Shown here: positions 1 to 64,000 of the stretch, piece after piece | Numbering within the stretch: position 1 is the stretch's first letter | How the letters are laid out: each line of letters begins with the position of its first letter | Assembly: GCF_000980895.1 (NCBI RefSeq) | Contig: NZ_LAZX01000087.1 | Span: forward strand, 62,001-126,000 | Length of the DNA: 64,000 bases | Direction: 5' to 3' | From: Sphingomonas sp. Ag1 | GTDB taxonomy: Bacteria > Pseudomonadota > Alphaproteobacteria > Sphingomonadales > Sphingomonadaceae | Translations under genes and position numbers: made by a program | The notes under the pieces: generated by a model | Told to the model about the DNA's origin: nothing | What the model saw: only the letters and a program-made list of their open reading frames with translations | The model's database searches: none

Positions 1-2
1 GC

Positions 3-926
3 GCAAGCCAGTGGACCACCGCGCTGTCCGATGGCGACGCCAACAAGGCGGCGCTGTTCGGCGGCGGGGCAAGCTTTGACGGCGGGCGCGTCTATGCGAC
101 CGACGGGCTGGGCGATGTCGTCGCGCTGAACGCGACCGATGGCGCCGTCGTATGGCGGTCGAAGCCGGGCGGTCCGCTGCGCGGCGCGCCGACCGTCGCC
201 AACGGCCAGGTCTATGTGCTGAGCCAGGACAATCAGTTGTTCGCGCTCGACCAGAATGACGGCAAGGTCGTGTGGACGGCCACCGCCAGCGTCGAGACGC
301 AGGGCGTGTTCGGCGTCGCGGCGCCCGCGGCCGCATCGGGCACGATCGTTGCGGGCTTCTCCTCGGGCGAGCTCAACGCCTATCGCTACGAGAACGGCCG
401 CACCCTGTGGCAGGACGCACTGTCGCGCACCAGTTCGTCGACGTCGGTGTCGAGCCTTGCCGATATCGATGCCGAGCCGGTGATCGCCGACGGCCGCGTC
501 TACGCCGTCGGGCAGGGCGGGCGCATGGTGGCGGTGGAGATCGCGACCGGCCAGCGGCTGTGGGAGCAGAATTTCGCCAGCATCACGACGCCGTGGCTGG
601 CCGGCGAATGGCTGTTCATCGTCACCGATGATGCGCGGCTGGTCTGCCTGTCGCGGGCCAACGGCAAGGTGCGCTGGATCAACCAGTTGCAGGCCTATCG
701 CAATGTCGAGAAGCGCAAGGGCCCTTATACCTGGTTCGGCCCGGTGCTGGCCGGTGACCGGCTGTGGCTGACCAATTCGCGCGGACAGCTGGTCGGCACG
801 TCGCCGGCCGACGGCAGCGTTCAGGTGACGATCGACAACGGCGCGCCGTTCACGCTGTCGCCCGTCGTCGCCAACCAGACGATGTACGTCCTTGACCAGA
901 AGGGGCGGCTGTCGGCCTATCGCTGA
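3..926 (+). CDS. bamB: Outer membrane protein assembly factor BamB, 5' end cut off by the window
   Basis: The reading frame is open from the left edge, so the start codon, signal peptide and lipobox lie outside. The visible 307 residues are beta-propeller blades: repeated PQQ-like units with a G-x-V-Y segment followed by a L-D-x-x-x-G-x-x-x-W segment (for example ALDQNDGKVVWTA and AVEIATGQRLWEQ). BamB is the periplasmic lipoprotein scaffold of the BAM complex, which inserts beta-barrel proteins into the outer membrane. The next gene is der, a neighbour pair common in alphaproteobacteria, and this supports BamB over a PQQ dehydrogenase. Gene identity is inferred from the repeats and this context. 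Confidence 0.85.
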   Translation, partial: ASQWTTALSDGDANKAALFGGGASFDGGRVYATDGLGDVVALNATDGAVVWRSKPGGPLRGAPTVANGQVYVLSQDNQLFALDQNDGKVVWTATASVETQGVFGVAAPAAASGTIVAGFSSGELNAYRYENGRTLWQDALSRTSSSTSVSSLADIDAEPVIADGRVYAVGQGGRMVAVEIATGQRLWEQNFASITTPWLAGEWLFIVTDDARLVCLSRANGKVRWINQLQAYRNVEKRKGPYTWFGPVLAGDRLWLTNSRGQLVGTSPADGSVQVTIDNGAPFTLSPVVANQTMYVLDQKGRLSAYR

Positions 927-1008
927 TCGGGGACCGGCAGTGATGCCGGCTCCTGCGAGCAGCACGCTGCGGCTTCCGCTGTCGGGCGGGGCGCTGTAGG
1001 GGCACGTG

Positions 1009-2358
1009 ATGGCACGTCTTCCCACTGTTGCGATTGTTGGCCGACCCAATGTCGGCAAATCGACCCTGTTCAACCGCCTGGTCGGCAAGAAGCTGGCGCT
1101 GGTCGACGACCGGCCCGGCGTGACGCGCGACCGGCGCGAGGGCGAGGCGCACCTGCTGGGGCTCGATTTCCGCGTGGTCGATACCGCGGGCTATGAGGAT
1201 CACGACCCGCAGTCGCTGCCCGGGCGGATGCGGATGCAGACCGAGGCCGCCGTGGCGCAGGCCGATGTCGCGCTGTTCATGATCGATTCGCGCGCCGGCA
1301 TCGTACCGCTGGACGAGGAGATCGGCCGTTGGCTGCGCGGATCGACCACGCCGATCGTGCTGGTCGCCAACAAGGCCGAGGGCCGGTCGGGCGAGCAGGG
1401 CGTGCTGGAAGCGCTGGCGCTTGGCTTTGGCGATCCGGTGCAATTGTCCGCCGAGCATGGCGAGGGCGTCGCGGACCTGTTCGAGGCGCTGCTGCCGTAC
1501 CTGGAGCGCGACGAGGAGGACGTTCCCGACGAGGACGAGGAAGATCCCGCCGCGCCGCTGAAGCTGGCGATCGTCGGGCGGCCGAACGCCGGCAAGTCGA
1601 CGCTGGTCAACCGGATGCTGGGCGAGGACCGCATGATCACCGGTCCCGAGGCCGGGATCACGCGCGATTCGATCGCCATCGACTGGGAGTGGCAGGGCCG
1701 CCCGGTGCGGCTGATCGACACGGCCGGGATGCGCAAGCGCGCCAAGGTCCAGGACAAGCTGGAGAAATTGTCGGTCGCCGATGCGCTGCATGCGGTGGAT
1801 TTTGCCGAGGTCGTGGTGCTGCTGCTCGATGCGACGCTGGGGCTGGAGTCGCAGGACCTGCGCATCGCCGACCGCGTGCTGGAGGAAGGCCGCGCGCTGA
1901 TCATCGCGCTGAACAAATGGGACGTCGCGGACAACCCCTCGTCGTTGTTCAACGGCGTCAAGGCGGCGCTGGGCGATGGCCTGAGCCAGGTGAAGGGCGT
2001 GCCGCTGATCACCGTGTCGGCGATGACGGGACGCGGCATCGACCAGTTGCTGGCCGCCGCGTTCGAGACGCGCGAGGCATGGTCGCGGCGCGTGCCGACG
2101 GGCGAACTCAACCGCTGGTTCGAGCGTGCGATCGAGGCGAACCCGCCACCCGCGCCGGGCGGCAAGCGGATCAAGATGCGCTACGTCACGCAGGTGAAGA
2201 CGCGCCCGCCCAGCTTCGTCATCTTCGGCACGCGCGTGGACCAGCTGCCGGCCAGCTACGAGCGGTATCTGGTCAATTCGCTGCGGCGCGACCTGGGCTT
2301 TGGCGCGGTGCCGATCCGGTTGACGCTGCGCGCGCCCAAAAATCCGTTCGGTAGCTGA
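1009..2358 (+). CDS. der: Ribosome assembly GTPase Der (EngA)
   Basis: Two tandem GTPase domains are visible. The first has P-loop GRPNVGKST near residue 10 and DTAG near 60. The second has P-loop GRPNAGKST near 185 and DTAGMRKRAK near 233, with NKWD for guanine recognition. A KH-like C-terminal domain follows (FVIFGTRVDQLPASYERYL). Der is needed for 50S subunit maturation. At 449 residues it is the usual length. A GTG at 1006 directly precedes the ATG at 1009; the ATG is preferred because MARLPTVAIVGRPNVGKS is a normal N-terminus. An acidic linker (residues about 165-180) joins the two domains. It lies about 80 bases after bamB on the same strand. Confidence 0.97.
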   Translation: MARLPTVAIVGRPNVGKSTLFNRLVGKKLALVDDRPGVTRDRREGEAHLLGLDFRVVDTAGYEDHDPQSLPGRMRMQTEAAVAQADVALFMIDSRAGIVPLDEEIGRWLRGSTTPIVLVANKAEGRSGEQGVLEALALGFGDPVQLSAEHGEGVADLFEALLPYLERDEEDVPDEDEEDPAAPLKLAIVGRPNAGKSTLVNRMLGEDRMITGPEAGITRDSIAIDWEWQGRPVRLIDTAGMRKRAKVQDKLEKLSVADALHAVDFAEVVVLLLDATLGLESQDLRIADRVLEEGRALIIALNKWDVADNPSSLFNGVKAALGDGLSQVKGVPLITVSAMTGRGIDQLLAAAFETREAWSRRVPTGELNRWFERAIEANPPPAPGGKRIKMRYVTQVKTRPPSFVIFGTRVDQLPASYERYLVNSLRRDLGFGAVPIRLTLRAPKNPFGS

Positions 2359-2425
2359 CGCTTACCTGCTGTTTACCGTGATGGCCTAGGCCGGGCGGCG
2401 AACAACGATCGCACGAGATGCGACA

Positions 2426-2872
2426 ATGGGGGAAGCAAGCGTGTCACTCGAGCCGGGAATCCTGGTGGACCGGGAAGCCTTTGCCAAGGCCAGGGCGGAG
2501 CTTGGGGCGGGATTCCAGCGCATCCTGGGCTATTTCCGCGAGGACGGGATCAAGTCGGTTTCAGCGATCGAGGCGGCAATGCGCGCCAAGAATGCGGCCG
2601 GCCTGATAATCCCGGCGCACACGCTGAAGGGCGAGGCGCGGCAGTTCGGCGCGGCGCCGCTGGCCGAACTGGCGGAGCGGATCGAGACGATGGGGCGCGA
2701 CTGCGTCGAAACGCGCGATACGCCGGAGGACGTGCTGGAGGATGTGGTCGCGCTGCGCCCGCTGTTCACCCAGACGCTGGCGCTGCTGGAGCGCGAGGCG
2801 GGGCCGGCGCCGGTGCGGCGGTCGGCGGCCGGGTTCGGGCGGCGGACGTCACCGGCGAATATCATCGGATAG
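2426..2872 (+). CDS. Stand-alone Hpt (histidine phosphotransfer) domain protein
   Basis: This 148-residue, mainly helical protein carries the phosphotransfer signature A-H-T-L-K-G-E-A, with the phosphorylatable histidine at residue 65, followed by the helical continuation ARQFGAAPLAELAERIE. Hpt proteins relay phosphoryl groups between response regulators and histidine kinases in the cytoplasm. No kinase or receiver is adjacent, so its partners are unknown; ChpT and the CheA operon lie about 5 kb away. The C-terminal 25 residues are Arg/Gly/Ala-rich and probably disordered. The start is the ATG at 2426; an in-frame GTG at 2441 (reading VSLEPG) is a second option. Confidence 0.8.
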   Translation: MGEASVSLEPGILVDREAFAKARAELGAGFQRILGYFREDGIKSVSAIEAAMRAKNAAGLIIPAHTLKGEARQFGAAPLAELAERIETMGRDCVETRDTPEDVLEDVVALRPLFTQTLALLEREAGPAPVRRSAAGFGRRTSPANIIG

Positions 2873-2933
2873 CAGGACGCCGCGGCGCGGCATTTGGCTA
2901 GAGCGAGCGCCGGCGTGGCGCGCCGGGACAGGG

Positions 2934-2960
2934 CAGGCGCCACCCGCGGGATGGCGCCTG
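2934..2960. terminator. Stem-loop between two convergent genes
   Basis: Perfect 9-bp arms CAGGCGCCA (2934-2942) and TGGCGCCTG (2952-2960) enclose a 9-base loop between the ends of the Hpt gene and bfr. Neither side has a clear T-run, so it could act as a bidirectional or weak terminator or as a 3' mRNA stabiliser. Confidence 0.5.
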
Positions 2961-2967
2961 TACCGTA

Positions 2968-3453
2968 TCAGCCGTGCGGCTTGTCAGCCTCTGCATTGAG
3001 CTGGATGTAGTTCTGCAGCCCCATGCGCTCGATCATCTCGAACTGGCGTTCGAGCGTGTCGACATGCTCTTCCTCACTGATGAGGATACGGGTGAACAGG
3101 TCGCGGCTGCCGAAGTCCTTGACCTCTTCACAATAAGTGATCGCGGCCTTCAGCTGGGCGACGGCCTCGATCTCCATCGCGAGATCGGCCTTCAGCACCT
3201 CCTCGACGGTCTCACCAATGCGCAGGCGGCCGAGCAGCTGGAAATTGGGCAGGCCATCGAGGAAGAGGATTCGCTCGGCGAGCCAATCCGCATGCTTCAT
3301 CTCGTCGATGGATTCGTGCCGCTCATATTCGGCGAGCTTCTTGACGCCCCAATGTTCGAGCAGGCGATAGTGCAACCAATATTGATTGATTGCCGTCAGC
3401 TCGTTCTTCAGCGTCTCGTTAAGAAACTCGATGACGCGCGGGTCGCCCTTCAT
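2968..3453 (-). CDS. bfr: Bacterioferritin
   Basis: This 161-residue four-helix ferritin stores iron as a ferric mineral in a 24-mer with haem at subunit interfaces. All expected ligands are present at canonical positions: ferroxidase centre E18, E51, H54, E94, E127 and H130, plus Met52 as haem ligand. The length is typical. It lies 97 bases downstream of bfd on the same strand, the usual pairing of the iron store with the ferredoxin that helps release iron from it. Iron-dependent control is likely from the family and from the repeated operator-like half-sites upstream of bfd, but this is inferred. Confidence 0.97.
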   Translation of the reverse strand: MKGDPRVIEFLNETLKNELTAINQYWLHYRLLEHWGVKKLAEYERHESIDEMKHADWLAERILFLDGLPNFQLLGRLRIGETVEEVLKADLAMEIEAVAQLKAAITYCEEVKDFGSRDLFTRILISEEEHVDTLERQFEMIERMGLQNYIQLNAEADKPHG

Positions 3454-3550
3454 TGAAATACCTCCATGTCGTTCCCGTTCTTACCTTGGGACGTGGAGGG
3501 TCAGCAATCAAAAATTGGCGGATTTCCGCGGTTTTTAGAATGTGCGAATG

Positions 3551-3721
3551 TTATGCAGCAGCACGCTCTTCATCGATAATGGCTCGCGCGAAGGGCGTGC
3601 ATTGACCGCATTTCGGCTGGCGGCCGAGCGAACGATAGGCCTGGCATGCCGTCGTCGAGCCGGCGCGCGCCGCCTCGCGGACCTGGGTTTCACGAATAGC
3701 ATTGCAAACGCAAACGACCAT
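3551..3721 (-). CDS. bfd: Bacterioferritin-associated ferredoxin (Bfd)
   Basis: A short gene of 56 residues that is easily missed. It begins MVVCVCNAIRE and carries the 2Fe-2S cysteine set C4, C6, C38 and C41 (C-x-C near the start, and C-G-Q-C in PKCGQCTPFAR), which is the Bfd/Fer2_BFD arrangement. Bfd docks on bacterioferritin and passes electrons to its haem to reduce and mobilise stored iron. It is immediately upstream of bfr on the same strand, probably in one transcript. Overlapping frames here are longer but lack family signatures. The ATG at 3721 gives the expected N-terminus. Confidence 0.93.
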   Translation of the reverse strand: MVVCVCNAIRETQVREAARAGSTTACQAYRSLGRQPKCGQCTPFARAIIDEERAAA

Positions 3722-3768
3722 GAAGAGCACCTTTCGTTGATAGGTGCATATCGCTCATGAGAACAGGT

Positions 3769-3796
3769 CGCAACTATAATTGCGTCTAATTCGCAA
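3769..3796. promoter_or_regulatory. Alternating inverted half-sites upstream of bfd
   Basis: Three 5-base half-sites alternate in orientation: CGCAA (3769-3773), TTGCG (3780-3784) and CGCAA (3792-3796), spaced 6 and 7 bases. They lie about 50 bases before the bfd start codon, and a TATAGT-like hexamer on the minus strand lies inside the first pair. This looks like a dimeric regulator site over a promoter. An iron regulator (Fur, Irr or RirA type) is the natural guess, but the sequence does not match a consensus I can name. Confidence 0.35.
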
Positions 3797-5069
3797 AAGA
3801 GCGCTGGTCGGAGGGTGACCGGCGACGAAATGGTTGGCGCTTCCCGAACGTCAGCGAGCGCCACGCCCATTCGAGCGGGCCGGCGGCGAATCGATCGAGC
3901 CAGGGTTTCGACCAGAGGAGCATCAGCGCCCAAATCGCGGCGACCACAGGATAAAGCTGCCAACGCTGGAGATAGCCGAACCACCCGAGGCCGTAGCCGT
4001 AGAAGAGGAGGGTGCAGATGATGCTGGTCGCGAGATAATTGGTGAAGGCCATCCGCCCGGCCGCCGTCAGCCGGATTGGTAACCAGGCGGTCGGAATGCG
4101 GGTGATCAGCGCCATGATGAGGATGGCATGGGCGAGCGCCATGGCGGGGCGGAGGAGCACGAGGTGCAACGGCTCCGCCAGCATCAGCACGATCGGATCG
4201 AAGTTCGAGGCGCTGATCCAGAGCGCCAGCGCGACATAGGCGGGGAGGCACAGGCCGTAGCCGATCAGGAGCACCGCGCGCGTCCACCGGGCGGGCCAGT
4301 CGCCGGTGAAGAAGCCGCTGCGGAACAGCGCCATGCCGAGCAGCATCAGCCCGGTTGTCTCGGCGGCGAGATCGGGGAAGATCTGCCGCTGGGCCTGCCA
4401 CGCCAGCGTTGCGCGCATCGCGGTGACTTGCTGCCAGTCCCCGCGGAAGGCGGCCAACTCCGCCGGGACGGTCGCGCGCAGGCTGTCCATCTCCGCTTGA
4501 TAGTGGGCCCATTCGGCGAGGATTGCGGGGGACGCGCGGGGCGACAGGGCAAGCGCGCGGAAATGCTCGGCCGCCGCATGATCGATGATGCCGCTGACGA
4601 GCGGGGCGGCGATCAGCAGGGTAGCGATCGCGAACATGCGGGGGAGGGGCCAGTCGCGCGCGACGAACACCAGCGCGCCGCACAGGGCGTAGAGCACCAG
4701 AATGTCGCCGGGCCAGATCAGATAGGCGTGGACCATCCCGATCGCGAACAGCGTCGCCATGCGCGCATAATGGATGCGGGCCGGAGACCTGCCGCTGCGC
4801 AGCGACCGATCGGCGATCAACAGGGTCGAGGCGCCGAACAGCATCGTGAACAGGCCGCGCATCTTGCCGTCGGCGAGGATGAAGGCGAGCGCCCAGGCCC
4901 ACCAATTGGCGCCGGTGCTGCCGCCGTAGACGGTGGGATCGACATAGGCATAGCTCGGCATCGCGAAGGCGACGATGTTGAGCAGGAGGATGCCGAGAAC
5001 GGCGAAGCCGCGCACGCTGTCGATCGCGGTGATCCGGCCGGGCGCGCGGACAGGGGCGGCGATGCTCAT
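3786..5069 (-). CDS. DUF418 (YeiB-family) integral membrane protein
   Basis: This 427-residue polytopic protein begins with the family-typical RITAIDSVRGFAVLGILLLN, a DSxRGxAxLGIL motif shared with acyltransferase-3-like membrane proteins. It ends with the DUF418 region, where AGRMAFTNYLATSIICTLLF is the hallmark G-x-x-A-x-T-N-Y segment and GPLEWAWRSLTFG gives the usual C-terminal G-P-x-E-W-x-W-R signature. About ten hydrophobic segments are evident. The biochemical role of the family is not established. It is followed on the same strand by bfd and preceded by another membrane protein with a 12-base gap, so the two are probably co-transcribed. Confidence 0.88.
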   Translation of the reverse strand: MSIAAPVRAPGRITAIDSVRGFAVLGILLLNIVAFAMPSYAYVDPTVYGGSTGANWWAWALAFILADGKMRGLFTMLFGASTLLIADRSLRSGRSPARIHYARMATLFAIGMVHAYLIWPGDILVLYALCGALVFVARDWPLPRMFAIATLLIAAPLVSGIIDHAAAEHFRALALSPRASPAILAEWAHYQAEMDSLRATVPAELAAFRGDWQQVTAMRATLAWQAQRQIFPDLAAETTGLMLLGMALFRSGFFTGDWPARWTRAVLLIGYGLCLPAYVALALWISASNFDPIVLMLAEPLHLVLLRPAMALAHAILIMALITRIPTAWLPIRLTAAGRMAFTNYLATSIICTLLFYGYGLGWFGYLQRWQLYPVVAAIWALMLLWSKPWLDRFAAGPLEWAWRSLTFGKRQPFRRRSPSDQRSFAN

Positions 5070-5081
5070 GCGCGGCAGCGA

Positions 5082-5828
5082 TCAGCGCGGAATGAGGGCA
5101 AGGTTCCGCCGTTCGGCCGCGTGGCGCGCGGCGAGGAAGATCGCGCCGGTTGAGGCGAGCGCGAGGAAGCCGACCACCAATGAGTCAAGGACCATCGCCA
5201 GCCACACGACCCAGGGCGGCGCGCCGACCGGGAGGATGTTCAGCGCCTGATGCAGCGCGGCGAGCGGCAGGAAGCCGGCGATCATGTAGACCACGGCGCG
5301 CCAGAAACTGCCGGCCATGATCGCGATCGAGCGCAGCGGACCGATCGCCGTGTTACCCAGCGGCCAGGCCACGCGCCATGCGGAAAGATAGATGCCGAGT
5401 ACGGCGGCGAGCACGCCCAGCGCTAGCGAGGCATATTCCCACCAGGCGAAGGGAAGGTCGAGAACGAGGCCCGGCGGCGGCCCGAACAGCGAGAGCCACT
5501 GGACCATGGCAAGGATCGCGAACTGGATGCCGAACAGGGTCACGGCCGGCCGCTCGACCTTCTTGGCCCAGGCGGCGTCGCGCCCGGAGGCCATGAAGCG
5601 GATGAACCAATAGGAGGGCAGCAGCATCGCCAGGATCTTGGCGAAGCCCAGCGACAGGCGGCGTTGATCGAGCGCGGCGGTGGCGCGGAAGCCCTGCGAG
5701 AAGAGGCCAAGGTCGATCTCCACCACGTGCTGACCGAATTCGAGCACCGCGGGGATCGAGAACAGGATCGGGAGTGCCAGCGCGAAGGCGAGGCAGTCGG
5801 CGTATAATTGCTTGATGTCGCGCCACAT
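5082..5828 (-). CDS. Hypothetical multi-pass membrane protein
   Basis: 248 residues with about six hydrophobic segments (residues about 13-30, 62-80, 98-115, 130-152, 168-192 and 205-235). The N-terminus is MWRDIKQLYADCLAFALALP. I see no enzymatic motif and do not recognise a family. It lies 12 bases upstream of the DUF418 gene on the same strand, so the two may form a membrane-protein operon. Possible envelope or transport accessory roles are conjecture. The C-terminus ends in a short basic tail (ERRNLALIPR). Confidence 0.7.
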   Translation of the reverse strand: MWRDIKQLYADCLAFALALPILFSIPAVLEFGQHVVEIDLGLFSQGFRATAALDQRRLSLGFAKILAMLLPSYWFIRFMASGRDAAWAKKVERPAVTLFGIQFAILAMVQWLSLFGPPPGLVLDLPFAWWEYASLALGVLAAVLGIYLSAWRVAWPLGNTAIGPLRSIAIMAGSFWRAVVYMIAGFLPLAALHQALNILPVGAPPWVVWLAMVLDSLVVGFLALASTGAIFLAARHAAERRNLALIPR

Positions 5829-5905
5829 CGTTTCGTCGTCACCTGTCCTTGGCGGCGGGGGTGGGCGACGGCGCGCGGGGTTTCAAGCGGTAATTGGCAG
5901 GCGGT

Positions 5906-5937
5906 CCTGCCGGGGCACCGATCGACGCCCCGGCAGG
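5906..5937 (-). terminator. Strong stem-loop after rpoH
   Basis: Perfect 11-bp arms CCTGCCGGGGC (5906-5916) and GCCCCGGCAGG (5927-5937) with a 10-base loop lie just beyond the rpoH stop codon. There is no downstream T-tract on the minus strand, so it may be an atypical terminator or a transcript 3'-end stabiliser. Confidence 0.6.
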
Positions 5938-5946
5938 CCGTGTCCG

Positions 5947-6846
5947 TCAGGCCGGCAGAAGCCGCTTTTCGCCGGCGACCTTCATCATCGCCTTCTGCAG
6001 CTTTTCAAAGGCGCGCACCTCGATCTGGCGGACGCGTTCGCGGCTGACGCCATAGACCTGGCTCAGTTCCTCGAGCGTCTTGGGATCGTCGGTCAGGCGA
6101 CGCTCGGTCAGAATGTGCTTTTCACGATCGTTCAGGCTGTCCATCGCGCTGACGAGCATGTCGTGGCGGACTTCAGCTTCCTGCGCATCGGCAACGATCT
6201 GATCCTGCAGGGGCGAATCGTCCTGCAGCCAATCCTGCCACTGGCCCTCGCCATCCTCGCGCATCGAGACGTTGAGCGACGTGTCGCCGCCCATCGCCAT
6301 GCGGCGGTTCATGCTGACCACGTCGGCCTCGCTGACGCCCAGATCGGTTGCGATCTTGGTCAGATCCTCCGGCTTCAGATCGCCGTCCTCGAACGCATCG
6401 AGACGAGCCTTCATCCGGCGCAGGTTGAAGAACAGCTTCTTCTGCGCGGCGGTGGTGCCCATCTTCACCAGGCTCCACGAGCGCAGGATGAATTCCTGGA
6501 TCGAGGCGCGGATCCACCACATCGCATACGTGGCGAGGCGGAAGCCGCGATCGGGCTCGAACTTCTTCACGCCCTGCATCAGGCCGATATTGCCCTCGCT
6601 GATCAGCTCGGACACGGGCAGGCCATAGCCGCGATAGCCCATCGCGATCTTCGCGACGAGACGCAGGTGGCTGGTGACGAGCTGAGCTGCCGCCTCAGGA
6701 TCGCCATGTTCCTGGAAACGCTTGGCGAGCATATATTCCTGCTCGGGCGCCAGGATCGGAAACTTCTTGATCTCGGCGAGATAGCGGTTGAGGCTCTGCT
6801 CGCCGCCGAGAGCGGGGATCGTCGCTGGGACGTTGCCGCTAGCCAT
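5947..6846 (-). CDS. rpoH: Heat-shock RNA polymerase sigma factor RpoH (sigma-32)
   Basis: This 299-residue sigma-70-family factor directs RNA polymerase to heat-shock promoters. Visible regions: 1.2 (LNRYLAEIKKFPILAPEQE), 2.1-2.4 (residues about 55-125, with LISEGNIGLMQGVKKFEP and RLATYAMWWIRASIQEFILRSWSLV), the RpoH box QKKLFFNLRR (about 135-144) that distinguishes sigma-32 from housekeeping sigma and contributes to control by chaperones and FtsH, and 4.2 (LEELSQVYGVSRERVRQIEVRAFEKL). It lies 60 bases after rluD on the same strand, a common alphaproteobacterial order. A GGGAGATTAG Shine-Dalgarno-like stretch precedes the ATG. Confidence 0.96.
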   Translation of the reverse strand: MASGNVPATIPALGGEQSLNRYLAEIKKFPILAPEQEYMLAKRFQEHGDPEAAAQLVTSHLRLVAKIAMGYRGYGLPVSELISEGNIGLMQGVKKFEPDRGFRLATYAMWWIRASIQEFILRSWSLVKMGTTAAQKKLFFNLRRMKARLDAFEDGDLKPEDLTKIATDLGVSEADVVSMNRRMAMGGDTSLNVSMREDGEGQWQDWLQDDSPLQDQIVADAQEAEVRHDMLVSAMDSLNDREKHILTERRLTDDPKTLEELSQVYGVSRERVRQIEVRAFEKLQKAMMKVAGEKRLLPA

Positions 6847-6906
6847 GAGTACCTAATCTCCCTTTCCGGGGAACGCCACGCGCAGATCAGCGCAGGCGGT
6901 TACACC

Positions 6907-7854
6907 CTATACGTCGAGTTGACTGAACAGTTCCTGCATGTCTGCAGGCATCGCGCTTTCGAACGACAAAGCGGTGCTTGTGATCGGATGAACGAACCCC
7001 AGCCGGGCTGCGTGCAGCGCCTGTCGCCGGAACGAAAGTTCATCAAGTTGACGCTTATGAACTGGTTTTGTTCTACCATAGACCGGGTCGCCCAGCAAGG
7101 CGTGGCCGATCGAGGCCATGTGGACGCGGACCTGGTGGGTGCGGCCGGTTTCGAGCCGGCATTCGACCAGCGCCGCGTCGCGCAGCAGATGTTCGGTGCG
7201 GTAATGCGTCACCGCACGCTTGCCGCCGGCGACGATCGCCACCTTCTTGCGGTTGTGCGGCGAGCGGGCGAGCGGCGCATCGACGGTTCCCGCGGGCGGC
7301 ATCGGGCGGCCGCCGACGATCGCCTTGTAGCGCCGGTCGATGGTGTGCGCGGCGAATTGCTTCGCCAGCCCCTCATGCGTGCGATCGGTCTTCGCCGCCA
7401 CCATCAGCCCCGAGGTATCCTTGTCGATGCGGTGGACGATGCCGGGCCGCGCCACGCCGCCGATGCCCGAGAGCGAGCCGCCGCAATGATGCAGCAGCGC
7501 GTTCACCAGCGTCCCGTCGAGGTTGCCCGCGGCGGGATGAACCACCAGCCCGGCAGGCTTGTCGATCACGATGAGATGTTCGTCTTCATAGGCGACCACC
7601 AAGGGGATGTCCTGCGGCTCGTTATGCGCCGGCGTGGGGGCCGGCACCGCCACATTATAGACCTCGCCAGCGGCGGCGCGACGCGCAGGATCACGTACTG
7701 CCAGACCGTCACGCGTGACCTGGCCGGCGTTGATCAATACCTTCAGCCGTTCGCGCGACAGCGTCGGCACGACATCGGCAAGCGCACGGTCGAGCCGCCA
7801 TGTATCGGCAGCCGGTGCGATCGTCGCTTGAATGATGGAAACCCCCCGGTCCAT
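6907..7854 (-). CDS. rluD: 23S rRNA pseudouridine synthase RluD family
   Basis: The protein has an N-terminal S4-like RNA-binding region (RLDRALADVVPTLSRERLKVLINAGQV), then the RluA/RluD catalytic domain with motif HRIDKDTSGL, whose Asp is the nucleophile. RLETGRTHQVRVHMASIGHALLGDPVYG is typical of RluD/RluC enzymes. RluD forms pseudouridines in helix 69 of 23S rRNA, which is important for 50S maturation. I place the start at the Met at 7854 (MDRGVSIIQATI), 315 residues, rather than ten codons upstream, because the longer form would run into the divergent gene that starts at 7867. It is transcribed towards rpoH. Confidence 0.93.
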   Translation of the reverse strand: MDRGVSIIQATIAPAADTWRLDRALADVVPTLSRERLKVLINAGQVTRDGLAVRDPARRAAAGEVYNVAVPAPTPAHNEPQDIPLVVAYEDEHLIVIDKPAGLVVHPAAGNLDGTLVNALLHHCGGSLSGIGGVARPGIVHRIDKDTSGLMVAAKTDRTHEGLAKQFAAHTIDRRYKAIVGGRPMPPAGTVDAPLARSPHNRKKVAIVAGGKRAVTHYRTEHLLRDAALVECRLETGRTHQVRVHMASIGHALLGDPVYGRTKPVHKRQLDELSFRRQALHAARLGFVHPITSTALSFESAMPADMQELFSQLDV

Positions 7855-7866
7855 TAGGTGTCCTAG

Positions 7867-8277
7867 ATGGGTGAGACGGTGCATCTTTCAAGGTCGCTGG
7901 CCGGCGAAATCATTTCGCGGGCGGCACAAAGTGACCAAGAGGTCTGCGGGTTGTTGCTGGGTTGCGCGGGCCATGTGACTCAGCTTGTCGCGTGCCGCAA
8001 TGTCCATCCGACGCCCGCGACGCATTTCGAGCTGGACCCGGCGGCGCTGTTCGCCGCGTTGCGCGCGGCGCGCGCGGGCGGGCCGGCGGTGATCGGCCAT
8101 TATCATTCGCACCCGTCAGGCCAGGCGACGCCATCGGCCACCGATGCCGACGCCGCGGCCGCCGACGGGAGCATCTGGATCATCGTCGCAGGCACCGACA
8201 TCACCGCGTGGAAGGCGGTGCGCGACGGAGCGGTGCACGGCCGCTTCGATCCGCTTGCCCTTGCCATTGCGCGGTAA
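7867..8277 (+). CDS. JAMM (Mov34/MPN/PAD-1, M67) family metallopeptidase
   Basis: This 136-residue single-domain protein carries the complete JAMM zinc-protease signature: E25 in the QEVCGLLLG strand and H80-S-H82 followed by P-S-G, then S90 and D93 (HSHx7SxxD). Bacterial JAMM proteins cleave isopeptide or ubiquitin-like and sulfur-carrier-like tails, or act in cysteine biosynthesis. No sulfur-carrier or E1-like gene is adjacent, so the substrate is unknown. It is 24 bases upstream of chpT and probably in that transcript. Only 12 bases separate its start from the divergent rluD start. Confidence 0.9.
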   Translation: MGETVHLSRSLAGEIISRAAQSDQEVCGLLLGCAGHVTQLVACRNVHPTPATHFELDPAALFAALRAARAGGPAVIGHYHSHPSGQATPSATDADAAAADGSIWIIVAGTDITAWKAVRDGAVHGRFDPLALAIAR

Positions 8278-8301
8278 AGTCCGCTGCGTCATTGAAAGCG
8301 C

Positions 8302-8946
8302 ATGACCATCGATCCCGTCGACTTCGCCAGCCTGCTCTGCTCCCGCCTGTGCCATGATCTGCTGTCGCCGATCGGCGCGCTGAACAACGGGCTGGAGCTG
8401 CTGGCCGACGAGACCGATCCCAAGATGCGCGAGCGGTGCATGGAGCTGATGGCGGAAAGCGCGCGGACGTCCGCCGCGAAGCTGAAATTCTTCCGCCTGG
8501 CGTTCGGCGCGGCAGGCGGGTTCGGCGAGGCCGTCGACACGCGCGAGGCACAGCAGGCGATCGAGGGGCTGTTCGGCGAGACCAAGCGGCTGAAGGTCAA
8601 CTGGCTGGTCGAGGAGCCGATGCTGCCCAAGGCGGCAATCAAGGTGCTGCTGAACATGGCGATGATCGCCGGCGACACACTGGTGCGCGGCGGATCGCTG
8701 GATATCGGCAGCGAGAGCGGCGACACGGCGATCGAGATCGTGATGAAGGCCGAGGGGCCGCGCATCACGCTGGACGACGAATTGCGCTCCACGCTGGTCG
8801 ATGGCCGCGCGTCCGAAGCCGTGACGCCGCGCGTGGCGGCTGCGTTCCTGGTGCATGAGATGGTCAAATCGGCCAATGGCCGCGTGCTGGTGAGCGCGCC
8901 GGCCGAGGACGTGATGCTGTTCGGCGCGACGATGCGGCCCCATTGA
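8302..8946 (+). CDS. chpT: Histidine phosphotransferase ChpT
   Basis: 214 residues. The N-terminal helix carries FASLLCSRLCHDLLSPIGALNNGLELL, matching the ChpT phosphohistidine region with His18 as the probable phosphoacceptor. The C-terminal part resembles a degenerate HATPase fold (IEIVMKAEGPRITL and onwards) without obvious ATP-binding boxes, as known for ChpT. In alphaproteobacteria ChpT relays phosphate from CckA to CtrA and CpdR, controlling cell cycle and motility genes. Here it lies 47 bases upstream of cheA, tying that relay to the chemotaxis genes in layout. CckA and CtrA are not in this window. Confidence 0.9.
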   Translation: MTIDPVDFASLLCSRLCHDLLSPIGALNNGLELLADETDPKMRERCMELMAESARTSAAKLKFFRLAFGAAGGFGEAVDTREAQQAIEGLFGETKRLKVNWLVEEPMLPKAAIKVLLNMAMIAGDTLVRGGSLDIGSESGDTAIEIVMKAEGPRITLDDELRSTLVDGRASEAVTPRVAAAFLVHEMVKSANGRVLVSAPAEDVMLFGATMRPH

Positions 8947-8993
8947 GGCAATAAACGCGGAATTTACCGCCGCTGCCCCATGGCGGGCGGGCA

Positions 8994-11306
8994 ATGGACG
9001 ATCTGCTGCAGGAATTCATCGCGGAAACCCGCGAAACGCTCGACGCGCTGGCGGGCGAAATAGTCGCGTGGGAAGCGGATCCCGCCGACCGGGCGCGGCT
9101 CGATTCGATCTTCCGCTTCGTCCACACGGTGAAGGGAAGCTGCGGCTTCCTTGACCTGCCGCGGCTCGCCCGGCTGAGCCATGCGGCCGAGGACGTGCTG
9201 CAGAGCGTGCGGTCGGGCGAACGCGCCGCCGATCCGGCGCTGGTCAATGCCGTGCTGGCGATCGTCGACCGCATTGGCGAGATCGTCGAGGCGATCGACG
9301 CTGGCGCGGCGCTGGACGATTCGGCCGAGGACCTGCTGCTCGCCGCGCTGGAGGGGAAGGCGCAGACCGCGCCGGCATCCGAGCCCGCGCCAGTGGTCGT
9401 GCCGATCACCAGTGCGCCGCGTGCGCCCGCGCGCAGCATCCGGCTGTCGATCGACCTGCTCGACCGGATGATGAACGGCGTGTCGGAGATGGTGCTGGCG
9501 CGAAATGAGCTGGCCAGGCGGCTGCGCGACAGTGGCGATACGACGCTGGAAACCGCGGTCGATCGCCTGTCGATGACCGTCGCCGAATTGCGCGACACGG
9601 TCACGCGGACGCGGATGCAGACGATCGATTCGCTGTTTTCCGCGCTGCCCCGGCTGGTGCGCGATACGGCGGCGGCGCTGGGCAAGAAGGTGTCGCTGTC
9701 GATCGACGGCGCCGACGTCGAGCTGGACCGCGAGATGATCGAGCTGTTGCGCGATCCGCTGGTCCATATCGTGCGCAATGCGATCGACCATGGCATCGAG
9801 GCGCCCGAGGCGCGACGGGGAGCGGGCAAGCCCGAGGCCGGGCGGCTGGCGATCGTGGCGCGCCAATCGGGCAATCGCATCATCGTCGAGGTGGCCGACG
9901 ACGGGCAGGGGATCGACACCGCCAAGCTGCTGGCGAAGCGCATCGCGCAGGAGCCGGCGCGGGCGGCGGAGCTCGGCGCGCTCGACCAGCGGGCGCGGCT
10001 CAACCTGATCTTCGAGCCGGGGCTGTCGACCCGCGACGAGGCGACCACCACGTCAGGCCGCGGCGTCGGCATGGACGTGGTGCGCACCAACGTCGAGCAG
10101 ATCGGCGGCAGCATCCGGCTGGACAATGTCGCCGGGCGCGGCCTGACCACGACGATCGAGGTGCCGCTGACGCTGGCGATCCTGTCGGCGATCATCATCG
10201 AGGCGGGCGATCAGCATTATGCCGTACCGCGCCAAGCGATCGAGGAGATCGTGGCGGTCGGATCGGACGCGGTGCGGATCGATGCCGTCGGCGACACGCT
10301 GCTGGCGAGCGTGCGCGGGCGGCGGTTGCCGGTGATCCGGTTGAACGCCGTGCTTGGGGGCGAGGGGCCGGAGGCGGCGGTTGGCGTCGGCACGATGCTG
10401 ATGATCGTCAACCTGGCGCATGGCAGCTACGCGCTGGGGGTCGATGGCGTCGACGATACGCAGGAATTGGTGGTGAAGCCGGTCGCGCCGGCCGTGATGA
10501 TGGCGGGCATCTATGCCGGGCAGATGCTGCTCGATACCGGGCGGCCGCTGCTGCTGCTCGATTGCGCGGGGATTGCCGAGCAGGCGGGGCTGCGGTTCGA
10601 GCGGGTGATCGCGGTCGAGGAGCCGGCCGAGGAGGCCGCGCCGCCGGGCATCGCCGCGCTGATGATCGAGGCGCTCGACGGGCGGCGGCGCGTGGTGGCG
10701 CTCGATGCGGTCGAGCGGATCGAGGCGGTCGAGCCGGGATCCTTGTGCCAGGCCGGCGGCCGTTGGTGGGCGCGCGGGCGGCAGGGGATGGTCGCGGTGC
10801 ATGTCGATCCGGCGATCGGTGAGCAGGCGGGGGTACCGGCGGGGGCGGAGCTTACGATGCTGATGCTGCCGGGGGCGGGCCAGGCGACCGGCTATCTGGT
10901 ACGGCGCGCGCTCGACATCGTCACGGTGCCCGACGAGTTGCTTCCCGCCGCCGATCCGCGCGTGCGCGGGGTGGCGATGATCGATGGTGCGCCGGTCGAG
11001 TTCATCGACGCCGCGTGGTGGAGCCCGCCGACCGACGGCGGCGGCGGCGGGCGGCCGATCTGCCTCGTCCAGGGTGTCGACAGCCATTGGACCGACACGA
11101 TGCTGCGGCCGATGATCGAGGCGGCGGGCTATCGCGTGGCGCGCGATCTGGCGCCGGGCGAGACGGCGGTCGTGACGCTGGCGGCCGATGACGAGCCGGC
11201 GGCGGCGGGCCGGGTGGTGCGGCTGAGCCGTGACGCGGCCACGGGGCAGCCGACGCTTGATACAATAACGCTGGCGCAGGCGCTGTCGGCGGGAGCGGCG
11301 CGATGA
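8994..11306 (+). CDS. cheA: Chemotaxis histidine kinase CheA with an extended, unusual C-terminus
   Basis: The P1 Hpt domain is residues 1-120, with phosphoacceptor H44 in RFVHTVKGSCGFL. No P2 CheY-docking domain is recognisable; a short Pro/Ala linker (122-147) takes its place. Dimerisation P3 spans about 148-215. The P4 ATPase has an N-box near 258-270 (IVRNAIDHGIEAPE), DDGQGID at 302-308 and GRGVGMDVV at 355-363. P5 is CheW-like (about 388-535). Beyond the normal end lie a second CheW-like segment (about 550-676) and a segment resembling a receiver (about 687-770) without the acidic pocket or conserved Lys. CheA phosphorylates CheY and CheB in response to chemoreceptors. The operon continues into cheW with a 4-base ATGA overlap. 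Confidence 0.93.
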   Translation: MDDLLQEFIAETRETLDALAGEIVAWEADPADRARLDSIFRFVHTVKGSCGFLDLPRLARLSHAAEDVLQSVRSGERAADPALVNAVLAIVDRIGEIVEAIDAGAALDDSAEDLLLAALEGKAQTAPASEPAPVVVPITSAPRAPARSIRLSIDLLDRMMNGVSEMVLARNELARRLRDSGDTTLETAVDRLSMTVAELRDTVTRTRMQTIDSLFSALPRLVRDTAAALGKKVSLSIDGADVELDREMIELLRDPLVHIVRNAIDHGIEAPEARRGAGKPEAGRLAIVARQSGNRIIVEVADDGQGIDTAKLLAKRIAQEPARAAELGALDQRARLNLIFEPGLSTRDEATTTSGRGVGMDVVRTNVEQIGGSIRLDNVAGRGLTTTIEVPLTLAILSAIIIEAGDQHYAVPRQAIEEIVAVGSDAVRIDAVGDTLLASVRGRRLPVIRLNAVLGGEGPEAAVGVGTMLMIVNLAHGSYALGVDGVDDTQELVVKPVAPAVMMAGIYAGQMLLDTGRPLLLLDCAGIAEQAGLRFERVIAVEEPAEEAAPPGIAALMIEALDGRRRVVALDAVERIEAVEPGSLCQAGGRWWARGRQGMVAVHVDPAIGEQAGVPAGAELTMLMLPGAGQATGYLVRRALDIVTVPDELLPAADPRVRGVAMIDGAPVEFIDAAWWSPPTDGGGGGRPICLVQGVDSHWTDTMLRPMIEAAGYRVARDLAPGETAVVTLAADDEPAAAGRVVRLSRDAATGQPTLDTITLAQALSAGAAR

Positions 11307-11740
11307 GCGGCACCCTGCACCTGCTGGCGCGACTGGGCGGGCAGGCGATCGCCGTGCCGGCCGAGATGGTCGAATCGGTCGTCGATATCGATGCCGTGGT
11401 GCCGGCGCCGCGCAGCCATCCGGCGGTGCGCGGCCTCGCCGCGCTGCGCAGCCGCGTGGTCACGGTGGTCGACACCTGGCAGCTGCTGGACCTGCCCGCG
11501 GGTGGTGAGGGGACGCAGCGCGCGATCATCACCGTGGTCGACGGCCATCACCACGCGATGCTGGTCGAGGCGCTGGAGGATGTCGCACCGATTGACGTGC
11601 TGCCGATCCCGACCGGGCTTGCGCTGGGCGCGCGATGGGCGCGGGTCGCGACCGGATCGGCGGAGCGCGACGGCGAGCCGCTGCTGGTGATCAACCTTGC
11701 CGCGCTGGTCGGCGCGATGGCCGAGGACGCGCGCGATTAA
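11303..11740 (+). CDS. cheW: Chemotaxis coupling protein CheW
   Basis: 145 residues forming one CheW (SH3-like) domain. The N-terminal strand HLLARLGGQAIAVPAEMVESVVDI and the segment VRGLAALRSRVVTVVDTWQLL match the family, which bridges chemoreceptors to CheA in the cytoplasmic signalling array. The start ATG overlaps the cheA stop (ATGA), so translation is probably coupled. The gene sits between cheA and cheY. No receptor gene is in the window, so the receptors it couples are elsewhere. Confidence 0.92.
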   Translation: MSGTLHLLARLGGQAIAVPAEMVESVVDIDAVVPAPRSHPAVRGLAALRSRVVTVVDTWQLLDLPAGGEGTQRAIITVVDGHHHAMLVEALEDVAPIDVLPIPTGLALGARWARVATGSAERDGEPLLVINLAALVGAMAEDARD

Positions 11741-11795
11741 CGCGGTCCTTACGCTTCGCGCGGCATGACGGCGATCAACAGGTTGTAGGGGTATC

Positions 11796-12164
11796 GTGAT
11801 GAAATCGTGTCTGGTGGTCGACGATTCGAAAGTGATCCGAAAGGTCGCCCGCCACATCCTGGAGGGGCTCGATTTCTCGGTCAGCGAGGCAGCGGACGGG
11901 CGCGAGGCGCTGGACGCGTGCAACGCCAGCATCCCCGACGTGATCCTGCTCGACTGGAACATGCCGGTGATGAGCGGGATGGAATTCCTGCGCGCGCTGC
12001 GCGAGACCGACGTGTCGCCGCGGCCCAAGGTCGTGTTCTGCACCACCGAGAATGGCGTGGCGCATATCCGCGCCGCGATCGAGGCGGGGGCGGACGAATA
12101 TGTGATGAAGCCGTTCGATCGCGAGACGCTGCAAAGCAAGCTGCAGATCGTCGGTCTCGCCTGA
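11796..12164 (+). CDS. cheY: Chemotaxis response regulator CheY
   Basis: A single receiver domain of about 122 residues. The acidic pocket DD at residues 9-10, phosphoacceptor D53 in ILLDWNMP, Thr in FCTTENG and Lys in VMKPFD are all present. There is no output domain, as expected for CheY, which binds the flagellar switch after phosphorylation by CheA. A GTG at 11796 and an ATG at 11799 are adjacent possible starts. It is 55 bases after cheW and 3 bases before cheB. Confidence 0.93.
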   Translation: MMKSCLVVDDSKVIRKVARHILEGLDFSVSEAADGREALDACNASIPDVILLDWNMPVMSGMEFLRALRETDVSPRPKVVFCTTENGVAHIRAAIEAGADEYVMKPFDRETLQSKLQIVGLA

Positions 12165-12167
12165 ACC

Positions 12168-13232
12168 GTGGCGAGCCGAGCGGTTCTCCATCCGGTGCGT
12201 GCCGGCGGGTGCCGGATATTGATCGTCGACGATTCGGTGGTCGCGCGCACGGTGCTGGCACGGATCGCCAGCGACGATGGCGCGTGCGAGGTGGCGGGTG
12301 CGGTGGCCGATGTGCCGGCGGCGCTTGAGTTTCTTGCCACCGAGACGGTCGACGTGATTCTGCTCGACCTCGAGATGCCGGGGATCGACGGGCTGAGCGG
12401 ACTGCCGGACCTGCTGGCGGCGGGGCGCGGCGCTCGCGTGTTGGTCGTCTCCTCGGCGGCGGACGCCGGGGCGGCGGCGACCGTTCAGGCGCTGGCGCTC
12501 GGGGCGGCGGATACGCTGGTGAAGCCCGGGCGCAGCATTTCCGCCGGCAGTTTCGCCAAGGCACTGGCCGAGAAGATCGCGCGGCTGACCGATCCTGGCG
12601 AGCCGATGGGCGGCGGCGCCCCCATCGCGCGGCTCGCGGCGCGACCGTTTGACGCGGTGGCGATCGGTGCCTCAACCGGCGGCATCCATGCGCTGAACAA
12701 CGTGCTGCGTGACCTGCCGGCGACGTTCCGCGCGCCGGTGATGGTGACGCAGCATCTGCCGCAGGCGTTCGTGCCGCATTTCGCACGGCAGCTGGAAAGC
12801 GCGGTCGGGCGGCGGTGTGTCGTGGCGACCGAGCGGATGACGCTGGAGCCGGACATGATCGTGCTGGCACCGGGCGACGCGCATCTGACCGTTGCGCCGC
12901 TGCGCAGCGGGCGGACCAATGTGCGGCTGTCGCAGGTGCCGGTGGCGAACGGCAACCTGCCGTCGGTCGACCCGATGTTCGAAAGCGCCGCTGCCCGCTA
13001 CGGCGCGCGGCTGCTGGCGATCGTGCTGAGCGGCATGGGACGCGATGGACTGGACGGGGCGCGCGCGGTGCGCGAGGCGGGCGGCACGGTGGTGGTGCAG
13101 GATCGCGCCAGTAGCGTCGTATGGGGGATGCCGGGTGCGGTCGCCGCCGCGGGCCTGGCGGACGCGGTGCTGACGCCCGAGGCGATCGGCGGCGTGGTGG
13201 CCGGGCAGATGGTGGCCGTACCATGCCGTTGA
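12168..13232 (+). CDS. cheB: Chemotaxis methylesterase CheB
   Basis: 354 residues. The N-terminal receiver has DD at 21-22, phosphoacceptor D67 in ILLDLEMPGIDG and Lys in LVKPG. The C-terminal CheB methylesterase/deamidase domain has the Ser-His-Asp catalytic set in GASTGGIHAL, VTQHLPQAF and LSGMGRDGLDGA. CheB removes methyl groups from chemoreceptors for adaptation, with receiver phosphorylation by CheA activating it. The GTG start at 12168 is 3 bases after the cheY stop. The 3' end overlaps the start of cheR by ten bases. Confidence 0.94.
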   Translation: MASRAVLHPVRAGGCRILIVDDSVVARTVLARIASDDGACEVAGAVADVPAALEFLATETVDVILLDLEMPGIDGLSGLPDLLAAGRGARVLVVSSAADAGAAATVQALALGAADTLVKPGRSISAGSFAKALAEKIARLTDPGEPMGGGAPIARLAARPFDAVAIGASTGGIHALNNVLRDLPATFRAPVMVTQHLPQAFVPHFARQLESAVGRRCVVATERMTLEPDMIVLAPGDAHLTVAPLRSGRTNVRLSQVPVANGNLPSVDPMFESAAARYGARLLAIVLSGMGRDGLDGARAVREAGGTVVVQDRASSVVWGMPGAVAAAGLADAVLTPEAIGGVVAGQMVAVPCR

Positions 13233-14044
13233 GCCAAGTGATGATCGCACCGCAGGCGAGCCCCGCGACGGTGGCTGCGCTGGCGACCCTGCTCGAAAAC
13301 CGGACTGGGCAGCAGATCGCCGCCAATCGCGCGTGGCGGATCGATACCGCGCTGCGCCCGCTGGCCACCGCCAATGGTGCCGCCTCCGTCGACGAGCTGG
13401 TCGGGCAGGTGAGCGACGGGCGCAACCCCGCGCTGGCGGACCGCATCGTCGACGCGCTGCTGAACCAGGAGACGTCCTTCTTTCGCGACGGCGACGTCAT
13501 CGTCGCGGCGGCCGCGGCGATTGCTGCCAGCACTGAAGCCACGCCGCGGATCTGGTGCGCGGGATGCGCGACGGGGCAGGAGCCGCTGTCGCTGGCGATC
13601 GCCTTTGCCGAGCGTGGCGGCCCGGCCCCCGAGATCATCGCCAGCGATGTATCGGCAACCGCCATCGCACGGGCCCGCACGGGGCGCTTTTCGCATTTCG
13701 AAATCCAGCGCGGGTTGCCGATCGGCCGCATGGTGCGCTGGTTCGACCAGGAGGGCGATGATTGGGTCGCGCAGCCCGCCCTGGTGCGCGGTATATCGTG
13801 GCGGCGCAGCAACCTGGTGCTCGATCCCGCGCCGGCGGGGCGGCTGGATGCGGTATTCTGCCGCAACGTGCTGTTCTACCTGGCGCCCGAGCTGCGGCCG
13901 CGCGTGCTGGAGACGATTGCGCGCAGCCTGAAGCCGGGCGGGCTGTTGATGCTGGGGGCAGGCGAGACCGTGATCGGCCAGTCCGACCGCTTCGCGCCGA
14001 GCAAGCAGTTCCGCGGCCTCTACGAGCTGTTGCCGCCGCGCTGA
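13223..14044 (+). CDS. cheR: Chemoreceptor methyltransferase CheR
   Basis: About 273 residues. The N-terminal helical CheR domain (LATLLENRTGQQIAANRAWRI) is followed by the SAM-binding domain with WCAGCATGQEPLSLAIAF (motif I) and DAVFCRNVLFYL. The C-terminal segment SLKPGGLLMLGAGETV is typical. CheR methylates chemoreceptor glutamates and CheB reverses this. The start is the ATG at 13223, inside the cheB 3' end; an ATG at 13241 is an alternative. The frame is open further upstream, but those codons overlap cheB and look non-natural. It completes the cheA-W-Y-B-R set. Confidence 0.93.
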   Translation: MPLSQVMIAPQASPATVAALATLLENRTGQQIAANRAWRIDTALRPLATANGAASVDELVGQVSDGRNPALADRIVDALLNQETSFFRDGDVIVAAAAAIAASTEATPRIWCAGCATGQEPLSLAIAFAERGGPAPEIIASDVSATAIARARTGRFSHFEIQRGLPIGRMVRWFDQEGDDWVAQPALVRGISWRRSNLVLDPAPAGRLDAVFCRNVLFYLAPELRPRVLETIARSLKPGGLLMLGAGETVIGQSDRFAPSKQFRGLYELLPPR

Positions 14045-14112
14045 ACGGCATGGCGGGCGGCGGGCGCGCGTTGTAAGGCGGGGTTCGTGACGAGCGGCCC
14101 GCAGGAGTATCC

Positions 14113-14802
14113 ATGACGCCAATCGAGGCGCCATCGCCCAATTTCGACGAGCGCACGCTGCCGATCACGATGATCGTGCTCCATTATACCGGCATGGTGG
14201 ACGGCCCGTCCGCCATCGCCCGGCTGCGCGATCCCGAGGCCAAGGTCTCCGCCCATTATGTGGTGGAGGAGGACGGCACGATCCTGCGGCTGGTGCCGGA
14301 GGAAAAGCGTGCGTGGCATGCCGGCAAGTCGCACTGGCGCGGGATCACCGACATCAATTCCGCCTCCATCGGGATCGAGATCGTCAACCCGGGGCATGAA
14401 TTCGGCTATCGCCCGTTCCCGGACGCGCAGGTCGATGCGGTGATCCGGCTGGTCCATGCGATCAAGGACCGGTACGAGATCACCCGCGGCAACATCGTCG
14501 CGCATTCCGACATTGCACCGGCGCGCAAGCGTGATCCGGGCGAGCTGTTCCCCTGGGGCAAGCTGGCGCGGCTTCGGCTGGCGTTGCCGCGGCCGACCCG
14601 GAACCTGATGGACCCGATGTGGGGCGAGGCGGCGTTCCTGCTGGCGCTGGAGCGGTTCGGCTATGACGTGAGCGACAAGATGGCGGCCATCGTCGCGTTC
14701 CAGCGGCGGTTCCGGCCCGAACTGATCGACGGCGAGATCGACGCGGAATGCCGCATGATCCTGCTCGCGTTGCTGCTGCCCAAGCCGCAGGGGGACGATT
14801 AG
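14113..14802 (+). CDS. N-acetylmuramoyl-L-alanine amidase (AmpD/AmiD-type, Amidase_2)
   Basis: 229 residues. The amidase domain starts near residue 17 with [11 protein letters not shown] (zinc ligand H24). It contains [23 protein letters not shown] and [19 protein letters not shown], which hold the second His and the catalytic Lys/Asp region. The C-terminal 60-70 residues ([29 protein letters not shown]) look like a peptidoglycan-binding-1 fold. The enzyme cleaves the amide bond between MurNAc and the stem peptide. I see no signal peptide or lipobox, so a cytosolic recycling role (AmpD-like) is plausible despite the binding domain. It stands alone between cheR and aqpZ. Confidence 0.88.
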
Positions 14803-14903
14803 GCGCGGTTCACCCGGCCGCGGCGGCTGGGGCAATCCCCCAATTTCACTGCGCAGACTTTCCCTGTTTCCTTCGGCCCAGCGGCGCTGGTCGGAGAGAA
14901 AGC

Positions 14904-15644
14904 GTGGAGAATTTTCGCAAGTATGCAGCCGAACTGATCGGCACGTTCTGGTTGACGTTCGGGGGGTGCGGATCGGCGGTGCTGGCGGCCGCCTTTCCCG
15001 AACTGGGGATCGGCTTTGCCGGCGTGTCGCTGGCGTTCGGGCTGACCGTGCTGACCATGGCCTATGCCATCGGCCATGTTTCGGGATGCCACCTGAACCC
15101 GGCGGTCACCGTGGGGCTGGCGGTCGGCGGGCGGTTCCCGGTGATCGACATCCTGCCCTATATCGTCGCGCAGGTGATCGGCGGGATCCTGGGCGCGTTT
15201 GTGCTGTACCTGATCGCGATCGGGGCGCCGGGGTTCGACGCGGCGACGTCGGGCTTTGCCGCCAATGGCTATGGCGCACATTCGCCCGGCGGCTATTCGC
15301 TGACCGCGGCGTGGATCAGCGAGCTGGTGCTGACGGCGGGGTTCCTGTTCGTCATCATGGGCGCAACGCATGGCCGGGCGCCGGTGCAGTTCGCGCCGAT
15401 CGCGATCGGCCTGGCGCTGACGCTGATCCACCTCATCAGCATCCCGGTGACCAATACCTCCGTCAATCCGGCGCGCAGCACCGGGCCGGCGTTGATCGTC
15501 GGGGGATGGGCGATGGCGCAGCTATGGCTGTTCTGGGTCGCGCCGCTGATCGGCGGGGCGATCGGCGGCATGATGTACCGCTGGATCAGCCCGATGCCGC
15601 AGGAGAATGTGGTGGGCGATCCGAAGTGGCGCACACGGGCATGA
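14904..15644 (+). CDS. aqpZ: Aquaporin Z
   Basis: 246 residues with six membrane spans and both NPA half-helices: HLNPAVT near residue 63 and [14 protein letters not shown] near 185, the latter carrying the selectivity Arg. [11 protein letters not shown] in the first helix and [29 protein letters not shown] match AqpZ. It conducts water across the inner membrane. The start is the GTG at 14904 ([19 protein letters not shown]), which fits AqpZ proteins and follows GGAGAGAAAG. The frame is open further upstream into the amidase gene, but that part is not family-like. Confidence 0.93.
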
Positions 15645-15672
15645 TTGCATTCCCGCGCCGCCACGCTACAGC
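15645..15672 (+). promoter_or_regulatory. Possible promoter of the RNase P RNA gene
   Basis: TTGCAT (15645-15650) and TACAGC (15667-15672), 16 bases apart, sit about 10 bases before the first paired strand of the RNA. This is where a housekeeping promoter is expected, but the match is only moderate. Confidence 0.4.
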
Positions 15673-15682
15673 CGCGCGCACA

Positions 15683-16071
15683 CCAGAGGGCCGGGCGGCC
15701 GCGTCGTGGGCTGGTCCCGCGCCGAGGAAAGTCCGGGCTCCATGGAACAACGGTGGCGGGTAACGCCCGCCGGGGGTGACCCCAGGGAAAGTGCCACAGA
15801 GAGCAGACCGCCCAATCTTTCAGATGAAGGCTTCGGCCGGGCAAGGGTGAAAGGGTGCGGTAAAAGCGCACCGCGCGGCCGGTAACGGCGGCGGCATGGC
15901 AAACCCCACCGGGAGCAAGACCGAATAGGGGCGGCATGGGGACTTGATCCCCGGGGTGTGTTCCCACCTGCTGCCCGGGTTGGTTGCTGGAGCGCGTCGG
16001 CAACGGCGCGCCGAGAGGAATGGTCGCCTATCCCGCAAGGGGGGACAGAACCCGGCTTACAGGCCCTCTGG
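15683..16071 (+). ncRNA. rnpB: RNase P RNA (class A, catalytic subunit of RNase P)
   Basis: The two ends pair as helix P1: CCAGAGGGCC (15683-15692) with GGCCCTCTGG (16062-16071). Between them are the conserved blocks of bacterial RNase P RNA: GAGGAAAGTCCGGGCTCC near 15724 at the 5' side, and ACAGAACCCGGCTTAC near 16045 at the 3' side, which together form the catalytic core. The length of about 390 bases fits class A. The molecule matures the 5' ends of tRNAs. Several open frames cross this locus and should not be called genes. Confidence 0.96.
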
Positions 16072-16114
16072 TGTCACCTTTAACCTTTCGCCTTCAATCG
16101 CTAGATCGGGGGCA

Positions 16115-16651
16115 ATGGCGCGTTCCTCCCGATCCAACGACTGGGGCTTTCCCCGCTGGCGCAGTTATGGCGCATCCCGTGAAGCGACTGCCGTGCGGCT
16201 GTGCGACCGGCATGGCTGTGACGAGCCGGGCAATTGCCCCGCCCCCAAATCCCCCAACAGCCCCGAACGCTGGTATTTCTGCCAGACGCATGCGGCGGAA
16301 TATAACCGCGGCTGGAATTACTTCGAAGGGCTGGACGCCGAGGAAGCGGCGGCGCGCGAACAGGCCGAGCGGCGCGATGCGTCGGGCTATGAGCAATCGC
16401 GCTACCAGAGCTGGGCGGGATCGGGCGACGGCAGCCGATCGCGCGACGAGATGCGCGCGCTGGAGGTGCTGGAGCTGGAGACGGACGCGACGTTCGACGA
16501 CGTGCGGCTGGCGTGGCGTCGGCTGGCCAAGACCAACCATCCCGATGTGCGCCCGGGCGACGCGGAGGCGGCCAAGCGCTTTCAGGCGATCCAGGCGGCC
16601 TATGAGGTGCTGCGCACCGCCGAGGAACGGCGGACCTGGAAGCCGGCGTGA
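16115..16651 (+). CDS. J-domain protein with an N-terminal cysteine-rich segment
   Basis: 178 residues. The C-terminal 65 or so form a J domain: ALEVLELETDATFDDVRLAWRRLAKTNHPD, with the essential HPD near residue 147, then AKRFQAIQAAYEVL. J proteins stimulate DnaK ATPase. The N-terminal half has cysteines and histidines (RLCDRHGCDEPGNCPAP and YFCQTHAAEYNRGWNY) that could bind zinc, followed by an acidic and glutamine-rich linker. The start is the ATG at 16115, immediately after the RNase P RNA; the longer frame upstream crosses that RNA gene. It overlaps the next gene by 4 bases. Confidence 0.85.
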   Translation: MARSSRSNDWGFPRWRSYGASREATAVRLCDRHGCDEPGNCPAPKSPNSPERWYFCQTHAAEYNRGWNYFEGLDAEEAAAREQAERRDASGYEQSRYQSWAGSGDGSRSRDEMRALEVLELETDATFDDVRLAWRRLAKTNHPDVRPGDAEAAKRFQAIQAAYEVLRTAEERRTWKPA

Positions 16652-16968
16652 AACGCGCAAAGTCCAACTGGACCGATGCGGTGCTGGTGTGCGCCAAATG
16701 CTCCCGCAAGGTCGACGGCGGCTTTGGCGAGAAGGGGCGCGACGGGCTGGCCAAGGCGCTGCGGCGCGAGCCGGGGTTCGGCAAGAAGCGCAAGGCGCGG
16801 GTCGGCGTGGTCGAGGTGAAATGCCTTGGCCTGTGCCCGAAGAATGCGGTGACGGTGGTGGATACGCGCCGGCCGGGCGAGTGGCTGGTGGTGGCGCCGG
16901 GCGAGGATGTCGCGGCGCTGGCCGGACGGTTCGCGGCGCCGGACGGGCCGGATCAGGCGGAGCGCTGA
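16648..16968 (+). CDS. Small thioredoxin-fold 2Fe-2S ferredoxin-like protein
   Basis: 106 residues. The cysteine pattern C15-x2-C18 near the start and KCLGLCPKN near residue 60 resembles the thioredoxin-like 2Fe-2S ferredoxins ((2Fe-2S) ferredoxin domain proteins related to the NuoE fold). The electron partner is unknown. A GTG start at 16648 overlaps the stop of the J-domain gene, suggesting coupled translation and perhaps a joint role in cluster or protein maintenance; that link is only positional. The C-terminus ends in a variable acidic tail. Confidence 0.8.
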   Translation: MKRAKSNWTDAVLVCAKCSRKVDGGFGEKGRDGLAKALRREPGFGKKRKARVGVVEVKCLGLCPKNAVTVVDTRRPGEWLVVAPGEDVAALAGRFAAPDGPDQAER

Positions 16969-17015
16969 CGCCCCGTCGAGGGCGCCGCGCCGCCTGATCC
17001 TGCCGCGGGGAGTGC

Positions 17016-17408
17016 CTAGGCGGCGAGGGGGCCGGCGTCGACGGGGAAGGTCTTGCCCGTCTGCTTGTCCAGCCCGCGCGCGACCCAGGTATCGAGCACC
17101 AGCGCGCCGACGACAAAGGCCAGCGTGCCCCAGGCGGCGCGGTTCTTCGGGCTGTTGCGGACGGCGGCGCCGGCGGCGGCGATATCCATGACGTCCCCGG
17201 CGGCGCGGTTCCAGACATTGGTGGCGACGGCGGGGGCGGCGAGCAGGTTGGCGCCGGCGAGCAATTCGCGTGCGCCGAATGCCTTGACCAATGTCTCATG
17301 CCCCTCGGCATCGAGCGAGCGCGTGATCCGCCGCGCCGCGACCAGCTCCGCCACGCCGAGCGCGATTGAGAACAGGCCGAGGCCGAAGCCTAACTTCTTG
17401 TAATCCAT
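17016..17408 (-). CDS. Small predicted membrane protein, hypothetical
   Basis: 130 residues beginning MDYKKLGFGLGLFSIALGVAEL, which gives an N-terminal hydrophobic helix. Further hydrophobic stretches lie near residues 50-65 and 92-108 (AAWGTLAFVVGALVLDTWVA). The segment GFGLGLFSIALGVAELVAARRITR is seen in cyclase/dehydrase-associated or DUF4267-like small proteins of alphaproteobacteria, but I cannot name the family firmly. The start at 17408 is chosen because GGAGATTA stands just before that ATG; the longer frame adds 40 unconvincing residues. It is convergent with the preceding plus-strand genes. Confidence 0.7.
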   Translation of the reverse strand: MDYKKLGFGLGLFSIALGVAELVAARRITRSLDAEGHETLVKAFGARELLAGANLLAAPAVATNVWNRAAGDVMDIAAAGAAVRNSPKNRAAWGTLAFVVGALVLDTWVARGLDKQTGKTFPVDAGPLAA

Positions 17409-17526
17409 GTTAATCTCCGAAGGCTGGGGCGTGGGACAGGGCCAACGGAGGGCGATCGCGGTGGTTCCGCTGACGATGGCGTTCGGGTGATTTCGACGCG
17501 GCGCATGGATCAGTGGGAGGTTGAAC

Positions 17527-17797
17527 ATGTCGGAGGGGATTGATCCGGATGACGCGCCGGAACTGACGGGGGAACTGGCCGAGGTGGTGGAAACGCGCGC
17601 CGGCGGAGAGGTCGTGGGGTCGGCGGCGGCTATCTCAGCCCGAAAGGCGTCGTACGCGGCGCCCGCCGCTGCGTGGCGCGAACAAGCGTCAGGTAATGCT
17701 ACAGTTCGACCCCGACGTGATCACGGCGCTTCGCGAGGGTGGGCGGGGGTGTCAGGCGCGGACGATCGGGACTCCGCGCATGGAAGTGGCATTGTGA
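17527..17797 (+). pseudogene. Frameshifted DUF4415/BrnA-type antitoxin remnant
   Basis: The first frame from the ATG at 17527 gives MSEGIDPDDAPELTGELAEV, like the N-terminus of DUF4415/BrnA antitoxins. The conserved C-terminal block appears in the neighbouring frame: LRGANKRQVMLQFDPDV followed by ITALREGGRGCQAR, close to the family's K-R-V-T-x-R-L-D-P-D-V ... G-x-G-W-Q-x-R core, with a Cys where Trp is usual. It ends at a TGA at 17795-17797. At least one +1 shift, between about 17580 and 17660, separates the halves. No BrnT toxin gene is beside it. It looks like a decayed toxin-antitoxin unit. Frame-intact reading gives a 102-residue protein with a nonsense tail. Confidence 0.6.
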
Positions 17798-17825
17798 TGC
17801 GGAGCAAATGTCGCACACTGGGCGG

Positions 17826-18281
17826 CTAGTCTCCCAGCGGTATGGCATAAATCCTAACTATGACCCAAAGCAAGGCGGCTAAAGCAACACACGACAAGGT
17901 TGCACAAAGAGCCAGCGCTGTGAGTGCCTCTGTCGAAAACGAGTCTTTTACTAATAGAGTTAACGCCGATACGACGCTAAGCGAGAACAAGCGCCAAATG
18001 TTTGACGAAACCAGATCCGGCAGCTGATAAAAAGACCTAGAGCGACGAAGTACAAGGAACGCTTCAGACTGCAAGTGAGACATGAGGAATGTGCTTCCGG
18101 CAAGCACGAATCCGAGCAATGAAGTCGCGGCGCCCAATATGGCCATACCAAGCTGCTGCCTCATCATTTCGGTGGGCATCGCAAAGGGGGAATCTATCCA
18201 GCTGACAGAATAGACACACAGTGCAGCTGAAATCGCAAAAAGCCAATCGAGGGCTGCTCGAAATTTGAAGTAGAAGTTCAT
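17826..18281 (-). CDS. Small four-TM membrane protein, second gene of an unrecognised low-GC operon
   Basis: 151 residues with four hydrophobic segments (about 10-28, 43-67, 94-111 and 119-147) and short loops; the loop after TM2 holds the charged stretch QSEAFLVLRRSRSFYQLPD. There is no enzymatic motif and no family I can name. Its ATG overlaps the stop of the upstream 302-residue gene (ATGA), so the products are probably made together. Codon use is far more AT-rich than in the flanking core genes. The size and the four-TM layout resemble phage lambda RexB (144 residues, four TM) and the KwaA component of Kiwa; this is an analogy of architecture, not sequence. Confidence 0.72.
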   Translation of the reverse strand: MNFYFKFRAALDWLFAISAALCVYSVSWIDSPFAMPTEMMRQQLGMAILGAATSLLGFVLAGSTFLMSHLQSEAFLVLRRSRSFYQLPDLVSSNIWRLFSLSVVSALTLLVKDSFSTEALTALALCATLSCVALAALLWVIVRIYAIPLGD

Positions 18282-19186
18282 AAATCTCCCGATGTGGCGG
18301 CGCTTTCTAGCTTGGGCCGCATCTGGAGATAGCTGCGATGAATCAAGCGGTAGGCTTCGTCGCTATCTAGGGCGCGCGAACGCGCGTCCCGCTTTGGAAA
18401 CATCTCGCCAACCACTAGCTTGTCTTCGAGTATGTCTACGTAACGTGTAAGGCTCGATGCGCTGTCAGTTCCGGTTGCTTTTATAACACTAAACCTTCGC
18501 CTCTCGTGCGGAGAACCTTGGATGATTTCGGCTAGCTTTAGGGCTATTGAGGACAGCTTAGCGCTGCCTGATTCAGCTGTAAGTGTCAGTCCAATTTTCT
18601 TTGTGGCGCCCATCTTTTCGGCTGAACGAATGGCTGTCGCTAGGCTTTCATGCGCCTGACGTGCAAGCTCAACTGCGTCTGGGGGAAGGTCTATATCAAG
18701 GACGCGCACGGCTCCTAGATTTCTAACAACATCTACAATGTCACGTTCAAAAAGGTTCCGGAACTTTATCGAGCCTTTTATATCGCCCTTTGCAGTCAAG
18801 TATTGCGCTAGTCGCTGAAGTTTGGGGCCTTCCGGGTTCCACTCTGCCGCGACGTGTCCATCATCGAATATGATTAGGTGGCCTAGGTCGATAAGGCCCG
18901 CCTCCTCATCAAGGTTAAGGGCTTCCAGCTTGCCGCTCTTCTCAATTTCAGGAAGGTGGTTTCTTCGTGTCCTTCCGAATCTAAGGCGAATTGGGTAGTC
19001 GAGAGAATCCGGGAACACGCATAGCCGAGCCCCGGATCTGGCATCGATAACCATGTAACGACCCTGATCGTTAAACGGTAAGTTTTCAATCTTCTCAAAG
19101 GCGCCGGGAAGAAGGTAGCCATACTCGGCAAAGTGCTCAATCCGAAAGAAGTAGATTTTACGTGCCGCGGTAGGATCGACCGACAT
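18278..19186 (-). CDS. Cytosolic protein of unknown function, first gene of an unrecognised low-GC operon
   Basis: 302 residues, soluble, no signal peptide. The N-terminal part appears beta-rich (KIYFFRIEHF, RYMVIDARSGARLCVF, GHLIIFDDGHVAAEWNPEG). A middle region has alternating helices (ELARQAHESLATAIRSAEKMGA), then LTAESGSAKLSSIALKLAEIIQG, and a C-terminal region has TRYVDILEDKLVVGEMFPKRDARSR. I recognise no catalytic motif. A 60-base sample (18541-18600) is 48% G+C by hand count, against 73% in a core sample (14581-14640), so recent transfer is likely. GAGGGGAA stands upstream of the ATG. Together with the four-TM partner it looks like a sensor-plus-membrane-effector pair, as in RexA-RexB (RexA is 279 residues); the function is inferred only from layout. 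Confidence 0.75.
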   Translation of the reverse strand: MSVDPTAARKIYFFRIEHFAEYGYLLPGAFEKIENLPFNDQGRYMVIDARSGARLCVFPDSLDYPIRLRFGRTRRNHLPEIEKSGKLEALNLDEEAGLIDLGHLIIFDDGHVAAEWNPEGPKLQRLAQYLTAKGDIKGSIKFRNLFERDIVDVVRNLGAVRVLDIDLPPDAVELARQAHESLATAIRSAEKMGATKKIGLTLTAESGSAKLSSIALKLAEIIQGSPHERRRFSVIKATGTDSASSLTRYVDILEDKLVVGEMFPKRDARSRALDSDEAYRLIHRSYLQMRPKLESAATSGDL

Positions 19187-19198
19187 CTACTTCCCCTC

Positions 19199-19223
19199 GT
19201 AGCGTATATGTATATATTGCTAC
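19199..19223. promoter_or_regulatory. AT-rich promoter-like stretch with inverted arms before the low-GC operon
   Basis: The arms GTAGC (19199-19203) and GCTAC (19219-19223) flank a 15-base A/T-rich core, 13 bases before the start codon at 19186. The core could supply a -10 element and the arms a repressor site. I see no convincing -35 element. Confidence 0.3.
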
Positions 19224-19294
19224 TTGAGCATCGTTAGCCGAAAACGCAACTCTGGAAGCAACTTGCAAGCATATGGAGCGGAAAAGAGGGCGTC

Positions 19295-22210
<2,916 letters not shown>

Positions 22211-22396
22211 GCGTTTAGTTCTACTTCCGTTCCGGTCGGGAGGATAGACCGGAGATGTAGGAAGCGGGGGCGGGGGATGCCAGCGGGTGACTGGAAGGTA
22301 TCTTTGGCGTCCCTCCCGGCAGGGTCCTGTCAGTCGTCAGCCGCTGTGGGGCGCCTCAACACCTCCAAGGCGGAACGACGAACCGGCTCGTGGCAC

Positions 22397-22427
22397 AAAA
22401 AAAGGGGGCCGGCATGGCCGACCCCCC
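22397..22427 (-). terminator. Rho-independent terminator of the TonB-dependent receptor gene
   Basis: Read on the minus strand, a G-rich arm pairs with GGCCGGCCCCC-type bases around a short loop (stem 22404-22427), followed by an uninterrupted run of seven T (22403-22397). It lies about 25 bases after the receptor stop codon. Confidence 0.88.
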
Positions 22428-22451
22428 AGATAGTCCGATCCTGTAAAGGGA

Positions 22452-25400
22452 TCAGAAGCGGGCGCGGAAGCCCGCGTAGAAGAAGCGGCCGCGGTTGTCG
22501 TAGATACCCGAGCCGGTGGTGATGCCGGTCAGACCGTACGGCGGCTTGACGTCGCCAACGTTGTTGACGCCGAAGTCGAGCGTGAAATTGTCTTCCACGT
22601 CGACGCCGAAGCGGATGTCGTTGTACACAACCGACGGATACTTGCGGATCGTCGCATAGTCCGGGTTCTGCGGCGGCTGACCGTTCACGCTGTTATAGTC
22701 TTCGAAGGTGTTCAGATACATGCCGTCGATCCAGCGGATCGTGTGGCCGAGCGTGAACTTGCCGAAGCGCAGGTCGGTGAACGCGATCACCTGATCCTTC
22801 GGATAGCTGAGCTCGCTCGTCAGGACGTTCTTGAATTCCGGACGCGACGGATCGGTGAACTGGTCGAGCTGGATCAGGTGAGTCCAGACCGCCTTGAAGT
22901 TCGCCCGCATGAAGCCGAAGTCGCGGTTATACGCGAGCTGCGTGTCGATGCCGCGCGTCTTGAAGCGGGCATAGTTCTGCGGAAGATCCTGGAACGATCC
23001 CTCGATGACCCGGAACGCTTCTTCGCCGTTCGGACCACCATTGGCGCCAGCGCGGGTGAACAGATCACAGAACTGGTTGTTCAGGTTCGGTGCGTCGTAG
23101 CACGCGTTCAAGGCCTGCTGGACCGTCGGCGACGTGATCACGTTGTTGACCGTGATGTCGTAGTAATCGACCGACAGCGACAGACCCGGCACGAAGCGCG
23201 GCGAGAAGACACCGCCCAGCGTCAGCGAGTTGGACGTTTCCGCCTCAAGCTGACGGTTGCCACCGCTCTGGATTTCCAGCGACGAAGTGTAGACGAAGTC
23301 ATAACCTGCCGGACGACCGGCCGCCTCGCAGTTCGCGGGGCGCGTTGCGGAACCAGTGTTGATGTTGCGCGCCGAGCACGGATCGTTCGGAGCAGCGGTG
23401 TAGTTCTGGCCGAGCGGCGAATACTGCTCACCCAGATACGGCGAACGCACCGAGCGCGAGTAACCACCACGCAGCAGCAGGTCGTCGACCGGGCGCCAGG
23501 TGGCATTGCCGTTCCACGCCACGACCGTGCCGACCGAACCGGTGTAGTCCGCGACGCGGGCCGCACCCGAGATGGTCAGTTCCTTGAACAGGAACACGTC
23601 CTTCAGAAGCGGGATCGACAATTCGCCGAACGCTTCCTTCACTTCGAACGCAGGCGAGCGGAAGCTCGGGATTGCGTTGTAGAAGTTGTAGCCCGCCTGA
23701 GTCAGCGGATCGAGGTCATAGGTCAGCGTTTCGCGACGATATTCGCCACCAACCGAGAAGCCGACCGGGCCACCGGGCAGTTCGAACAGCTGGCTGGAAT
23801 CACCCGCGACGAAGCCGTTGACGACCAGCTGCGTTGCCTTGCCCGATGCTTCGGTCGGCGACAGGATGTAGTTGCGCGCGGCCTGGCTGACCGAGCCCTC
23901 GCCAAACGGGTTGAGCGGGACGCAGGCGGCGATATCGGCCGCGAGCTGTGCCGGATTGCCACCCAGGTCGCTGCCGGCATAGGCGCCGTCGACCTGCGCA
24001 CGGCAGACGATCTGACCAGCGGCGTTGCGCGTCGTGTCCAGCGCCAGCAGGTAGCGCTGGGTGTTCACGTTGCCGACGATCAGATTGTTCTCGCGGTGCT
24101 CACCGTAGTTCACCGAAACTTCGTAGGTCCAGTCGTCGTTGAAATCGCCGCGGACACCACCGACGATGCGGAAGGTATCACGCTCGATCTGCTCGTCGCG
24201 GATGCCGAGGTCGAGCCAGTTGCGACGCAGGCTGAAACGATAGGTGCCGGCATCGACCTGGGCCAGCGCTGCTGCCTGGTTGGCGGCGGCGGACGCACCG
24301 CTGAATGCGGCGCCCGTGTTCGGGTTCACACCCGAAACGATCGAGTTGCGAAGCTGACCAGCGATCGTCGCGCGGGCAGCCGCGTTCAGATACGGGTTGT
24401 CGAGGCGGATGCCTTCACGGTTGACGGAGCCGGATCCCGCGTTCGAGTAGGACCGGTCGGTGAACCCTGCGATCGCCACGCCGTCGGAGAGCGTCTGGCC
24501 CTGCGAGAAGAACGGTCCGCTCTGCGAGCCGCGTGCTTCGGTGCGGACGTACTTGGCTTCGAAGAAGGGGACGAAGCCCTCAGACACTTCGAAATGGCCG
24601 AGCGCGTTGAAGACGTAACGCTTCACGTCGGGGGAAAGCGCGGTCAGGCGGCCTTCGCGGCTCGTCGTGCCATTGCCACCGATGTAGTTGCCGTTCGGGC
24701 CCAGGCCGACCCGCTCGCCGGTCTGCGGCGTCAGGTTGCCATTGCGGTCGAACAGGTAGCCGCAGGTGAAGGCCGAGCCGACGGCGTCGACGCCGCAACC
24801 CGGGTTGGCGCCCTGACGGAAGCCGAGCTGACCACCCAGCGAAATCGTCGCGCCGCGCAGGTCACGGTAGAAAACGCGATCCGGACGATCGTCGAACGCA
24901 GCGCCGGTGTCAGTGTCGACAACGATGAAGGCGTCGTTCTGACGCAGGTTCGGACGGCCCGATGCGTAATAGTCGCTCTGATGGGCGAATTCGGCGTTGA
25001 ACGCGATGTTGCCGCGGCCGTCGGCGAAGTTCTTGCCGGCGACGAGCGAGAGATACTGGTTGCCCGCATCGCCATAGTCGCTGATGCCGGTCTGACCGCG
25101 AAGCGCGATACCGTCATAGTCACGCTTCAGCTTGAAGTTGACCACACCCGCGATCGCGTCCGAACCGTAGACGGCCGACGACGCACCGCCGGTGACGACT
25201 TCGATGTTCTCGATCAGGTCGGTCGGCATCGCGTTGATGTCGACGGCGTTGCCGTTGTTGATGATGTCGGCCGACACATGGCGGCGGCCATTGACGAGCA
25301 CCAGCGTACGAGCGCGACCCAGCGAGCGCAGGTCGAGGAAGTTCACACCGCGAACGCCGAGGCCCGAGGTGGAGTTCTGCGAGCCGAGCGACGAACGGAA

Positions 25401-25688
25401 CTGCGGAAGCTGGTTCAACGCGTCGCCAACCGCGACGCGACCGGTCGAGAAAATCTGCTGCGAATCAAACGTCGTGATCGGCGTCGGCGAATCGTCGTTG
25501 GGACGACGGATACGCGAACCGGTAACGACAATCGCTTCGCCGGACTGATCAGCTTCCTGCTCACCGGTAGCGGCACCAACAGTCGACGCATCGCCGGACT
25601 GGGGCTCGCTCTGCGCCAGCGCAACGCCCGGCAACATGACGGCGGCGGTCGCCAGCGCAGTCGCTGACAACCAGTGGAAAGTACGCAT
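22452..25688 (-). CDS. TonB-dependent outer membrane receptor
   Basis: 1078 residues. A signal peptide (about 1-25, MRTFHWLSATALATAAVMLPGVALAQ) is followed by an acidic Gln/Glu-rich linker, then the plug domain beginning GEAIVVTGSRIRRPNDDSPTP and containing LVNGRRHVSADIINNGNAVDINAMPTDLIENIEVVTGGASSAVYGSDAIAGVVNF. The remainder is a 22-strand barrel ending in an aromatic, YAGFRARF. Such receptors import large substrates with TonB energy. The NNG and IRRP variants belong to the large sphingomonad group that often handles oligosaccharides or peptides; the substrate cannot be named here. The upstream 265 bases are AT-rich for this genome. A strong terminator follows. Confidence 0.92.
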   Translation of the reverse strand: MRTFHWLSATALATAAVMLPGVALAQSEPQSGDASTVGAATGEQEADQSGEAIVVTGSRIRRPNDDSPTPITTFDSQQIFSTGRVAVGDALNQLPQFRSSLGSQNSTSGLGVRGVNFLDLRSLGRARTLVLVNGRRHVSADIINNGNAVDINAMPTDLIENIEVVTGGASSAVYGSDAIAGVVNFKLKRDYDGIALRGQTGISDYGDAGNQYLSLVAGKNFADGRGNIAFNAEFAHQSDYYASGRPNLRQNDAFIVVDTDTGAAFDDRPDRVFYRDLRGATISLGGQLGFRQGANPGCGVDAVGSAFTCGYLFDRNGNLTPQTGERVGLGPNGNYIGGNGTTSREGRLTALSPDVKRYVFNALGHFEVSEGFVPFFEAKYVRTEARGSQSGPFFSQGQTLSDGVAIAGFTDRSYSNAGSGSVNREGIRLDNPYLNAAARATIAGQLRNSIVSGVNPNTGAAFSGASAAANQAAALAQVDAGTYRFSLRRNWLDLGIRDEQIERDTFRIVGGVRGDFNDDWTYEVSVNYGEHRENNLIVGNVNTQRYLLALDTTRNAAGQIVCRAQVDGAYAGSDLGGNPAQLAADIAACVPLNPFGEGSVSQAARNYILSPTEASGKATQLVVNGFVAGDSSQLFELPGGPVGFSVGGEYRRETLTYDLDPLTQAGYNFYNAIPSFRSPAFEVKEAFGELSIPLLKDVFLFKELTISGAARVADYTGSVGTVVAWNGNATWRPVDDLLLRGGYSRSVRSPYLGEQYSPLGQNYTAAPNDPCSARNINTGSATRPANCEAAGRPAGYDFVYTSSLEIQSGGNRQLEAETSNSLTLGGVFSPRFVPGLSLSVDYYDITVNNVITSPTVQQALNACYDAPNLNNQFCDLFTRAGANGGPNGEEAFRVIEGSFQDLPQNYARFKTRGIDTQLAYNRDFGFMRANFKAVWTHLIQLDQFTDPSRPEFKNVLTSELSYPKDQVIAFTDLRFGKFTLGHTIRWIDGMYLNTFEDYNSVNGQPPQNPDYATIRKYPSVVYNDIRFGVDVEDNFTLDFGVNNVGDVKPPYGLTGITTGSGIYDNRGRFFYAGFRARF

Positions 25689-25953
25689 CGACTAAAAACC
25701 CTCTTTTTTTCAATTCCCTGAATGCGGGAGAGCCCGAGAAGCCGTTTTGGCGGCTGATCGCAATAGACTGTTGTCCAAAAACGGGACTTTAAGATTTTTT
25801 GTGATAAAACTGCCACATGGCGTGCAAGCGGGTGATGGCGGCACGTTCCACGGCTGACCGCGGCTGCATGAGGGTGCGGACCCCGCCGGTGTCTTTGCCG
25901 CGGCGCGGCCCAGCGTTTGATGCGAAAAGGGCTCGCCTTGGCGGCGGCTGGGC

Positions 25954-27327
25954 TCAGCCCTCTGCGCCGTCTAGGCGGGCGAGAAGGCGCCCGAGGCGGC
26001 CGCGTTTGTAGGCGAGTGCCTGGTAGACGTAGAGGCTGGCGGCGGCCCAGCGGGTGTAGATCCACGGCTGGTTCAGGCGCCTGGCGAGCCATGCCATGCG
26101 GTGGCTCCAGCGCGCGATCGCGGCGCGGGTGCGGTAGATGGCGCGGCGGCGGGGCGGGTGGTCCGTAGCGCGGGGCGCGACGCGCTTTACCGGCGTGACG
26201 CGGCGTTTCTGCCAGGTGAGGCGATACGCCAGCCCCTCACGACGCTGGCGAAAGCCGGCGGCCTGCGTGCCGGCAATGAAATCCGCATCAACGTCCGTCA
26301 GCGCGAGACGGCCGTCGGTGATGGCGGCGGCGATGCGCGCCGCAATCTCAGGCGAACGGACGATCACCACATTGGTACCGCGGCCGTCGGAGGAATAGGG
26401 CTCCACCCAGGCGTCCCCGAAGGAGACATCGGCACATTCGGCCACGACGTCATCGCACGCATCGCAGGCGCTGTTCTGAAAGAAGCCGGCGCCCCAATCG
26501 CCATCGGCGAGGTGGAACCAGTCCTGCCAGCGGGCCGTGCCATCATCGAGCGTCAGGTGCGCGGTGTACCAATTGGCGGGGCGATCGGGATCCTTGCGGC
26601 GATACTCGACCGCGCGCACGGTGTCGCGCTCAACCCCCAGCTGCCAGGCGAAACTGTCGACAAAGGCGGCGCTTTTCATATGACCACAGAACAGGCCGAG
26701 AAGATGGGTGATGCGGTCGTTCAGGACGGGATCCTGCTCCCGCAGCAGGCTGACCGCCTTGATGAAGCAAGGCACGCCGACGATTGCGTAGCGGCCGGGG
26801 GTAACGCGGATCTCGGCCAGAACCTCCGCCAGATCGACGGGATAGTAGCGCGAGCGCGCCCCCTCCAGGATCTGATCGGCGGTGCGCGATATGCGGTAAT
26901 GGAACAGGCGATCGCCCGTTGACGGGATGACGTGCGCGACGCCGTCGATTGCCCCGGAAGCAAGCAGGTCGGCGGCGACCCAGCTGACCATGCCGCCGGA
27001 GCTGCCGCGCTCCCGAAAAGGCGGCTGATCGGCGTGGCCCACATAATTGGCCTCGTAGCGGCCGAGGCGGGGATCGTGATGCGCGGCGGGGAAGCGGGCG
27101 AGGGCGAGTTGATCCTCGTCGCGGGCGGCGGGCGAGAAGGGGCAGGTGGCCGCAAAGGCGGCGGGCGGCGGGGCGTGGCCGGCTTCGTGATCCGTCAGCG
27201 TGGCGGTGCTTGGCTTGCGCTGGCCGTAGCGGTCCCATGTCATGCCGCGGGTCGCGCAGCCACCGCAGCCGATGCACAGGCCGGATTCGACCATGTCGGC
27301 GGGGGTGAGCGCCTCAGGCGAGGGCAT
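25954..27327 (-). CDS. FrhB-type (coenzyme F420 hydrogenase beta-like) iron-sulfur flavoprotein
   Basis: 457 residues. The N-terminal cluster motif GLCIGCGGCATRGM with a further Cys in FAATCPFSP suits a 4Fe-4S centre. Next come the FrhB N-domain (GSSGGMVSWVAADLL near residue 110) and C-domain (IVGVPCFIKAVSLL, LGLFCGHMKS, CDACDDVVAECADVSFGDAW). In bacteria this family often lies beside polysaccharide pyruvyltransferases in exopolysaccharide loci. The electron acceptor and the reaction here are unknown, and F420 itself is not implied. The start at 27327 (MPSPEALTPADMVESGLCIGCGGC) overlaps the pyruvyltransferase gene end by 14 bases. A basic C-terminal tail of about 90 residues with an aromatic segment follows the core. 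Confidence 0.85.
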   Translation of the reverse strand: MPSPEALTPADMVESGLCIGCGGCATRGMTWDRYGQRKPSTATLTDHEAGHAPPPAAFAATCPFSPAARDEDQLALARFPAAHHDPRLGRYEANYVGHADQPPFRERGSSGGMVSWVAADLLASGAIDGVAHVIPSTGDRLFHYRISRTADQILEGARSRYYPVDLAEVLAEIRVTPGRYAIVGVPCFIKAVSLLREQDPVLNDRITHLLGLFCGHMKSAAFVDSFAWQLGVERDTVRAVEYRRKDPDRPANWYTAHLTLDDGTARWQDWFHLADGDWGAGFFQNSACDACDDVVAECADVSFGDAWVEPYSSDGRGTNVVIVRSPEIAARIAAAITDGRLALTDVDADFIAGTQAAGFRQRREGLAYRLTWQKRRVTPVKRVAPRATDHPPRRRAIYRTRAAIARWSHRMAWLARRLNQPWIYTRWAAASLYVYQALAYKRGRLGRLLARLDGAEG

Positions 27328-28411
27328 GATCAAGGAAGCGCGCCGAGCTGGCCCGCTCCGTCGCGAGGCGATCGGGCAGGCCGGCGGGGAGGGCGCCGAG
27401 GCGGTCGGCGAAATCATCGTTGCTCACCGCCGCCGTGACGAGGTGCCGTTCGAGGCCAAGCATGTTGGTGAGATCCTGCACCTTGTTGCGGCGATAGGGT
27501 GAGGCGGCGCAGACGAACGGGCGGTGGTGTCGGATCGCAAAGACGCAGCCGTGGAAGAAATTGGTCGCGACTGCGGCGGCACCGGCGAACAGAGCGGAAA
27601 ATTCGGCCGGGCCGGCATCGATCCTGCCCTCGTCCGCGATCGGGCTGGGGTAGCCTACCGCGACCAGGCGGGTGTCGCTGCGATCGGCCCAGCGCCGCAG
27701 CTGCGCGGTGTACCAGTCGGGGAAGCTGTGGCCGTAGATGAGGGCGTAGCGGCCCGGACCTGAGGCTGCAGCGTCGGGAATGACGCCGGGAAACTGGAGG
27801 CAGGGATCGAGCACGAGGGGCGGGCCGGCCGCAGCCTTCCCCCGGTCCGCGGCAAGCGGGGCGAGCAGGGCGCGGCTGTTCTCGTCGCGCACCGACAGCG
27901 CATCGAAACGGCGAAGTCGATCGAGCCACGGGCCGTCGATGCCGTCGGCCACGTCGTGGTTGCCGACGCTGGCGGCGTAGGAGACGAGCCGATCGGTGGG
28001 GAGGCGATCACCGAAGAAGATCGGCTCGCCCGAATACCAGGGGTGGCGGAAGTTCCAGACTTCATCGCTGCCGACCACCACGGCGTCATAATGCGGGGCC
28101 TGCGCCGGGTTTCGCAGCGGGAAGGGCGGCGACAGGGGCAAGGCGTCTACCGCGGCGATCAAGGCGCGGGTCTTGCGGCCAAGCGCCGCGAAATGTCGCG
28201 GATCGGTGCGCGTCGGCAGGGTCGGCTGAAAGGCGTTGCGCGCCTCGCGCCATTCCACGCAGCGCGAGCGGTGATCCAGCAGTTCGGCATCCAGCCCGCG
28301 CGCGCGCAGCCCCTCCACCAGGCAGCGCGCCTGCCAGTAGGAGCCGTAGTTGATCGAGCGGTGGAAGGTCAGGACACCGACCTTGCGTGGACCTCCCGGG
28401 CGCGCCGCCAT
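27314..28411 (-). CDS. Polysaccharide pyruvyl transferase family protein
   Basis: 365 residues. The GT-B-like PS_pyruv_trans fold is suggested by the N-terminal VGVLTFHRSINYGSYWQARCL (H/N-x-G-S/N-x-L/W), the central YDAVVVGSDEVWNF with RLVSYAASVGN, and the C-terminal AVATNFFHGCVFAIRHHRPFVCA. These enzymes add ketal-linked pyruvate to sugars using phosphoenolpyruvate, giving surface glycans negative charge. The start at 28411 (MAARPGGPRKVGVLTF) is chosen because upstream codons overlap the oxidoreductase gene. It ends 14 bases inside the FrhB-type gene. The co-occurrence of the two families is common in exopolysaccharide loci. Confidence 0.87.
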   Translation of the reverse strand: MAARPGGPRKVGVLTFHRSINYGSYWQARCLVEGLRARGLDAELLDHRSRCVEWREARNAFQPTLPTRTDPRHFAALGRKTRALIAAVDALPLSPPFPLRNPAQAPHYDAVVVGSDEVWNFRHPWYSGEPIFFGDRLPTDRLVSYAASVGNHDVADGIDGPWLDRLRRFDALSVRDENSRALLAPLAADRGKAAAGPPLVLDPCLQFPGVIPDAAASGPGRYALIYGHSFPDWYTAQLRRWADRSDTRLVAVGYPSPIADEGRIDAGPAEFSALFAGAAAVATNFFHGCVFAIRHHRPFVCAASPYRRNKVQDLTNMLGLERHLVTAAVSNDDFADRLGALPAGLPDRLATERASSARFLDHALA

Positions 28412-28416
28412 GCCGT

Positions 28417-29391
28417 CTAGCGCCCGTAGATGAGGTCGAGCACCTCCGCGGAGCGGGCGAAATGATCCGCGGCGGGATCGTAACGGTGGCTGTGCGCAAG
28501 CTGCTGCGCCCAGGCGGCGGCGGCACGGCCGCCCCAATCATCCGGCCCGTCGGTCAGGCGGTGAGTGGCGGTTCCGGTGAAATGATCGGCGGTAAAATCA
28601 TAGAAGCTGCCGCCGACATTGCGGAAGCCAGCCCCACCCTGCGTGCCGTAGAAATCGGCGGCGATCACCGCATCCTGCCCCGCGTGGAGGCGCCAGGAAC
28701 AGGTGAGGCGGACGGTGGCGCCGCCCGCGGTGAAGCTGGCGCTGGCATAATCCTCCACCGAGCCGGGGTGGAGCGGCTGTCCCCCGGCATAAAGCGCGGC
28801 ATGGGCGTCGCTCGCCTTGGGGAAGCCGAGCGTCCAGAGCGCGAGATCGACGAGGTGGACGCCGAGGTCGACCACACAGCCGCCGCCCGACTGGACCGGA
28901 TCGTAGAACCACGGCTTGTCCGGGCCGTAGGCATTGTGGAACGTGAGATCGACCGCGAAGATATCGCCCAGCGTGCCCTCCCGGATCAGGCCGGCGATCG
29001 CCTCCATCCCCGCGGTGTGGCGATACGACAGGTCGACGCCGAGCAGCCGGTCGGCGGCGCGGGCGGCGGCGATCACTGCATCCACCTCCGCTGCGGTTCG
29101 GCCGAGCGGTTTCTGGCAGAAGACGGCCTTCCCCGCCCGAAGCGCCTGGATCGACTGATCGGCATGAAGCGCGCTTGGAGTCGCGATGACCACGCCGTCG
29201 ATGTCGAGCGCGAGCATGTCGTCGAGCGTGTCGACGATGCGGATCGTGGGGGCGATGGTGGCCGCCTCCGCGATACATTCGGGCGAGGGGTCGCAGACCG
29301 CAACGGCATCGACCGCCCCCGTCGCCACCATGGCAGCCATGCGGTGCCGGCCGATCCAGCCGGTGCCGAGGAACCCGATACGGGGCTTCAT
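28417..29391 (-). CDS. Gfo/Idh/MocA family NAD(P)-dependent oxidoreductase
   Basis: 324 residues. The Rossmann motif GFLGTGWIGRHRM is at the N-terminus, and the dinucleotide and catalytic region includes the family signature CQKPLGRTAAEVD (the usual E-K-P is Q-K-P here, residues about 91-94). The C-terminal domain contains GGGCVVDLGVHLVDLALWTLG with the conserved D-x-G-x-H-x-x-D motif. Members oxidise, reduce or epimerise sugars and inositols. Within this cluster a role in remodelling a nucleotide-free or glycan-linked sugar is likely but inferred. It lies 11 bases after the glycosidase-like gene and 5 bases before the pyruvyltransferase start, probably in one operon. Confidence 0.92.
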   Translation of the reverse strand: MKPRIGFLGTGWIGRHRMAAMVATGAVDAVAVCDPSPECIAEAATIAPTIRIVDTLDDMLALDIDGVVIATPSALHADQSIQALRAGKAVFCQKPLGRTAAEVDAVIAAARAADRLLGVDLSYRHTAGMEAIAGLIREGTLGDIFAVDLTFHNAYGPDKPWFYDPVQSGGGCVVDLGVHLVDLALWTLGFPKASDAHAALYAGGQPLHPGSVEDYASASFTAGGATVRLTCSWRLHAGQDAVIAADFYGTQGGAGFRNVGGSFYDFTADHFTGTATHRLTDGPDDWGGRAAAAWAQQLAHSHRYDPAADHFARSAEVLDLIYGR

Positions 29392-29402
29392 ATGCGCGCC
29401 CC

Positions 29403-30344
29403 TCAGGCCGAGGCGACGAGCTTGAGCGGCGAGGCCTGACCGGCGCCGGACTGCGCGGGCGCGTAGCGATCGATCATCTCGGCACAGAAATCAGCGAACA
29501 TCTGCGGATCGCGCGCCGGGCTGGTGTGATGCGGCTGGACGCCGAGATGCTCGGGCGTGAAGCAGAAGGTGACGGTTACCTCGAACTCGGCCAGCGCCTC
29601 CATCTGGCGGTCGAACCAGTCGAGCGCATTGGGGCGGAAGCGATCGGCCCAGCTGAGCCCGGTACGCAACTTGCGCGTGCCCAGCCGCTTCAGCCAGTCG
29701 ACGGCCTCGTCTAACCGCGGATCCTCGAAGTGGAACCATTGCATCAGGCCCATGTCGGCCGCGTGCCGGGCATAGACGTCGAGCGCCGGCTTTGGCGTCC
29801 CGTCCTCGCGGATCAGGCCCATGTAGAAATGGCGGTAATAGCTGGAGCCTTCCGCCTCGCGGTGGCGGGTGGTCGCGCCCCATGCCTGGGGCAGATCGAA
29901 CAGCGAATACCAATAGACGTTGGGCACGCGGCCGATCAGCAACTCGGCGGTCTTTTCGACGCCAAAGACCTGCACTTCCTCTGCCCCGAACGAGCCCACG
30001 CCGACCTCGGTCACCCAGATCGGCTTGTCGGTCACGACCTCCTCGATCTCGGCGATCTTCTTGGGCCAGTCGTGGATCGACCACAGGTTCCAGTCGAGCG
30101 GGAAGCCGTGCACGGCGATGACGTCCACCGCATCAAGCGCGCCATGCGCCCGCATCCGGTTCACCCATTGCGGGTCGATCGGCGACATGCCGCCCAGCAC
30201 GCGGGTGACCGCCGGATTGATCGCGGCGATAGCATTGCCGGCGCGGATCACGTGATCGGCATAGGACGACCAGTCGGGATCGATCTCCGGATCCCAGTGC
30301 GATTTGTTGTTCGGCTCATTCCAGATCATCGCCGCTTCGATCAC
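29403..30344 (-). CDS. Clan-A glycosidase-like protein with circularly permuted motif order
   Basis: 313 residues. The first segment holds the clan GH-A acid/base motif I-W-N-E-P (E10). Then come DVIAVHGF (near 74) and IWVTEVGVGSFG with the likely nucleophile E113. VYWYSLFDLPQAWG and GLIREDGTPKPALDV then follow as the usual last barrel strand and end. Unusually, what normally forms the first three strands comes after this: LRTGLSWADRFRPNALDWF, VTVTFCFTPEHLGVQPHHTSP and FADFCAEMIDRY (residues about 218-295). A normal GH39-like enzyme has those before the N-E-P motif. The start is a GTG overlapping the methyltransferase stop (GTGA), so the gene truly begins near N-E-P. No signal peptide is seen. 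The substrate is unknown; a xylosidase-like annotation would be guesswork. Confidence 0.8.
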   Translation of the reverse strand: MIEAAMIWNEPNNKSHWDPEIDPDWSSYADHVIRAGNAIAAINPAVTRVLGGMSPIDPQWVNRMRAHGALDAVDVIAVHGFPLDWNLWSIHDWPKKIAEIEEVVTDKPIWVTEVGVGSFGAEEVQVFGVEKTAELLIGRVPNVYWYSLFDLPQAWGATTRHREAEGSSYYRHFYMGLIREDGTPKPALDVYARHAADMGLMQWFHFEDPRLDEAVDWLKRLGTRKLRTGLSWADRFRPNALDWFDRQMEALAEFEVTVTFCFTPEHLGVQPHHTSPARDPQMFADFCAEMIDRYAPAQSGAGQASPLKLVASA

Positions 30345-31156
30345 GAACCTGTACCCCCCTTGGCTGGATAGACCGCCGCCGGGCCATGCTGGCCGAACGG
30401 CACCGGTGCGACCCGGCAGAAATAAACGTCACCATCGGCCTGCGCCTCGACGGAGAAGCCGGCTGCGCGCAGCATCGCCTGGCTGCCGGCAGCGTTGGGC
30501 GCCCACCAGTTCGTCCAGTCGCCGGCGAACTGCCGTTCGATGAAATGCATCTTGGGATAGCCGGGCGCGTCGAAGTAGGCGGGCTGGCGATAGGTGCCCG
30601 GTTCGAAGAAGGGGTGATCCTCCGGCACATCGGCGATCTCCGGCGAGCCCTGCTGCAGCGTCTGGAACAGCATGGCGTCGCGCGCGACATGCTCGCGGAT
30701 GAGGTCCAGCGCCAGCAGCGGATGGCGCAGATGGTAGAGGACGCCCATGAAGATCACGAGGTCGAACGTCTCGCCCAGCGCGGCCACGTCATAGACCGAC
30801 AGGTTGCGGAACTCGACGCCGGTGAAGCCGAGCGCATCGGTCGCGAGACGCGCCTGCGCGAGGTAGCGATCGTCGCTGTCGATGCCGACTACCCGCTCCG
30901 CGCCGCGGCGTTTCATCTCCACCGAGTAGAAGCCGGCGTTGCAGCCGATGTCGAGCACGCTCTTGCCGGTGAGATCGGCCGGAACGATCGAGGCGAACCG
31001 CGCGAATTTGTCCGCCGGGTAATTGCCGAGAAAATGATCGGGCGCGGTTGCGACGCCGTTCAGATCGATATTGTGGAACCACGGCGCGAGCGCAGCGATG
31101 CTGCTCCTGAGGGTGTCATACGGTCTTTGATCGTCCGAACGATTGGCTACCGGCAT
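30341..31156 (-). CDS. SAM-dependent methyltransferase (CmoB-like / TIGR04290-like)
   Basis: About 271 residues. The SAM site is KSVLDIGCNAGFYSVEMKRRGA, and ERVVGIDSDDRYLAQARL gives the acidic end of strand 2. The segment PDHFLGNYPADKFARFASIVP before it, and FDLVIFMGVLYHLRHPLLALDLI after it, are like the CmoB/DUF1698 group. From memory this also fits a family (TIGR04290) found next to such glycosidases. The methyl acceptor is unknown. I chose the Met at 31156 (MPVANRSDDQRPY); longer options run into the divergent gene's leader. Its stop overlaps the glycosidase GTG start. Confidence 0.8.
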   Translation of the reverse strand: MPVANRSDDQRPYDTLRSSIAALAPWFHNIDLNGVATAPDHFLGNYPADKFARFASIVPADLTGKSVLDIGCNAGFYSVEMKRRGAERVVGIDSDDRYLAQARLATDALGFTGVEFRNLSVYDVAALGETFDLVIFMGVLYHLRHPLLALDLIREHVARDAMLFQTLQQGSPEIADVPEDHPFFEPGTYRQPAYFDAPGYPKMHFIERQFAGDWTNWWAPNAAGSQAMLRAAGFSVEAQADGDVYFCRVAPVPFGQHGPAAVYPAKGGTGS

Positions 31157-31331
31157 CGCGCCCCCTGGATGTCGGCCCGCGACATGCGGCGCCATGACGA
31201 GTGACGGGCATCTGCACCTGTGCGCAGGCCCCTCGTTTCGCTTAACGAACGGAGTTTGAAGGTGTTCCCGCTGGCCGGCGCGTTGACGCGCGATGGAACC
31301 GGTGGGCGGTCCGCGACATTCGGCTTTGTTG

Positions 31332-32276
31332 ATGGACAACGGCGCCCAGCAATGGATTTCGGCGATGCGCGAGGGCGACTATGCGCGCGCCTGGGCGCTG
31401 TCCGCGCGGGATCTTGCCGCGCGTGATCCGGCAACCCGCGATGACCCGCGGCTGCCCTATCATCAACGTTGGGTGTGGGACGGGCGACCCTTTGACGGGC
31501 GTCATGTGCTGGTGCGATGCTATCACGGGCTGGGAGACACGCTGCAATTTGCCCGCTTCCTGCCGGCGCTCACGTCGCGAGCACGGCGCGTGACGGTGGA
31601 GGCGCCCGAGCGGCTCCATTCGCTGCTGGCCAGTGCCGATCCCGCGGTGACGCTGGCGCCGTTCGACCATGCCGATCCGCTTCCTCCGGCGGAGTGCGAT
31701 ATCGAGATTACCGAGCTTCCCTTCGCCCTGCTATGCCGGCCCGACGTGGTCGCCACCCCCTACCTCAGCGTGATGCCCGATGTCTTGCCGACCGGCGTGA
31801 TCGGGCTGTGCCACCAGGGTGGGGATTGGGATCCGGGACGCTCGTTCGATCCGCTGCTGCTGCGCGGCATCGCGGAGGCGAACCGGTGCGTAACGCTGGT
31901 GCCCGAGGCATCGCCGCTGCCGGTGCTCAATCCCGAGGGCTGCGCCTTCACCATGGAGGAGACCGCCGCACTGGTGGCGGCGTGCGACCTCGTCATCACG
32001 GTGGACACGATGATCGCGCATCTTGCCGGTGCGCTGGGGCGGCCGACCTGGCTGTTGCTGAAGGCGGAGCCGGACTGGCGCTGGAACCCGGCGGCGACCG
32101 TCACCCCCTGGTATCCCAGCATGCGCCTGTTCGTGCAGCAATCGCCCGGCGATTGGGCGGGGGTGATCGCCCGCGTCCACGCCGCGCTGGTGGCGCGCAA
32201 CGCCCCCCTCATCAACAACGAAAGGTCGGACCATGGCAACGATTGCGGCACCGTCGGTTCCCGTCTCCTGGGGTGA
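31332..32276 (+). CDS. Glycosyltransferase family 9-like protein
   Basis: 314 residues. The N-terminal half has DGRHVLVRCYHGLGDTLQFARFLPAL, the G-L-G-D-x-L-Q-F motif of GT9 and TPR-linked GT41/GT9-like enzymes. The C-terminal half has DLVITVDTMIAHLAGALGRPTWLLL, the nucleotide-sugar-site signature of heptosyltransferase folds, and PEPDW/PTWL-type contacts. No signal peptide is seen. It probably transfers a sugar to a cell-surface glycan. It is divergent from the methyltransferase by about 175 bases and overlaps the next gene by 44 bases. The start is the ATG at 31332, with an in-frame ATG at 31293 as an alternative. Confidence 0.82.
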   Translation: MDNGAQQWISAMREGDYARAWALSARDLAARDPATRDDPRLPYHQRWVWDGRPFDGRHVLVRCYHGLGDTLQFARFLPALTSRARRVTVEAPERLHSLLASADPAVTLAPFDHADPLPPAECDIEITELPFALLCRPDVVATPYLSVMPDVLPTGVIGLCHQGGDWDPGRSFDPLLLRGIAEANRCVTLVPEASPLPVLNPEGCAFTMEETAALVAACDLVITVDTMIAHLAGALGRPTWLLLKAEPDWRWNPAATVTPWYPSMRLFVQQSPGDWAGVIARVHAALVARNAPLINNERSDHGNDCGTVGSRLLG

Positions 32277-32637
32277 ATTGCTCGACAAGATCACGATCCT
32301 GGAGATCAAGCGCGACCGGATCGCCCGTGCCGAGGCGCGGGAGAATGTGCTGCGTGAATATCGCCTGCTGCGGGCGATCGGCGCCCAGGTGCTGAACCGC
32401 AGCGGAGTCGCCGCGCTGGTCGAGGCGCTGAAGCGGGTCAACGAGACGCTTTGGGAAATCGAAGACGCGATCCGCGAACAGGAGGCGGCGCGCGATTTTG
32501 GCGCCGAGTTCGTCCGTCTGGCGCGCGCGGTGTACCAGCGCAACGACGAGCGGGCGGCGATCAAGCGCGAGATCAACCGGGCGCTGGAATCCGACCTGAT
32601 CGAGGAAAAGAGCTACGCCGCAAGCGTGGCTGCGTAG
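32233..32637 (+). CDS. DUF6165-like small protein
   Basis: 134 residues. After a short N-terminus it has VSWGELLDKITILEIKRDRI, followed by long helices (ENVLREYRLLRAI, LVEALKRVNETLWEIEDAIREQEAAR, FVRLARAVYQRNDERAAIKREINRALES). From memory this is the DUF6165 pattern, seen beside glycosyltransferases; the role is unknown. The region is likely a helical coiled domain and soluble. It starts at 32233 within the 3' end of the GT9 gene (44-base overlap), indicating coupled translation. Naming the family is moderately certain, the function is not. Confidence 0.75.
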   Translation: MATIAAPSVPVSWGELLDKITILEIKRDRIARAEARENVLREYRLLRAIGAQVLNRSGVAALVEALKRVNETLWEIEDAIREQEAARDFGAEFVRLARAVYQRNDERAAIKREINRALESDLIEEKSYAASVAA

Positions 32638-32693
32638 CGTCGGCGCGGACAGCGGCGTAAGGGGCGTGCCGAACGCAGGATGGTGGGGCCGGG

Positions 32694-32864
32694 GTGCGGA
32701 CGAGGCTGAGTATCTGCCGGCGCAAGCGCAGGTTCGCCGATACGCGGGAGGCGATCGATTTCGCGCAGGGGCATGATCTGCCGCTATGGCCGTATCGCTG
32801 CGACCGGTGCGGCATGATCCATCTGACCAGCCGTCGGAAGGGCAAGTGGCGGCCGCTGTCGTGA
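32694..32864 (+). CDS. Small 56-residue zinc-ribbon-like protein
   Basis: A small GTG-started gene. It reads VRTRLSICRRKRRFADTREA, then IDFAQGHDLPLWPYRCDRCGMIHLTSRRKGKWRPLS. The cluster C-x-x-C in YRCDRCG, H in MIHLTSRRKG and an N-terminal C give a plausible zinc site. Tight motifs and a basic C-terminus argue for a real gene, and similar short proteins are in my memory for sphingomonads. It sits in the gap between DUF6165 and the GGDEF gene. Its role is unknown. The nearest upstream in-frame stop is at 32658-32660, so GTG at 32694 is the only good start. Confidence 0.6.
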   Translation: MRTRLSICRRKRRFADTREAIDFAQGHDLPLWPYRCDRCGMIHLTSRRKGKWRPLS

Positions 32865-32883
32865 CGCGGGCGGCCGCGCGGCG

Positions 32884-34362
32884 CTAGCGGGCGGGTTCCG
32901 CGACGCTGCTGTCGGATGGCGCCAGCAACCGCGGCTGACCGGCGATCGCGCCGGTGCCGCGGCGGCCCCGCTTGGCGCGGTACAATGCCTCGTCCGCTCC
33001 CTTCAGCAGCGTCGAGCGGTCGGCGTGCGCATCATCGAGCACGCAGGCGCCGATCGTGGCCGACACGGTGATCTCCCGATCATCGGCGCTGACCGTGTGG
33101 CGCAACTCGGACAGCAGGATACCGATCCCCTCCGCCAGCCGCTCGCGCGCATGGGTGCCGCGCAGGAGGACGACGAACTCGTCACCGCCGAGGCGGGCAG
33201 CAAGATAATCGCCAAGATAATCCGCGGCGCGCAGCCGGGCAGCGACGACGCGCAGAACTTCATCGCCCGCCGGATGCCCGAGGCGATCGTTCACCTCCTT
33301 GAACCGATCGAGGTCGATGATGGCCACCGCGAGGGGGGAGGAGTGTTCCCGCGCGCTGACGATCGCCTCGTCAATCTGCTCGTTGAAGGCGCGGCGGCTG
33401 GCAAGACCGGTGAGATCGTCGGTCAGCGCGTACGCCCGCAGCCGACGTTCGACCTTGTAGCGTTCGGTGATGTCCTGGATGACGCCGATCATTGCCACAA
33501 CCTTGCCGTCACGCAGTTCCGGCTCGCCCATCGTGCGAACGCGGCGCTGCACGCCATCGGCGTTGATGAAGTCGAGCTCCAGGTCCCAGGAGCGGCCTTC
33601 TGCCTTGCAGGCGACGAGCGCCTGTTGCAGCAGCGCGCGATCGCCCGGCGCGTAGAAGGACATGGGCTCGATCGCCGCAGTGTCGGTGTCGGGTGGCAAA
33701 TGATGGATGGCGTAGGTTTGCGCCGACCAGTGCGACCGCCCAGTCTGCAGATCGAGCCGCCACGAGCCGATGCGCGCCATACGTTCGGCCTGCTGGAGCA
33801 GCCGCTGGGCACGCTCGATCTCGACCAGCGCCTCCTGTCGCTCGACTGCGAGGCGCAGCCGGTCATTGCTGATCCGGCGGGTCGACAGGATCGATTCTAC
33901 CACCCGCGCCATGCCTTCGAACAACGCGATCTTGTCCGCAGGTGGCGTCTGCGGGCGATTATCAGCGACGCACAAGGTGCCGATCGGGAGTGGAGGGCGA
34001 CCGTCCTCCGCGCTGATCCGCAGCGGGACGCCGGCGTAGAAGCGGATATGCGGCCGACCGGTGACGAAGGGATTGGTCGCGAAGCGCGGATCGGCGCGCG
34101 TGTCGGGGATGACCAAGGTTTCGTTGGCGGCCACCGTATGCTGGCAGATCGACGCATCCCGCGGCGTTTCCGCTTCGTCGAGGCCGTAGCGCGCCTTGAA
34201 CCACTGCCGGTTCACGTCGAGCAGCGAGACGAATGCCATCGAGCAGCCGAACAGGTGGCGCGCGCCCTCCACGATCGCGTCGAACTCAGCTTCGGGCGCG
34301 GTATCGAGCACTTCAAGCGTGCGCAGCGCGCGCAAGCGCTCTTCTTCAAGCGCGGGCGACAT
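32884..34362 (-). CDS. GAF-PAS-GGDEF diguanylate cyclase
   Basis: 492 residues. A GAF domain spans about 20-155 (ALRTLEVLDTAPEAEFD ... PRDASICQHTVAANETLVIPDTRADPRFATNPFV). A helical linker leads to a PAS domain with PAC segment (about 190-310, ending MIGVIQDITERYKVERRL). The GGDEF domain (about 320-470) has AARLGGDEFVVLL intact, so it should make cyclic-di-GMP. I see no canonical RxxD inhibitory site five residues before GGDEF and no EAL domain. It likely senses a soluble cue. It lies just downstream of the regA gene on the same strand, with about 50 bases between. The start is the ATG at 34362. Confidence 0.93.
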   Translation of the reverse strand: MSPALEEERLRALRTLEVLDTAPEAEFDAIVEGARHLFGCSMAFVSLLDVNRQWFKARYGLDEAETPRDASICQHTVAANETLVIPDTRADPRFATNPFVTGRPHIRFYAGVPLRISAEDGRPPLPIGTLCVADNRPQTPPADKIALFEGMARVVESILSTRRISNDRLRLAVERQEALVEIERAQRLLQQAERMARIGSWRLDLQTGRSHWSAQTYAIHHLPPDTDTAAIEPMSFYAPGDRALLQQALVACKAEGRSWDLELDFINADGVQRRVRTMGEPELRDGKVVAMIGVIQDITERYKVERRLRAYALTDDLTGLASRRAFNEQIDEAIVSAREHSSPLAVAIIDLDRFKEVNDRLGHPAGDEVLRVVAARLRAADYLGDYLAARLGGDEFVVLLRGTHARERLAEGIGILLSELRHTVSADDREITVSATIGACVLDDAHADRSTLLKGADEALYRAKRGRRGTGAIAGQPRLLAPSDSSVAEPAR

Positions 34363-34411
34363 GGGTCGACCTTCTGTCACAATGCTTACCCAAATGTTAA
34401 CGCCGCGGCGC

Positions 34412-34948
34412 TCAGCGCAGCGGTTTTTTTTCCAGTTTGCGGGCGAGGGTGCGGCGATGCATGCCGAGCCGGCGCGCGGTCTCGGAAATGTTGAAGCCGG
34501 TTTCCGCCAGCGTTTCGTTGATCCGCTCCCATTCCAGCGTCTTGATCGATGTGCTGCGGCCTTCGATCGGCACGGCAGCGTCCCCCAGAGCGGCCTTGCC
34601 GAACGCCGCTTCGATATCGTCGGTGTTGGCGGGCTTTGCGAGATAATGGCACGCGCCAAGCTTGATCGCCTCCACCGCTGTCGCGATGCTGGCAAAGCCG
34701 GTGAGGACGACGATGAGCATGGCGGGGTCAAAGGCGTGGAGCCGTTCCACGCAGGCAAGGCCGGAAGCGCTGCCCAGCTTCAGATCGACCACCGCATAGC
34801 CGGGATGCGCTTCTTCCAGCGCAGCCTCCATCTCGGCAGGGCCCTGCGCCACCCAGACCGCATAGTCGCGCCGTTCAAAGGAGCGTTGCAGGGTCCGCGC
34901 AAAGGTCGAGTCATCCTCGACGATGAGGAGGCGGCGCTGATCGGTCAT
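34412..34948 (-). CDS. regA: Redox response regulator RegA/PrrA/ActR
   Basis: 178 residues. The receiver domain has DD at 12-13, phosphoacceptor D55 in YAVVDLKLG, Thr in VLTGFAS and Lys in LAKPAN. The C-terminal Fis-type HTH has WERINETLAETGFNISETARRLGMHRRTLARKLEKKPLR, closely matching the highly conserved RegA/PrrA/ActR DNA-binding end. RegA controls respiration, photosynthesis and nitrogen genes in answer to redox state. It follows regB by 58 bases in the oxidase operon. Confidence 0.92.
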   Translation of the reverse strand: MTDQRRLLIVEDDSTFARTLQRSFERRDYAVWVAQGPAEMEAALEEAHPGYAVVDLKLGSASGLACVERLHAFDPAMLIVVLTGFASIATAVEAIKLGACHYLAKPANTDDIEAAFGKAALGDAAVPIEGRSTSIKTLEWERINETLAETGFNISETARRLGMHRRTLARKLEKKPLR

Positions 34949-35006
34949 GGCGATGGTGTACCAGTGCGTCAGTCGCTTTCAAAACGCGCGGCGCGGATTG
35001 TCGCGA

Positions 35007-36311
35007 TCAGCGCCGCTTGGGGGCGAGCGGCAAGACCAGCCTGACCTCCGCACCGCCGCCTTCGCGGTTCACCGCCTCAAGTCGGCCGCCGAGCCGGCGG
35101 GCAACGTTGTTGGCCAGGAACAGGCCGACGCCGTGGCCGGCCCCCTTGCCCGACTGGTAGAGTTTGCCAAGGCTGGCCAACTGCGCCTCGGTAAAGCCGC
35201 GCCCGTCGTCGATCACGGCGATAACCAGTTCCTCGCCGTCGCGCGTGGCGCGTAACGTCAGCCCGGCAGGGGACGCCTCGGCAGCATTGTCGAGGAGGTT
35301 CCAGATCGCCTGGCGAAGCGCGGGGCCGGCAACCACCGCGGCATCGCCGAGGGCTTCCAGATCCACCACCAGCGGCGCGCTGGCCAGCGTGGGGCGCCAT
35401 TCATCGACGATGTCAGCGAGGAAGGCGCCCGCCGGGACGCTTTCCATCGCCTCGCCCCGCGGCTCCCCGGCGGAATGGAGGATATCGGTGACGATCGCCT
35501 TGCAGCGCTGCACCTCGGCCTGCATGTCATCGAGCTCGGCGGCGAGATCGGGATCCTGTGCGATCTTGGGCAGGCGGCGCCAGTCGCCCAGGATGACGGC
35601 GAGCGAGGCGAGGGGGGTGCCGAGTTCATGCGCCGCGCCGCTGGCGAACAGCCCCATGCGCACGATCCCTTCCTCCTCCGCCGCACGCTGGCGCATATCG
35701 GCGAGATAGGCGTCGCGGGCGCGCAAATTGCGGCTGATGCGGGTGACGAACATCGCCAGCAGCACGCCGCTGAGCACAAAGCTGAGCCATGCGCCGAAGG
35801 TGGTGAGGTCGCCGATCAGCGGCTCAAGCTCCGGCGGGTAATCGAGCGGCCGGCTGCCCACGGTGAGGCCGGCGAAACAGATTGCGGTCAGAACGACCAG
35901 CACCCAGACCGACCAGGTTTGCAGCAGGATCGCGCCCAGCACGACCTGCAGCAGATAGAGCGACACGAACGGGTTCGATGCGCCGCCGCTGAGCGACAGT
36001 TGCGCGGTCAGCGAGCCGACGTCGAACAGGAGCCCGAACAAGAGCGCGATCCGCGGCACCCGCTTCGTACGGAGCAGGGCGAAGCTGATGATATTGGCGC
36101 CGGCCTGAAGCGCGATGACGAGCAGCATCGGCAGCAGCGGCAGGTGAAAGCCCAGCGCATATTCGACGAACAGGATCGTCAGGAGCTGCCCGGCGACGGC
36201 GATCCAGCGCAGATGCACCAGCTGGCGCATATTCTCCGCCGCGGTGGAATCACGCGACGATCCGGCCTGGTCGGAGCGGCGGCCCGTCAGTGCAAGGATC
36301 GGGGCTTCCAT
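35007..36311 (-). CDS. regB: Redox sensor histidine kinase RegB/PrrB/ActS
   Basis: 434 residues with about six N-terminal membrane helices (residues 35-195). The conserved quinone-related motif GGASNPF is at 109-115. The H-box is ASGAAHELGTPLASLAVILG (H228). A Cys near 270 (EVQRCKAIV), about 40 residues after the phospho-His, corresponds to the redox-active Cys known in RegB. The ATPase follows (NLLDNAAEAS, DDGRGF, GHGVGLFLANNVARRLGG). It phosphorylates RegA when the quinone pool is reduced. Its ATG overlaps the surf1 stop by one base (TGATG), so kinase synthesis is tied to the terminal oxidase operon. Confidence 0.94.
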   Translation of the reverse strand: MEAPILALTGRRSDQAGSSRDSTAAENMRQLVHLRWIAVAGQLLTILFVEYALGFHLPLLPMLLVIALQAGANIISFALLRTKRVPRIALLFGLLFDVGSLTAQLSLSGGASNPFVSLYLLQVVLGAILLQTWSVWVLVVLTAICFAGLTVGSRPLDYPPELEPLIGDLTTFGAWLSFVLSGVLLAMFVTRISRNLRARDAYLADMRQRAAEEEGIVRMGLFASGAAHELGTPLASLAVILGDWRRLPKIAQDPDLAAELDDMQAEVQRCKAIVTDILHSAGEPRGEAMESVPAGAFLADIVDEWRPTLASAPLVVDLEALGDAAVVAGPALRQAIWNLLDNAAEASPAGLTLRATRDGEELVIAVIDDGRGFTEAQLASLGKLYQSGKGAGHGVGLFLANNVARRLGGRLEAVNREGGGAEVRLVLPLAPKRR

Positions 36312-36997
36312 CAGCGCCGCCGGCCCGAGCGCAGGACCATCACCGCGCCCGCCACGCTCAGCAGCGCCAGCGCGAACCAGGTCACGGCATAGGACAGGTG
36401 ATTGTTGCGGAAGGAGATCACGGTGAGGCCACCGACCGGATAGCCGCCGGGATTGGGCGTGTCGTCCGCGTCGATGAAGAAGGGGGCGACGGGCGCCAGT
36501 TGTCGCGCGCGGGCGATCGCGGCCACGTCGCGCGAGAACCAGCGGTCGGCCGCCGGATCATTGCTGCGCAGGAAGCCGCCGCCGGGTTCGGGGTCGCGCA
36601 TGAGGCCGGTGACCGTGACCGGCCCGGTGGGGAGCGCGGCCTGGCGGGTTGCGCGGTCGCGGCGGTCATCGGGCACATAGCCGCGATTGACGAGGATGAT
36701 GCCATCCTGGGTCTGCAGCGGGGTGAGCACCCACCAGCCGCCGCCCAATGCGGTGAGCGCCTGAACCAGCGTTTCGCGATCGTAAAGGAAGGTGCCGGTC
36801 ACTTGAACACGGCGATAGGCGTTGTCGCCCTGCCATTCATCCCGCGGGGGGAGGGTGGAGGGTGCGGCGTGGACCCGCCCCTCCACCTTGGCGATCAGAT
36901 CGAGTTTCCATGCGCGTCGCTCGACCTGCCAGATGCCCAGGCCCGCGAACAGAATGGCGAGCGCCAGGCATAGGCCGGCGAAAGCGACGCGCCGCAT
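36311..36997 (-). CDS. SURF1-family oxidase assembly protein
   Basis: 228 residues with a membrane helix at each end (about 5-24 and 198-218). The SURF1 signature is GLGIWQVERRAWKLDLIAKVEGRV, then GTFLYDRETLV, GGWWVLTPLQ, ILVNRGYVP and NHLSYAVTWFALA. It helps insert haem into or assemble haem-copper oxidases, here most likely cytochrome bo, whose genes are immediately upstream. Its ATG overlaps the cyoD stop by one base. The start at 36997 ([15 protein letters not shown]) gives the expected membrane-anchored N-terminus. Confidence 0.92.
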   Translation of the reverse strand: MRRVAFAGLCLALAILFAGLGIWQVERRAWKLDLIAKVEGRVHAAPSTLPPRDEWQGDNAYRRVQVTGTFLYDRETLVQALTALGGGWWVLTPLQTQDGIILVNRGYVPDDRRDRATRQAALPTGPVTVTGLMRDPEPGGGFLRSNDPAADRWFSRDVAAIARARQLAPVAPFFIDADDTPNPGGYPVGGLTVISFRNNHLSYAVTWFALALLSVAGAVMVLRSGRRR

Positions 36998-37395
36998 CAC
37001 ATGCCGATGCCGTCCATCGGCATCATGTTGGTGTTGAGATGGTACATGATCCACAGCGAGCCGGCGATCACAATAGCGACGATCACCAGGGTGAAGAGCA
37101 TGGTCAGCATCGTCCAGCCACCTTCCGACTGACGGTTCACGTGCAGGAAGAAGACCGTGTGCACGATGATCTGCACGAAGGCGAGCGCCACCACGATCAC
37201 CGCGGTCAACTGCGTCGCCAGCGTGCCGCTCATCACCAGCCAGAACGGAATGGCCGTGAGCACCGCCGACAGGAGGAAGCCGATGACATAGCCGCGGGCG
37301 GAGCCGTGGCCGTGGCCACCATCGGGCGGCGGCCCGTCATGGTGCTGATCATGGGCGTGGGCCGACGCATGCGCCGGGGCGTGGGGCGTGCTCAT
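36997..37395 (-). CDS. cyoD: Cytochrome bo quinol oxidase subunit IV (CyoD)
   Basis: 132 residues. A His-rich N-terminal segment (about residues 5-38, with clusters of H, P and G) precedes three membrane helices (about 40-60, 66-88 and 97-118). [41 protein letters not shown] and [19 protein letters not shown] match CyoD. It aids assembly and stability of the oxidase. The ATG overlaps the cyoC stop (ATGA). The histidine-rich start is longer than in E. coli CyoD and could bind metal, but that is conjecture. Confidence 0.93.
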
Positions 37396-38051
37396 CGCAG
37401 AACTCCGAGCAGATAGACGAAGGTGAAGACGCCGATCCAGACGACGTCGAGCAGGTGCCAGAACATGCTGAGGCACATCAGGCGGCGGCGGTTCTCGGGA
37501 ATGAGGCCGCGCTGACCCACCTGGACGATCATCACGAGGATCCAGATGAGGCCGCTGAACACGTGGAGGCCGTGCGTGCCGACGAGCGTGAAGAAGGCCG
37601 ACAGGAAGGCGCTGCGCATCGGCGTCGCGCCTTCATGGATCAGCTCGGCGAACTCGTACAGTTCGATCGCGATGAACGCAGCGCCGAACAGCGCGGTGAT
37701 CGCCAGCCAGAGCTGCGTGCCCTGCTTGTTGCCGCGCTCCATCGCGATCATCGCCATGCCGCAGGTGATCGAGGAGATCAGCAGCATCGCGGTGTTCAGC
37801 GCGACCAGCGACAGATCGAAGATCTGGAAGGGCGCCGGGCCGCCGGCATAGCCGGTGCTGAGCACGCCATAGGTGGCAAACAGGGTCGCAAAGATGAGCG
37901 CGTCGCTCATCAGATAGATCCAGAAGCCCAGCATCGTGCCGCCGGAGCTGTGATCGTGATGATCCGCTTCGGTCTGGTAGAAGACGGGCGGGGCGTCGTC
38001 GGCCCCGGCCATCTGCCGTACATCCTCCACGGTGGGGGAATGGGTGGTCAT
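37392..38051 (-). CDS. cyoC: Cytochrome bo quinol oxidase subunit III (CyoC)
   Basis: 219 residues with five hydrophobic helices. Motifs [65 protein letters not shown] and [21 protein letters not shown] match CyoC/COX3. The conserved Glu in IELYEF is in the proton-related region. It starts at 38051 ([13 protein letters not shown]), 1 base after the cyoB stop, and overlaps cyoD by 4 bases, consistent with a tightly coupled operon. The soluble N-terminus is about 35 residues and His-rich ([10 protein letters not shown]). Confidence 0.95.
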
Positions 38052-38052
38052 G

Positions 38053-40041
38053 TCAGGCTCCCGCCAGCGCGTTCTTGCGTTCATTCTCGGCCACTTCCTC
38101 GGCCGGAATGTAATAGTCGCGGTTGTAGTTGAACGTGTGAGCGATGCCGTAGCCGATCATCGCCACGAAGCTCGCGGCAGCCAGCCACCACATGTACCAG
38201 ATCATCGCGAAGCCGAGCACTGCGGCGAGCGCCGACAGGATGACACCGGCCCCCGTGTTACGCGGCATGTGGATGGGCCGGTAACCACTGGTCGGGCGCT
38301 TGAAGCCGCGCACCTTCATGTCGTGCCACGCGTCCAGATCGTGCACCACCGGGGTGAAGGCGAAATTGTACGCCGGCGGGGGCGAGCTGGTCGCCCACTC
38401 CAGGGTACGGCCGTCCCACGGATCGTCGCCGACGCGCAGCTTCTCACGGTTCTTGATGCTGACCGCGATCTGGATGACGAAGGCCGCGATGCCGATCGCG
38501 ATGATCACCACGCCGACGGCAGCGATCATGAACAGCGGCTGGAGCGTCGCGTCGTCGAGGTGACGCAGGCGACGGGTGACGCCCATCAGACCTGCGACGT
38601 ACATCGGCGTCCACGCGATCCAGTAGCCGATCACCCAGCCCCAGAAGTGGATCTTGCCCCAGAACGGATCGAGCTTGAACCCGAAGGCCTTGGGCCACCA
38701 GTAATCGATGCCGGCGAACAGGCCGAACACCACGCCGCCGATGATGACGTTGTGGAAGTGCGCCACGAGGAACAGCGAGTTGTGCAGCACGAAGTCGGCC
38801 GGCGGGATGGCAAGCATCACGCCCGTCATGCCGCCCACCACGAAGGTCAGCATGAAGGCAACGACCCACTGCATCGGCAGCTCGAACCGGATCTGGCCAC
38901 GGTACATGGTGAACAGCCAGTTGAAGATCTTCGCACCAGTCGGGATCGAGATGACCATCGTCGCGATGCCGAAGAAGCTGTTGACGCTGGCGCCCGAGCC
39001 CATGGTGAAGAAGTGGTGCAACCACACCAGGTAGCTCAGGATCGTGATGACGACCGTGGCATAGACCATCGACGAATAGCCGAAGAGCCGCTTGCCGGTG
39101 AAGGTCGAGGTGATTTCCGAATAGATGCCGAACACCGGGAGGATGAGGACGTACACCTCCGGGTGACCCCAGATCCACACCAGGTTCCAATACATCATCG
39201 GGTTGCCGCCGAGATCATTGGTGAAGAAGTTGGTGCCGACGTAGCGGTCGAGCATCAGCATCGCGAAGGCGGCGGTCAGCACGGGGAAGATCGCGACGAC
39301 CAGCACGTTGCTGCACAGCGCCGTCCAGACGAACACCGGCAGCTTCATCATCGTCATGCCGGGCGCGCGCATCTTGATGACGGTCACGACCATGTTGATG
39401 CCCGACAGCGTCGTGCCGACGCCGGCGATCTGTAGCGCCCAGAGATAATAGTCCGGCCCCGGATCAGGGCTGTTCTGCAGATTCGCGACCGGCACATAGT
39501 TCAGCCAGCCGGCGCGGCTGAATTCGCCGACGAACAGCGAGACCATGACCAGCGCCGCACCGGCAGCCGTCAGCCAGAAGCTGAAATTGTTGAGGAACGG
39601 GAAGGCCACGTCGCGCGCGCCGATCTGCAGCGGCATCACATAGTTGATGATGCCGACCACCAGCGGGATCGCGACGAAGAAGATCATGATCGTCCCGTGC
39701 GCGGTGAAGATCTGATCATAATGGTGAGCGTTCAGATAGCCTTCGTTCGCACCGAAGGAGATCGCCTGCTGTGCACGCATCATCACCGCGTCGGCAAAGC
39801 CGCGAAGCAGCATGATGATGCCCAGGATTATGTACATAATCCCGATCTTCTTGTGGTCCACGCTGGTGAACCATTCGTGCCACAGATAGCCCCACAGCTT
39901 GTACTTCGTGATTGCGCCGACGATGCCGAGGCCCAGCACGACGACGACGGCAAAGGTCACGAGCAGGATAGGCTCGTGCACGGGGAAGGATTCGAGACTG
40001 AGGCGACCGAAGATCGTCTTCAGAACGGATTCGTTGAACAT
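38053..40041 (-). CDS. cyoB: Cytochrome bo quinol oxidase subunit I (CyoB)
   Basis: 662 residues, about 15 helices. The haem-copper oxidase core is clear: [16 protein letters not shown] (haem ligand His), [15 protein letters not shown] (CuB ligand with Tyr cross-link region), HHFFTMG (CuB ligands) and [11 protein letters not shown] (haem ligands). It reduces oxygen to water with electrons from ubiquinol and pumps protons. The length and the extra N- and C-terminal helices fit quinol oxidase rather than cytochrome c oxidase. It lies 16 bases after cyoA on the same strand. Confidence 0.98.
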
Positions 40042-40057
40042 GAGGAGCTCCGGCGGC

Positions 40058-41224
40058 TCAGCCGCGCGCCGCGCCGGTCACGCCGGGCACGGTTGGCAGG
40101 AGAAGGAAGGACATGTCGCGGTTGCGGGACGAGTCGGGCTTGGTCGAACCAGGCGCGCCGGGCTGCGGCGGCTTGCTGAGGTGCGGCGCGGGTTCGATCT
40201 CCTCGCTTTCCTTGAGCAGCGCGCCATCGGGCTTTTCGCGCGGGATCGACGTGCGGCCAGCGGGCGCCCCGACAGGGCGCATCTCGTGCGGCTTGGCACC
40301 GCGCAGCGCCGCGTCGCGCGCCATGATCTCGCTCATGCACGGCGTGCCGGGCGTGACGCAGCGTTCATAGATGCGCTGGAACAGCTGCGGCTGGACCGAG
40401 GAGAAGAACATCGCCGGCACCTGCTCGCTGGGCTTTTCCAGCTTCAGGTAGTTGGCGGTGTCGAGCGAGCCGCCGCGCGCCTTCACCTCATTCACCCAGC
40501 GATCAAAGCCGGCATTGTCCACGCCCAGCAGCTTGAAGCGCATGTAGGAGAAGCCGGCGCCGCTGTAGTTGGCGGACATGCCCTCATAGTCGCCGGGGCG
40601 ATTGAGTACCGCGTGCAGCGTGCTGCGCATCCCCGGCATGGTGTAGACCATCCCCGCCAGCGTCGGCGCGTAGAAGGTGTTCATCATGTTGGTCGACGTC
40701 ATGTCGAACCGCACCTCGCGGTTCACCGGCAGCGCCAGTTCATTGACGGTCGCGATGCCCAGTTCCGGGTAGATGAACAGCCATTTCCAGTCGAGCGAGA
40801 CGACCTGGACCAGCATCGGCCGTTCGTTCTTCGGCTTCGGCTGAGTCGCGGAGATGCGGTTCAGCGGGCGGAACGGATCGAGCAGGTGGGTGCTCGACCA
40901 GGTCAGCGCGCCGAGCGCGATGATGATGAGGAGCGGGGCCGACCAGATCACCAGCTCCAGCGAGGTGCTGTGATCGAAGTGGGGATCGTAGGTCGCGTCC
41001 TTGTTGCCCTTGCGATAGCGCCAGGCGAACACCACCGTCAGGATCATCACCGGGACGATGATGAGCAGCATCAGCCCGACCGAGGCATAGATCAGGTTGC
41101 GCTCCTGAAGCGCGACGTCGCCTGCCGGATCGAGCACGGCGCTTTGGCAACCGGCGACGAACAGCAGGAGCGGAAGCAGGGCCAGGCGGGCGAACCGCGG
41201 GACCGGGGCGGGATGATCGGGCAT
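40058..41224 (-). CDS. cyoA: Cytochrome bo quinol oxidase subunit II (CyoA)
   Basis: 388 residues. A lipoprotein signal with lipobox LLFVAGC (Cys26) is followed by two membrane helices (about 45-67 and 88-110) and a cupredoxin-like periplasmic domain (about 130-290). The CuA ligand motif C-x-E-x-C is absent, as expected for a quinol oxidase. [19 protein letters not shown] and [14 protein letters not shown] match CyoA. A Pro/Arg-rich C-terminal tail of about 70 residues (from [16 protein letters not shown]) is longer than usual. It is the first gene of cyoABCD-surf1-regBA; a palindrome lies 38 bases upstream. Confidence 0.96.
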
Positions 41225-41261
41225 ATCCAGGCGCTCCTAGGCCGAGTCCAGTAGCCGCTAC

Positions 41262-41280
41262 ATTGGACAATTTGTCCAAT
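41262..41280. promoter_or_regulatory. Perfect 19-bp palindrome upstream of cyoA
   Basis: ATTGGACAATTTGTCCAAT is a perfect inverted repeat: 9-bp arms ATTGGACAA and TTGTCCAAT with one central T. It lies 38 bases before cyoA on one side and about 100 bases before the transporter gene on the other. It is probably the binding site of a dimeric regulator controlling one or both genes. The regulator is not encoded nearby. Confidence 0.6.
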
Positions 41281-41380
41281 CCCGTCACTGGCGTCGGTTA
41301 GGCAGAGGAGTGTATTAGTGACCCCCGAGGCGGGCCAATCATTAATCGCACGGCCGAGTGCCGCGGGAGCATGACGGAAA

Positions 41381-42712
41381 ATGACTGCATCGACCAACGC
41401 GCCGGATTCGGCAGCCCTGGAACGAGATGCCCGACTGATCAACGCGCGCCACAAGGATGTCGCGCCCGGCGAGATCGCCATCGGCGTGATCATCGGCCGC
41501 ACCAGCGAGTTCTTCGACTTCTTCGTCTATGCGATCGCGTCGGTGCTGGTGTTCCCGCAGCTGGTGTTCCCGTATGTCGATGCGCTGACCGGCACGCTCT
41601 ATTCCTTCGCGATTTTCGCGCTGGCATTCATCGCGCGGCCGTTCGGTACCTTGCTGTTCATGTGGATCGACCGGGTCCATGGCCGGGGCACGAAGCTGAC
41701 CATCGCGCTGTTCCTGCTGGGCGGGTCGACGATCTCGATCGCGCTGCTGCCCAGCTATGCGCAGGTCGGCACGCTGTCAGCGGTGCTGCTGGCGCTGTTC
41801 CGCATCGGTCAGGGCGTGGCGCTGGGCGGGGCGTGGGACGGTCTGCCGTCGCTGCTGTCGCTGAACGCGCCTGAGGAAAAGCGCGGCTGGTATGCGATGA
41901 TCCCGCAGCTGGGCGCGCCGCTTGGCCTGCTCGTCGCCTCCTGCCTGTTTGCCTATTTCCTCGCGATCCTGTCGCCGGAGGACTTTATCAGCTGGGGCTG
42001 GCGCTACCCGTTCTTCGTGGTGCTGGCGATCAACGTCGTGGCGCTGTTCGCCCGCCTGCGCCTCGTCGCGACGCCCGAGTTCGAGCGCCTGTTCGAAAGC
42101 CGCGAGCTGCAGCCGTCGCCGGCGTTCGCCACCATGTTCCGCGAGCGCCGCACGATCATCCTTGGCGCCTTCGCCCCGCTGGCGAGCTTCGCACTGTTCC
42201 ACCTCGTCACCGTCTTCCCGCTGTCGTGGGTGACGCTGGAAGTGGGCGAGGACCCGGTGCGCTTCCTGGGCATCGAGGCGCTGGGTGCGGTGGTCTGCGT
42301 CCTTGCAATCCTCGCCTCGGGCGTGATTGCCGACCGGGTCGGCCGGCGCGCGGTGCTGGGCGTCTCGGCCGCGCTGATCGCGGTGTACAGCGGCTTCGCC
42401 CCGCGCCTGCTCGATGGCGGTCAGGTGGGCGAGACGATCTACATGATCGGCGGCTTCGCGCTGCTCGGCCTGGCGTTCGGCCAGTCGTCGGGCGCGGTGA
42501 ACAGCAACTTCCCGCCCGAATCGCGTTACACGGGCGCGGCGATCGTCGCCAATGCGGCCTGGGTGATCGGCGCCGGCTTCGCGCCGCTGGTGGCGCTGTT
42601 CCTCGCCAGCCGCTTCGGCCTGTGGTCGGTGGGCCTGTACCTGCTGTCGGGCGCGATCTGCACGCTGGGGGCGCTGGCGATCAACAAGGACTTCGCCCGC
42701 CGGGCGGCCTAA
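41381..42712 (+). CDS. Major facilitator superfamily transporter (MHS/ShiA-ProP-like)
   Basis: 443 residues and about 12 membrane helices. The N-terminal IGVIIGRTSEFFDFFVYAIASVLVFPQLVFP and ALAFIARPFGTLLFMWIDRVHGRGTKL match the metabolite:H+ symporter group (conserved RPxG and D-R-x-G-R-x-x). The second half repeats VIADRVGRRAVLGV. Substrates in this group include organic acids, shikimate and compatible solutes; none can be assigned here. It is divergent from cyoA by about 155 bases. The short N-terminal extension up to about residue 30 has an acidic/basic mix. A strong terminator follows. Confidence 0.87.
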   Translation: MTASTNAPDSAALERDARLINARHKDVAPGEIAIGVIIGRTSEFFDFFVYAIASVLVFPQLVFPYVDALTGTLYSFAIFALAFIARPFGTLLFMWIDRVHGRGTKLTIALFLLGGSTISIALLPSYAQVGTLSAVLLALFRIGQGVALGGAWDGLPSLLSLNAPEEKRGWYAMIPQLGAPLGLLVASCLFAYFLAILSPEDFISWGWRYPFFVVLAINVVALFARLRLVATPEFERLFESRELQPSPAFATMFRERRTIILGAFAPLASFALFHLVTVFPLSWVTLEVGEDPVRFLGIEALGAVVCVLAILASGVIADRVGRRAVLGVSAALIAVYSGFAPRLLDGGQVGETIYMIGGFALLGLAFGQSSGAVNSNFPPESRYTGAAIVANAAWVIGAGFAPLVALFLASRFGLWSVGLYLLSGAICTLGALAINKDFARRAA

Positions 42713-42743
42713 TCGCGGCGCTTACCCGCACCCTGATGCACGA

Positions 42744-42778
42744 ACGGGCGCCGACGATGTCGGCGCCCGTTTTCGTTT
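42744..42778 (+). terminator. Rho-independent terminator of the MFS transporter gene
   Basis: The arms ACGGGCGCCGAC (42744-42755) and GTCGGCGCCCGT (42759-42770) enclose a 3-base loop and are followed by a T-rich run (TTTCGTTT). It serves the plus-strand gene; the opposite strand lacks a T-tract. Confidence 0.85.
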
Positions 42779-42824
42779 GGCTTGGGGCTGGCGGGTTTGC
42801 GCCTGTCCCAGGAGAGGGGCGCGG

Positions 42825-43757
42825 TCAGTCCTTGTCCATCCGGGCGCCGACGTGCCGCTCGCCCCGCTTGCGGGCGAGTTCCTCCTGCCGGTGACGCTCC
42901 GCGAGGCGGGCGCGCTTGTCGTCGTCGAGGTCGGCGTGACACGCGGGGCAGCTGATGCCCTCCTCGTATAGCGGCGACTGGCGCTCCTCGGGGCTGACCG
43001 GGCGGCGGCAGGCGCGGCACAGCACGTGCGTGCCAGGGGCCAGGTCGGGCGTCACGGCGACACGCTCGTCAAAGACGAAGCATTCGCCCTGCCACGAGAC
43101 TTGGTCCGCCGGCATCTTTTCCAGATAGTTCAGGATGCCGCCTTGGAGGTGATAGACCTCCTCGATCCCCTCCGCCTTCAGGAAGGCCGTGGATTTCTCG
43201 CAGCGGATGCCGCCGGTGCAGAACATCGCCACCTTCTTCTTGCCCGCGGTCAGCTGGTCGCGATTGACGCGGAACCAGGCCGGGAAGTCGCGGAAGCTGC
43301 GTGTCTCGGGGTTGATCGCACCGGGGAAGGTGCCGATCGCGACTTCGTAATCGTTGCGCGTATCGATCACGACCGTGTCCGACCGGGTGATCAGGGCGTC
43401 CCACTCCTCGGGCGCGACATAGGTGCCGACGTCGGTGAGCGGATCGAGATCCGGCTGCCCCATGGTGACGATCTCACGCTTCAGGCGCACCTTCAGCCGA
43501 TGGAAGGGCTCGGTTGGCGCCCAGGCGTATTTGACGGCGAGGTCGGCACAGCCAGGCAGGGTGCGCAGGTGCGCTACCACGGCGTCGATAGCCGCGGGCG
43601 AGCCCGCGATCGTCCCGTTGATCCCCTCATGCGCCAGCAGCAGCGTTCCCTGCACGCCGTTCGCGCGGCAGCACGCCTCAATGTCATCGCGCAAGGCAGC
43701 GGGATCGTCGAAGCGGGCAAATTGATACAGCGCGGCGGTGCGGAAGGGCAGGGTCAT
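42825..43757 (-). CDS. trhO: tRNA uridine(34) hydroxylase TrhO (YceA, rhodanese domain)
   Basis: 310 residues. The N-terminal UPF0176-like domain has GTLLLAHEGINGTIAGSPAAI. The rhodanese domain has VVIDTRNDYEVAIGTFPGAINPETRSF and the active Cys in MFCTGGIRCEKSTAFL. A C-terminal zinc-type segment follows: CRACRRPVSPEERQSP ... CPACHADL. TrhO makes 5-hydroxyuridine at the wobble position of tRNAs. I start at 43757 (MTLPFRTAALYQFARF); a longer option adds ten unsupported residues. It is separated from the tRNA-Leu gene by only about 65 bases. Confidence 0.95.
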   Translation of the reverse strand: MTLPFRTAALYQFARFDDPAALRDDIEACCRANGVQGTLLLAHEGINGTIAGSPAAIDAVVAHLRTLPGCADLAVKYAWAPTEPFHRLKVRLKREIVTMGQPDLDPLTDVGTYVAPEEWDALITRSDTVVIDTRNDYEVAIGTFPGAINPETRSFRDFPAWFRVNRDQLTAGKKKVAMFCTGGIRCEKSTAFLKAEGIEEVYHLQGGILNYLEKMPADQVSWQGECFVFDERVAVTPDLAPGTHVLCRACRRPVSPEERQSPLYEEGISCPACHADLDDDKRARLAERHRQEELARKRGERHVGARMDKD

Positions 43758-43822
43758 GATCAGCCGGCAGGAGTAGCGGCGGGGCACTCAAGAGAGTGTT
43801 TCGTAACCCCGCCGATAATCAA

Positions 43823-43909
43823 TGGTGCGGTCGAGAAGACTCGAACTTCCACGTCCTTTCGGACACAACGACCTCAACGTTGCGCGTCTACCAGTTCCGC
43901 CACGACCGC
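43823..43909 (-). tRNA. tRNA-Leu (anticodon GAG)
   Basis: Read on the minus strand, the acceptor strands GCGGTCG (43909-43903) and CGACCGC pair, with A as discriminator and CCA encoded (43823-43825). The D region is TGGCGGAACTGGTAGACGC. The anticodon stem CAACG/CGTTG frames the loop TTGAGGT, so the anticodon is GAG. A variable arm (TGTCCGAAAGGACG) gives the class II length of 87 bases. The T arm is GTTCGAGTC. It reads leucine CUC/CUU codons. Confidence 0.96.
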
Positions 43910-44015
43910 ACGTGATGTCCACCGGGCTGGCCCGGCGGCTGGCAGGAGCGGGCCACTAGCAAGGCTTGTTGGGGCTGGCAATGGGTCCGAAGGCCCAAAT
44001 CGTAAGTTTGTGCGG

Positions 44016-44063
44016 AAAAATGATACGCCGCGATCCGCAGGCCCTGGGGCCGTGGATCGCGGC
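44016..44063 (-). terminator. Rho-independent terminator after the zinc-ribbon gene
   Basis: The arms GCCGCGATCC (44027-44036) and GGATCGCGGC (44054-44063) are perfect, with an internal GGCCC...GGGCC pairing. On the minus strand the hairpin is followed by GTATCATTTTT, giving a T-tract. It lies just beyond the stop codon at 44071. Confidence 0.85.
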
Positions 44064-44070
44064 CCGGCAA

Positions 44071-44898
44071 TCAGCTGTCGCCTTCGCCGACGAAGCTGAG
44101 TTCCAGCTTCTTGGAGCTGGCCGGCACGTCGAGCTTGGCCGAGTTGAAATCGATCGCGCTCTTGGGCGCCAGCGTGCGCTGCTGCGGGATGATCGTCCAG
44201 GTGTAGACGATCCGGTTCTGGTCATCACGCAGGTCGGCGCGAATGTCGGGAACGCGCTGCCGCTCATTCGACGGGTTCAGCACCTTGCCGCTGACCGCGA
44301 ACAATTCGCTGCCGTTGCTGATCTCCCGCCGCTCGATCGGATTGTCGATCAGCCGCAGCGGCGTTTCCTCCGGCCCGAAATTGAGCCCGAGCTGAGAGGC
44401 GAGGCCCGGCGCGCTGGTCCACAGGATGGCTCCGACCGCGACCAGCATCAGCAGCGCAGCGAGCACCGCCGCAATGGTCCAGCGGCGCGCCGGGTTGATC
44501 CGCGGGCGGCTGCCGGGAGGCGGGACGGCGCCGTTGGCTGCCGGCGGCGACACGGCCGCGGCGAGCGCGGATGCAAAGGAAGTCGGCGCAGCGGTGGCAG
44601 GCGGCGAAGCGACTGCAGGGGGGGCAGCAACTGCAGGGGGCGTGTTGTTGGACGTCGCCGAAGAGGGGGTGGCTGGCGCCTCCGTTGCCCGCTGCGCGGG
44701 CGGTGGATCGGATGCTGGTGCGTCGGCAGCGACGGTCGCCATCTGCGGGCCGGCGGCAAGCGCCTCGATCGCACGCGCGTCAGGCGCCTGGTGCCAGCTG
44801 TGGCGGCAATTGGCGCAGCGCACCGTGCGACCCTCCGGGCCGATCGATGTGTCGGGCACCAGATACCGGGTGCGGCATTCGGGACATTCGAGGATCAT
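44071..44898 (-). CDS. MJ0042-type zinc-ribbon protein with one membrane helix
   Basis: 275 residues. The N-terminal zinc ribbon has [31 protein letters not shown] (two CxxC). A long Pro/Ala-rich low-complexity linker spans about 45-135. A single hydrophobic helix (about 142-165, [20 protein letters not shown]) is followed by a periplasmic-type beta domain, as in DUF3426/zinc-ribbon proteins ([26 protein letters not shown]). Its function is unknown. It is divergent from ftsE; the same arrangement is, from memory, common in sphingomonads. It ends with a strong terminator. Confidence 0.82.
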
Positions 44899-44964
44899 CG
44901 CGCGTCGTTACCGGCGTAGGACAGAAGGGCTGAAGCCATCGCGAATCTAAACACGCCCTGCGCC

Positions 44965-44978
44965 CCGCTTGCAAGCGG
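44965..44978. promoter_or_regulatory. 14-bp perfect palindrome between the zinc-ribbon gene and ftsE
   Basis: CCGCTTGCAAGCGG is self-complementary over 14 bases, about 65 bases before the zinc-ribbon gene and 75 before ftsE. It might be a regulator site; palindromes of this length can also arise in GC-rich sequence. Confidence 0.3.
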
Positions 44979-45053
44979 AGGTTGAAGCGGAAGGCTGCAT
45001 CGTGCGATGGCGCGTGCAAGACATCGGTGGTTCAAGGGACAAGCAGCGCCGCA

Positions 45054-45757
<704 letters not shown>

Positions 45758-45761
<4 letters not shown>

Positions 45762-46642
45762 GCGGGGGCGGCGAGCGGACCCGGCGCGTCCTGGACGAGG
45801 CGCGCGGGGTACGGGCGATGGTGTGGATCATCGCCATCATGCTGTTCCTGACGGTGCTGGGCGCGGCGCTGGGGCTGGCCACGCGCAATGCCGCGAGCGG
45901 GCTGGAGAGCCAGCTCGCCGGGCGCGCGACGGTGCAGATCGTGACCGGCGACCCGGCGCGTCGCCAGGCGGAGGCGGACCGGGTCCTGGGCGCGCTTCGC
46001 CGGCTGGACGACGTGCGCGCGGCGACGCCGGTGGACCGCGGCGAACTGGCCGCGTTGCTGCGCCCGTGGCTGGGGGATGCGGGTGCCGACCCCGACCTGC
46101 CGGTGCCGACGATGATCGACCTGGAATTGGCAGACGGTGAGCCTGCCGCGCTCGCCCGCGTGCGTGCGGCGGTGACGAAGATCGCGCCGGCGGCGCGGGT
46201 CGATACGCATGAGGCGTGGATGACCCCGGTGGCGGATTTCCTGGACCTGATCGTGCTGATTGCGGCGGTGCTGGTGATCCTTCTAGCCGGGGCGACCGCT
46301 GCGGTGGTGGTGCTCGCGGCGCGTGCGGGGCTGGAGGCGCATCGCCAGACGATCGAGATCATGCACATGCTGGGATCGACCGATGTGCAGGTCGCGCGGC
46401 TGTTCCAGCGGCGGATCGCGCGTGATGCGGCGATTGGCGCGGTGATCGGCGGGGTGGCGGCGCTCGCGATGCTGCTGCTGATCAGCGCGCAGGCCGCGGG
46501 GCTTGGGTCCGAGCTGCTGGGGCAGGCGACACTGGGGCCGCTGGGCTGGGCGACGCTGGCGCTGCTGCCGGTCGCCTTTGTCCTGCTGGCGGCGCTGGCG
46601 GCGCGGCTGGCGATCACCCGCACGCTGGAGCGCGTCCTGTGA
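45758..46642 (+). CDS. ftsX: Cell division protein FtsX
   Basis: 294 residues. A short cytoplasmic N-terminus is followed by a membrane helix (about 24-46), an extracytoplasmic domain (about 50-165) and three further helices (about 170-195, 225-248 and 260-285). HMLGSTDVQVARLFQRRIARDAAIGAVIGGVAAL is the FtsX permease signature around the cytoplasmic loop. It works with FtsE to activate cell-wall amidases via EnvC-like partners. It overlaps ftsE and the next gene by 4 bases each. Confidence 0.9.
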
Positions 46643-47178
46643 TTTCGCGGTTCGTCGGATTGCTGGCGGTGGCCTGGGCGCTGGGCTTCGCGGTGTTCAT
46701 GCTGAGGCTGGCCGAGCCGGCCGAGCCCTCGTTGACCACCGACGCCATCGTCGTGCCGACCGGCGGGCCGGGGCGTATCCCCCGCGGGCTGCAGATGATC
46801 GACGAGGGGCGCGCGAAGCGGATGCTGGTGACGGGGGTCGCCACCGGGCTGCGCAAGGCGGACCTGATCGCCGCCAACGGGCATGAGCGGGCGATCGCCT
46901 GCTGCGTCGACCTGGGCCGGGAGGCGGTGGACACCAGGTCCAATGCCGAGGAGACGGCGCGCTGGATGCGGGAGCATGGCTATAAGTCGGTGCGGCTGGT
47001 GACATCGGACTGGCATATGGCGCGCGCCCGGATGGAGCTGGGTGCGGCGCTGGACGGCGACGTCACGATCCATCGCGACGGCGTGCGTGCCGAACAGCCG
47101 CTGGGCCGGCTGGTCAACGAATACAACAAGCTGATCCTGCGGCGGATCGCCTTGTGGGCAGGAATCGACGGAATATGA
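46639..47178 (+). CDS. YdcF/SanA-type DUF218 protein
   Basis: 179 residues. An N-terminal hydrophobic helix (about 5-22) anchors a DUF218 domain: TTDAIVVPTGGPGRIPRGLQMIDEGRAKRMLVTGV, then VDTRSNAEETARWMREHGYKSVRLVTSDWHMARARMEL, with the family's D-A-I-V-V and S-D-x-H-M-x-R motifs. Members are linked to cell envelope permeability and polysaccharide biosynthesis, with no firm reaction. The GTG start overlaps ftsX by 4 bases. The gene is followed by plsC with another 4-base overlap. Confidence 0.82.
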   Translation: MISRFVGLLAVAWALGFAVFMLRLAEPAEPSLTTDAIVVPTGGPGRIPRGLQMIDEGRAKRMLVTGVATGLRKADLIAANGHERAIACCVDLGREAVDTRSNAEETARWMREHGYKSVRLVTSDWHMARARMELGAALDGDVTIHRDGVRAEQPLGRLVNEYNKLILRRIALWAGIDGI

Positions 47179-47870
47179 ACTGGTTACGCACGATCCTGTA
47201 TCAGATCGTCTTTTACAGCGGGTCGGTGCTGATCGTGCTGGCCGTGCCGCTGGTAGCGCCGTTCGGGCAGAAGGCGACGATCCATCACGCGCATCGCTGG
47301 GCGCGGCTGAACCGCTGGGCGGCGCGGGTGTTCCTGGGCGTGACGACGCGGGTCGAGGGGGAGATCCCCGAGGGACAGTTCCTGTTCGCGGCCAAGCATC
47401 AGTCGATGTACGAGACGACCGAGCTGCAGCTGATCCTAGGCGGGCCGGCGATGGTGCTGAAGCGTGAGCTGAGCCGTATCCCTTTATGGGGTTGGGCGAC
47501 CAAGCTGTACGGGTCCATGTCGGTCGATCGCGAGGCGTCGGCGAAGGCGCTGCGGCGGTTGATGGCGGAGGGCAAGGAGCTGCGCGCGCAGGGGCGGTCG
47601 GTGATCGTTTACCCTGAGGGAACGCGCGTGACGCCGGGGGAATCGCCGCCGCTGCGGTCGGGCTTTGCCGGGCTGTACAAGGCGGTGAACCTGCCGGTGG
47701 TGCCGATCGCGCTCGACAGTGGGCGGTTCATGCCGAAGAAGGGGCCGAAGCGGCCGGGGGTGGTGACGATCCGCGTTGGAACGCCGATCCCGGCGGGGCT
47801 ACCGCGCAAGGAAATCGAGCAGCGCGTGTGGCAGGCGATCAATGCGCTGGAGCCCGGCGCGCAGGGGTAA
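47175..47870 (+). CDS. plsC: 1-acyl-sn-glycerol-3-phosphate acyltransferase (PlsC-like)
   Basis: 231 residues. The N-terminal membrane anchor (MNWLRTILYQIVFYSGSVLIVLAVPL) precedes the acyltransferase motif KHQSMYETTEL, a H-x4-E variant of H-x4-D seen in alphaproteobacterial enzymes. Later motifs are KRELSRIPLWGWATKLYGSMSVDRE, YPEGTRVTPG and LPVVPIALDSGRF. It makes phosphatidic acid in the inner membrane. The start overlaps the preceding DUF218 gene stop (ATGA), so the block ftsE-ftsX-DUF218-plsC looks co-transcribed. Confidence 0.9.
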   Translation: MNWLRTILYQIVFYSGSVLIVLAVPLVAPFGQKATIHHAHRWARLNRWAARVFLGVTTRVEGEIPEGQFLFAAKHQSMYETTELQLILGGPAMVLKRELSRIPLWGWATKLYGSMSVDREASAKALRRLMAEGKELRAQGRSVIVYPEGTRVTPGESPPLRSGFAGLYKAVNLPVVPIALDSGRFMPKKGPKRPGVVTIRVGTPIPAGLPRKEIEQRVWQAINALEPGAQG

Positions 47871-47944
47871 GCGCGGCCGCCGGGCGGGTGCGAATGGCCT
47901 CAAAGCGGCGGTGAGCGGCCGCCCTCCGGCGAATTTTGGCCGCG

Positions 47945-48856
47945 TCAGTCGTGCTTGCGGCCAAAGTCCGCGGCGGCATCATCCTGGCCCTGATCGACGA
48001 TCGAGCGGCGGATCGTGCGGGTGCGCGAAAACAGGTCGAACAAGGTGTCGCCATCGTCCCAGCGGATCGCGCGCTGAAGGTGCGACAGATCCTCGCTGAA
48101 GCGTTGCAGCATTTCGAGCACCGCGTCCTTGTTGGCGAGGAACACGTCGCGCCACATCGTCGGATCGGACGCGGCGATGCGGGTGAAGTCGCGAAAGCCG
48201 CCGGCGGAAAACTTGATGACTTCCGACTGGGTGACCTCCGCCAGATCGTTGGCGGTGCCGACGATCGTATAGGCGATGAGGTGCGGCAGGTGGCTGGTCA
48301 CCGCCAGCACGCGATCGTGATGGTCCGGGGCCATGATCTCGACCGTGCTGCCGAGCCGGCGCCAGAATTCGGCGACCCGCTCGGTCGCGGCGGGATCGCC
48401 ATCGGGAAGCGGGGTGACGATGCACCAGCGGCCGCGGAACAGGGTGGCGAAGCCCGCCTCCGGCCCGCTCTGTTCGGTGCCCGCGACGGGATGTGCCGGG
48501 ACGATCGTGGCGTTGGGCAGCGCGTCGCGCAGCGCGCGCACCACCTCTGCCTTGCAGCTGCCGACGTCGCTGACGATCGCGTCGGCGGGAAGATCGGCCG
48601 CCATTTCCGCCGCCGCCGCGCCCATCGCGCCGACGGGGACGCACAGGATGACGAGATCGGCGTCGGTCACCGCGGCGCCGATCGTGTCGGTCACGTCATC
48701 GACGATCCCGAGCGCGTCGGCACGGCGGCGCACGTCGGGATCGGCATCATGGCCGACGAGCGCGACGGTGGGCATATAGTGACGCACCGCACGCGCGACG
48801 GAGGAACCGATCAGGCCGAGGCCGATGATGGTAACGCGTGCGAAGGGAAGCATCAT
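47945..48856 (-). CDS. tyrC: Prephenate/arogenate dehydrogenase (TyrA/TyrC)
   Basis: About 303 residues. Rossmann fold TIIGLGLIGSSVARAV is followed by ADLVILCVPVGAM and IVSDVGSCKAEVV, then VPAHPVAGTEQSGPEAG, which holds the catalytic His and the typical A-H-P-x-A/V-G-T-E motif. VTSHLPHLIAY and FSAGGFRDFTRIAASDPTMWRDVF are characteristic of the family. It converts prephenate or arogenate to a tyrosine precursor. The start is one of two adjacent ATG at 48856 or 48853. It lies 46 bases after hisC on the same strand. Confidence 0.93.
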   Translation of the reverse strand: MMLPFARVTIIGLGLIGSSVARAVRHYMPTVALVGHDADPDVRRRADALGIVDDVTDTIGAAVTDADLVILCVPVGAMGAAAAEMAADLPADAIVSDVGSCKAEVVRALRDALPNATIVPAHPVAGTEQSGPEAGFATLFRGRWCIVTPLPDGDPAATERVAEFWRRLGSTVEIMAPDHHDRVLAVTSHLPHLIAYTIVGTANDLAEVTQSEVIKFSAGGFRDFTRIAASDPTMWRDVFLANKDAVLEMLQRFSEDLSHLQRAIRWDDGDTLFDLFSRTRTIRRSIVDQGQDDAAADFGRKHD

Positions 48857-48902
48857 GCCACCTTGGGTCAGGCCGCGCGGGCCGCGAGGAACGGGAGAGT
48901 GA

Positions 48903-50000
48903 TCATTCGGCGCCGGCGAGCGTGCGCAGCGCCGCGATGACGCCGCGGGTTTCATCCTCGGTGCCGATGGTGATGCGCAGGCCGTGCGGGAGACCCTGGC
49001 CGGGGAGCCAGCGGACGATATAGCCGGCGTCCATCAGCCCCTTGTATGCGGTTTCCGCGGTCAGATCGCCCTCGAACACCACCAGCACGAAATTGGCCTG
49101 GCTGGGGATGGCGCGAAGGCCGGCATTGCCGAGCTTCGCGATCTCGTCCGAGAACCATGCCCGCCATTTCGCATTGTGGGCGGCGGCGTTGGCGACGAAA
49201 TCGGTGTCGCCGAGCGCGGCGATCGCCGCCGACTGACCGGCGATGGTGATCGAGAAGGGCAGGCGGATGCGGTGCATCGCCTCGATCAGCGGCGCGGCGC
49301 CATAGCCCCAGCCGATGCGTTCGGCGGCGAGGCCGTACATCTTCGAGAAGGTGCGCGTGACCAGAACGTTCGAGGCACGTTCCGCCAGCGCCATCGCGCC
49401 ATCATCGTCCGCGCCGTCGATATATTCGGCATAGGCATGGTCGAGGACGAGCAGGATGTCGTCGCGCAGGCCAGCGTGAAGCCGCTCGATCTCGCTGCGC
49501 GGCGCATAGGTGCCGGTCGGATTGTTGGGATTGGCGACGAATACCATCGTGGTGCGATCGGTGACGGCGGCGAGGATCGCGTCGACGTCGGTCGCATAAT
49601 CCTTGTCCGGGGCGATCACCGGCGTCGCGCCGGTACGGCGGGTCGCGATCGGGTAAACCGCAAAGCCGTAATTGACGTAGATCACCTCGTCACCCGGCCC
49701 GGCGAAGGCGCCGGCGGCAAGGTGAAGCACCTCGTCCGAGCCATTGCCGTAGATGATCCGCGCGGGATCGAGCCCGTGCTTGGCCGCCAGCGCCTCGCGC
49801 AGATCGGCCGCGCCGGCATCGGGATAGCGTTCCAGGCTGGTCGCCGCGCTGGCGAATGCCTCACGCGCCAGCGGGCTGGTGCCGAGCGGATTTTCGTTGG
49901 AGGAAAGCTTCGCGACCTTGCGCCCATCCTCGGTCGTCGAGCGACCGGGAACATAGGGCGCAATCTGCATGATCCATGGCTTGGGAGCGGGTCCGTTCAT
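48903..50000 (-). CDS. hisC: Histidinol-phosphate aminotransferase HisC (or aromatic aminotransferase)
   Basis: 365 residues, class I PLP aminotransferase. [17 protein letters not shown] is the HisC-type substrate-site segment. [25 protein letters not shown] and LDHAYAEY follow. The PLP-binding Lys is in [18 protein letters not shown]. The gene sits before tyrC and may act on imidazole acetol phosphate or on prephenate, an overlap known for these enzymes. The start is at 50000 ([20 protein letters not shown]). The very long upstream frame extends across metX and is a shadow. Confidence 0.92.
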
Positions 50001-50054
50001 GGCGCGGGCGTGTAGCGGGGGGCGGCGCAGCTTGGCAATGTGGCGGCGGCATTT

Positions 50055-50109
50055 CGGCGCAAGCAACGCGGCACCGAATGTTCGGTACACGAATGGTTTG
50101 CTTGCGCCG
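50055..50109 (+). other. Nested hairpin structure in the metX leader
   Basis: The outer arms CGGCGCAAGCAA (50055-50066) and TTGCTTGCGCCG (50098-50109) are perfectly complementary over 12 bp. Inside them ACCGAA (50073-50078) and TTCGGT (50081-50086) form a second 6-bp stem with a 2-base loop. The second outer arm ends 24 bases before the metX ATG. It could be an RNA regulatory element of methionine biosynthesis or a DNA operator for the divergent hisC/metX pair. It does not match the SAM-II riboswitch consensus I remember. Confidence 0.55.
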
Positions 50110-50132
50110 CGCACAATGCTAGCGCGCACAGC

Positions 50133-51251
50133 ATGTCCGCCGACGACCAGCGTTTCGGTCTCCAGCGCCACGTGATCCTGCCCGGCCCGCTGCCGCTTGA
50201 CGGTGGGGGCCAGCTCACGCCGGTCGAGATCGCCTATGAGACCTATGGCACGCTGGCGCCAGATGGCGGCAATGCGGTGCTGATCTGCCACGCGCTCACG
50301 ATGGACCAGCATGTTGCCGGCGCCAATCCGCGCACCGGCAAGCCCGGCTGGTGGACTCAGATGGTGGGACCGGGTCGCCCGGTCGACACCGATCGTTTCT
50401 TCGTCGTGTGCGCCAACGTGCTGGGCAGCTGCATGGGTTCGTCCGGCCCGGCGACGATCAACCCGGCGACGGGCAAGCCGTTCGGGATGAGTTTCCCGGT
50501 CATCACGATCCGCGACATGGTGCGCGCGCAGGCGATGCTGCTCGACCATCTGGGCATCGGGCGGCTGAAGGCGGTGATCGGCGGATCGATGGGTGGGATG
50601 CAGGCGCTGAGCTGGCCCGCGACCTTCCCCGACCGGGTCGAGGCCGCCGTCATCATCGCATCGGCGGCGCGGCATTCGGCGCAGAACATCGCGTTCCACG
50701 AGGTCGGCCGGCAGGCGGTGATGGCCGATCCCAATTGGCGCGGGGGCGATTATTACGGCCATTCGGCGCCCGCCGCGGGGCTGGCGGTGGCGCGGATGGC
50801 AGCGCACATCACCTATCTGTCGGAGGCCGGGCTGACCGAGAAATTCGGTCGCAAGCTGCAGGCGAGGGAGGCCAAGACGTTCGGCTTCGACGCCGATTTT
50901 CAGGTCGAAAGCTACCTGCGGTACCAGGGCATTGCCTTTGTCGACCGGTTCGACGCCAATTCGTACCTCTATATCACCCGCGCGATGGATTATTTCGACC
51001 TGGCCGAGGAGCATGGCGGCTTGTTGGCCAATGCATTCCGCCAGACGCACGCGCGCTTCGCGCTGATCAGTTTCGATACCGACTGGCTGTATCCGACGCG
51101 CGAGTCGCGCAGCATCGTCCATGCGCTGAACGCGGCCGGGGCGCCGGTCAGCTTCGTCGAGCTGTCGAGCCCCTATGGCCATGATGCGTTCCTGCTCGAT
51201 TCGCCCGAGATGAACCGCGTCGTCGCCGGATTCATGGGGACGGGCGCATGA
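50133..51251 (+). CDS. metX: Homoserine O-acyltransferase MetX
   Basis: 372 residues, alpha/beta hydrolase fold. Motifs are [50 protein letters not shown] and the nucleophile elbow [14 protein letters not shown]. The catalytic Asp is in [11 protein letters not shown] and the His in [11 protein letters not shown]. It acylates homoserine for methionine synthesis. The start is the ATG at 50133 ([15 protein letters not shown]). Directly downstream metW overlaps by 4 bases, the common MetX-MetW pairing in proteobacteria. The leader carries a nested hairpin. Confidence 0.95.
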
Positions 51252-51862
51252 CGCCGGGCGCGGGCAATCTGCGCGCCGACCTGGCGATCATCGCCGACCA
51301 TGTCGCGCCGGGCAGCCGCGTGCTGGACGTCGGATGCGGCGACGGGGCGCTGATGGCGGCGCTGCGCGATGGCAAGCAGGCGGACGCGCGCGGGCTGGAG
51401 CTTGACCCCGGCAATGTCGCGGCGGCGGTGGGGCGCGGGCTGAGCGTGATCCAGGGGGATGCCGACGTCGACCTAGCCGGATACCCCGATGCGAGTTTCG
51501 ATTACGCCATTCTGAGCCAGACGCTGCAGACGTGCCGCGCGCCCGACGTGGTGCTGCGCCACCTGTTGCGCATCGGCCGCCACGCCTTTGTCAGCTTTCC
51601 CAATTTCGCGCACTGGCGGGTGCGGCTTTCGCTATTGTGGGGCGGGCGGATGCCGGTGACCCGGCTGCTGCCCGAACGCTGGTACGATACACCGAACATT
51701 CATCATCTGACCGTAGATGATTTTCGAGCCCATCTGCAGGATCAGGGAGTTGCCGTGGAAGGCGCCTGGTTCCTGTCAGGTGACAAGAAAACGACATCGG
51801 CCGCGGCAAATATCCTGGCAGAGCATGCGATATTCCTGCTGCGGGGAACTGAACGACCCTAA
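51248..51862 (+). CDS. metW: Methionine biosynthesis protein MetW
   Basis: 204 residues, methyltransferase-like fold with [30 protein letters not shown] and [15 protein letters not shown]. The C-terminal half has [43 protein letters not shown], highly specific to MetW. It is needed with MetX for homoserine acylation in many proteobacteria. It follows metX with a 4-base overlap. The short gap to the next gene contains an AT-richer segment. Confidence 0.95.
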
Positions 51863-51883
51863 TCTGTGTTGCCCAATCCAATC

Positions 51884-52276
51884 ATGCCCAAGACTGCACT
51901 CATCATTGAAGACGAAATCTTCGTCGCGCTCGATCTGGAGCGGATATTGACGGATGCCGGCTATGTGGTCGCCGGAATCGCTGCCGACAGCGATCAGGCA
52001 CTGGCCGCGGCGCCCGGGTGCGAGATCGCCTTCGTCGACATCAACCTGCGCGACGGGCCGACCGGGCCGCAGATCGCCGAGCGGATCGCGCGCGATTATG
52101 GCGTGAAGGTGGTGTTCGTCACCGCCAATCCGGCGCAGATCGGCATCCCGTCAGAGGCATTGGGCTATGTACGCAAGCCGTTCAGCGACCGCGCGATCCT
52201 GGCCGCGGCAGCGCTGGCGAGCGGGATCGGCGAACCGGCCGACGACGAAGTGATCCGGATCAGCCGGACCGGCTGA
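51884..52276 (+). CDS. Single-domain response regulator
   Basis: 130 residues, one receiver domain. Acidic pocket at residues 10-11 (IIEDEIF), phosphoacceptor D52 in AFVDINLRDG, a Thr in VFVTANP and Lys in YVRKPFSD. No output domain is present. Receivers of this type are often paired with HWE or HisKA_2 kinases such as the neighbouring kinase, with which its 3' end overlaps by 17 bases in convergent orientation. The ATG at 51884 is preferred over a TTG at 51866. Partner and output are unknown. Confidence 0.88.
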   Translation: MPKTALIIEDEIFVALDLERILTDAGYVVAGIAADSDQALAAAPGCEIAFVDINLRDGPTGPQIAERIARDYGVKVVFVTANPAQIGIPSEALGYVRKPFSDRAILAAAALASGIGEPADDEVIRISRTG

Positions 52277-53879
52277 ACGAGGCGACCGGCGCCTCCATCA
52301 CCAGTTCTAGGCCCGTCGGCCGCCAATCGCGCGTGACCGCGCCGCCGAGCTGGCGCACCGCGCTCAATTCAATCAGCTGGGTGCCGAAGCCCGCGGCAAT
52401 CGCGCTTGCGTCGATGCCGGGGCCGCCCTCTTCGCGCCAGACGATCCGCGCCGTCGCTTCATCGCGGCTGATCGCGATCCACACGCGGCCGCCGGCGACC
52501 GAGAGCGCGCCATATTTGCTCGCGTTGGTGGCAAGCTCGTGGAACAGCAACGCCAGCGGCGTGGCCGCGCGATCGTCGACTGCGATATCGGCGCCGCTGA
52601 TGACCAGCCGCTCGCCGGGATGCGCCTGATAGGGGGCGAACAATTGCTCCAGCAGGCCGCGCAGGCTGTCCTGATGCGCCGAGGGGCGCGAATGCGGGCT
52701 GTGCGGACGGACGAAATCATGCGCCTTGCCGAGCGCCGCGATGCGCGCGCGCAGGTCCGCGGCGAGCGGCACCAGTTCGGGATGGGCGCGCGCGGCTACC
52801 TGGATCAGCCCGCCGATCACGGCGAAGATGTTCTTGATGCGGTGCGACAGTTCCTGGCTGATCACCTCACGCTCTTCGAGCGCAAGTTTCTGCTCGTGAA
52901 TGTCGGTGCAGGTGCCGAACCAGCGGGTGATCCGCCCCTTTGAATCGCGGATCGGCAGCGCCCGGCCGAGCACCCAGCGATAGGTGCCGTCGAAATGGCG
53001 CAGGCGATATTCGATCTGATAGGCGTCGCCAGTGGCAAGGCTGTGCTGCCACACCTGCCACGCGCGGGCCTGATCGTCGGGGTGGAACATGTCGTTCCAG
53101 CCCTCGCCATCGGTGGTGCCGGCCGGCGCGCCGGTGAATTCATACCAGCGTGCGTTGTAATAATCGTGATAGCCGTCGGGCAGCGTCGACCAGACCATCT
53201 GCGGCATGGTGTCGGCGAGCGTGCGGAAGCGTTCCTCGCTGTCGGCGAGCGCGGCGCGCTGCTCTCGCTGTTCGCGCGCAACGCGGCGGGCCTCCAGCCG
53301 GGAGATGGTGGCAGTGGCGAGGATTTCGAGGCCGCGGCGCTGGAAGTCGTTGAGCGGCGCGCGCGGCGACGTGTCGATCACGCACACCGCGCCGAGCGGC
53401 GTCCCCTCTCGCGAGACGAGCGGGGCGCCGGCGTAGAAGCGGATGAACGGATCGCCGGTGACGAGCGGATTGTCGCGGAAGCGCCCGTCCTGCGTCGCGT
53501 CCACGACTTCCATCACGACGTGGCCGTGCATGGCGTGGGCGCAGAAGGATTGCGAGCGCGGCGTGCCGTCGACGTCGAGGCCGACGCGCGACAGGAAGAA
53601 CTGGTCCTGCTGCTCAACCAGGCTGACCAGCGCGATCGGCGCCTGGCACAGCTCGGCCGCGAAGGCGGTGAGATCGTCCAGCAGGCCTTCGTCGCGCGCG
53701 CCGGCGAGGTCATAGAGCTCCATCACGCGGGCGCGCTCAAGCTCGTCGAGGTCGGGCAGGGAGGAGAGCGTAACCATTCCTTCCGGGAAGTTCGGGTGGG
53801 GATCAACCGACGAAGGGCGAGGTTGATCCCGATCATGAAGCGGGGCCGCCATGGCCTGGTGGGAGCGGTGGGTGGTCAA
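52260..53879 (-). CDS. GAF-PAS sensor histidine kinase of the HWE/HisKA_2 type
   Basis: Up to 539 residues (start 53879; Met codons at 53852 and 53777 are possible). GAF domain about residues 58-205 (SFCAHAMHGHVVMEVVDATQDGRFRDNPLVTGDPFIRFYAGAPL), then PAS/PAC (about 225-345, with WFGTCTDIHEQKLALEE). The kinase core starts SQELSHRIKNIFAVIGGLIQ, the phospho-His helix of the HWE group. LFHELATNASKYGALS is the N-box, and GTQLIELSAVRQLGGAVTRDW is the late ATPase motif. It probably phosphorylates the convergent response regulator. No membrane helix is present, so it senses a soluble cue. Confidence 0.92.
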   Translation of the reverse strand: MTTHRSHQAMAAPLHDRDQPRPSSVDPHPNFPEGMVTLSSLPDLDELERARVMELYDLAGARDEGLLDDLTAFAAELCQAPIALVSLVEQQDQFFLSRVGLDVDGTPRSQSFCAHAMHGHVVMEVVDATQDGRFRDNPLVTGDPFIRFYAGAPLVSREGTPLGAVCVIDTSPRAPLNDFQRRGLEILATATISRLEARRVAREQREQRAALADSEERFRTLADTMPQMVWSTLPDGYHDYYNARWYEFTGAPAGTTDGEGWNDMFHPDDQARAWQVWQHSLATGDAYQIEYRLRHFDGTYRWVLGRALPIRDSKGRITRWFGTCTDIHEQKLALEEREVISQELSHRIKNIFAVIGGLIQVAARAHPELVPLAADLRARIAALGKAHDFVRPHSPHSRPSAHQDSLRGLLEQLFAPYQAHPGERLVISGADIAVDDRAATPLALLFHELATNASKYGALSVAGGRVWIAISRDEATARIVWREEGGPGIDASAIAAGFGTQLIELSAVRQLGGAVTRDWRPTGLELVMEAPVASFSRSG

Positions 53880-54030
53880 CGCGGCGCCCTGGTCACTGGA
53901 CCAGCAATGGCCGTGCCGTGAAAGGAAAGATGCATCCAGTTTGCCCCGCCTGAAACCTTCGGCCGAGCGCTAGCATATTGCGCGCGGCCGTTCGAGTATC
54001 GCCACCGCGCCGGCTCGCTGATCGTGCGCG

Positions 54031-56448
54031 TTACGCCTTTGGGGTGATCGCGATGCTCAGGGGAAGCGCCTCACCCGCGGGGATATCGAGCAGGGCGCGG
54101 TCGAGATGCGGGACGAGGCCGAGCGCCGCCCAGGGCTGGGTTTCCGAATTGGTCTCCCCGGCGTTGAACGAGGTGCGCACCTCGATCAGGCCGTCGCGAT
54201 AGTCGGCCGCACGCAGCAACGCCTGCGTCGCGGTGGCAGCGAGCTGTTGCAGATGGGCGCGGATGACGTCGGGAAGGGCGAGGCGACCGGTGGCGGCGGC
54301 ATGGTCGATGAGGTGGAACGCCCGCAGCGCCAGGCCGAGCTTGTAGGTCCAGAAGCCGGTGTCGACGAGATCGTCGTCGTCCATGCTCCGGCTGATGACG
54401 ATCGTGGGATGATCGAGCGGGTCGTTGCCGTAGCTGGAGCTGGTCGGGGTGGCGATGCGCAGCGCGGTCACGCCGGCCGCGATGGCGGCGGCGAGGGCTG
54501 TGCTCGGCGGCTGGGTGAAGGCGCGGCGGCCGAGCGCGAGCAAGGCGGCGCATTGGCTGTCGAGCTCCGGCCGCCAGGGCGCGTCGGGAAGGCCGCCGCC
54601 GAATACGGCGGCGTCCGGATCACCGGCGACCGGGGTCTGTGTGTCAAGGAGCAGGTTCGTCAGCCGGTCGGCAAGGCGGTCATAGCCGGCGTCGGGATGG
54701 GCGCGGGCGATCGTGTCGAGCGAGAGGATGACGAAGGCGAGGCCGCGCACGAAAATCCGTTCGTGCGCGTTCGGATCGTCGGGGCGCAGGTGATCGCGGT
54801 AGAGCGACAAGTGCCGGTCGTACCAGGCGCGCAGCGTCGTCATGCGATCGGGCGGCACTGTGCCGTAGGCGTTCGTGCTGGCGAAGAAGAGCCAGGTGGC
54901 GACTGCGTTCAGCTCCACCCCGGTATCGTAGGACATGCTGGGATCGCGGCACCAGCCGCCGTCGCCGGCGTCGTGGATCAGATCGCGATACTCGGCCGCC
55001 CGGTCATAATAGCCGCCGGTCGTCACGAGCCGCGTGTCGCGTACCACGAAGGGCGTGCGGCGCGTGGCGGCGCGGCCGCGATAGTGGAGGCGGAGGCCGG
55101 TCAGTCGCTCGTCGTCGGTGACGGCGGATAGCTTCGTCGCGGTGTCGGCAGGCGCGACGTGCACGCCGACGGCATGGCCGGGCAGGCTGCGGCTTTCCCA
55201 CAGGCACAGATAGGGCATGGCGGCGGCCGACAGGGGCAGGGAACCAAGCGCGGGAGCGATGTGCGCCCGGGACGTGCTGCCGAGCGTGGAGAGCGTGTCG
55301 AAATGCCCGAGCTGGTCGAGATCGCCCAGCCCCGGGGTGACGGTGATGTCCTTCAGGGTCACGAAGCGCGCCGGCCGGACGGCGAGTTCGAACCCAATGG
55401 TGCTGCGGTCTGCCGCGAGCGAGTAGGTACAGGTCACGGTGGCAAGTTCGCGAGTGACGTCGCCGGGATCGCGAATGGTGCTGACATGGCGCAGCATCAC
55501 GCGGTCGCCGTCGTGCGTCACCTCCTGCGCGAAGATGGCGGCGGCGAGGTCGCAGGTGACCGGCCGGCCGCGCCAGCTGGCGGTCAGCGTGCCGGGGACG
55601 AAGCAGACGATCGGGCGGCTGCGCCCGTCGTTGAAGCGGATCGCCTGCTGGATGCGGCCGCGCGAGAGGTCGCCGAAGGTGATCGTAAAGGGCGTCGCCA
55701 CCTTGAGATCGTGCGGATCGTCCGATTCCACGCGCAGGTCGGCGGGGCCGATGCGGCGGTGGATGAGGCCTGCCGGGGACAATGCCATCACCAGATCGAT
55801 GAGGCGCGAGGCAAGGTCGGGCTGCTCCGCGGCCAGCGTGGGGAGGCAGAACAATTCGGCCACCTTGCCCGCGTCGTCGCCCCAGAACCAGCGCGTGCCG
55901 GCAAAGGGCAGCGCGGTCTCCGCGAGCGCGACGAGGCCGCTGTCGTCGCTGACCTGCTGTACCAGATCGCGCGCGATCAGCCGCGCCATCGCCGTCAGTG
56001 CCTCATCGGCGGACAGTTCGGCGTGTGGCGTGGTGGTGGCGGCGACCAGCGCCGGTGAGGCATGGGTGCGGGCCCAGGCCATCATCGCGGTCAACGCGCC
56101 AGTGTGCGCCCGGTCTGCCGCGGGCCCGGCGCGATCGGACGGCGCGAGGACGATGAACACCGCATTGGCGAAGACGGGGCGGTACAGGATCAGCAGCGGG
56201 TAGAGGCTATCCGCGGGGATCGAGGTGTAGTCGCCCTTGTGGATCGCGACCGCCGCAAACCCCTGCGCGATCGGATCGGCCATGTCCTGCGGGCAGATGG
56301 CGCCAGGAAAGGCGTGGTGAAGCGGTGCGGGGACCACCAGCCGTGCGGTTTCATCGGCAAGGCCGGTCAGGAAATCATGCAGGCTGCGCCATTCGGGATC
56401 GCTCAGCGTGGCGGCGAGATCGGGGGCTGACGGCCCGGTCGCCTTCAA
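54031..56448 (-). CDS. Large protein of unknown function in the capsule locus, TTG start
   Basis: 805 residues if translation starts at the TTG at 56448, which overlaps the stop codon of the CDP-alcohol transferase gene. No other good start lies near. The N-terminal 300 residues are helical. A beta-rich middle (about 270-480) contains VATPFTITFGDLSRGRIQQAIRFNDG and RFVTLKDITVTPGLGD. The C-terminal half is helical (DTGVELNAVATWLFFASTNAYG, ERIFVRGLAFVILSLDTIARAHP, MDDDDLVDTGFWTYKLGLALRAF), recalling alpha/alpha-barrel carbohydrate enzymes. I recognise no family and see no signal peptide or catalytic triad. Coupling to the transferase suggests a shared pathway in polymer synthesis or modification. 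Confidence 0.75.
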   Translation of the reverse strand: MKATGPSAPDLAATLSDPEWRSLHDFLTGLADETARLVVPAPLHHAFPGAICPQDMADPIAQGFAAVAIHKGDYTSIPADSLYPLLILYRPVFANAVFIVLAPSDRAGPAADRAHTGALTAMMAWARTHASPALVAATTTPHAELSADEALTAMARLIARDLVQQVSDDSGLVALAETALPFAGTRWFWGDDAGKVAELFCLPTLAAEQPDLASRLIDLVMALSPAGLIHRRIGPADLRVESDDPHDLKVATPFTITFGDLSRGRIQQAIRFNDGRSRPIVCFVPGTLTASWRGRPVTCDLAAAIFAQEVTHDGDRVMLRHVSTIRDPGDVTRELATVTCTYSLAADRSTIGFELAVRPARFVTLKDITVTPGLGDLDQLGHFDTLSTLGSTSRAHIAPALGSLPLSAAAMPYLCLWESRSLPGHAVGVHVAPADTATKLSAVTDDERLTGLRLHYRGRAATRRTPFVVRDTRLVTTGGYYDRAAEYRDLIHDAGDGGWCRDPSMSYDTGVELNAVATWLFFASTNAYGTVPPDRMTTLRAWYDRHLSLYRDHLRPDDPNAHERIFVRGLAFVILSLDTIARAHPDAGYDRLADRLTNLLLDTQTPVAGDPDAAVFGGGLPDAPWRPELDSQCAALLALGRRAFTQPPSTALAAAIAAGVTALRIATPTSSSYGNDPLDHPTIVISRSMDDDDLVDTGFWTYKLGLALRAFHLIDHAAATGRLALPDVIRAHLQQLAATATQALLRAADYRDGLIEVRTSFNAGETNSETQPWAALGLVPHLDRALLDIPAGEALPLSIAITPKA

Positions 56449-57596
56449 AGCGAATAGCCCCCGCGCAATGCGCCGTCGGGGCGCTTTGCCGCCGCTGCGT
56501 GGCGGCGGCTGGTGCGGACCAGGACGGTGACGGTCACCACCAGCCAGCCGGCGGCGACGATGGCAAAGGCGAACAAGGCGAGACGCGTCAGGCCAAGGAT
56601 GATCAGCAGCGCGGCCACGGCGGCGAAGAAATCGCGCATCGTGAGCCAGATCAGCCACTGCATGACGGCGGACCGCCGCTCGCCGACATGCCCCTTGATG
56701 ACGTCGAAATTGACCGGCTGGCCCGATGCCTTGGCCCGCCGCCCGATCAGGAACAGGCCGCTGGCCAGCATGACCAGCCCGGCCGCGCCGGCGAGGCTGG
56801 CGGACACATCGCCGCTCATCGCCAGATTGACCGTCACGCCGGTGACGAAAGCGAGGTTGGTCAGCGCGTCGACGAGGCTGTCGAGCATGGCGCCGCGATC
56901 CGACGTGCGCCACGTCGCGCGCGCCATTTCCCCATCGACGCCGTCGAAGATCGAGGCCGCCTGGAAGAGGATCGCGCCCAGGATCAGCCCCGGATGCCCG
57001 CCGAGCAGCAGCGAGAGGATCATTGCCAGCCCCAGCGTTGCGGTGCCCAGGGTTGCGTGAAACGGGGTGATGCCCGGGCATCGCAGCAGGGTGCGGGTAA
57101 TCCGCTGCGAGATGGGACGATTGAGGTAGCGCGAGACGATGCCGTCCGTCGTCTTGCCGGTGCCGGCGATGATCGTCCGGCTGGCGTGGCGCAGCGCGAG
57201 CGCGGGATCCTCAGCGCCCCAGGTGACCGGGGCGAGGGCCGACTGGACGGTGGCGGCAACATCCCCGCCGGGGGCGAGATCTGCCAGGGCGGCGACCAGC
57301 GCCTCGCCATCGATGCGGAGCGCGCCGGGGGCGGGCGATCCGCCGAGCACGAGGTGCAGGCCCCGGGCAAGACGCCGGCATTCGGCGCGGCAGCCGGCGC
57401 CGGGCGTCCACGATCCTTCGGCGGTGATGATGCAGCGGATATCCTCGCCGGCAAAAGCCTCCGCCACGCCGCGCGCCGCGCGCGCCGCAGCGGGAATGCC
57501 GGCCACGCGGTATTCGGCAGCGGCCGCGCTGCGGAAGACGATGTCGATCACGGACAGGCTGTCTGCTTGGTTCACGGGTACTCGATCTTCCATCAT
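56445..57596 (-). CDS. CDP-alcohol phosphatidyltransferase with an N-terminal extra domain
   Basis: 383 residues. The C-terminal part has the CDP-OH-P-transferase signature from D221 to D243 (D-G-x2-A-R-x8-G-x3-D-x3-D), with about five further membrane helices. GTGKTTDGIVSRYLNRPISQRITR precedes it. The N-terminal 140 residues (SLSVIDIVFRSAAAAEYRVAGIPAAARAARG ... LHLVLGGSPAPGALRIDGEAL) look like a separate soluble alpha/beta domain, perhaps a degenerate nucleotidyltransferase. Such fusions occur in inositol-phosphate lipid and polyol-phosphate synthesis. The acceptor is unknown. It overlaps the GT4 gene (ATGA) and the following gene, so translation is coupled. Confidence 0.85.
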   Translation of the reverse strand: MMEDRVPVNQADSLSVIDIVFRSAAAAEYRVAGIPAAARAARGVAEAFAGEDIRCIITAEGSWTPGAGCRAECRRLARGLHLVLGGSPAPGALRIDGEALVAALADLAPGGDVAATVQSALAPVTWGAEDPALALRHASRTIIAGTGKTTDGIVSRYLNRPISQRITRTLLRCPGITPFHATLGTATLGLAMILSLLLGGHPGLILGAILFQAASIFDGVDGEMARATWRTSDRGAMLDSLVDALTNLAFVTGVTVNLAMSGDVSASLAGAAGLVMLASGLFLIGRRAKASGQPVNFDVIKGHVGERRSAVMQWLIWLTMRDFFAAVAALLIILGLTRLALFAFAIVAAGWLVVTVTVLVRTSRRHAAAAKRPDGALRGGYSL

Positions 57597-58717
57597 CGCG
57601 ACACGGTCTGGCGGTAAATGCCGATCATGGTCGTCGCCGCGCTTTCCCAGCTCAGCTCGGCGGCGCGGGCCAGCCCGGCGCGGCGCAGGTCGGCCGCCGT
57701 CCGGCTGTCATCGACCACCGCAACCAGGGCGTGCGCGATGTCGGCCGGATCACGGGGATCGACCAGGCGAGCGGCACCGCCCGCCACCTCGGGCATGGCC
57801 GATACATTGCTGGTGATGACCGGACAGCCGCATGCCATCGCCTCCGCCAGGGGATTGCCGAAGCCTTCATACAGCGATGGGTGGAGAAAGGCACTGGCGG
57901 CCGAATAGAGCGACAGCAGGACATCCTCCGACACCGCCGAGAGCAGGTGCACACGGTCAGCGATCCCCAGCTCTGCCGCCAGGCGGTACAGCCGCCGCAC
58001 GCCGGGGCCGGCGCGCTGCACGATGACGAGATCGATGTCGGTACGGTCGCGAAATGCGGTCGCGAAACCGGCAATCGCACCTTCATGGTTCTTGTACGGC
58101 GCATATTGGCCGGTGGTGAGAACAAAGCGCCGATCCGGATGCAATCCGAGCGCCGCCAATGCGGGCCAGTCCGGGGCCACCGGGCGAAAGCGTGACGCGA
58201 CGCCGGAGCGGGCGATATGCACCCGCGGCGCGGCGGAGGGTTCATGCGTGACGATATCGCGCGCAGTCGCCTCGCTGACCGCGACGATCGCATCGGCGGA
58301 CCGCAGCGCGCGCCGGATGCCGTGGCCGTAGAACAGGCGGTCGATCGTGCCGCGCAGGCCGGTGCGGCACCAGTCCGGATGGGTCAGCCACATGATGTCG
58401 TGCACCGTCGTGACGCACGGGACGGTCAGCCGCGCCGGCATGATGTTGGACGGCGCGTGGAACAGGTCAATCGCTGCCATGTCGATGAGACGCGGCAGCC
58501 ACCACATGCTCGCGGGGCCGTTCGCCGCCTGGGGCACCACGACTTCGGTGACGTTGGCGGCCGCGCTGAGCGTGCCGGGATGCGCCGGATTGCGCAGCAG
58601 CAGGAAATCGAGGTCGGGCGCGCGGAGCGGCATGAGATCGATCAACCCCCGCAGCACCTCAGCGATGCCGCTGTAGCGCCTGCCAATGTAGCGGCAATCG
58701 ATACAGATCGTCGTCAA
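57593..58717 (-). CDS. Glycosyltransferase family 4
   Basis: 374 residues, GT-B fold. The N-terminal half has RRYSGIAEVLRGLIDLMPLRAPDLDFLLLRN and VTTVHDIMWLTHPDWCRT. The C-terminal half has VLTTGQYAPYKNHEGAIAGFATAF, HLLSAVSEDVLLSLYSAASAFLHPSLYEGFGNPLAEAMACGCPVITSN and PEVAGGAARLVDPRDP, giving the E-x7-E nucleotide-sugar motif of GT4. It is the first gene of a minus-strand operon with the CDP-alcohol transferase. It probably adds a sugar to a capsule or exopolysaccharide. Donor and acceptor are unknown. Confidence 0.92.
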   Translation of the reverse strand: MTTICIDCRYIGRRYSGIAEVLRGLIDLMPLRAPDLDFLLLRNPAHPGTLSAAANVTEVVVPQAANGPASMWWLPRLIDMAAIDLFHAPSNIMPARLTVPCVTTVHDIMWLTHPDWCRTGLRGTIDRLFYGHGIRRALRSADAIVAVSEATARDIVTHEPSAAPRVHIARSGVASRFRPVAPDWPALAALGLHPDRRFVLTTGQYAPYKNHEGAIAGFATAFRDRTDIDLVIVQRAGPGVRRLYRLAAELGIADRVHLLSAVSEDVLLSLYSAASAFLHPSLYEGFGNPLAEAMACGCPVITSNVSAMPEVAGGAARLVDPRDPADIAHALVAVVDDSRTAADLRRAGLARAAELSWESAATTMIGIYRQTVSR

Positions 58718-59076
58718 GCTGCGTTCACCCGCCGTGTCCAGCGAGGGCGAGGTCGCATCGGACGGCCACGCCGAGCGGGAAACGCTGCACGCTACAGTGC
58801 CGGCGGGTGACGATGCGATCGTGTACGCACAGGCGAAAACGGCAAGCCATGCGGCGGATGTACCGCCGCGCGAATGGCCGCGAACCTAGGGAGGTTCACA
58901 CCTGTCCGAGGGACACGCCATCTGCGACGATGCGGCGCAAATTGGCAAAAGAGTTGTCCGGCCGCCGTCGCATCCGGCACGCGAAAAAGCGCATCTTGGG
59001 AACGGCGCGCAGTAAGTATAAGCTGCGATATCGGCCAATACACTCGCGTGGCATTCAGCACAGGGAGGGGACGGTC
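58718..59076. other. 359-base divergent gap between the two GT4 genes
   Basis: No supportable gene is present. Notable items are the strong GGGAGGGG before the GTG at 59077 and a weak promoter-like pair TTGGGA (58996-59001) and TATAAG (59017-59022), 15 bases apart. Several in-frame Met codons upstream of 59077 extend the glycosyltransferase frame but read as basic, non-family sequence. The divergent promoters for both glycan operons should lie here. Confidence 0.5.
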
Positions 59077-60420
59077 GTGAAGCCTGACCAACTTCTTTCT
59101 GTGTACGACGATTGTCCGGCGGCTTGGGAACGGCGCGATGCGGCGTCCGGTGATCATCTTGTCGCGGCCATGCGCCACGCCCTGGCGGCAGCGCGGCCGC
59201 CGCCGGATGCGGGGCGGGCCCTGCTGCTGGATGTGACGCGGTTGATTGCGTGCTGCTGGACCGGCCGGTTGCCCACCGGCATCGACCGGGTCTGCTACGC
59301 CTACCTCCACCATTATGCCGGGCGCGCATCGGCCGTGATCCAGCACCGCGGCTTCATCCGGGTGCTGGATCGGCGGCATACCGATGCCCTATTCGATCTG
59401 CTGCGCGATCGGCGCCGCGGCTTCCAGGCGCGCATCGCGGCGTTTGCGCCGCGGGCCTTGGCGGCGGGGAGCGCGCCGCCGCGCGGCGCGACCTATGTCA
59501 ACGTCGGTCACACCGATTTCGACCTGCCCTCGCACACGCGCTGGATCGGACGGCACGGATTGCGGCCGGTGTATCTGATCCATGACCTGATCCCGATCAC
59601 CCACAAGCAGCTTTGCCGCCCCCATGCGGTCCGGCGGCATCTGGGCCGCGTGGCCAATGCGTTGCGGCATGGCGCTGGTATCGTCGTGAGCAGCCAGGCG
59701 GTGGCGGAGGACTTGCTGCGCTTTGCGCGTGAGTGCCGGCTGAAGGCGCCACCGCTGCTTGTCGCACCGCTGGCGGGAGCGACGTTCGAGACGCGCCGCG
59801 GCCTGCACGGGGATGCCGAGCGGTATTTCCTGTGCGTGGGGACGATCGAGGGGCGCAAGAACCATGTCCTGCTGCTCGAAGTGTGGCGGCGGCTCCGCCA
59901 GCGGCTGGGGCGGGCGGCGCCGCGGCTCGTCATCGTCGGGCAATGGGGGCGGGGCGCCGAACAGGTGCGCGACATGCTGGCGCGCGATCCGGACCTGGCC
60001 GAGCATGTCGTCCGGATCGACCATTGCACCGACGAGGAACTGGCAGGGTTGATGGCGGGGGCCTGCGCCATGCTGATGCCGACGCTGGCGGAAGGATACG
60101 GACTGCCGATGGCGGAGGCGCTGGGGCTGCGGCTGCCGGTGATCGCCAGCGACCTGCCGTGTTTCCACGAGGTGGGGAAGGGGATCCCCTGTTTGCTCGA
60201 CCCGCATGACGTGGAGGCATGGGCGGCCGTGATCGCCCGTTTTGGTGACGATTGCCCGCGGTATCGGCGCCAGATCATGCAGGTTCGGCGGTTCCGCCCG
60301 ACGACATGGGGCGATCATTTCGACCGCGTCGATGAATGGCTGCCGACGCTGGAGCGCGGGGATGACGCGGAGGCCGCGCACCCGGCCGCGCCGATCGGGG
60401 AGTGCGAGGATGTGGCTTGA
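59077..60420 (+). CDS. Glycosyltransferase family 4
   Basis: 447 residues from the GTG at 59077, which has a strong Shine-Dalgarno sequence (GGGAGGGG, 59063-59070). The N-terminal domain has LLLDVTRLIACCWTGRLPTGIDRVCYAYLHHYAGR and GHTDFDLPSHTRWIGRHGLRPVYLIHDLIPITHKQLCRPHAVRRH. The C-terminal domain has FLCVGTIEGRKNHVLLLEVWRRLRQRL, CTDEELAGLMAGACAMLMPTLAEGYGLPMAEALGLRLPVIASDLPCFHEVG. It is a GT4 enzyme similar to mannosyl- or glucosyltransferases of capsule and exopolysaccharide loci. It begins a plus-strand block leading to the export genes. Confidence 0.93.
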   Translation: MKPDQLLSVYDDCPAAWERRDAASGDHLVAAMRHALAAARPPPDAGRALLLDVTRLIACCWTGRLPTGIDRVCYAYLHHYAGRASAVIQHRGFIRVLDRRHTDALFDLLRDRRRGFQARIAAFAPRALAAGSAPPRGATYVNVGHTDFDLPSHTRWIGRHGLRPVYLIHDLIPITHKQLCRPHAVRRHLGRVANALRHGAGIVVSSQAVAEDLLRFARECRLKAPPLLVAPLAGATFETRRGLHGDAERYFLCVGTIEGRKNHVLLLEVWRRLRQRLGRAAPRLVIVGQWGRGAEQVRDMLARDPDLAEHVVRIDHCTDEELAGLMAGACAMLMPTLAEGYGLPMAEALGLRLPVIASDLPCFHEVGKGIPCLLDPHDVEAWAAVIARFGDDCPRYRRQIMQVRRFRPTTWGDHFDRVDEWLPTLERGDDAEAAHPAAPIGECEDVA

Positions 60421-60482
60421 GCGGAAGGAGGTGGCTGCTTGCCCGATGATCGGTCAGCCCAGGAGGGGCGAACGACCCATGC

Positions 60483-61637
60483 ATGGCTGCCGATCCGGAT
60501 CCTAGCCAACAACGACCGGGGGGTTCGAGATTGACCAATAACCTGCTGGTACGGCTGAGACGCCTTGGTCCGATTTTCCTGATCGCGGTCGTTATCCCGA
60601 CGCTTGGGGCGTTCCTCTACTTCGGGCTGTTCGCCAGCGACGTCTATGTTTCCGAATCGCGCTTCGTCGTGCGCAGCCCGAGCAAGGCGGCGGTCACGTC
60701 GCTCGGGCAGGTGCTGAGCAGCGGCGGGCTGACCGGGGCGAGCGAGGAGAGCAATGCGGTCATCGAGTATCTCGAGTCGCGCAGCGCCGTCGCGGACGCC
60801 AATCGCGCCAACCTGCTGAGCCGCGCATGGAGCGATGCCAAGATCTTCGTGCTGGACCGGTTCGGCGGGCTGCGGGAGCCGAACCGCGAGCGGCTGTATC
60901 GCTATTACCTCGACAAGGTGACGGTGGAGGATGAGCCGACCACGCAGGTCGTCCACCTGACCGTCCGCGCCTTTGCCGCGCCCGATGCGCAGGCGATCAA
61001 TGAACGGCTGCTCGAGCGATCCGAAGCGCTGGTCAACCGCCTGTCCGACCGGGCGCGCGGCGACGCGCTGGCGCTGGCGAACCGCGAGGTCGACGAGGCG
61101 CAGCAGCGTGCGCGCAACGCGGCGATCGCGCTGGCCGATTACCGCAACCGGTCCCGCATCATCGATCCCGAGAAGCAGGCCGCCGCGCGGCTGCAGATGG
61201 TGTCCAAGCTGCAGGACGAGCTGATCGCCGCGCAGACCCAGCTGAAGCAGATGGAGACATACACCCCGCAGGCGACGCAGATCCCGTATCTGCGCACGCA
61301 GGTGGCCTCGTTGCAGCGCGAGATCGCGGCCCAGACCGCCAGCATCGCCGGCGGTTCCGGCTCGCTGTCGTCGACCGCTGCGCGCTATCAGGTGCTGCTG
61401 CTGGATTCTGAGCTGGCGGGCAAGCAGCTCGCCGCGGCGCTGATCGGGCTGCAGGATGCGCGCGCCGAGGCGCGGCGCAAGCGCGCCTATGTCGAGCGGA
61501 TCGCCGAGCCCAGCCTGCCGGATTATGCGGTCGAGCCCAAGCGGCTGCGGGGGATTGTCGCGACCCTGCTGCTTGGTCTGCTCACCTGGGGCATCCTGTC
61601 GGTGCTGCTGGTCGGCGTGCGCGAGCATCGCGACTGA
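60483..61637 (+). CDS. Capsule export inner-membrane protein (KpsE/Wzc-like)
   Basis: 384 residues. An N-terminal membrane helix (about 27-47, PIFLIAVVIPTLGAFLYFGLF), a periplasmic region with long coiled helices (about 190-330, including ANREVDEAQQRARNAAIALADYRNRSRI, AARLQMVSKLQDELIAAQTQLKQME and RTQVASLQREIAAQTASI), and a second helix (about 355-375). EPSLPDYAVEPKRLRGIVATLLLGLLTWGIL matches KpsE/Wza-type polysaccharide export proteins. It spans the periplasm linking the ABC transporter to the outer membrane channel. The start is the ATG at 60483. It is followed by the ABC transporter genes with a 1-base overlap. Confidence 0.9.
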   Translation: MAADPDPSQQRPGGSRLTNNLLVRLRRLGPIFLIAVVIPTLGAFLYFGLFASDVYVSESRFVVRSPSKAAVTSLGQVLSSGGLTGASEESNAVIEYLESRSAVADANRANLLSRAWSDAKIFVLDRFGGLREPNRERLYRYYLDKVTVEDEPTTQVVHLTVRAFAAPDAQAINERLLERSEALVNRLSDRARGDALALANREVDEAQQRARNAAIALADYRNRSRIIDPEKQAAARLQMVSKLQDELIAAQTQLKQMETYTPQATQIPYLRTQVASLQREIAAQTASIAGGSGSLSSTAARYQVLLLDSELAGKQLAAALIGLQDARAEARRKRAYVERIAEPSLPDYAVEPKRLRGIVATLLLGLLTWGILSVLLVGVREHRD

Positions 61638-62434
61638 TGGATCGGGCCGCCACGCCCCCGTTGCGCGAAAGCATGCGCGTCCAGGTCCGCATCCTGGGCG
61701 CCTTGCTGGTGCGCGAGATGCTGACCCGTTATGGCCGGCACAACATCGGTTTCCTGTGGCTGTTCGTCGAGCCGATGATGTTCACCGCCGGCGTGACCGC
61801 GCTGTGGACGGCCAGCAAGTCGGTCCATGGCAGCGACCTGCCGATCGTCGCCTTCGCGCTGACCGGCTATTCCAGCGTGCTGTTGTGGCGCAACATGCCG
61901 GGGCGGTGCATCGGCGCGCTGTGGAGCAACCTGTCGCTGATGTACCATCGCAACATCCGCGTGCTGGACATCTATGTCGCGCGGATCCTGCTGGAATTCG
62001 GCGGCGCGACCATTTCGTTCGCGACGCTGAGCGTGTTCTTCATCGCGCTCGGCTGGCTGAAGCCGCCCGAGAATGTGCTGGAAGTGGCGGCCGGCTGGCT
62101 CATCATCGCCTGGTTCGGCGCGGCGCTGGCGATCACGCTGGGCGCGCTGTCGCATGAGAGCGAGCTGGTCGAAAAATTGTGGCACCCGGCGTCCTACCTG
62201 ATCTTCCCGCTGTCGGGCGCCGCGTTCCTGGTCGACGCGCTGCCGGAGGTGGCGCAGAAATATGTGCTGCTGATCCCGATGGTGCACGGCACCGAGATCG
62301 TGCGCGAAGGCTATTTCGGGTCGCGGGTGAACGCCCATTATGACCTGGGTTACGTCCTGCCGTTCTGCCTGGTGCTGACCTTTGTCGCGCTGGTCGCGAC
62401 GCGCTGGGTCGCGGCGCGGGTGGTGCCCGAATGA
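61637..62434 (+). CDS. Capsule ABC transporter permease (KpsM-like)
   Basis: 265 residues with six membrane helices. ALLVREMLTRYGRHNIGFLWLFVEPMMFTAGVTAL is the ABC-2 permease start, and FPLSGAAFLVDALPEVAQKYVLLIPMVHGTEIVREGYFGSRV is the KpsM/Wzm-type C-terminal motif. It passes the finished polymer across the inner membrane together with the ATPase encoded next. The ATG overlaps the preceding stop (TGATG), and the next gene overlaps by 4 bases. Confidence 0.93.
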   Translation: MDRAATPPLRESMRVQVRILGALLVREMLTRYGRHNIGFLWLFVEPMMFTAGVTALWTASKSVHGSDLPIVAFALTGYSSVLLWRNMPGRCIGALWSNLSLMYHRNIRVLDIYVARILLEFGGATISFATLSVFFIALGWLKPPENVLEVAAGWLIIAWFGAALAITLGALSHESELVEKLWHPASYLIFPLSGAAFLVDALPEVAQKYVLLIPMVHGTEIVREGYFGSRVNAHYDLGYVLPFCLVLTFVALVATRWVAARVVPE

Positions 62435-63921
62435 TCCGGCTGAGCGGCGTCCGGAAGGTGTATCGCACGCGGTTCGGCGACAATGTCGTGCTCGACGGCA
62501 TCGACCTGGAGCTGCGCATGGGCGAGCGGCTGGGCATCCTGGGACGCAACGGCGCCGGCAAGTCGACCATGGTGCGCCTGATCAGCGGCGCCGAGCGGCA
62601 GACGGCGGGGCGGATCGAGCGCACCATGTCGGTATCCTGGCCACTCGCCTTTGGCGGGGCGTTCCAGCAGAACCTGACCGGGGTCGACAATGTGCGCTTC
62701 ATCAGCCGCGTGTACGACCAGGATTTCGCGCGCAACCTGGCGTTCGTCGAGGATTTCTCCGAGCTTGGGCCCTATCTGCGCGAGCCGGTGCGGACCTATT
62801 CCTCAGGCATGCGCGCGCGGCTGGCGTTCGCCATTTCCATGATCATCGAGTTCGACTGCTTTCTGATCGACGAGATCGGCGCGGTCGGCGACGCGCGGTT
62901 CCATGATCGCTGCAATTACGAGCTGTTTGGCAAGCGCGGCGACCGGGCGATGGTGCTGATCTCACACGATGCCGGCTATGTCCGCGATCACTGCAATCGT
63001 TTCGCGCTGCTGCATCAGGGCAAGCTGGCGCTCTATGACGATTTCGAAACGGCCTACGGCGAGTTCCGCGAGCGGATCGGCCTGATCGCCGCGCCCGTGA
63101 TCGACCATTCGACCACCGCCGATCGCGGCGCGCTGATCGAAGTGGCGCAGCATCGCGCGTTGCAGGATGAGCGGTTCACGATGCTGGTGCGCGAGGGCGA
63201 CTGGCTGCGCGACGAACGCCGCTGGGGCGAGGCGGAGGAGCGCTATGCCGCCGCGCTGGCGCTGCATCCCTATCAGCGGTCCTATTGGGTGCAGCATGCG
63301 CATGTCGCCAAGGAGGATGGTGACTTCCAGCGTGCGGAAGCCTCTTATCGCACCGCCTGCGCGTTCGGCGAGCCGGTCCATGACGTGATCGAGCATCTCG
63401 CCTTCGTGCTGTCGCGGCAGGGGATCGAACCCGCCGCATGGCCGGTCCACCCTTATGTAAAGGGGCCGGTGAAGAACCAGGTGCCGGGCGGACCCGATAT
63501 CGCGGTGCTTGCGCGCCTGTTGTGGGATGAGGAGGCGCCGGAGACCGAAGTGGTCGCGCTGCTGCGTCGCCACGCCACCTTCGACGACCTGCTGTTCGAC
63601 ATGCTGAGCCATGAGCGCGTGCGCGACGTGCACGAGCCGTGGCTGCGCCATGCCCGCGAGCATGGGACGATCCCGCGCGACCTGGCGCACGGTGGCGGCA
63701 CCGAGGGGTCGGCGGCGGGTAGCGACGCCGCCGACTGGGCGCGGACCGTGTGCGTCATCGCGCTGTCCGAGGCGTCCGATGACACTCGTCAGCAATTGAT
63801 CGACGGCATCGTCGCGGGACAGGCGCCGCTGCCGCTGCTCATCACCCTTGGCGGCTTTGCCGATTGGCCGCTGACGCAGGCGGCGTTGCAGCACCTCGTC
63901 GCGCCGCAAACCGAACAATGA
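62431..63921 (+). CDS. Capsule ABC transporter ATPase (KpsT-like) fused to a TPR-like domain
   Basis: 496 residues, more than twice a normal KpsT. Residues 1-215 are the ATPase: Walker A GRNGAGKST (39-46), signature YSSGMRARLAF near 128, Walker B DCFLIDEIGAVGD, H-loop LISHDAGYV. The remaining 280 residues include TPR-like helices (FTMLVREGDWLRDERRWGEAEERYAAALALHPYQRSYWVQHAHVAKEDGDFQRAEASYRTACAFGE). A further helical section follows to the end. The added domain may bind polymer, a carrier lipid or another machine component, but this is inference. It overlaps kpsM by 4 bases. Confidence 0.9.
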   Translation: MIRLSGVRKVYRTRFGDNVVLDGIDLELRMGERLGILGRNGAGKSTMVRLISGAERQTAGRIERTMSVSWPLAFGGAFQQNLTGVDNVRFISRVYDQDFARNLAFVEDFSELGPYLREPVRTYSSGMRARLAFAISMIIEFDCFLIDEIGAVGDARFHDRCNYELFGKRGDRAMVLISHDAGYVRDHCNRFALLHQGKLALYDDFETAYGEFRERIGLIAAPVIDHSTTADRGALIEVAQHRALQDERFTMLVREGDWLRDERRWGEAEERYAAALALHPYQRSYWVQHAHVAKEDGDFQRAEASYRTACAFGEPVHDVIEHLAFVLSRQGIEPAAWPVHPYVKGPVKNQVPGGPDIAVLARLLWDEEAPETEVVALLRRHATFDDLLFDMLSHERVRDVHEPWLRHAREHGTIPRDLAHGGGTEGSAAGSDAADWARTVCVIALSEASDDTRQQLIDGIVAGQAPLPLLITLGGFADWPLTQAALQHLVAPQTEQ

Positions 63922-63967
63922 ATGGCCGAACAATGAGCGCCCGAACAATGAGTGGCCCGAACAATGA
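63911..63967 (+). repeat. Tandem repeat carrying successive ATG codons at the KpsT/next-gene junction
   Basis: CCGAACAATGA occurs four times at 63911-63921, 63926-63936, 63941-63951 and 63957-63967, spaced 15, 15 and 16 bases. The first copy holds the KpsT stop. The first three ATG codons (63918, 63933, 63948) are in one frame; the fourth is shifted by one base. Confidence 0.85.
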
Positions 63968-64000
63968 GCGGCCCGCCCCATCCATCATGGTAGTTGCCCA
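63918..64000 (+). CDS. Start of the next capsule-locus gene, cut by the window edge
   Basis: From the ATG at 63918 the frame reads MNGRTMSARTMSGPNNERPA then PSIMVVA and is still open at the right edge. The ATG overlaps the KpsT stop (ATGA). The start could equally be at 63933 or 63948, which lie in the same frame because of the repeat. PSIMVVA is how many glycosyltransferase or export proteins begin, but the sequence is too short to name. It is probably part of the same operon. Confidence 0.5.
   Translation, partial: MNGRTMSARTMSGPNNERPAPSIMVVA

Follow-up and report, generated by a model that had tools for sequence, protein, structure and literature searches.

A glycosidase gene whose motifs stand in the wrong order along the chain can be read as a circularly permuted barrel or as a truncated gene with a wrongly placed start, and the question raised by the locus described here is which of the two it is. 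The gene lies in the window, the whole stretch of DNA that was analysed: 64,000 nt of Sphingomonas sp. Ag1 (assembly GCF_000980895.1, contig NZ_LAZX01000087.1, positions 62,001 to 126,000, forward strand). Numbered within the window, the gene and its parts are:

29403..30344, minus strand: whole gene of the proposed circularly permuted glycosidase; 313 aa, GTG start
29784..30344, minus strand: N-terminal part, residues 1-187, matching strands 4-8, which are normally C-terminal; aligns to PslG 132-321 and to normal-order relatives
30315..30317, minus strand: codon of E10, predicted acid/base, in the N-E-P motif after strand 4; invariant in 62/62 aligned members
30006..30008, minus strand: codon of E113, predicted nucleophile, strand 7; invariant in 62/62 aligned members
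29751..29783, minus strand: linker, residues 188-198, from old C-terminus to old N-terminus; best rotation point 186-199 in 6/6 comparisons
29460..29750, minus strand: C-terminal part, residues 199-295, matching strands 1-3, which are normally N-terminal; aligns to PslG 26-129

Enzymes of clan GH-A carry an acid/base glutamate, preceded by asparagine, at the end of barrel strand 4, and a nucleophile glutamate at the end of strand 7; their strands usually run from 1 to 8 along the chain, a usage and not a formal criterion. In the window protein N9-E10-P11, part of W8-N9-E10-P11, follows a strand at residues 2-7, and E113 (within WVTEVGVGSF) sits in a strand at 109-114 that is strand 7 by alignment to normal-order relatives; GLIREDGTPKPA occupies residues 176-187. 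An earlier note on this DNA had placed the N-E-P motif at residue 10, the nucleophile at E113 and a barrel-ending segment after them, and all three are there. It had also put the displaced strands at about 218-295: the motifs LRTGLSWADRFRPN, VTVTFCFTPEHLGVQP and FADFCAEMIDRY do lie in the last third of the protein, but the displaced segment opens earlier, at residue ~199, with strand 1 (GLMQWFHFED). The chain runs through strands 4-8 and then 1-3, not through the usual 1-8.

In the reading preferred here, to which we give a probability of about 0.88, the product is a clan GH-A-type glycosidase that has undergone circular permutation in nature. A short linker would bridge helix 8 and strand 1, where an ordinary barrel has its two ends, and the chain would instead begin and end at a break between helix 3 and strand 4. 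Read as 4-5-6-7-8-1-2-3, it would still close into the usual (beta/alpha)8 barrel, in which E10, the acid/base, belongs to strand 4 and E113, the nucleophile, to strand 7. The permuted protein would work like a clan GH-A glycosidase and is homologous to a normal-order domain described below; it is not assigned to GH39. The beta-sandwich domain that stands beside the barrel in PslG and other GH39 enzymes (C-terminal in PslG; excerpts of PMC6933502) is absent from its 313 aa. What computation shows is the strand order and how well it is kept, a sister in normal order, and a barrel in the predicted structure.

The order can be followed through PslG of Pseudomonas aeruginosa, a GH39 enzyme with the same type of barrel in normal order. 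In a phmmer search of the PDB the window protein and PslG aligned as two pieces in exchanged order, PslG 26-129 with query 202-295 (6.8 bits) and PslG 132-321 with query 3-187 (18.6 bits), for 23.0 bits together (E 4.3e-4); a family profile also matched PslG in swapped pieces, at E 3.1e-6. With residue 198 made the first of the query, and everything beyond 296 dropped, the pieces merged into one continuous alignment of query 5-286 to PslG 26-321, at 43.3 bits and E 2.8e-10; beta-xylosidases followed at E 0.0012 or weaker. The earlier note had given the opposite order for the GH39 type, and PslG does align in swapped pieces until the rotation is made.

All 297 rotations of residues 1-297 were then scored against six normal-order relatives. 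The maximum fell with the first residue at 186-199 in all six, at scores of 291-376 versus 208-264 for the native order; among 200 shuffles per target the score never exceeded 76. Rotation, suggested at first for residue 218, does restore a continuous full-length match both to PslG and to the normal-order relatives, but it does so best at 186-199, and the permutation cut is therefore placed in the linker after helix 8. By hhalign, the alignment of the permuted form (A1) and that of the normal-order form (A2) match with probability 99.8 over residues 4-186 only, that is, over strands 4-8, because the remainder is out of order. The strand order 4-5-6-7-8-1-2-3 is real, and more than chance. At the level of sequence profiles, Pfam PF11790 (Glyco_hydro_cc) gives a weak match: residues 3-126 align to profile positions 67-187 of 237 at 25.6 bits (gathering cut-off 21) and the rotated protein scores 29.4 bits; the two other permuted members tested, at 15.2 and 15.4 bits, are both below the cut-off. 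Pfam at E 0.1 gave no match in any of the three intact normal-order domains tested, and NCBIfam gave none for the permuted protein.

How general is the order? Of 591 stretches that fit the pattern in the genome collection, at least 535 code for relatives, the order having been checked in part of these. The best 80 of them and 17 from genome samples, all kept at E 1e-60 or better, make up a set of 97 full-length relatives, and the permuted order is found in 97 of 97; as the set was gathered with a permuted query and is biased to close relatives, the figure speaks for conservation, not for the absence of other orders. Homologues collected in this way share the arrangement that had been proposed for the window protein. 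A frameshift or an assembly artefact was considered and rejected on these numbers, the stretches that encode relatives and the 97 full-length ones that keep the order.

Another perspective supposes that the gene is truncated or its start misread: the true protein would have its own strands 1-3 upstream, and the C-terminal segment would be an unrelated add-on. Indeed, a 28-codon open frame precedes the GTG in the window, and in many loci that frame is longer. Yet 78 of 80 loci have an ATG, GTG or TTG at this very position, and the remaining two have one a codon further upstream (ATG in L053, TTG in L062). In 11 of the 80 an in-frame stop lies 10 open codons or fewer ahead of the start (a single codon in L027); in the other loci the frame reaches further up, but there it seems not to be conserved and runs into the methyltransferase gene. 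Nothing like a second copy of strands 1-3 was found ahead of the permuted gene, and the C-terminal segment itself aligns with strands 1-3 of relatives. With the start codon so widely kept and in-frame stops so near, the start is taken to be real: the GTG at 30344, which overlaps the TGA of the upstream methyltransferase ORF by four bases, is the true beginning of the gene, as the earlier note had argued from the overlap, and what follows it is a permuted barrel and not a truncated one. Truncation is hardly credible on this evidence.

Alignment A1 was thinned from the 97 relatives and the window protein to 62 rows with <93% mutual identity. E10, E113, H79, W145, Y146 and W8-N9-P11 are invariant in 62/62 rows. 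The clan GH-A glutamate pair, kept on strands 4 and 7, suggests a double-displacement retaining mechanism, and the protein would be an active retaining glycosidase or transglycosidase. It might instead be catalytically dead, a binding or scaffold subunit of the cluster enzymes: a degenerate normal-order copy in one genome (G709, locus L111), read by eye, has neither glutamate, so the fold can persist without catalysis. This differs from the permuted members, where both glutamates and the nearby aromatic and histidine residues are invariant in every row, and a dead permuted barrel is improbable.

AlphaFold2, given 62 family members, models the permuted protein as a (beta/alpha)8 barrel (mean pLDDT 84.9, pTM 0.86) with helices between eight strands: 2-7, 47-50, 75-79, 109-114, 143-146, and then 199-201, 225-231 and 255-261, which are strands 1-3. 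The barrel spans residues 1-295, the rest of the 313 being a short low-confidence tail; three loops near the active site (11-14, 82-86 and 156-168) have pLDDT <50. VIA-align places model residues 1-296 on a GH20 enzyme barrel (Z 13.5, 243 aligned, rmsd 3.6) and residues 3-295 on a 228-residue designed TIM barrel (Z 13.4, 214 aligned, rmsd 3.7). The closed eight-stranded barrel foreseen by the earlier note is what the prediction gives.

A barrel of this kind could also be completed between chains, the fold being active only as a domain-swapped dimer in which strands 1-3 of one chain fill out the barrel of another. The linker between the segments, only ~11 residues long, could point that way, the dimer being otherwise an inferred possibility; however, a single-chain model already reaches pTM 0.86, and helix 8 normally ends near strand 1, so that a short linker is enough. 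The swapped dimer is very improbable, more so than the dead barrel, and the single-chain permuted barrel is retained.

Searches by fold returned different neighbours for the two orders. Foldseek with the permuted model found varied barrels (best E 1.4e-4, TM 0.38; 23 matches at E 0.001 or better), neither PslG nor GH39 being among the best 50 of 1562 matches; PslG was likewise absent among the best 50 of 984 chains by VIA-align. The aligners being taken to follow chain order, this is expected of a permuted member of the same fold. The normal-order sister domain, modelled from seven sequences (pLDDT 79.2, pTM 0.83), had PslG as its first Foldseek match (E 4.2e-15, TM 0.68 by query length, 20% identity), followed by a GH39 enzyme and then by beta-galactosidases and beta-glucosidases; 294 matches reached E 0.001 or better. 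A profile of the normal-order alignment did not find PslG in the PDB, the best of its six matches being a beta-xylosidase at E 0.11; the link of the sister to PslG therefore rests on fold.

These normal-order relatives come from two samples that overlap, one of 398 genomes searched at E 1e-10 and one of 385 at E 1e-5. They are open frames of ~650-1100 codons that hold both segments in normal succession, with an NAD-epimerase domain after them, and by segment they are ~28-37% identical to the permuted form. Such fusions, for example Tistrella mobilis WP_014747405.1 and Rhizobium sp. TAL182 WP_085861061.1, share WNEPNN and W-[IV]-T-E with the permuted protein and lie in a matching cluster, but differ from it in the strand order 1-8 and in the attached epimerase domain. 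Matches turned up in 25 genomes of the two samples; in 18 of them, counting the window's own genome, the form is the permuted one, in 7 the normal-order one.

The two forms can also meet. One of the 18 genomes (G709) has the permuted gene (L098) and the degenerate normal-order copy fused to an epimerase, in which (L111:1195-1989) IEIAAAPG replaces the W-N-E-P region and WITGTG replaces W-I-T-E, both glutamates apparently being lost. Rhizobium sp. CB3090 carries both forms, each with its two glutamates, ~15 kb apart on plasmid NZ_CP121663.1 (L137, L144), so the forms may not be simple substitutes; with this plasmid and the second copy of G709 in view, strict alternation of the two is not claimed. 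Genome G645, which carries the permuted gene too, has a second, weak normal-order match on contig C73:72101-72805 (L159; E 2.0e-9, 28%, in an 801-codon frame). The fusion gene of Xanthomonas sacchari R1 (L134:11001-11896) matches in two frames and its annotated CDS begins after the first barrel strands; this copy therefore looks broken or mis-sequenced. Sinorhizobium meliloti 1021 has a match on pSymB, where the annotation is empty in the genome collection.

For a tree, the permuted rows were rotated first, and 20 permuted and 11 normal-order rows were used, without L086 and L069 (missed by the cutting pattern), L104 and L134. A single, very long branch of this unrooted tree parts the permuted from the normal-order rows, with support 100/100; the tree is compatible with one permutation event. 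PslG and the other members of clan GH-A known to us have the normal order, and the permuted order is on that ground taken to be derived.

To our knowledge, natural circular permutations of whole catalytic barrels are rare. GH70 relative to GH13 is one such permutation of a glycosidase barrel, with non-permuted kin (excerpts of PMC11299179); the GH70 glucansucrases, of clan GH-H, differ from the present case in their alpha-glucan chemistry and in being extracellular multidomain enzymes. The deacetylase domain of PgaB (CE4) is another carbohydrate-active barrel with circularly permuted motifs (PMC13366581, in part), but it is a deacetylase and no glycosidase; a domain permutation has been reported for MalS of GH13 (in a passage of PMC10223318). 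Among the titles and abstract openings listed in a limited search of the open-access literature, no circularly permuted clan GH-A glycosidase was found. The statement that no described family has such an order, made in the earlier note, thus holds for clan GH-A within that search, but is too broad in view of GH70; the clan GH-A case appears to be new. Since each order is represented, among these relatives, in matching clusters, the one as a fusion and the other as a free protein, the two can be compared directly in folding, in stability, in activity and in how the permutation arose. Searches that depend on order miss such enzymes; the annotations of permuted relatives read hypothetical protein, glycosyl hydrolase or beta-xylosidase.

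The neighbours of the gene in the window are:

30341..31156, minus strand: TIGR04290 family methyltransferase, directly upstream and overlapping; TIGR04290 at 350.1 bits, cut-off 300
28417..29391, minus strand: Gfo/Idh/MocA family oxidoreductase, next gene downstream; PF01408, PF22725; homologue in 68/80 loci
27314..28537, minus strand: polysaccharide pyruvyl transferase family protein; PF04230; homologue in 22/80 loci
25954..27417, minus strand: coenzyme F420 hydrogenase/dehydrogenase beta subunit-like protein; PF04432, PF04422; homologue in 21/80 loci

The methyltransferase ATG at 31156 is a chosen start within a longer ORF (30341-31339), and the listed ORF start of the pyruvyl transferase is probably too far upstream. 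Of the 80 loci, whose fetched flanks in some cases stop early at a contig end, 77 have a TIGR04290 methyltransferase homologue as the gene immediately upstream (the exceptions being L019, L020 and L053); homologues of a zinc-binding dehydrogenase are present in 66, of two NAD-epimerase-type SDR proteins in 63 each, of a histidine phosphatase in 62, of a family 4 glycosyltransferase in 61 and of inositol-3-phosphate synthase in 37. In the window's own genome the best SDR match and the inositol-3-phosphate synthase are on other contigs. The epimerase domain is a separate protein in the permuted clusters: wherever both SDR genes are present (63 of 63 permuted loci) they are no more than 263 bases apart, which leaves the second SDR without room for a fused barrel. 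The genes at 31293-32637 (plus strand), which diverge from the operon, encode a DUF6165 protein and a protein resembling family 9 glycosyltransferases; 20/80 loci have a DUF6165 homologue close to the permuted gene.

Five annotated plasmid records of the permuted form, from Sphingomonadales, Rhodobacterales, Rhodospirillales (two) and Hyphomicrobiales, have four glycosyltransferase genes each, with a UDP-glucuronate decarboxylase in 2/5 of the stretches shown. The three annotated normal-order records all have an SDR, the GH-SDR fusion, four glycosyltransferases and UDP-glucuronate decarboxylase, and two of them the TIGR04290 methyltransferase, again in the stretch shown. Loci L112-L116 and L132-L134 display a recurring glycosyltransferase/SDR cluster, mostly with the TIGR04290 methyltransferase and in part with inositol-3-phosphate synthase and a TIGR04295 radical SAM protein. 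The permuted gene marks a biosynthetic cluster for which a text search on the name TIGR04290 found no paper; nor did one for S. meliloti locus tags.

What might a permuted glycosidase do in such a cluster? No signal peptide is visible by eye, the chain opening directly with barrel strand 4; the sister domain shares its chain with an NAD-epimerase, and epimerases of this kind are as a rule cytoplasmic; and a flippase or polymerase is named in 0/5 annotated permuted stretches, which include unnamed proteins. These features point to a cytoplasmic biosynthetic role. The enzyme would act in the cytoplasm on an oligosaccharide made by the neighbouring glycosyltransferases, trimming or transferring a sugar, perhaps with an inositol-derived unit, in a pathway perhaps switched on by the EcfG general stress response. 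This account of the pathway is tentative, and we hold it at distinctly less than even odds.

The same features bear on the view that the protein is a secreted or periplasmic hydrolase like PslG, trimming exopolysaccharide. PslG is the closest solved relative found, glycosyltransferase genes are nearby, and in one of the five annotated loci (L116) the glucan genes mdoG/mdoH lie ~3 kb downstream; but a chain that starts with strand 4 and lacks a visible signal peptide, a sister joined to a normally cytoplasmic partner, and loci naming neither flippase nor polymerase make secretion unlikely. A bolder reading would see here the first natural circular permutation in clan GH-A, present in several orders of Alphaproteobacteria, once derived from a normal-order domain that survives as an NAD-epimerase fusion in a matching stress-controlled pathway, and maybe a cytoplasmic transglycosidase that builds, and does not degrade, an inositol-containing oligosaccharide; taken together, these claims are less likely than not, and slightly more doubtful than the pathway by itself.

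The suggestion of stress control comes from a motif upstream of the operon:

31244..31268, minus strand: EcfG-type motif GGAAC-N16-CGTT upstream of the methyltransferase and glycosidase genes; exact match, putative function

GGAAC-N16-CGTT is the published EcfG promoter consensus (excerpts of PMC3892343 and PMC7083833); PMC6599016, in part, gives the motif as GGAAC-N17-20-GTT. The window has two sites versus 0.75 expected, and two or more occur in 15/100 shuffles; taken alone, the count in the window is weak. In 32 of the 80 loci a cluster gene has the exact motif (spacer 16-17) on its own strand and no more than 500 bases upstream: the methyltransferase in 23, an SDR in 8 and the phosphatase in 1. 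It is absent from that position in the other 48 and in 5/5 plasmid loci with gene positions; seven more loci of the scan, for which gene positions were lacking, stand outside this count. For #2499, a search of the 80 loci with its printed motif, allowing up to three mismatches, came back empty. Eight printed motifs, allowed up to 4 mismatches, matched at five scattered places, each time with 4, and this comparison showed no link to the regulon published for S. melonis. Across the 92 loci together (1.25 Mb), 51 sites occur anywhere; ten letter shuffles gave 10-20 and five scrambled motifs 4-17. The loci are related, and the sites hence not independent events. The second exact GGAAC-N16-CGTT of the window, at 17444-17468 (minus strand), lies upstream of a 405-aa ORF (16094-17311; no Pfam match at E 1e-4).
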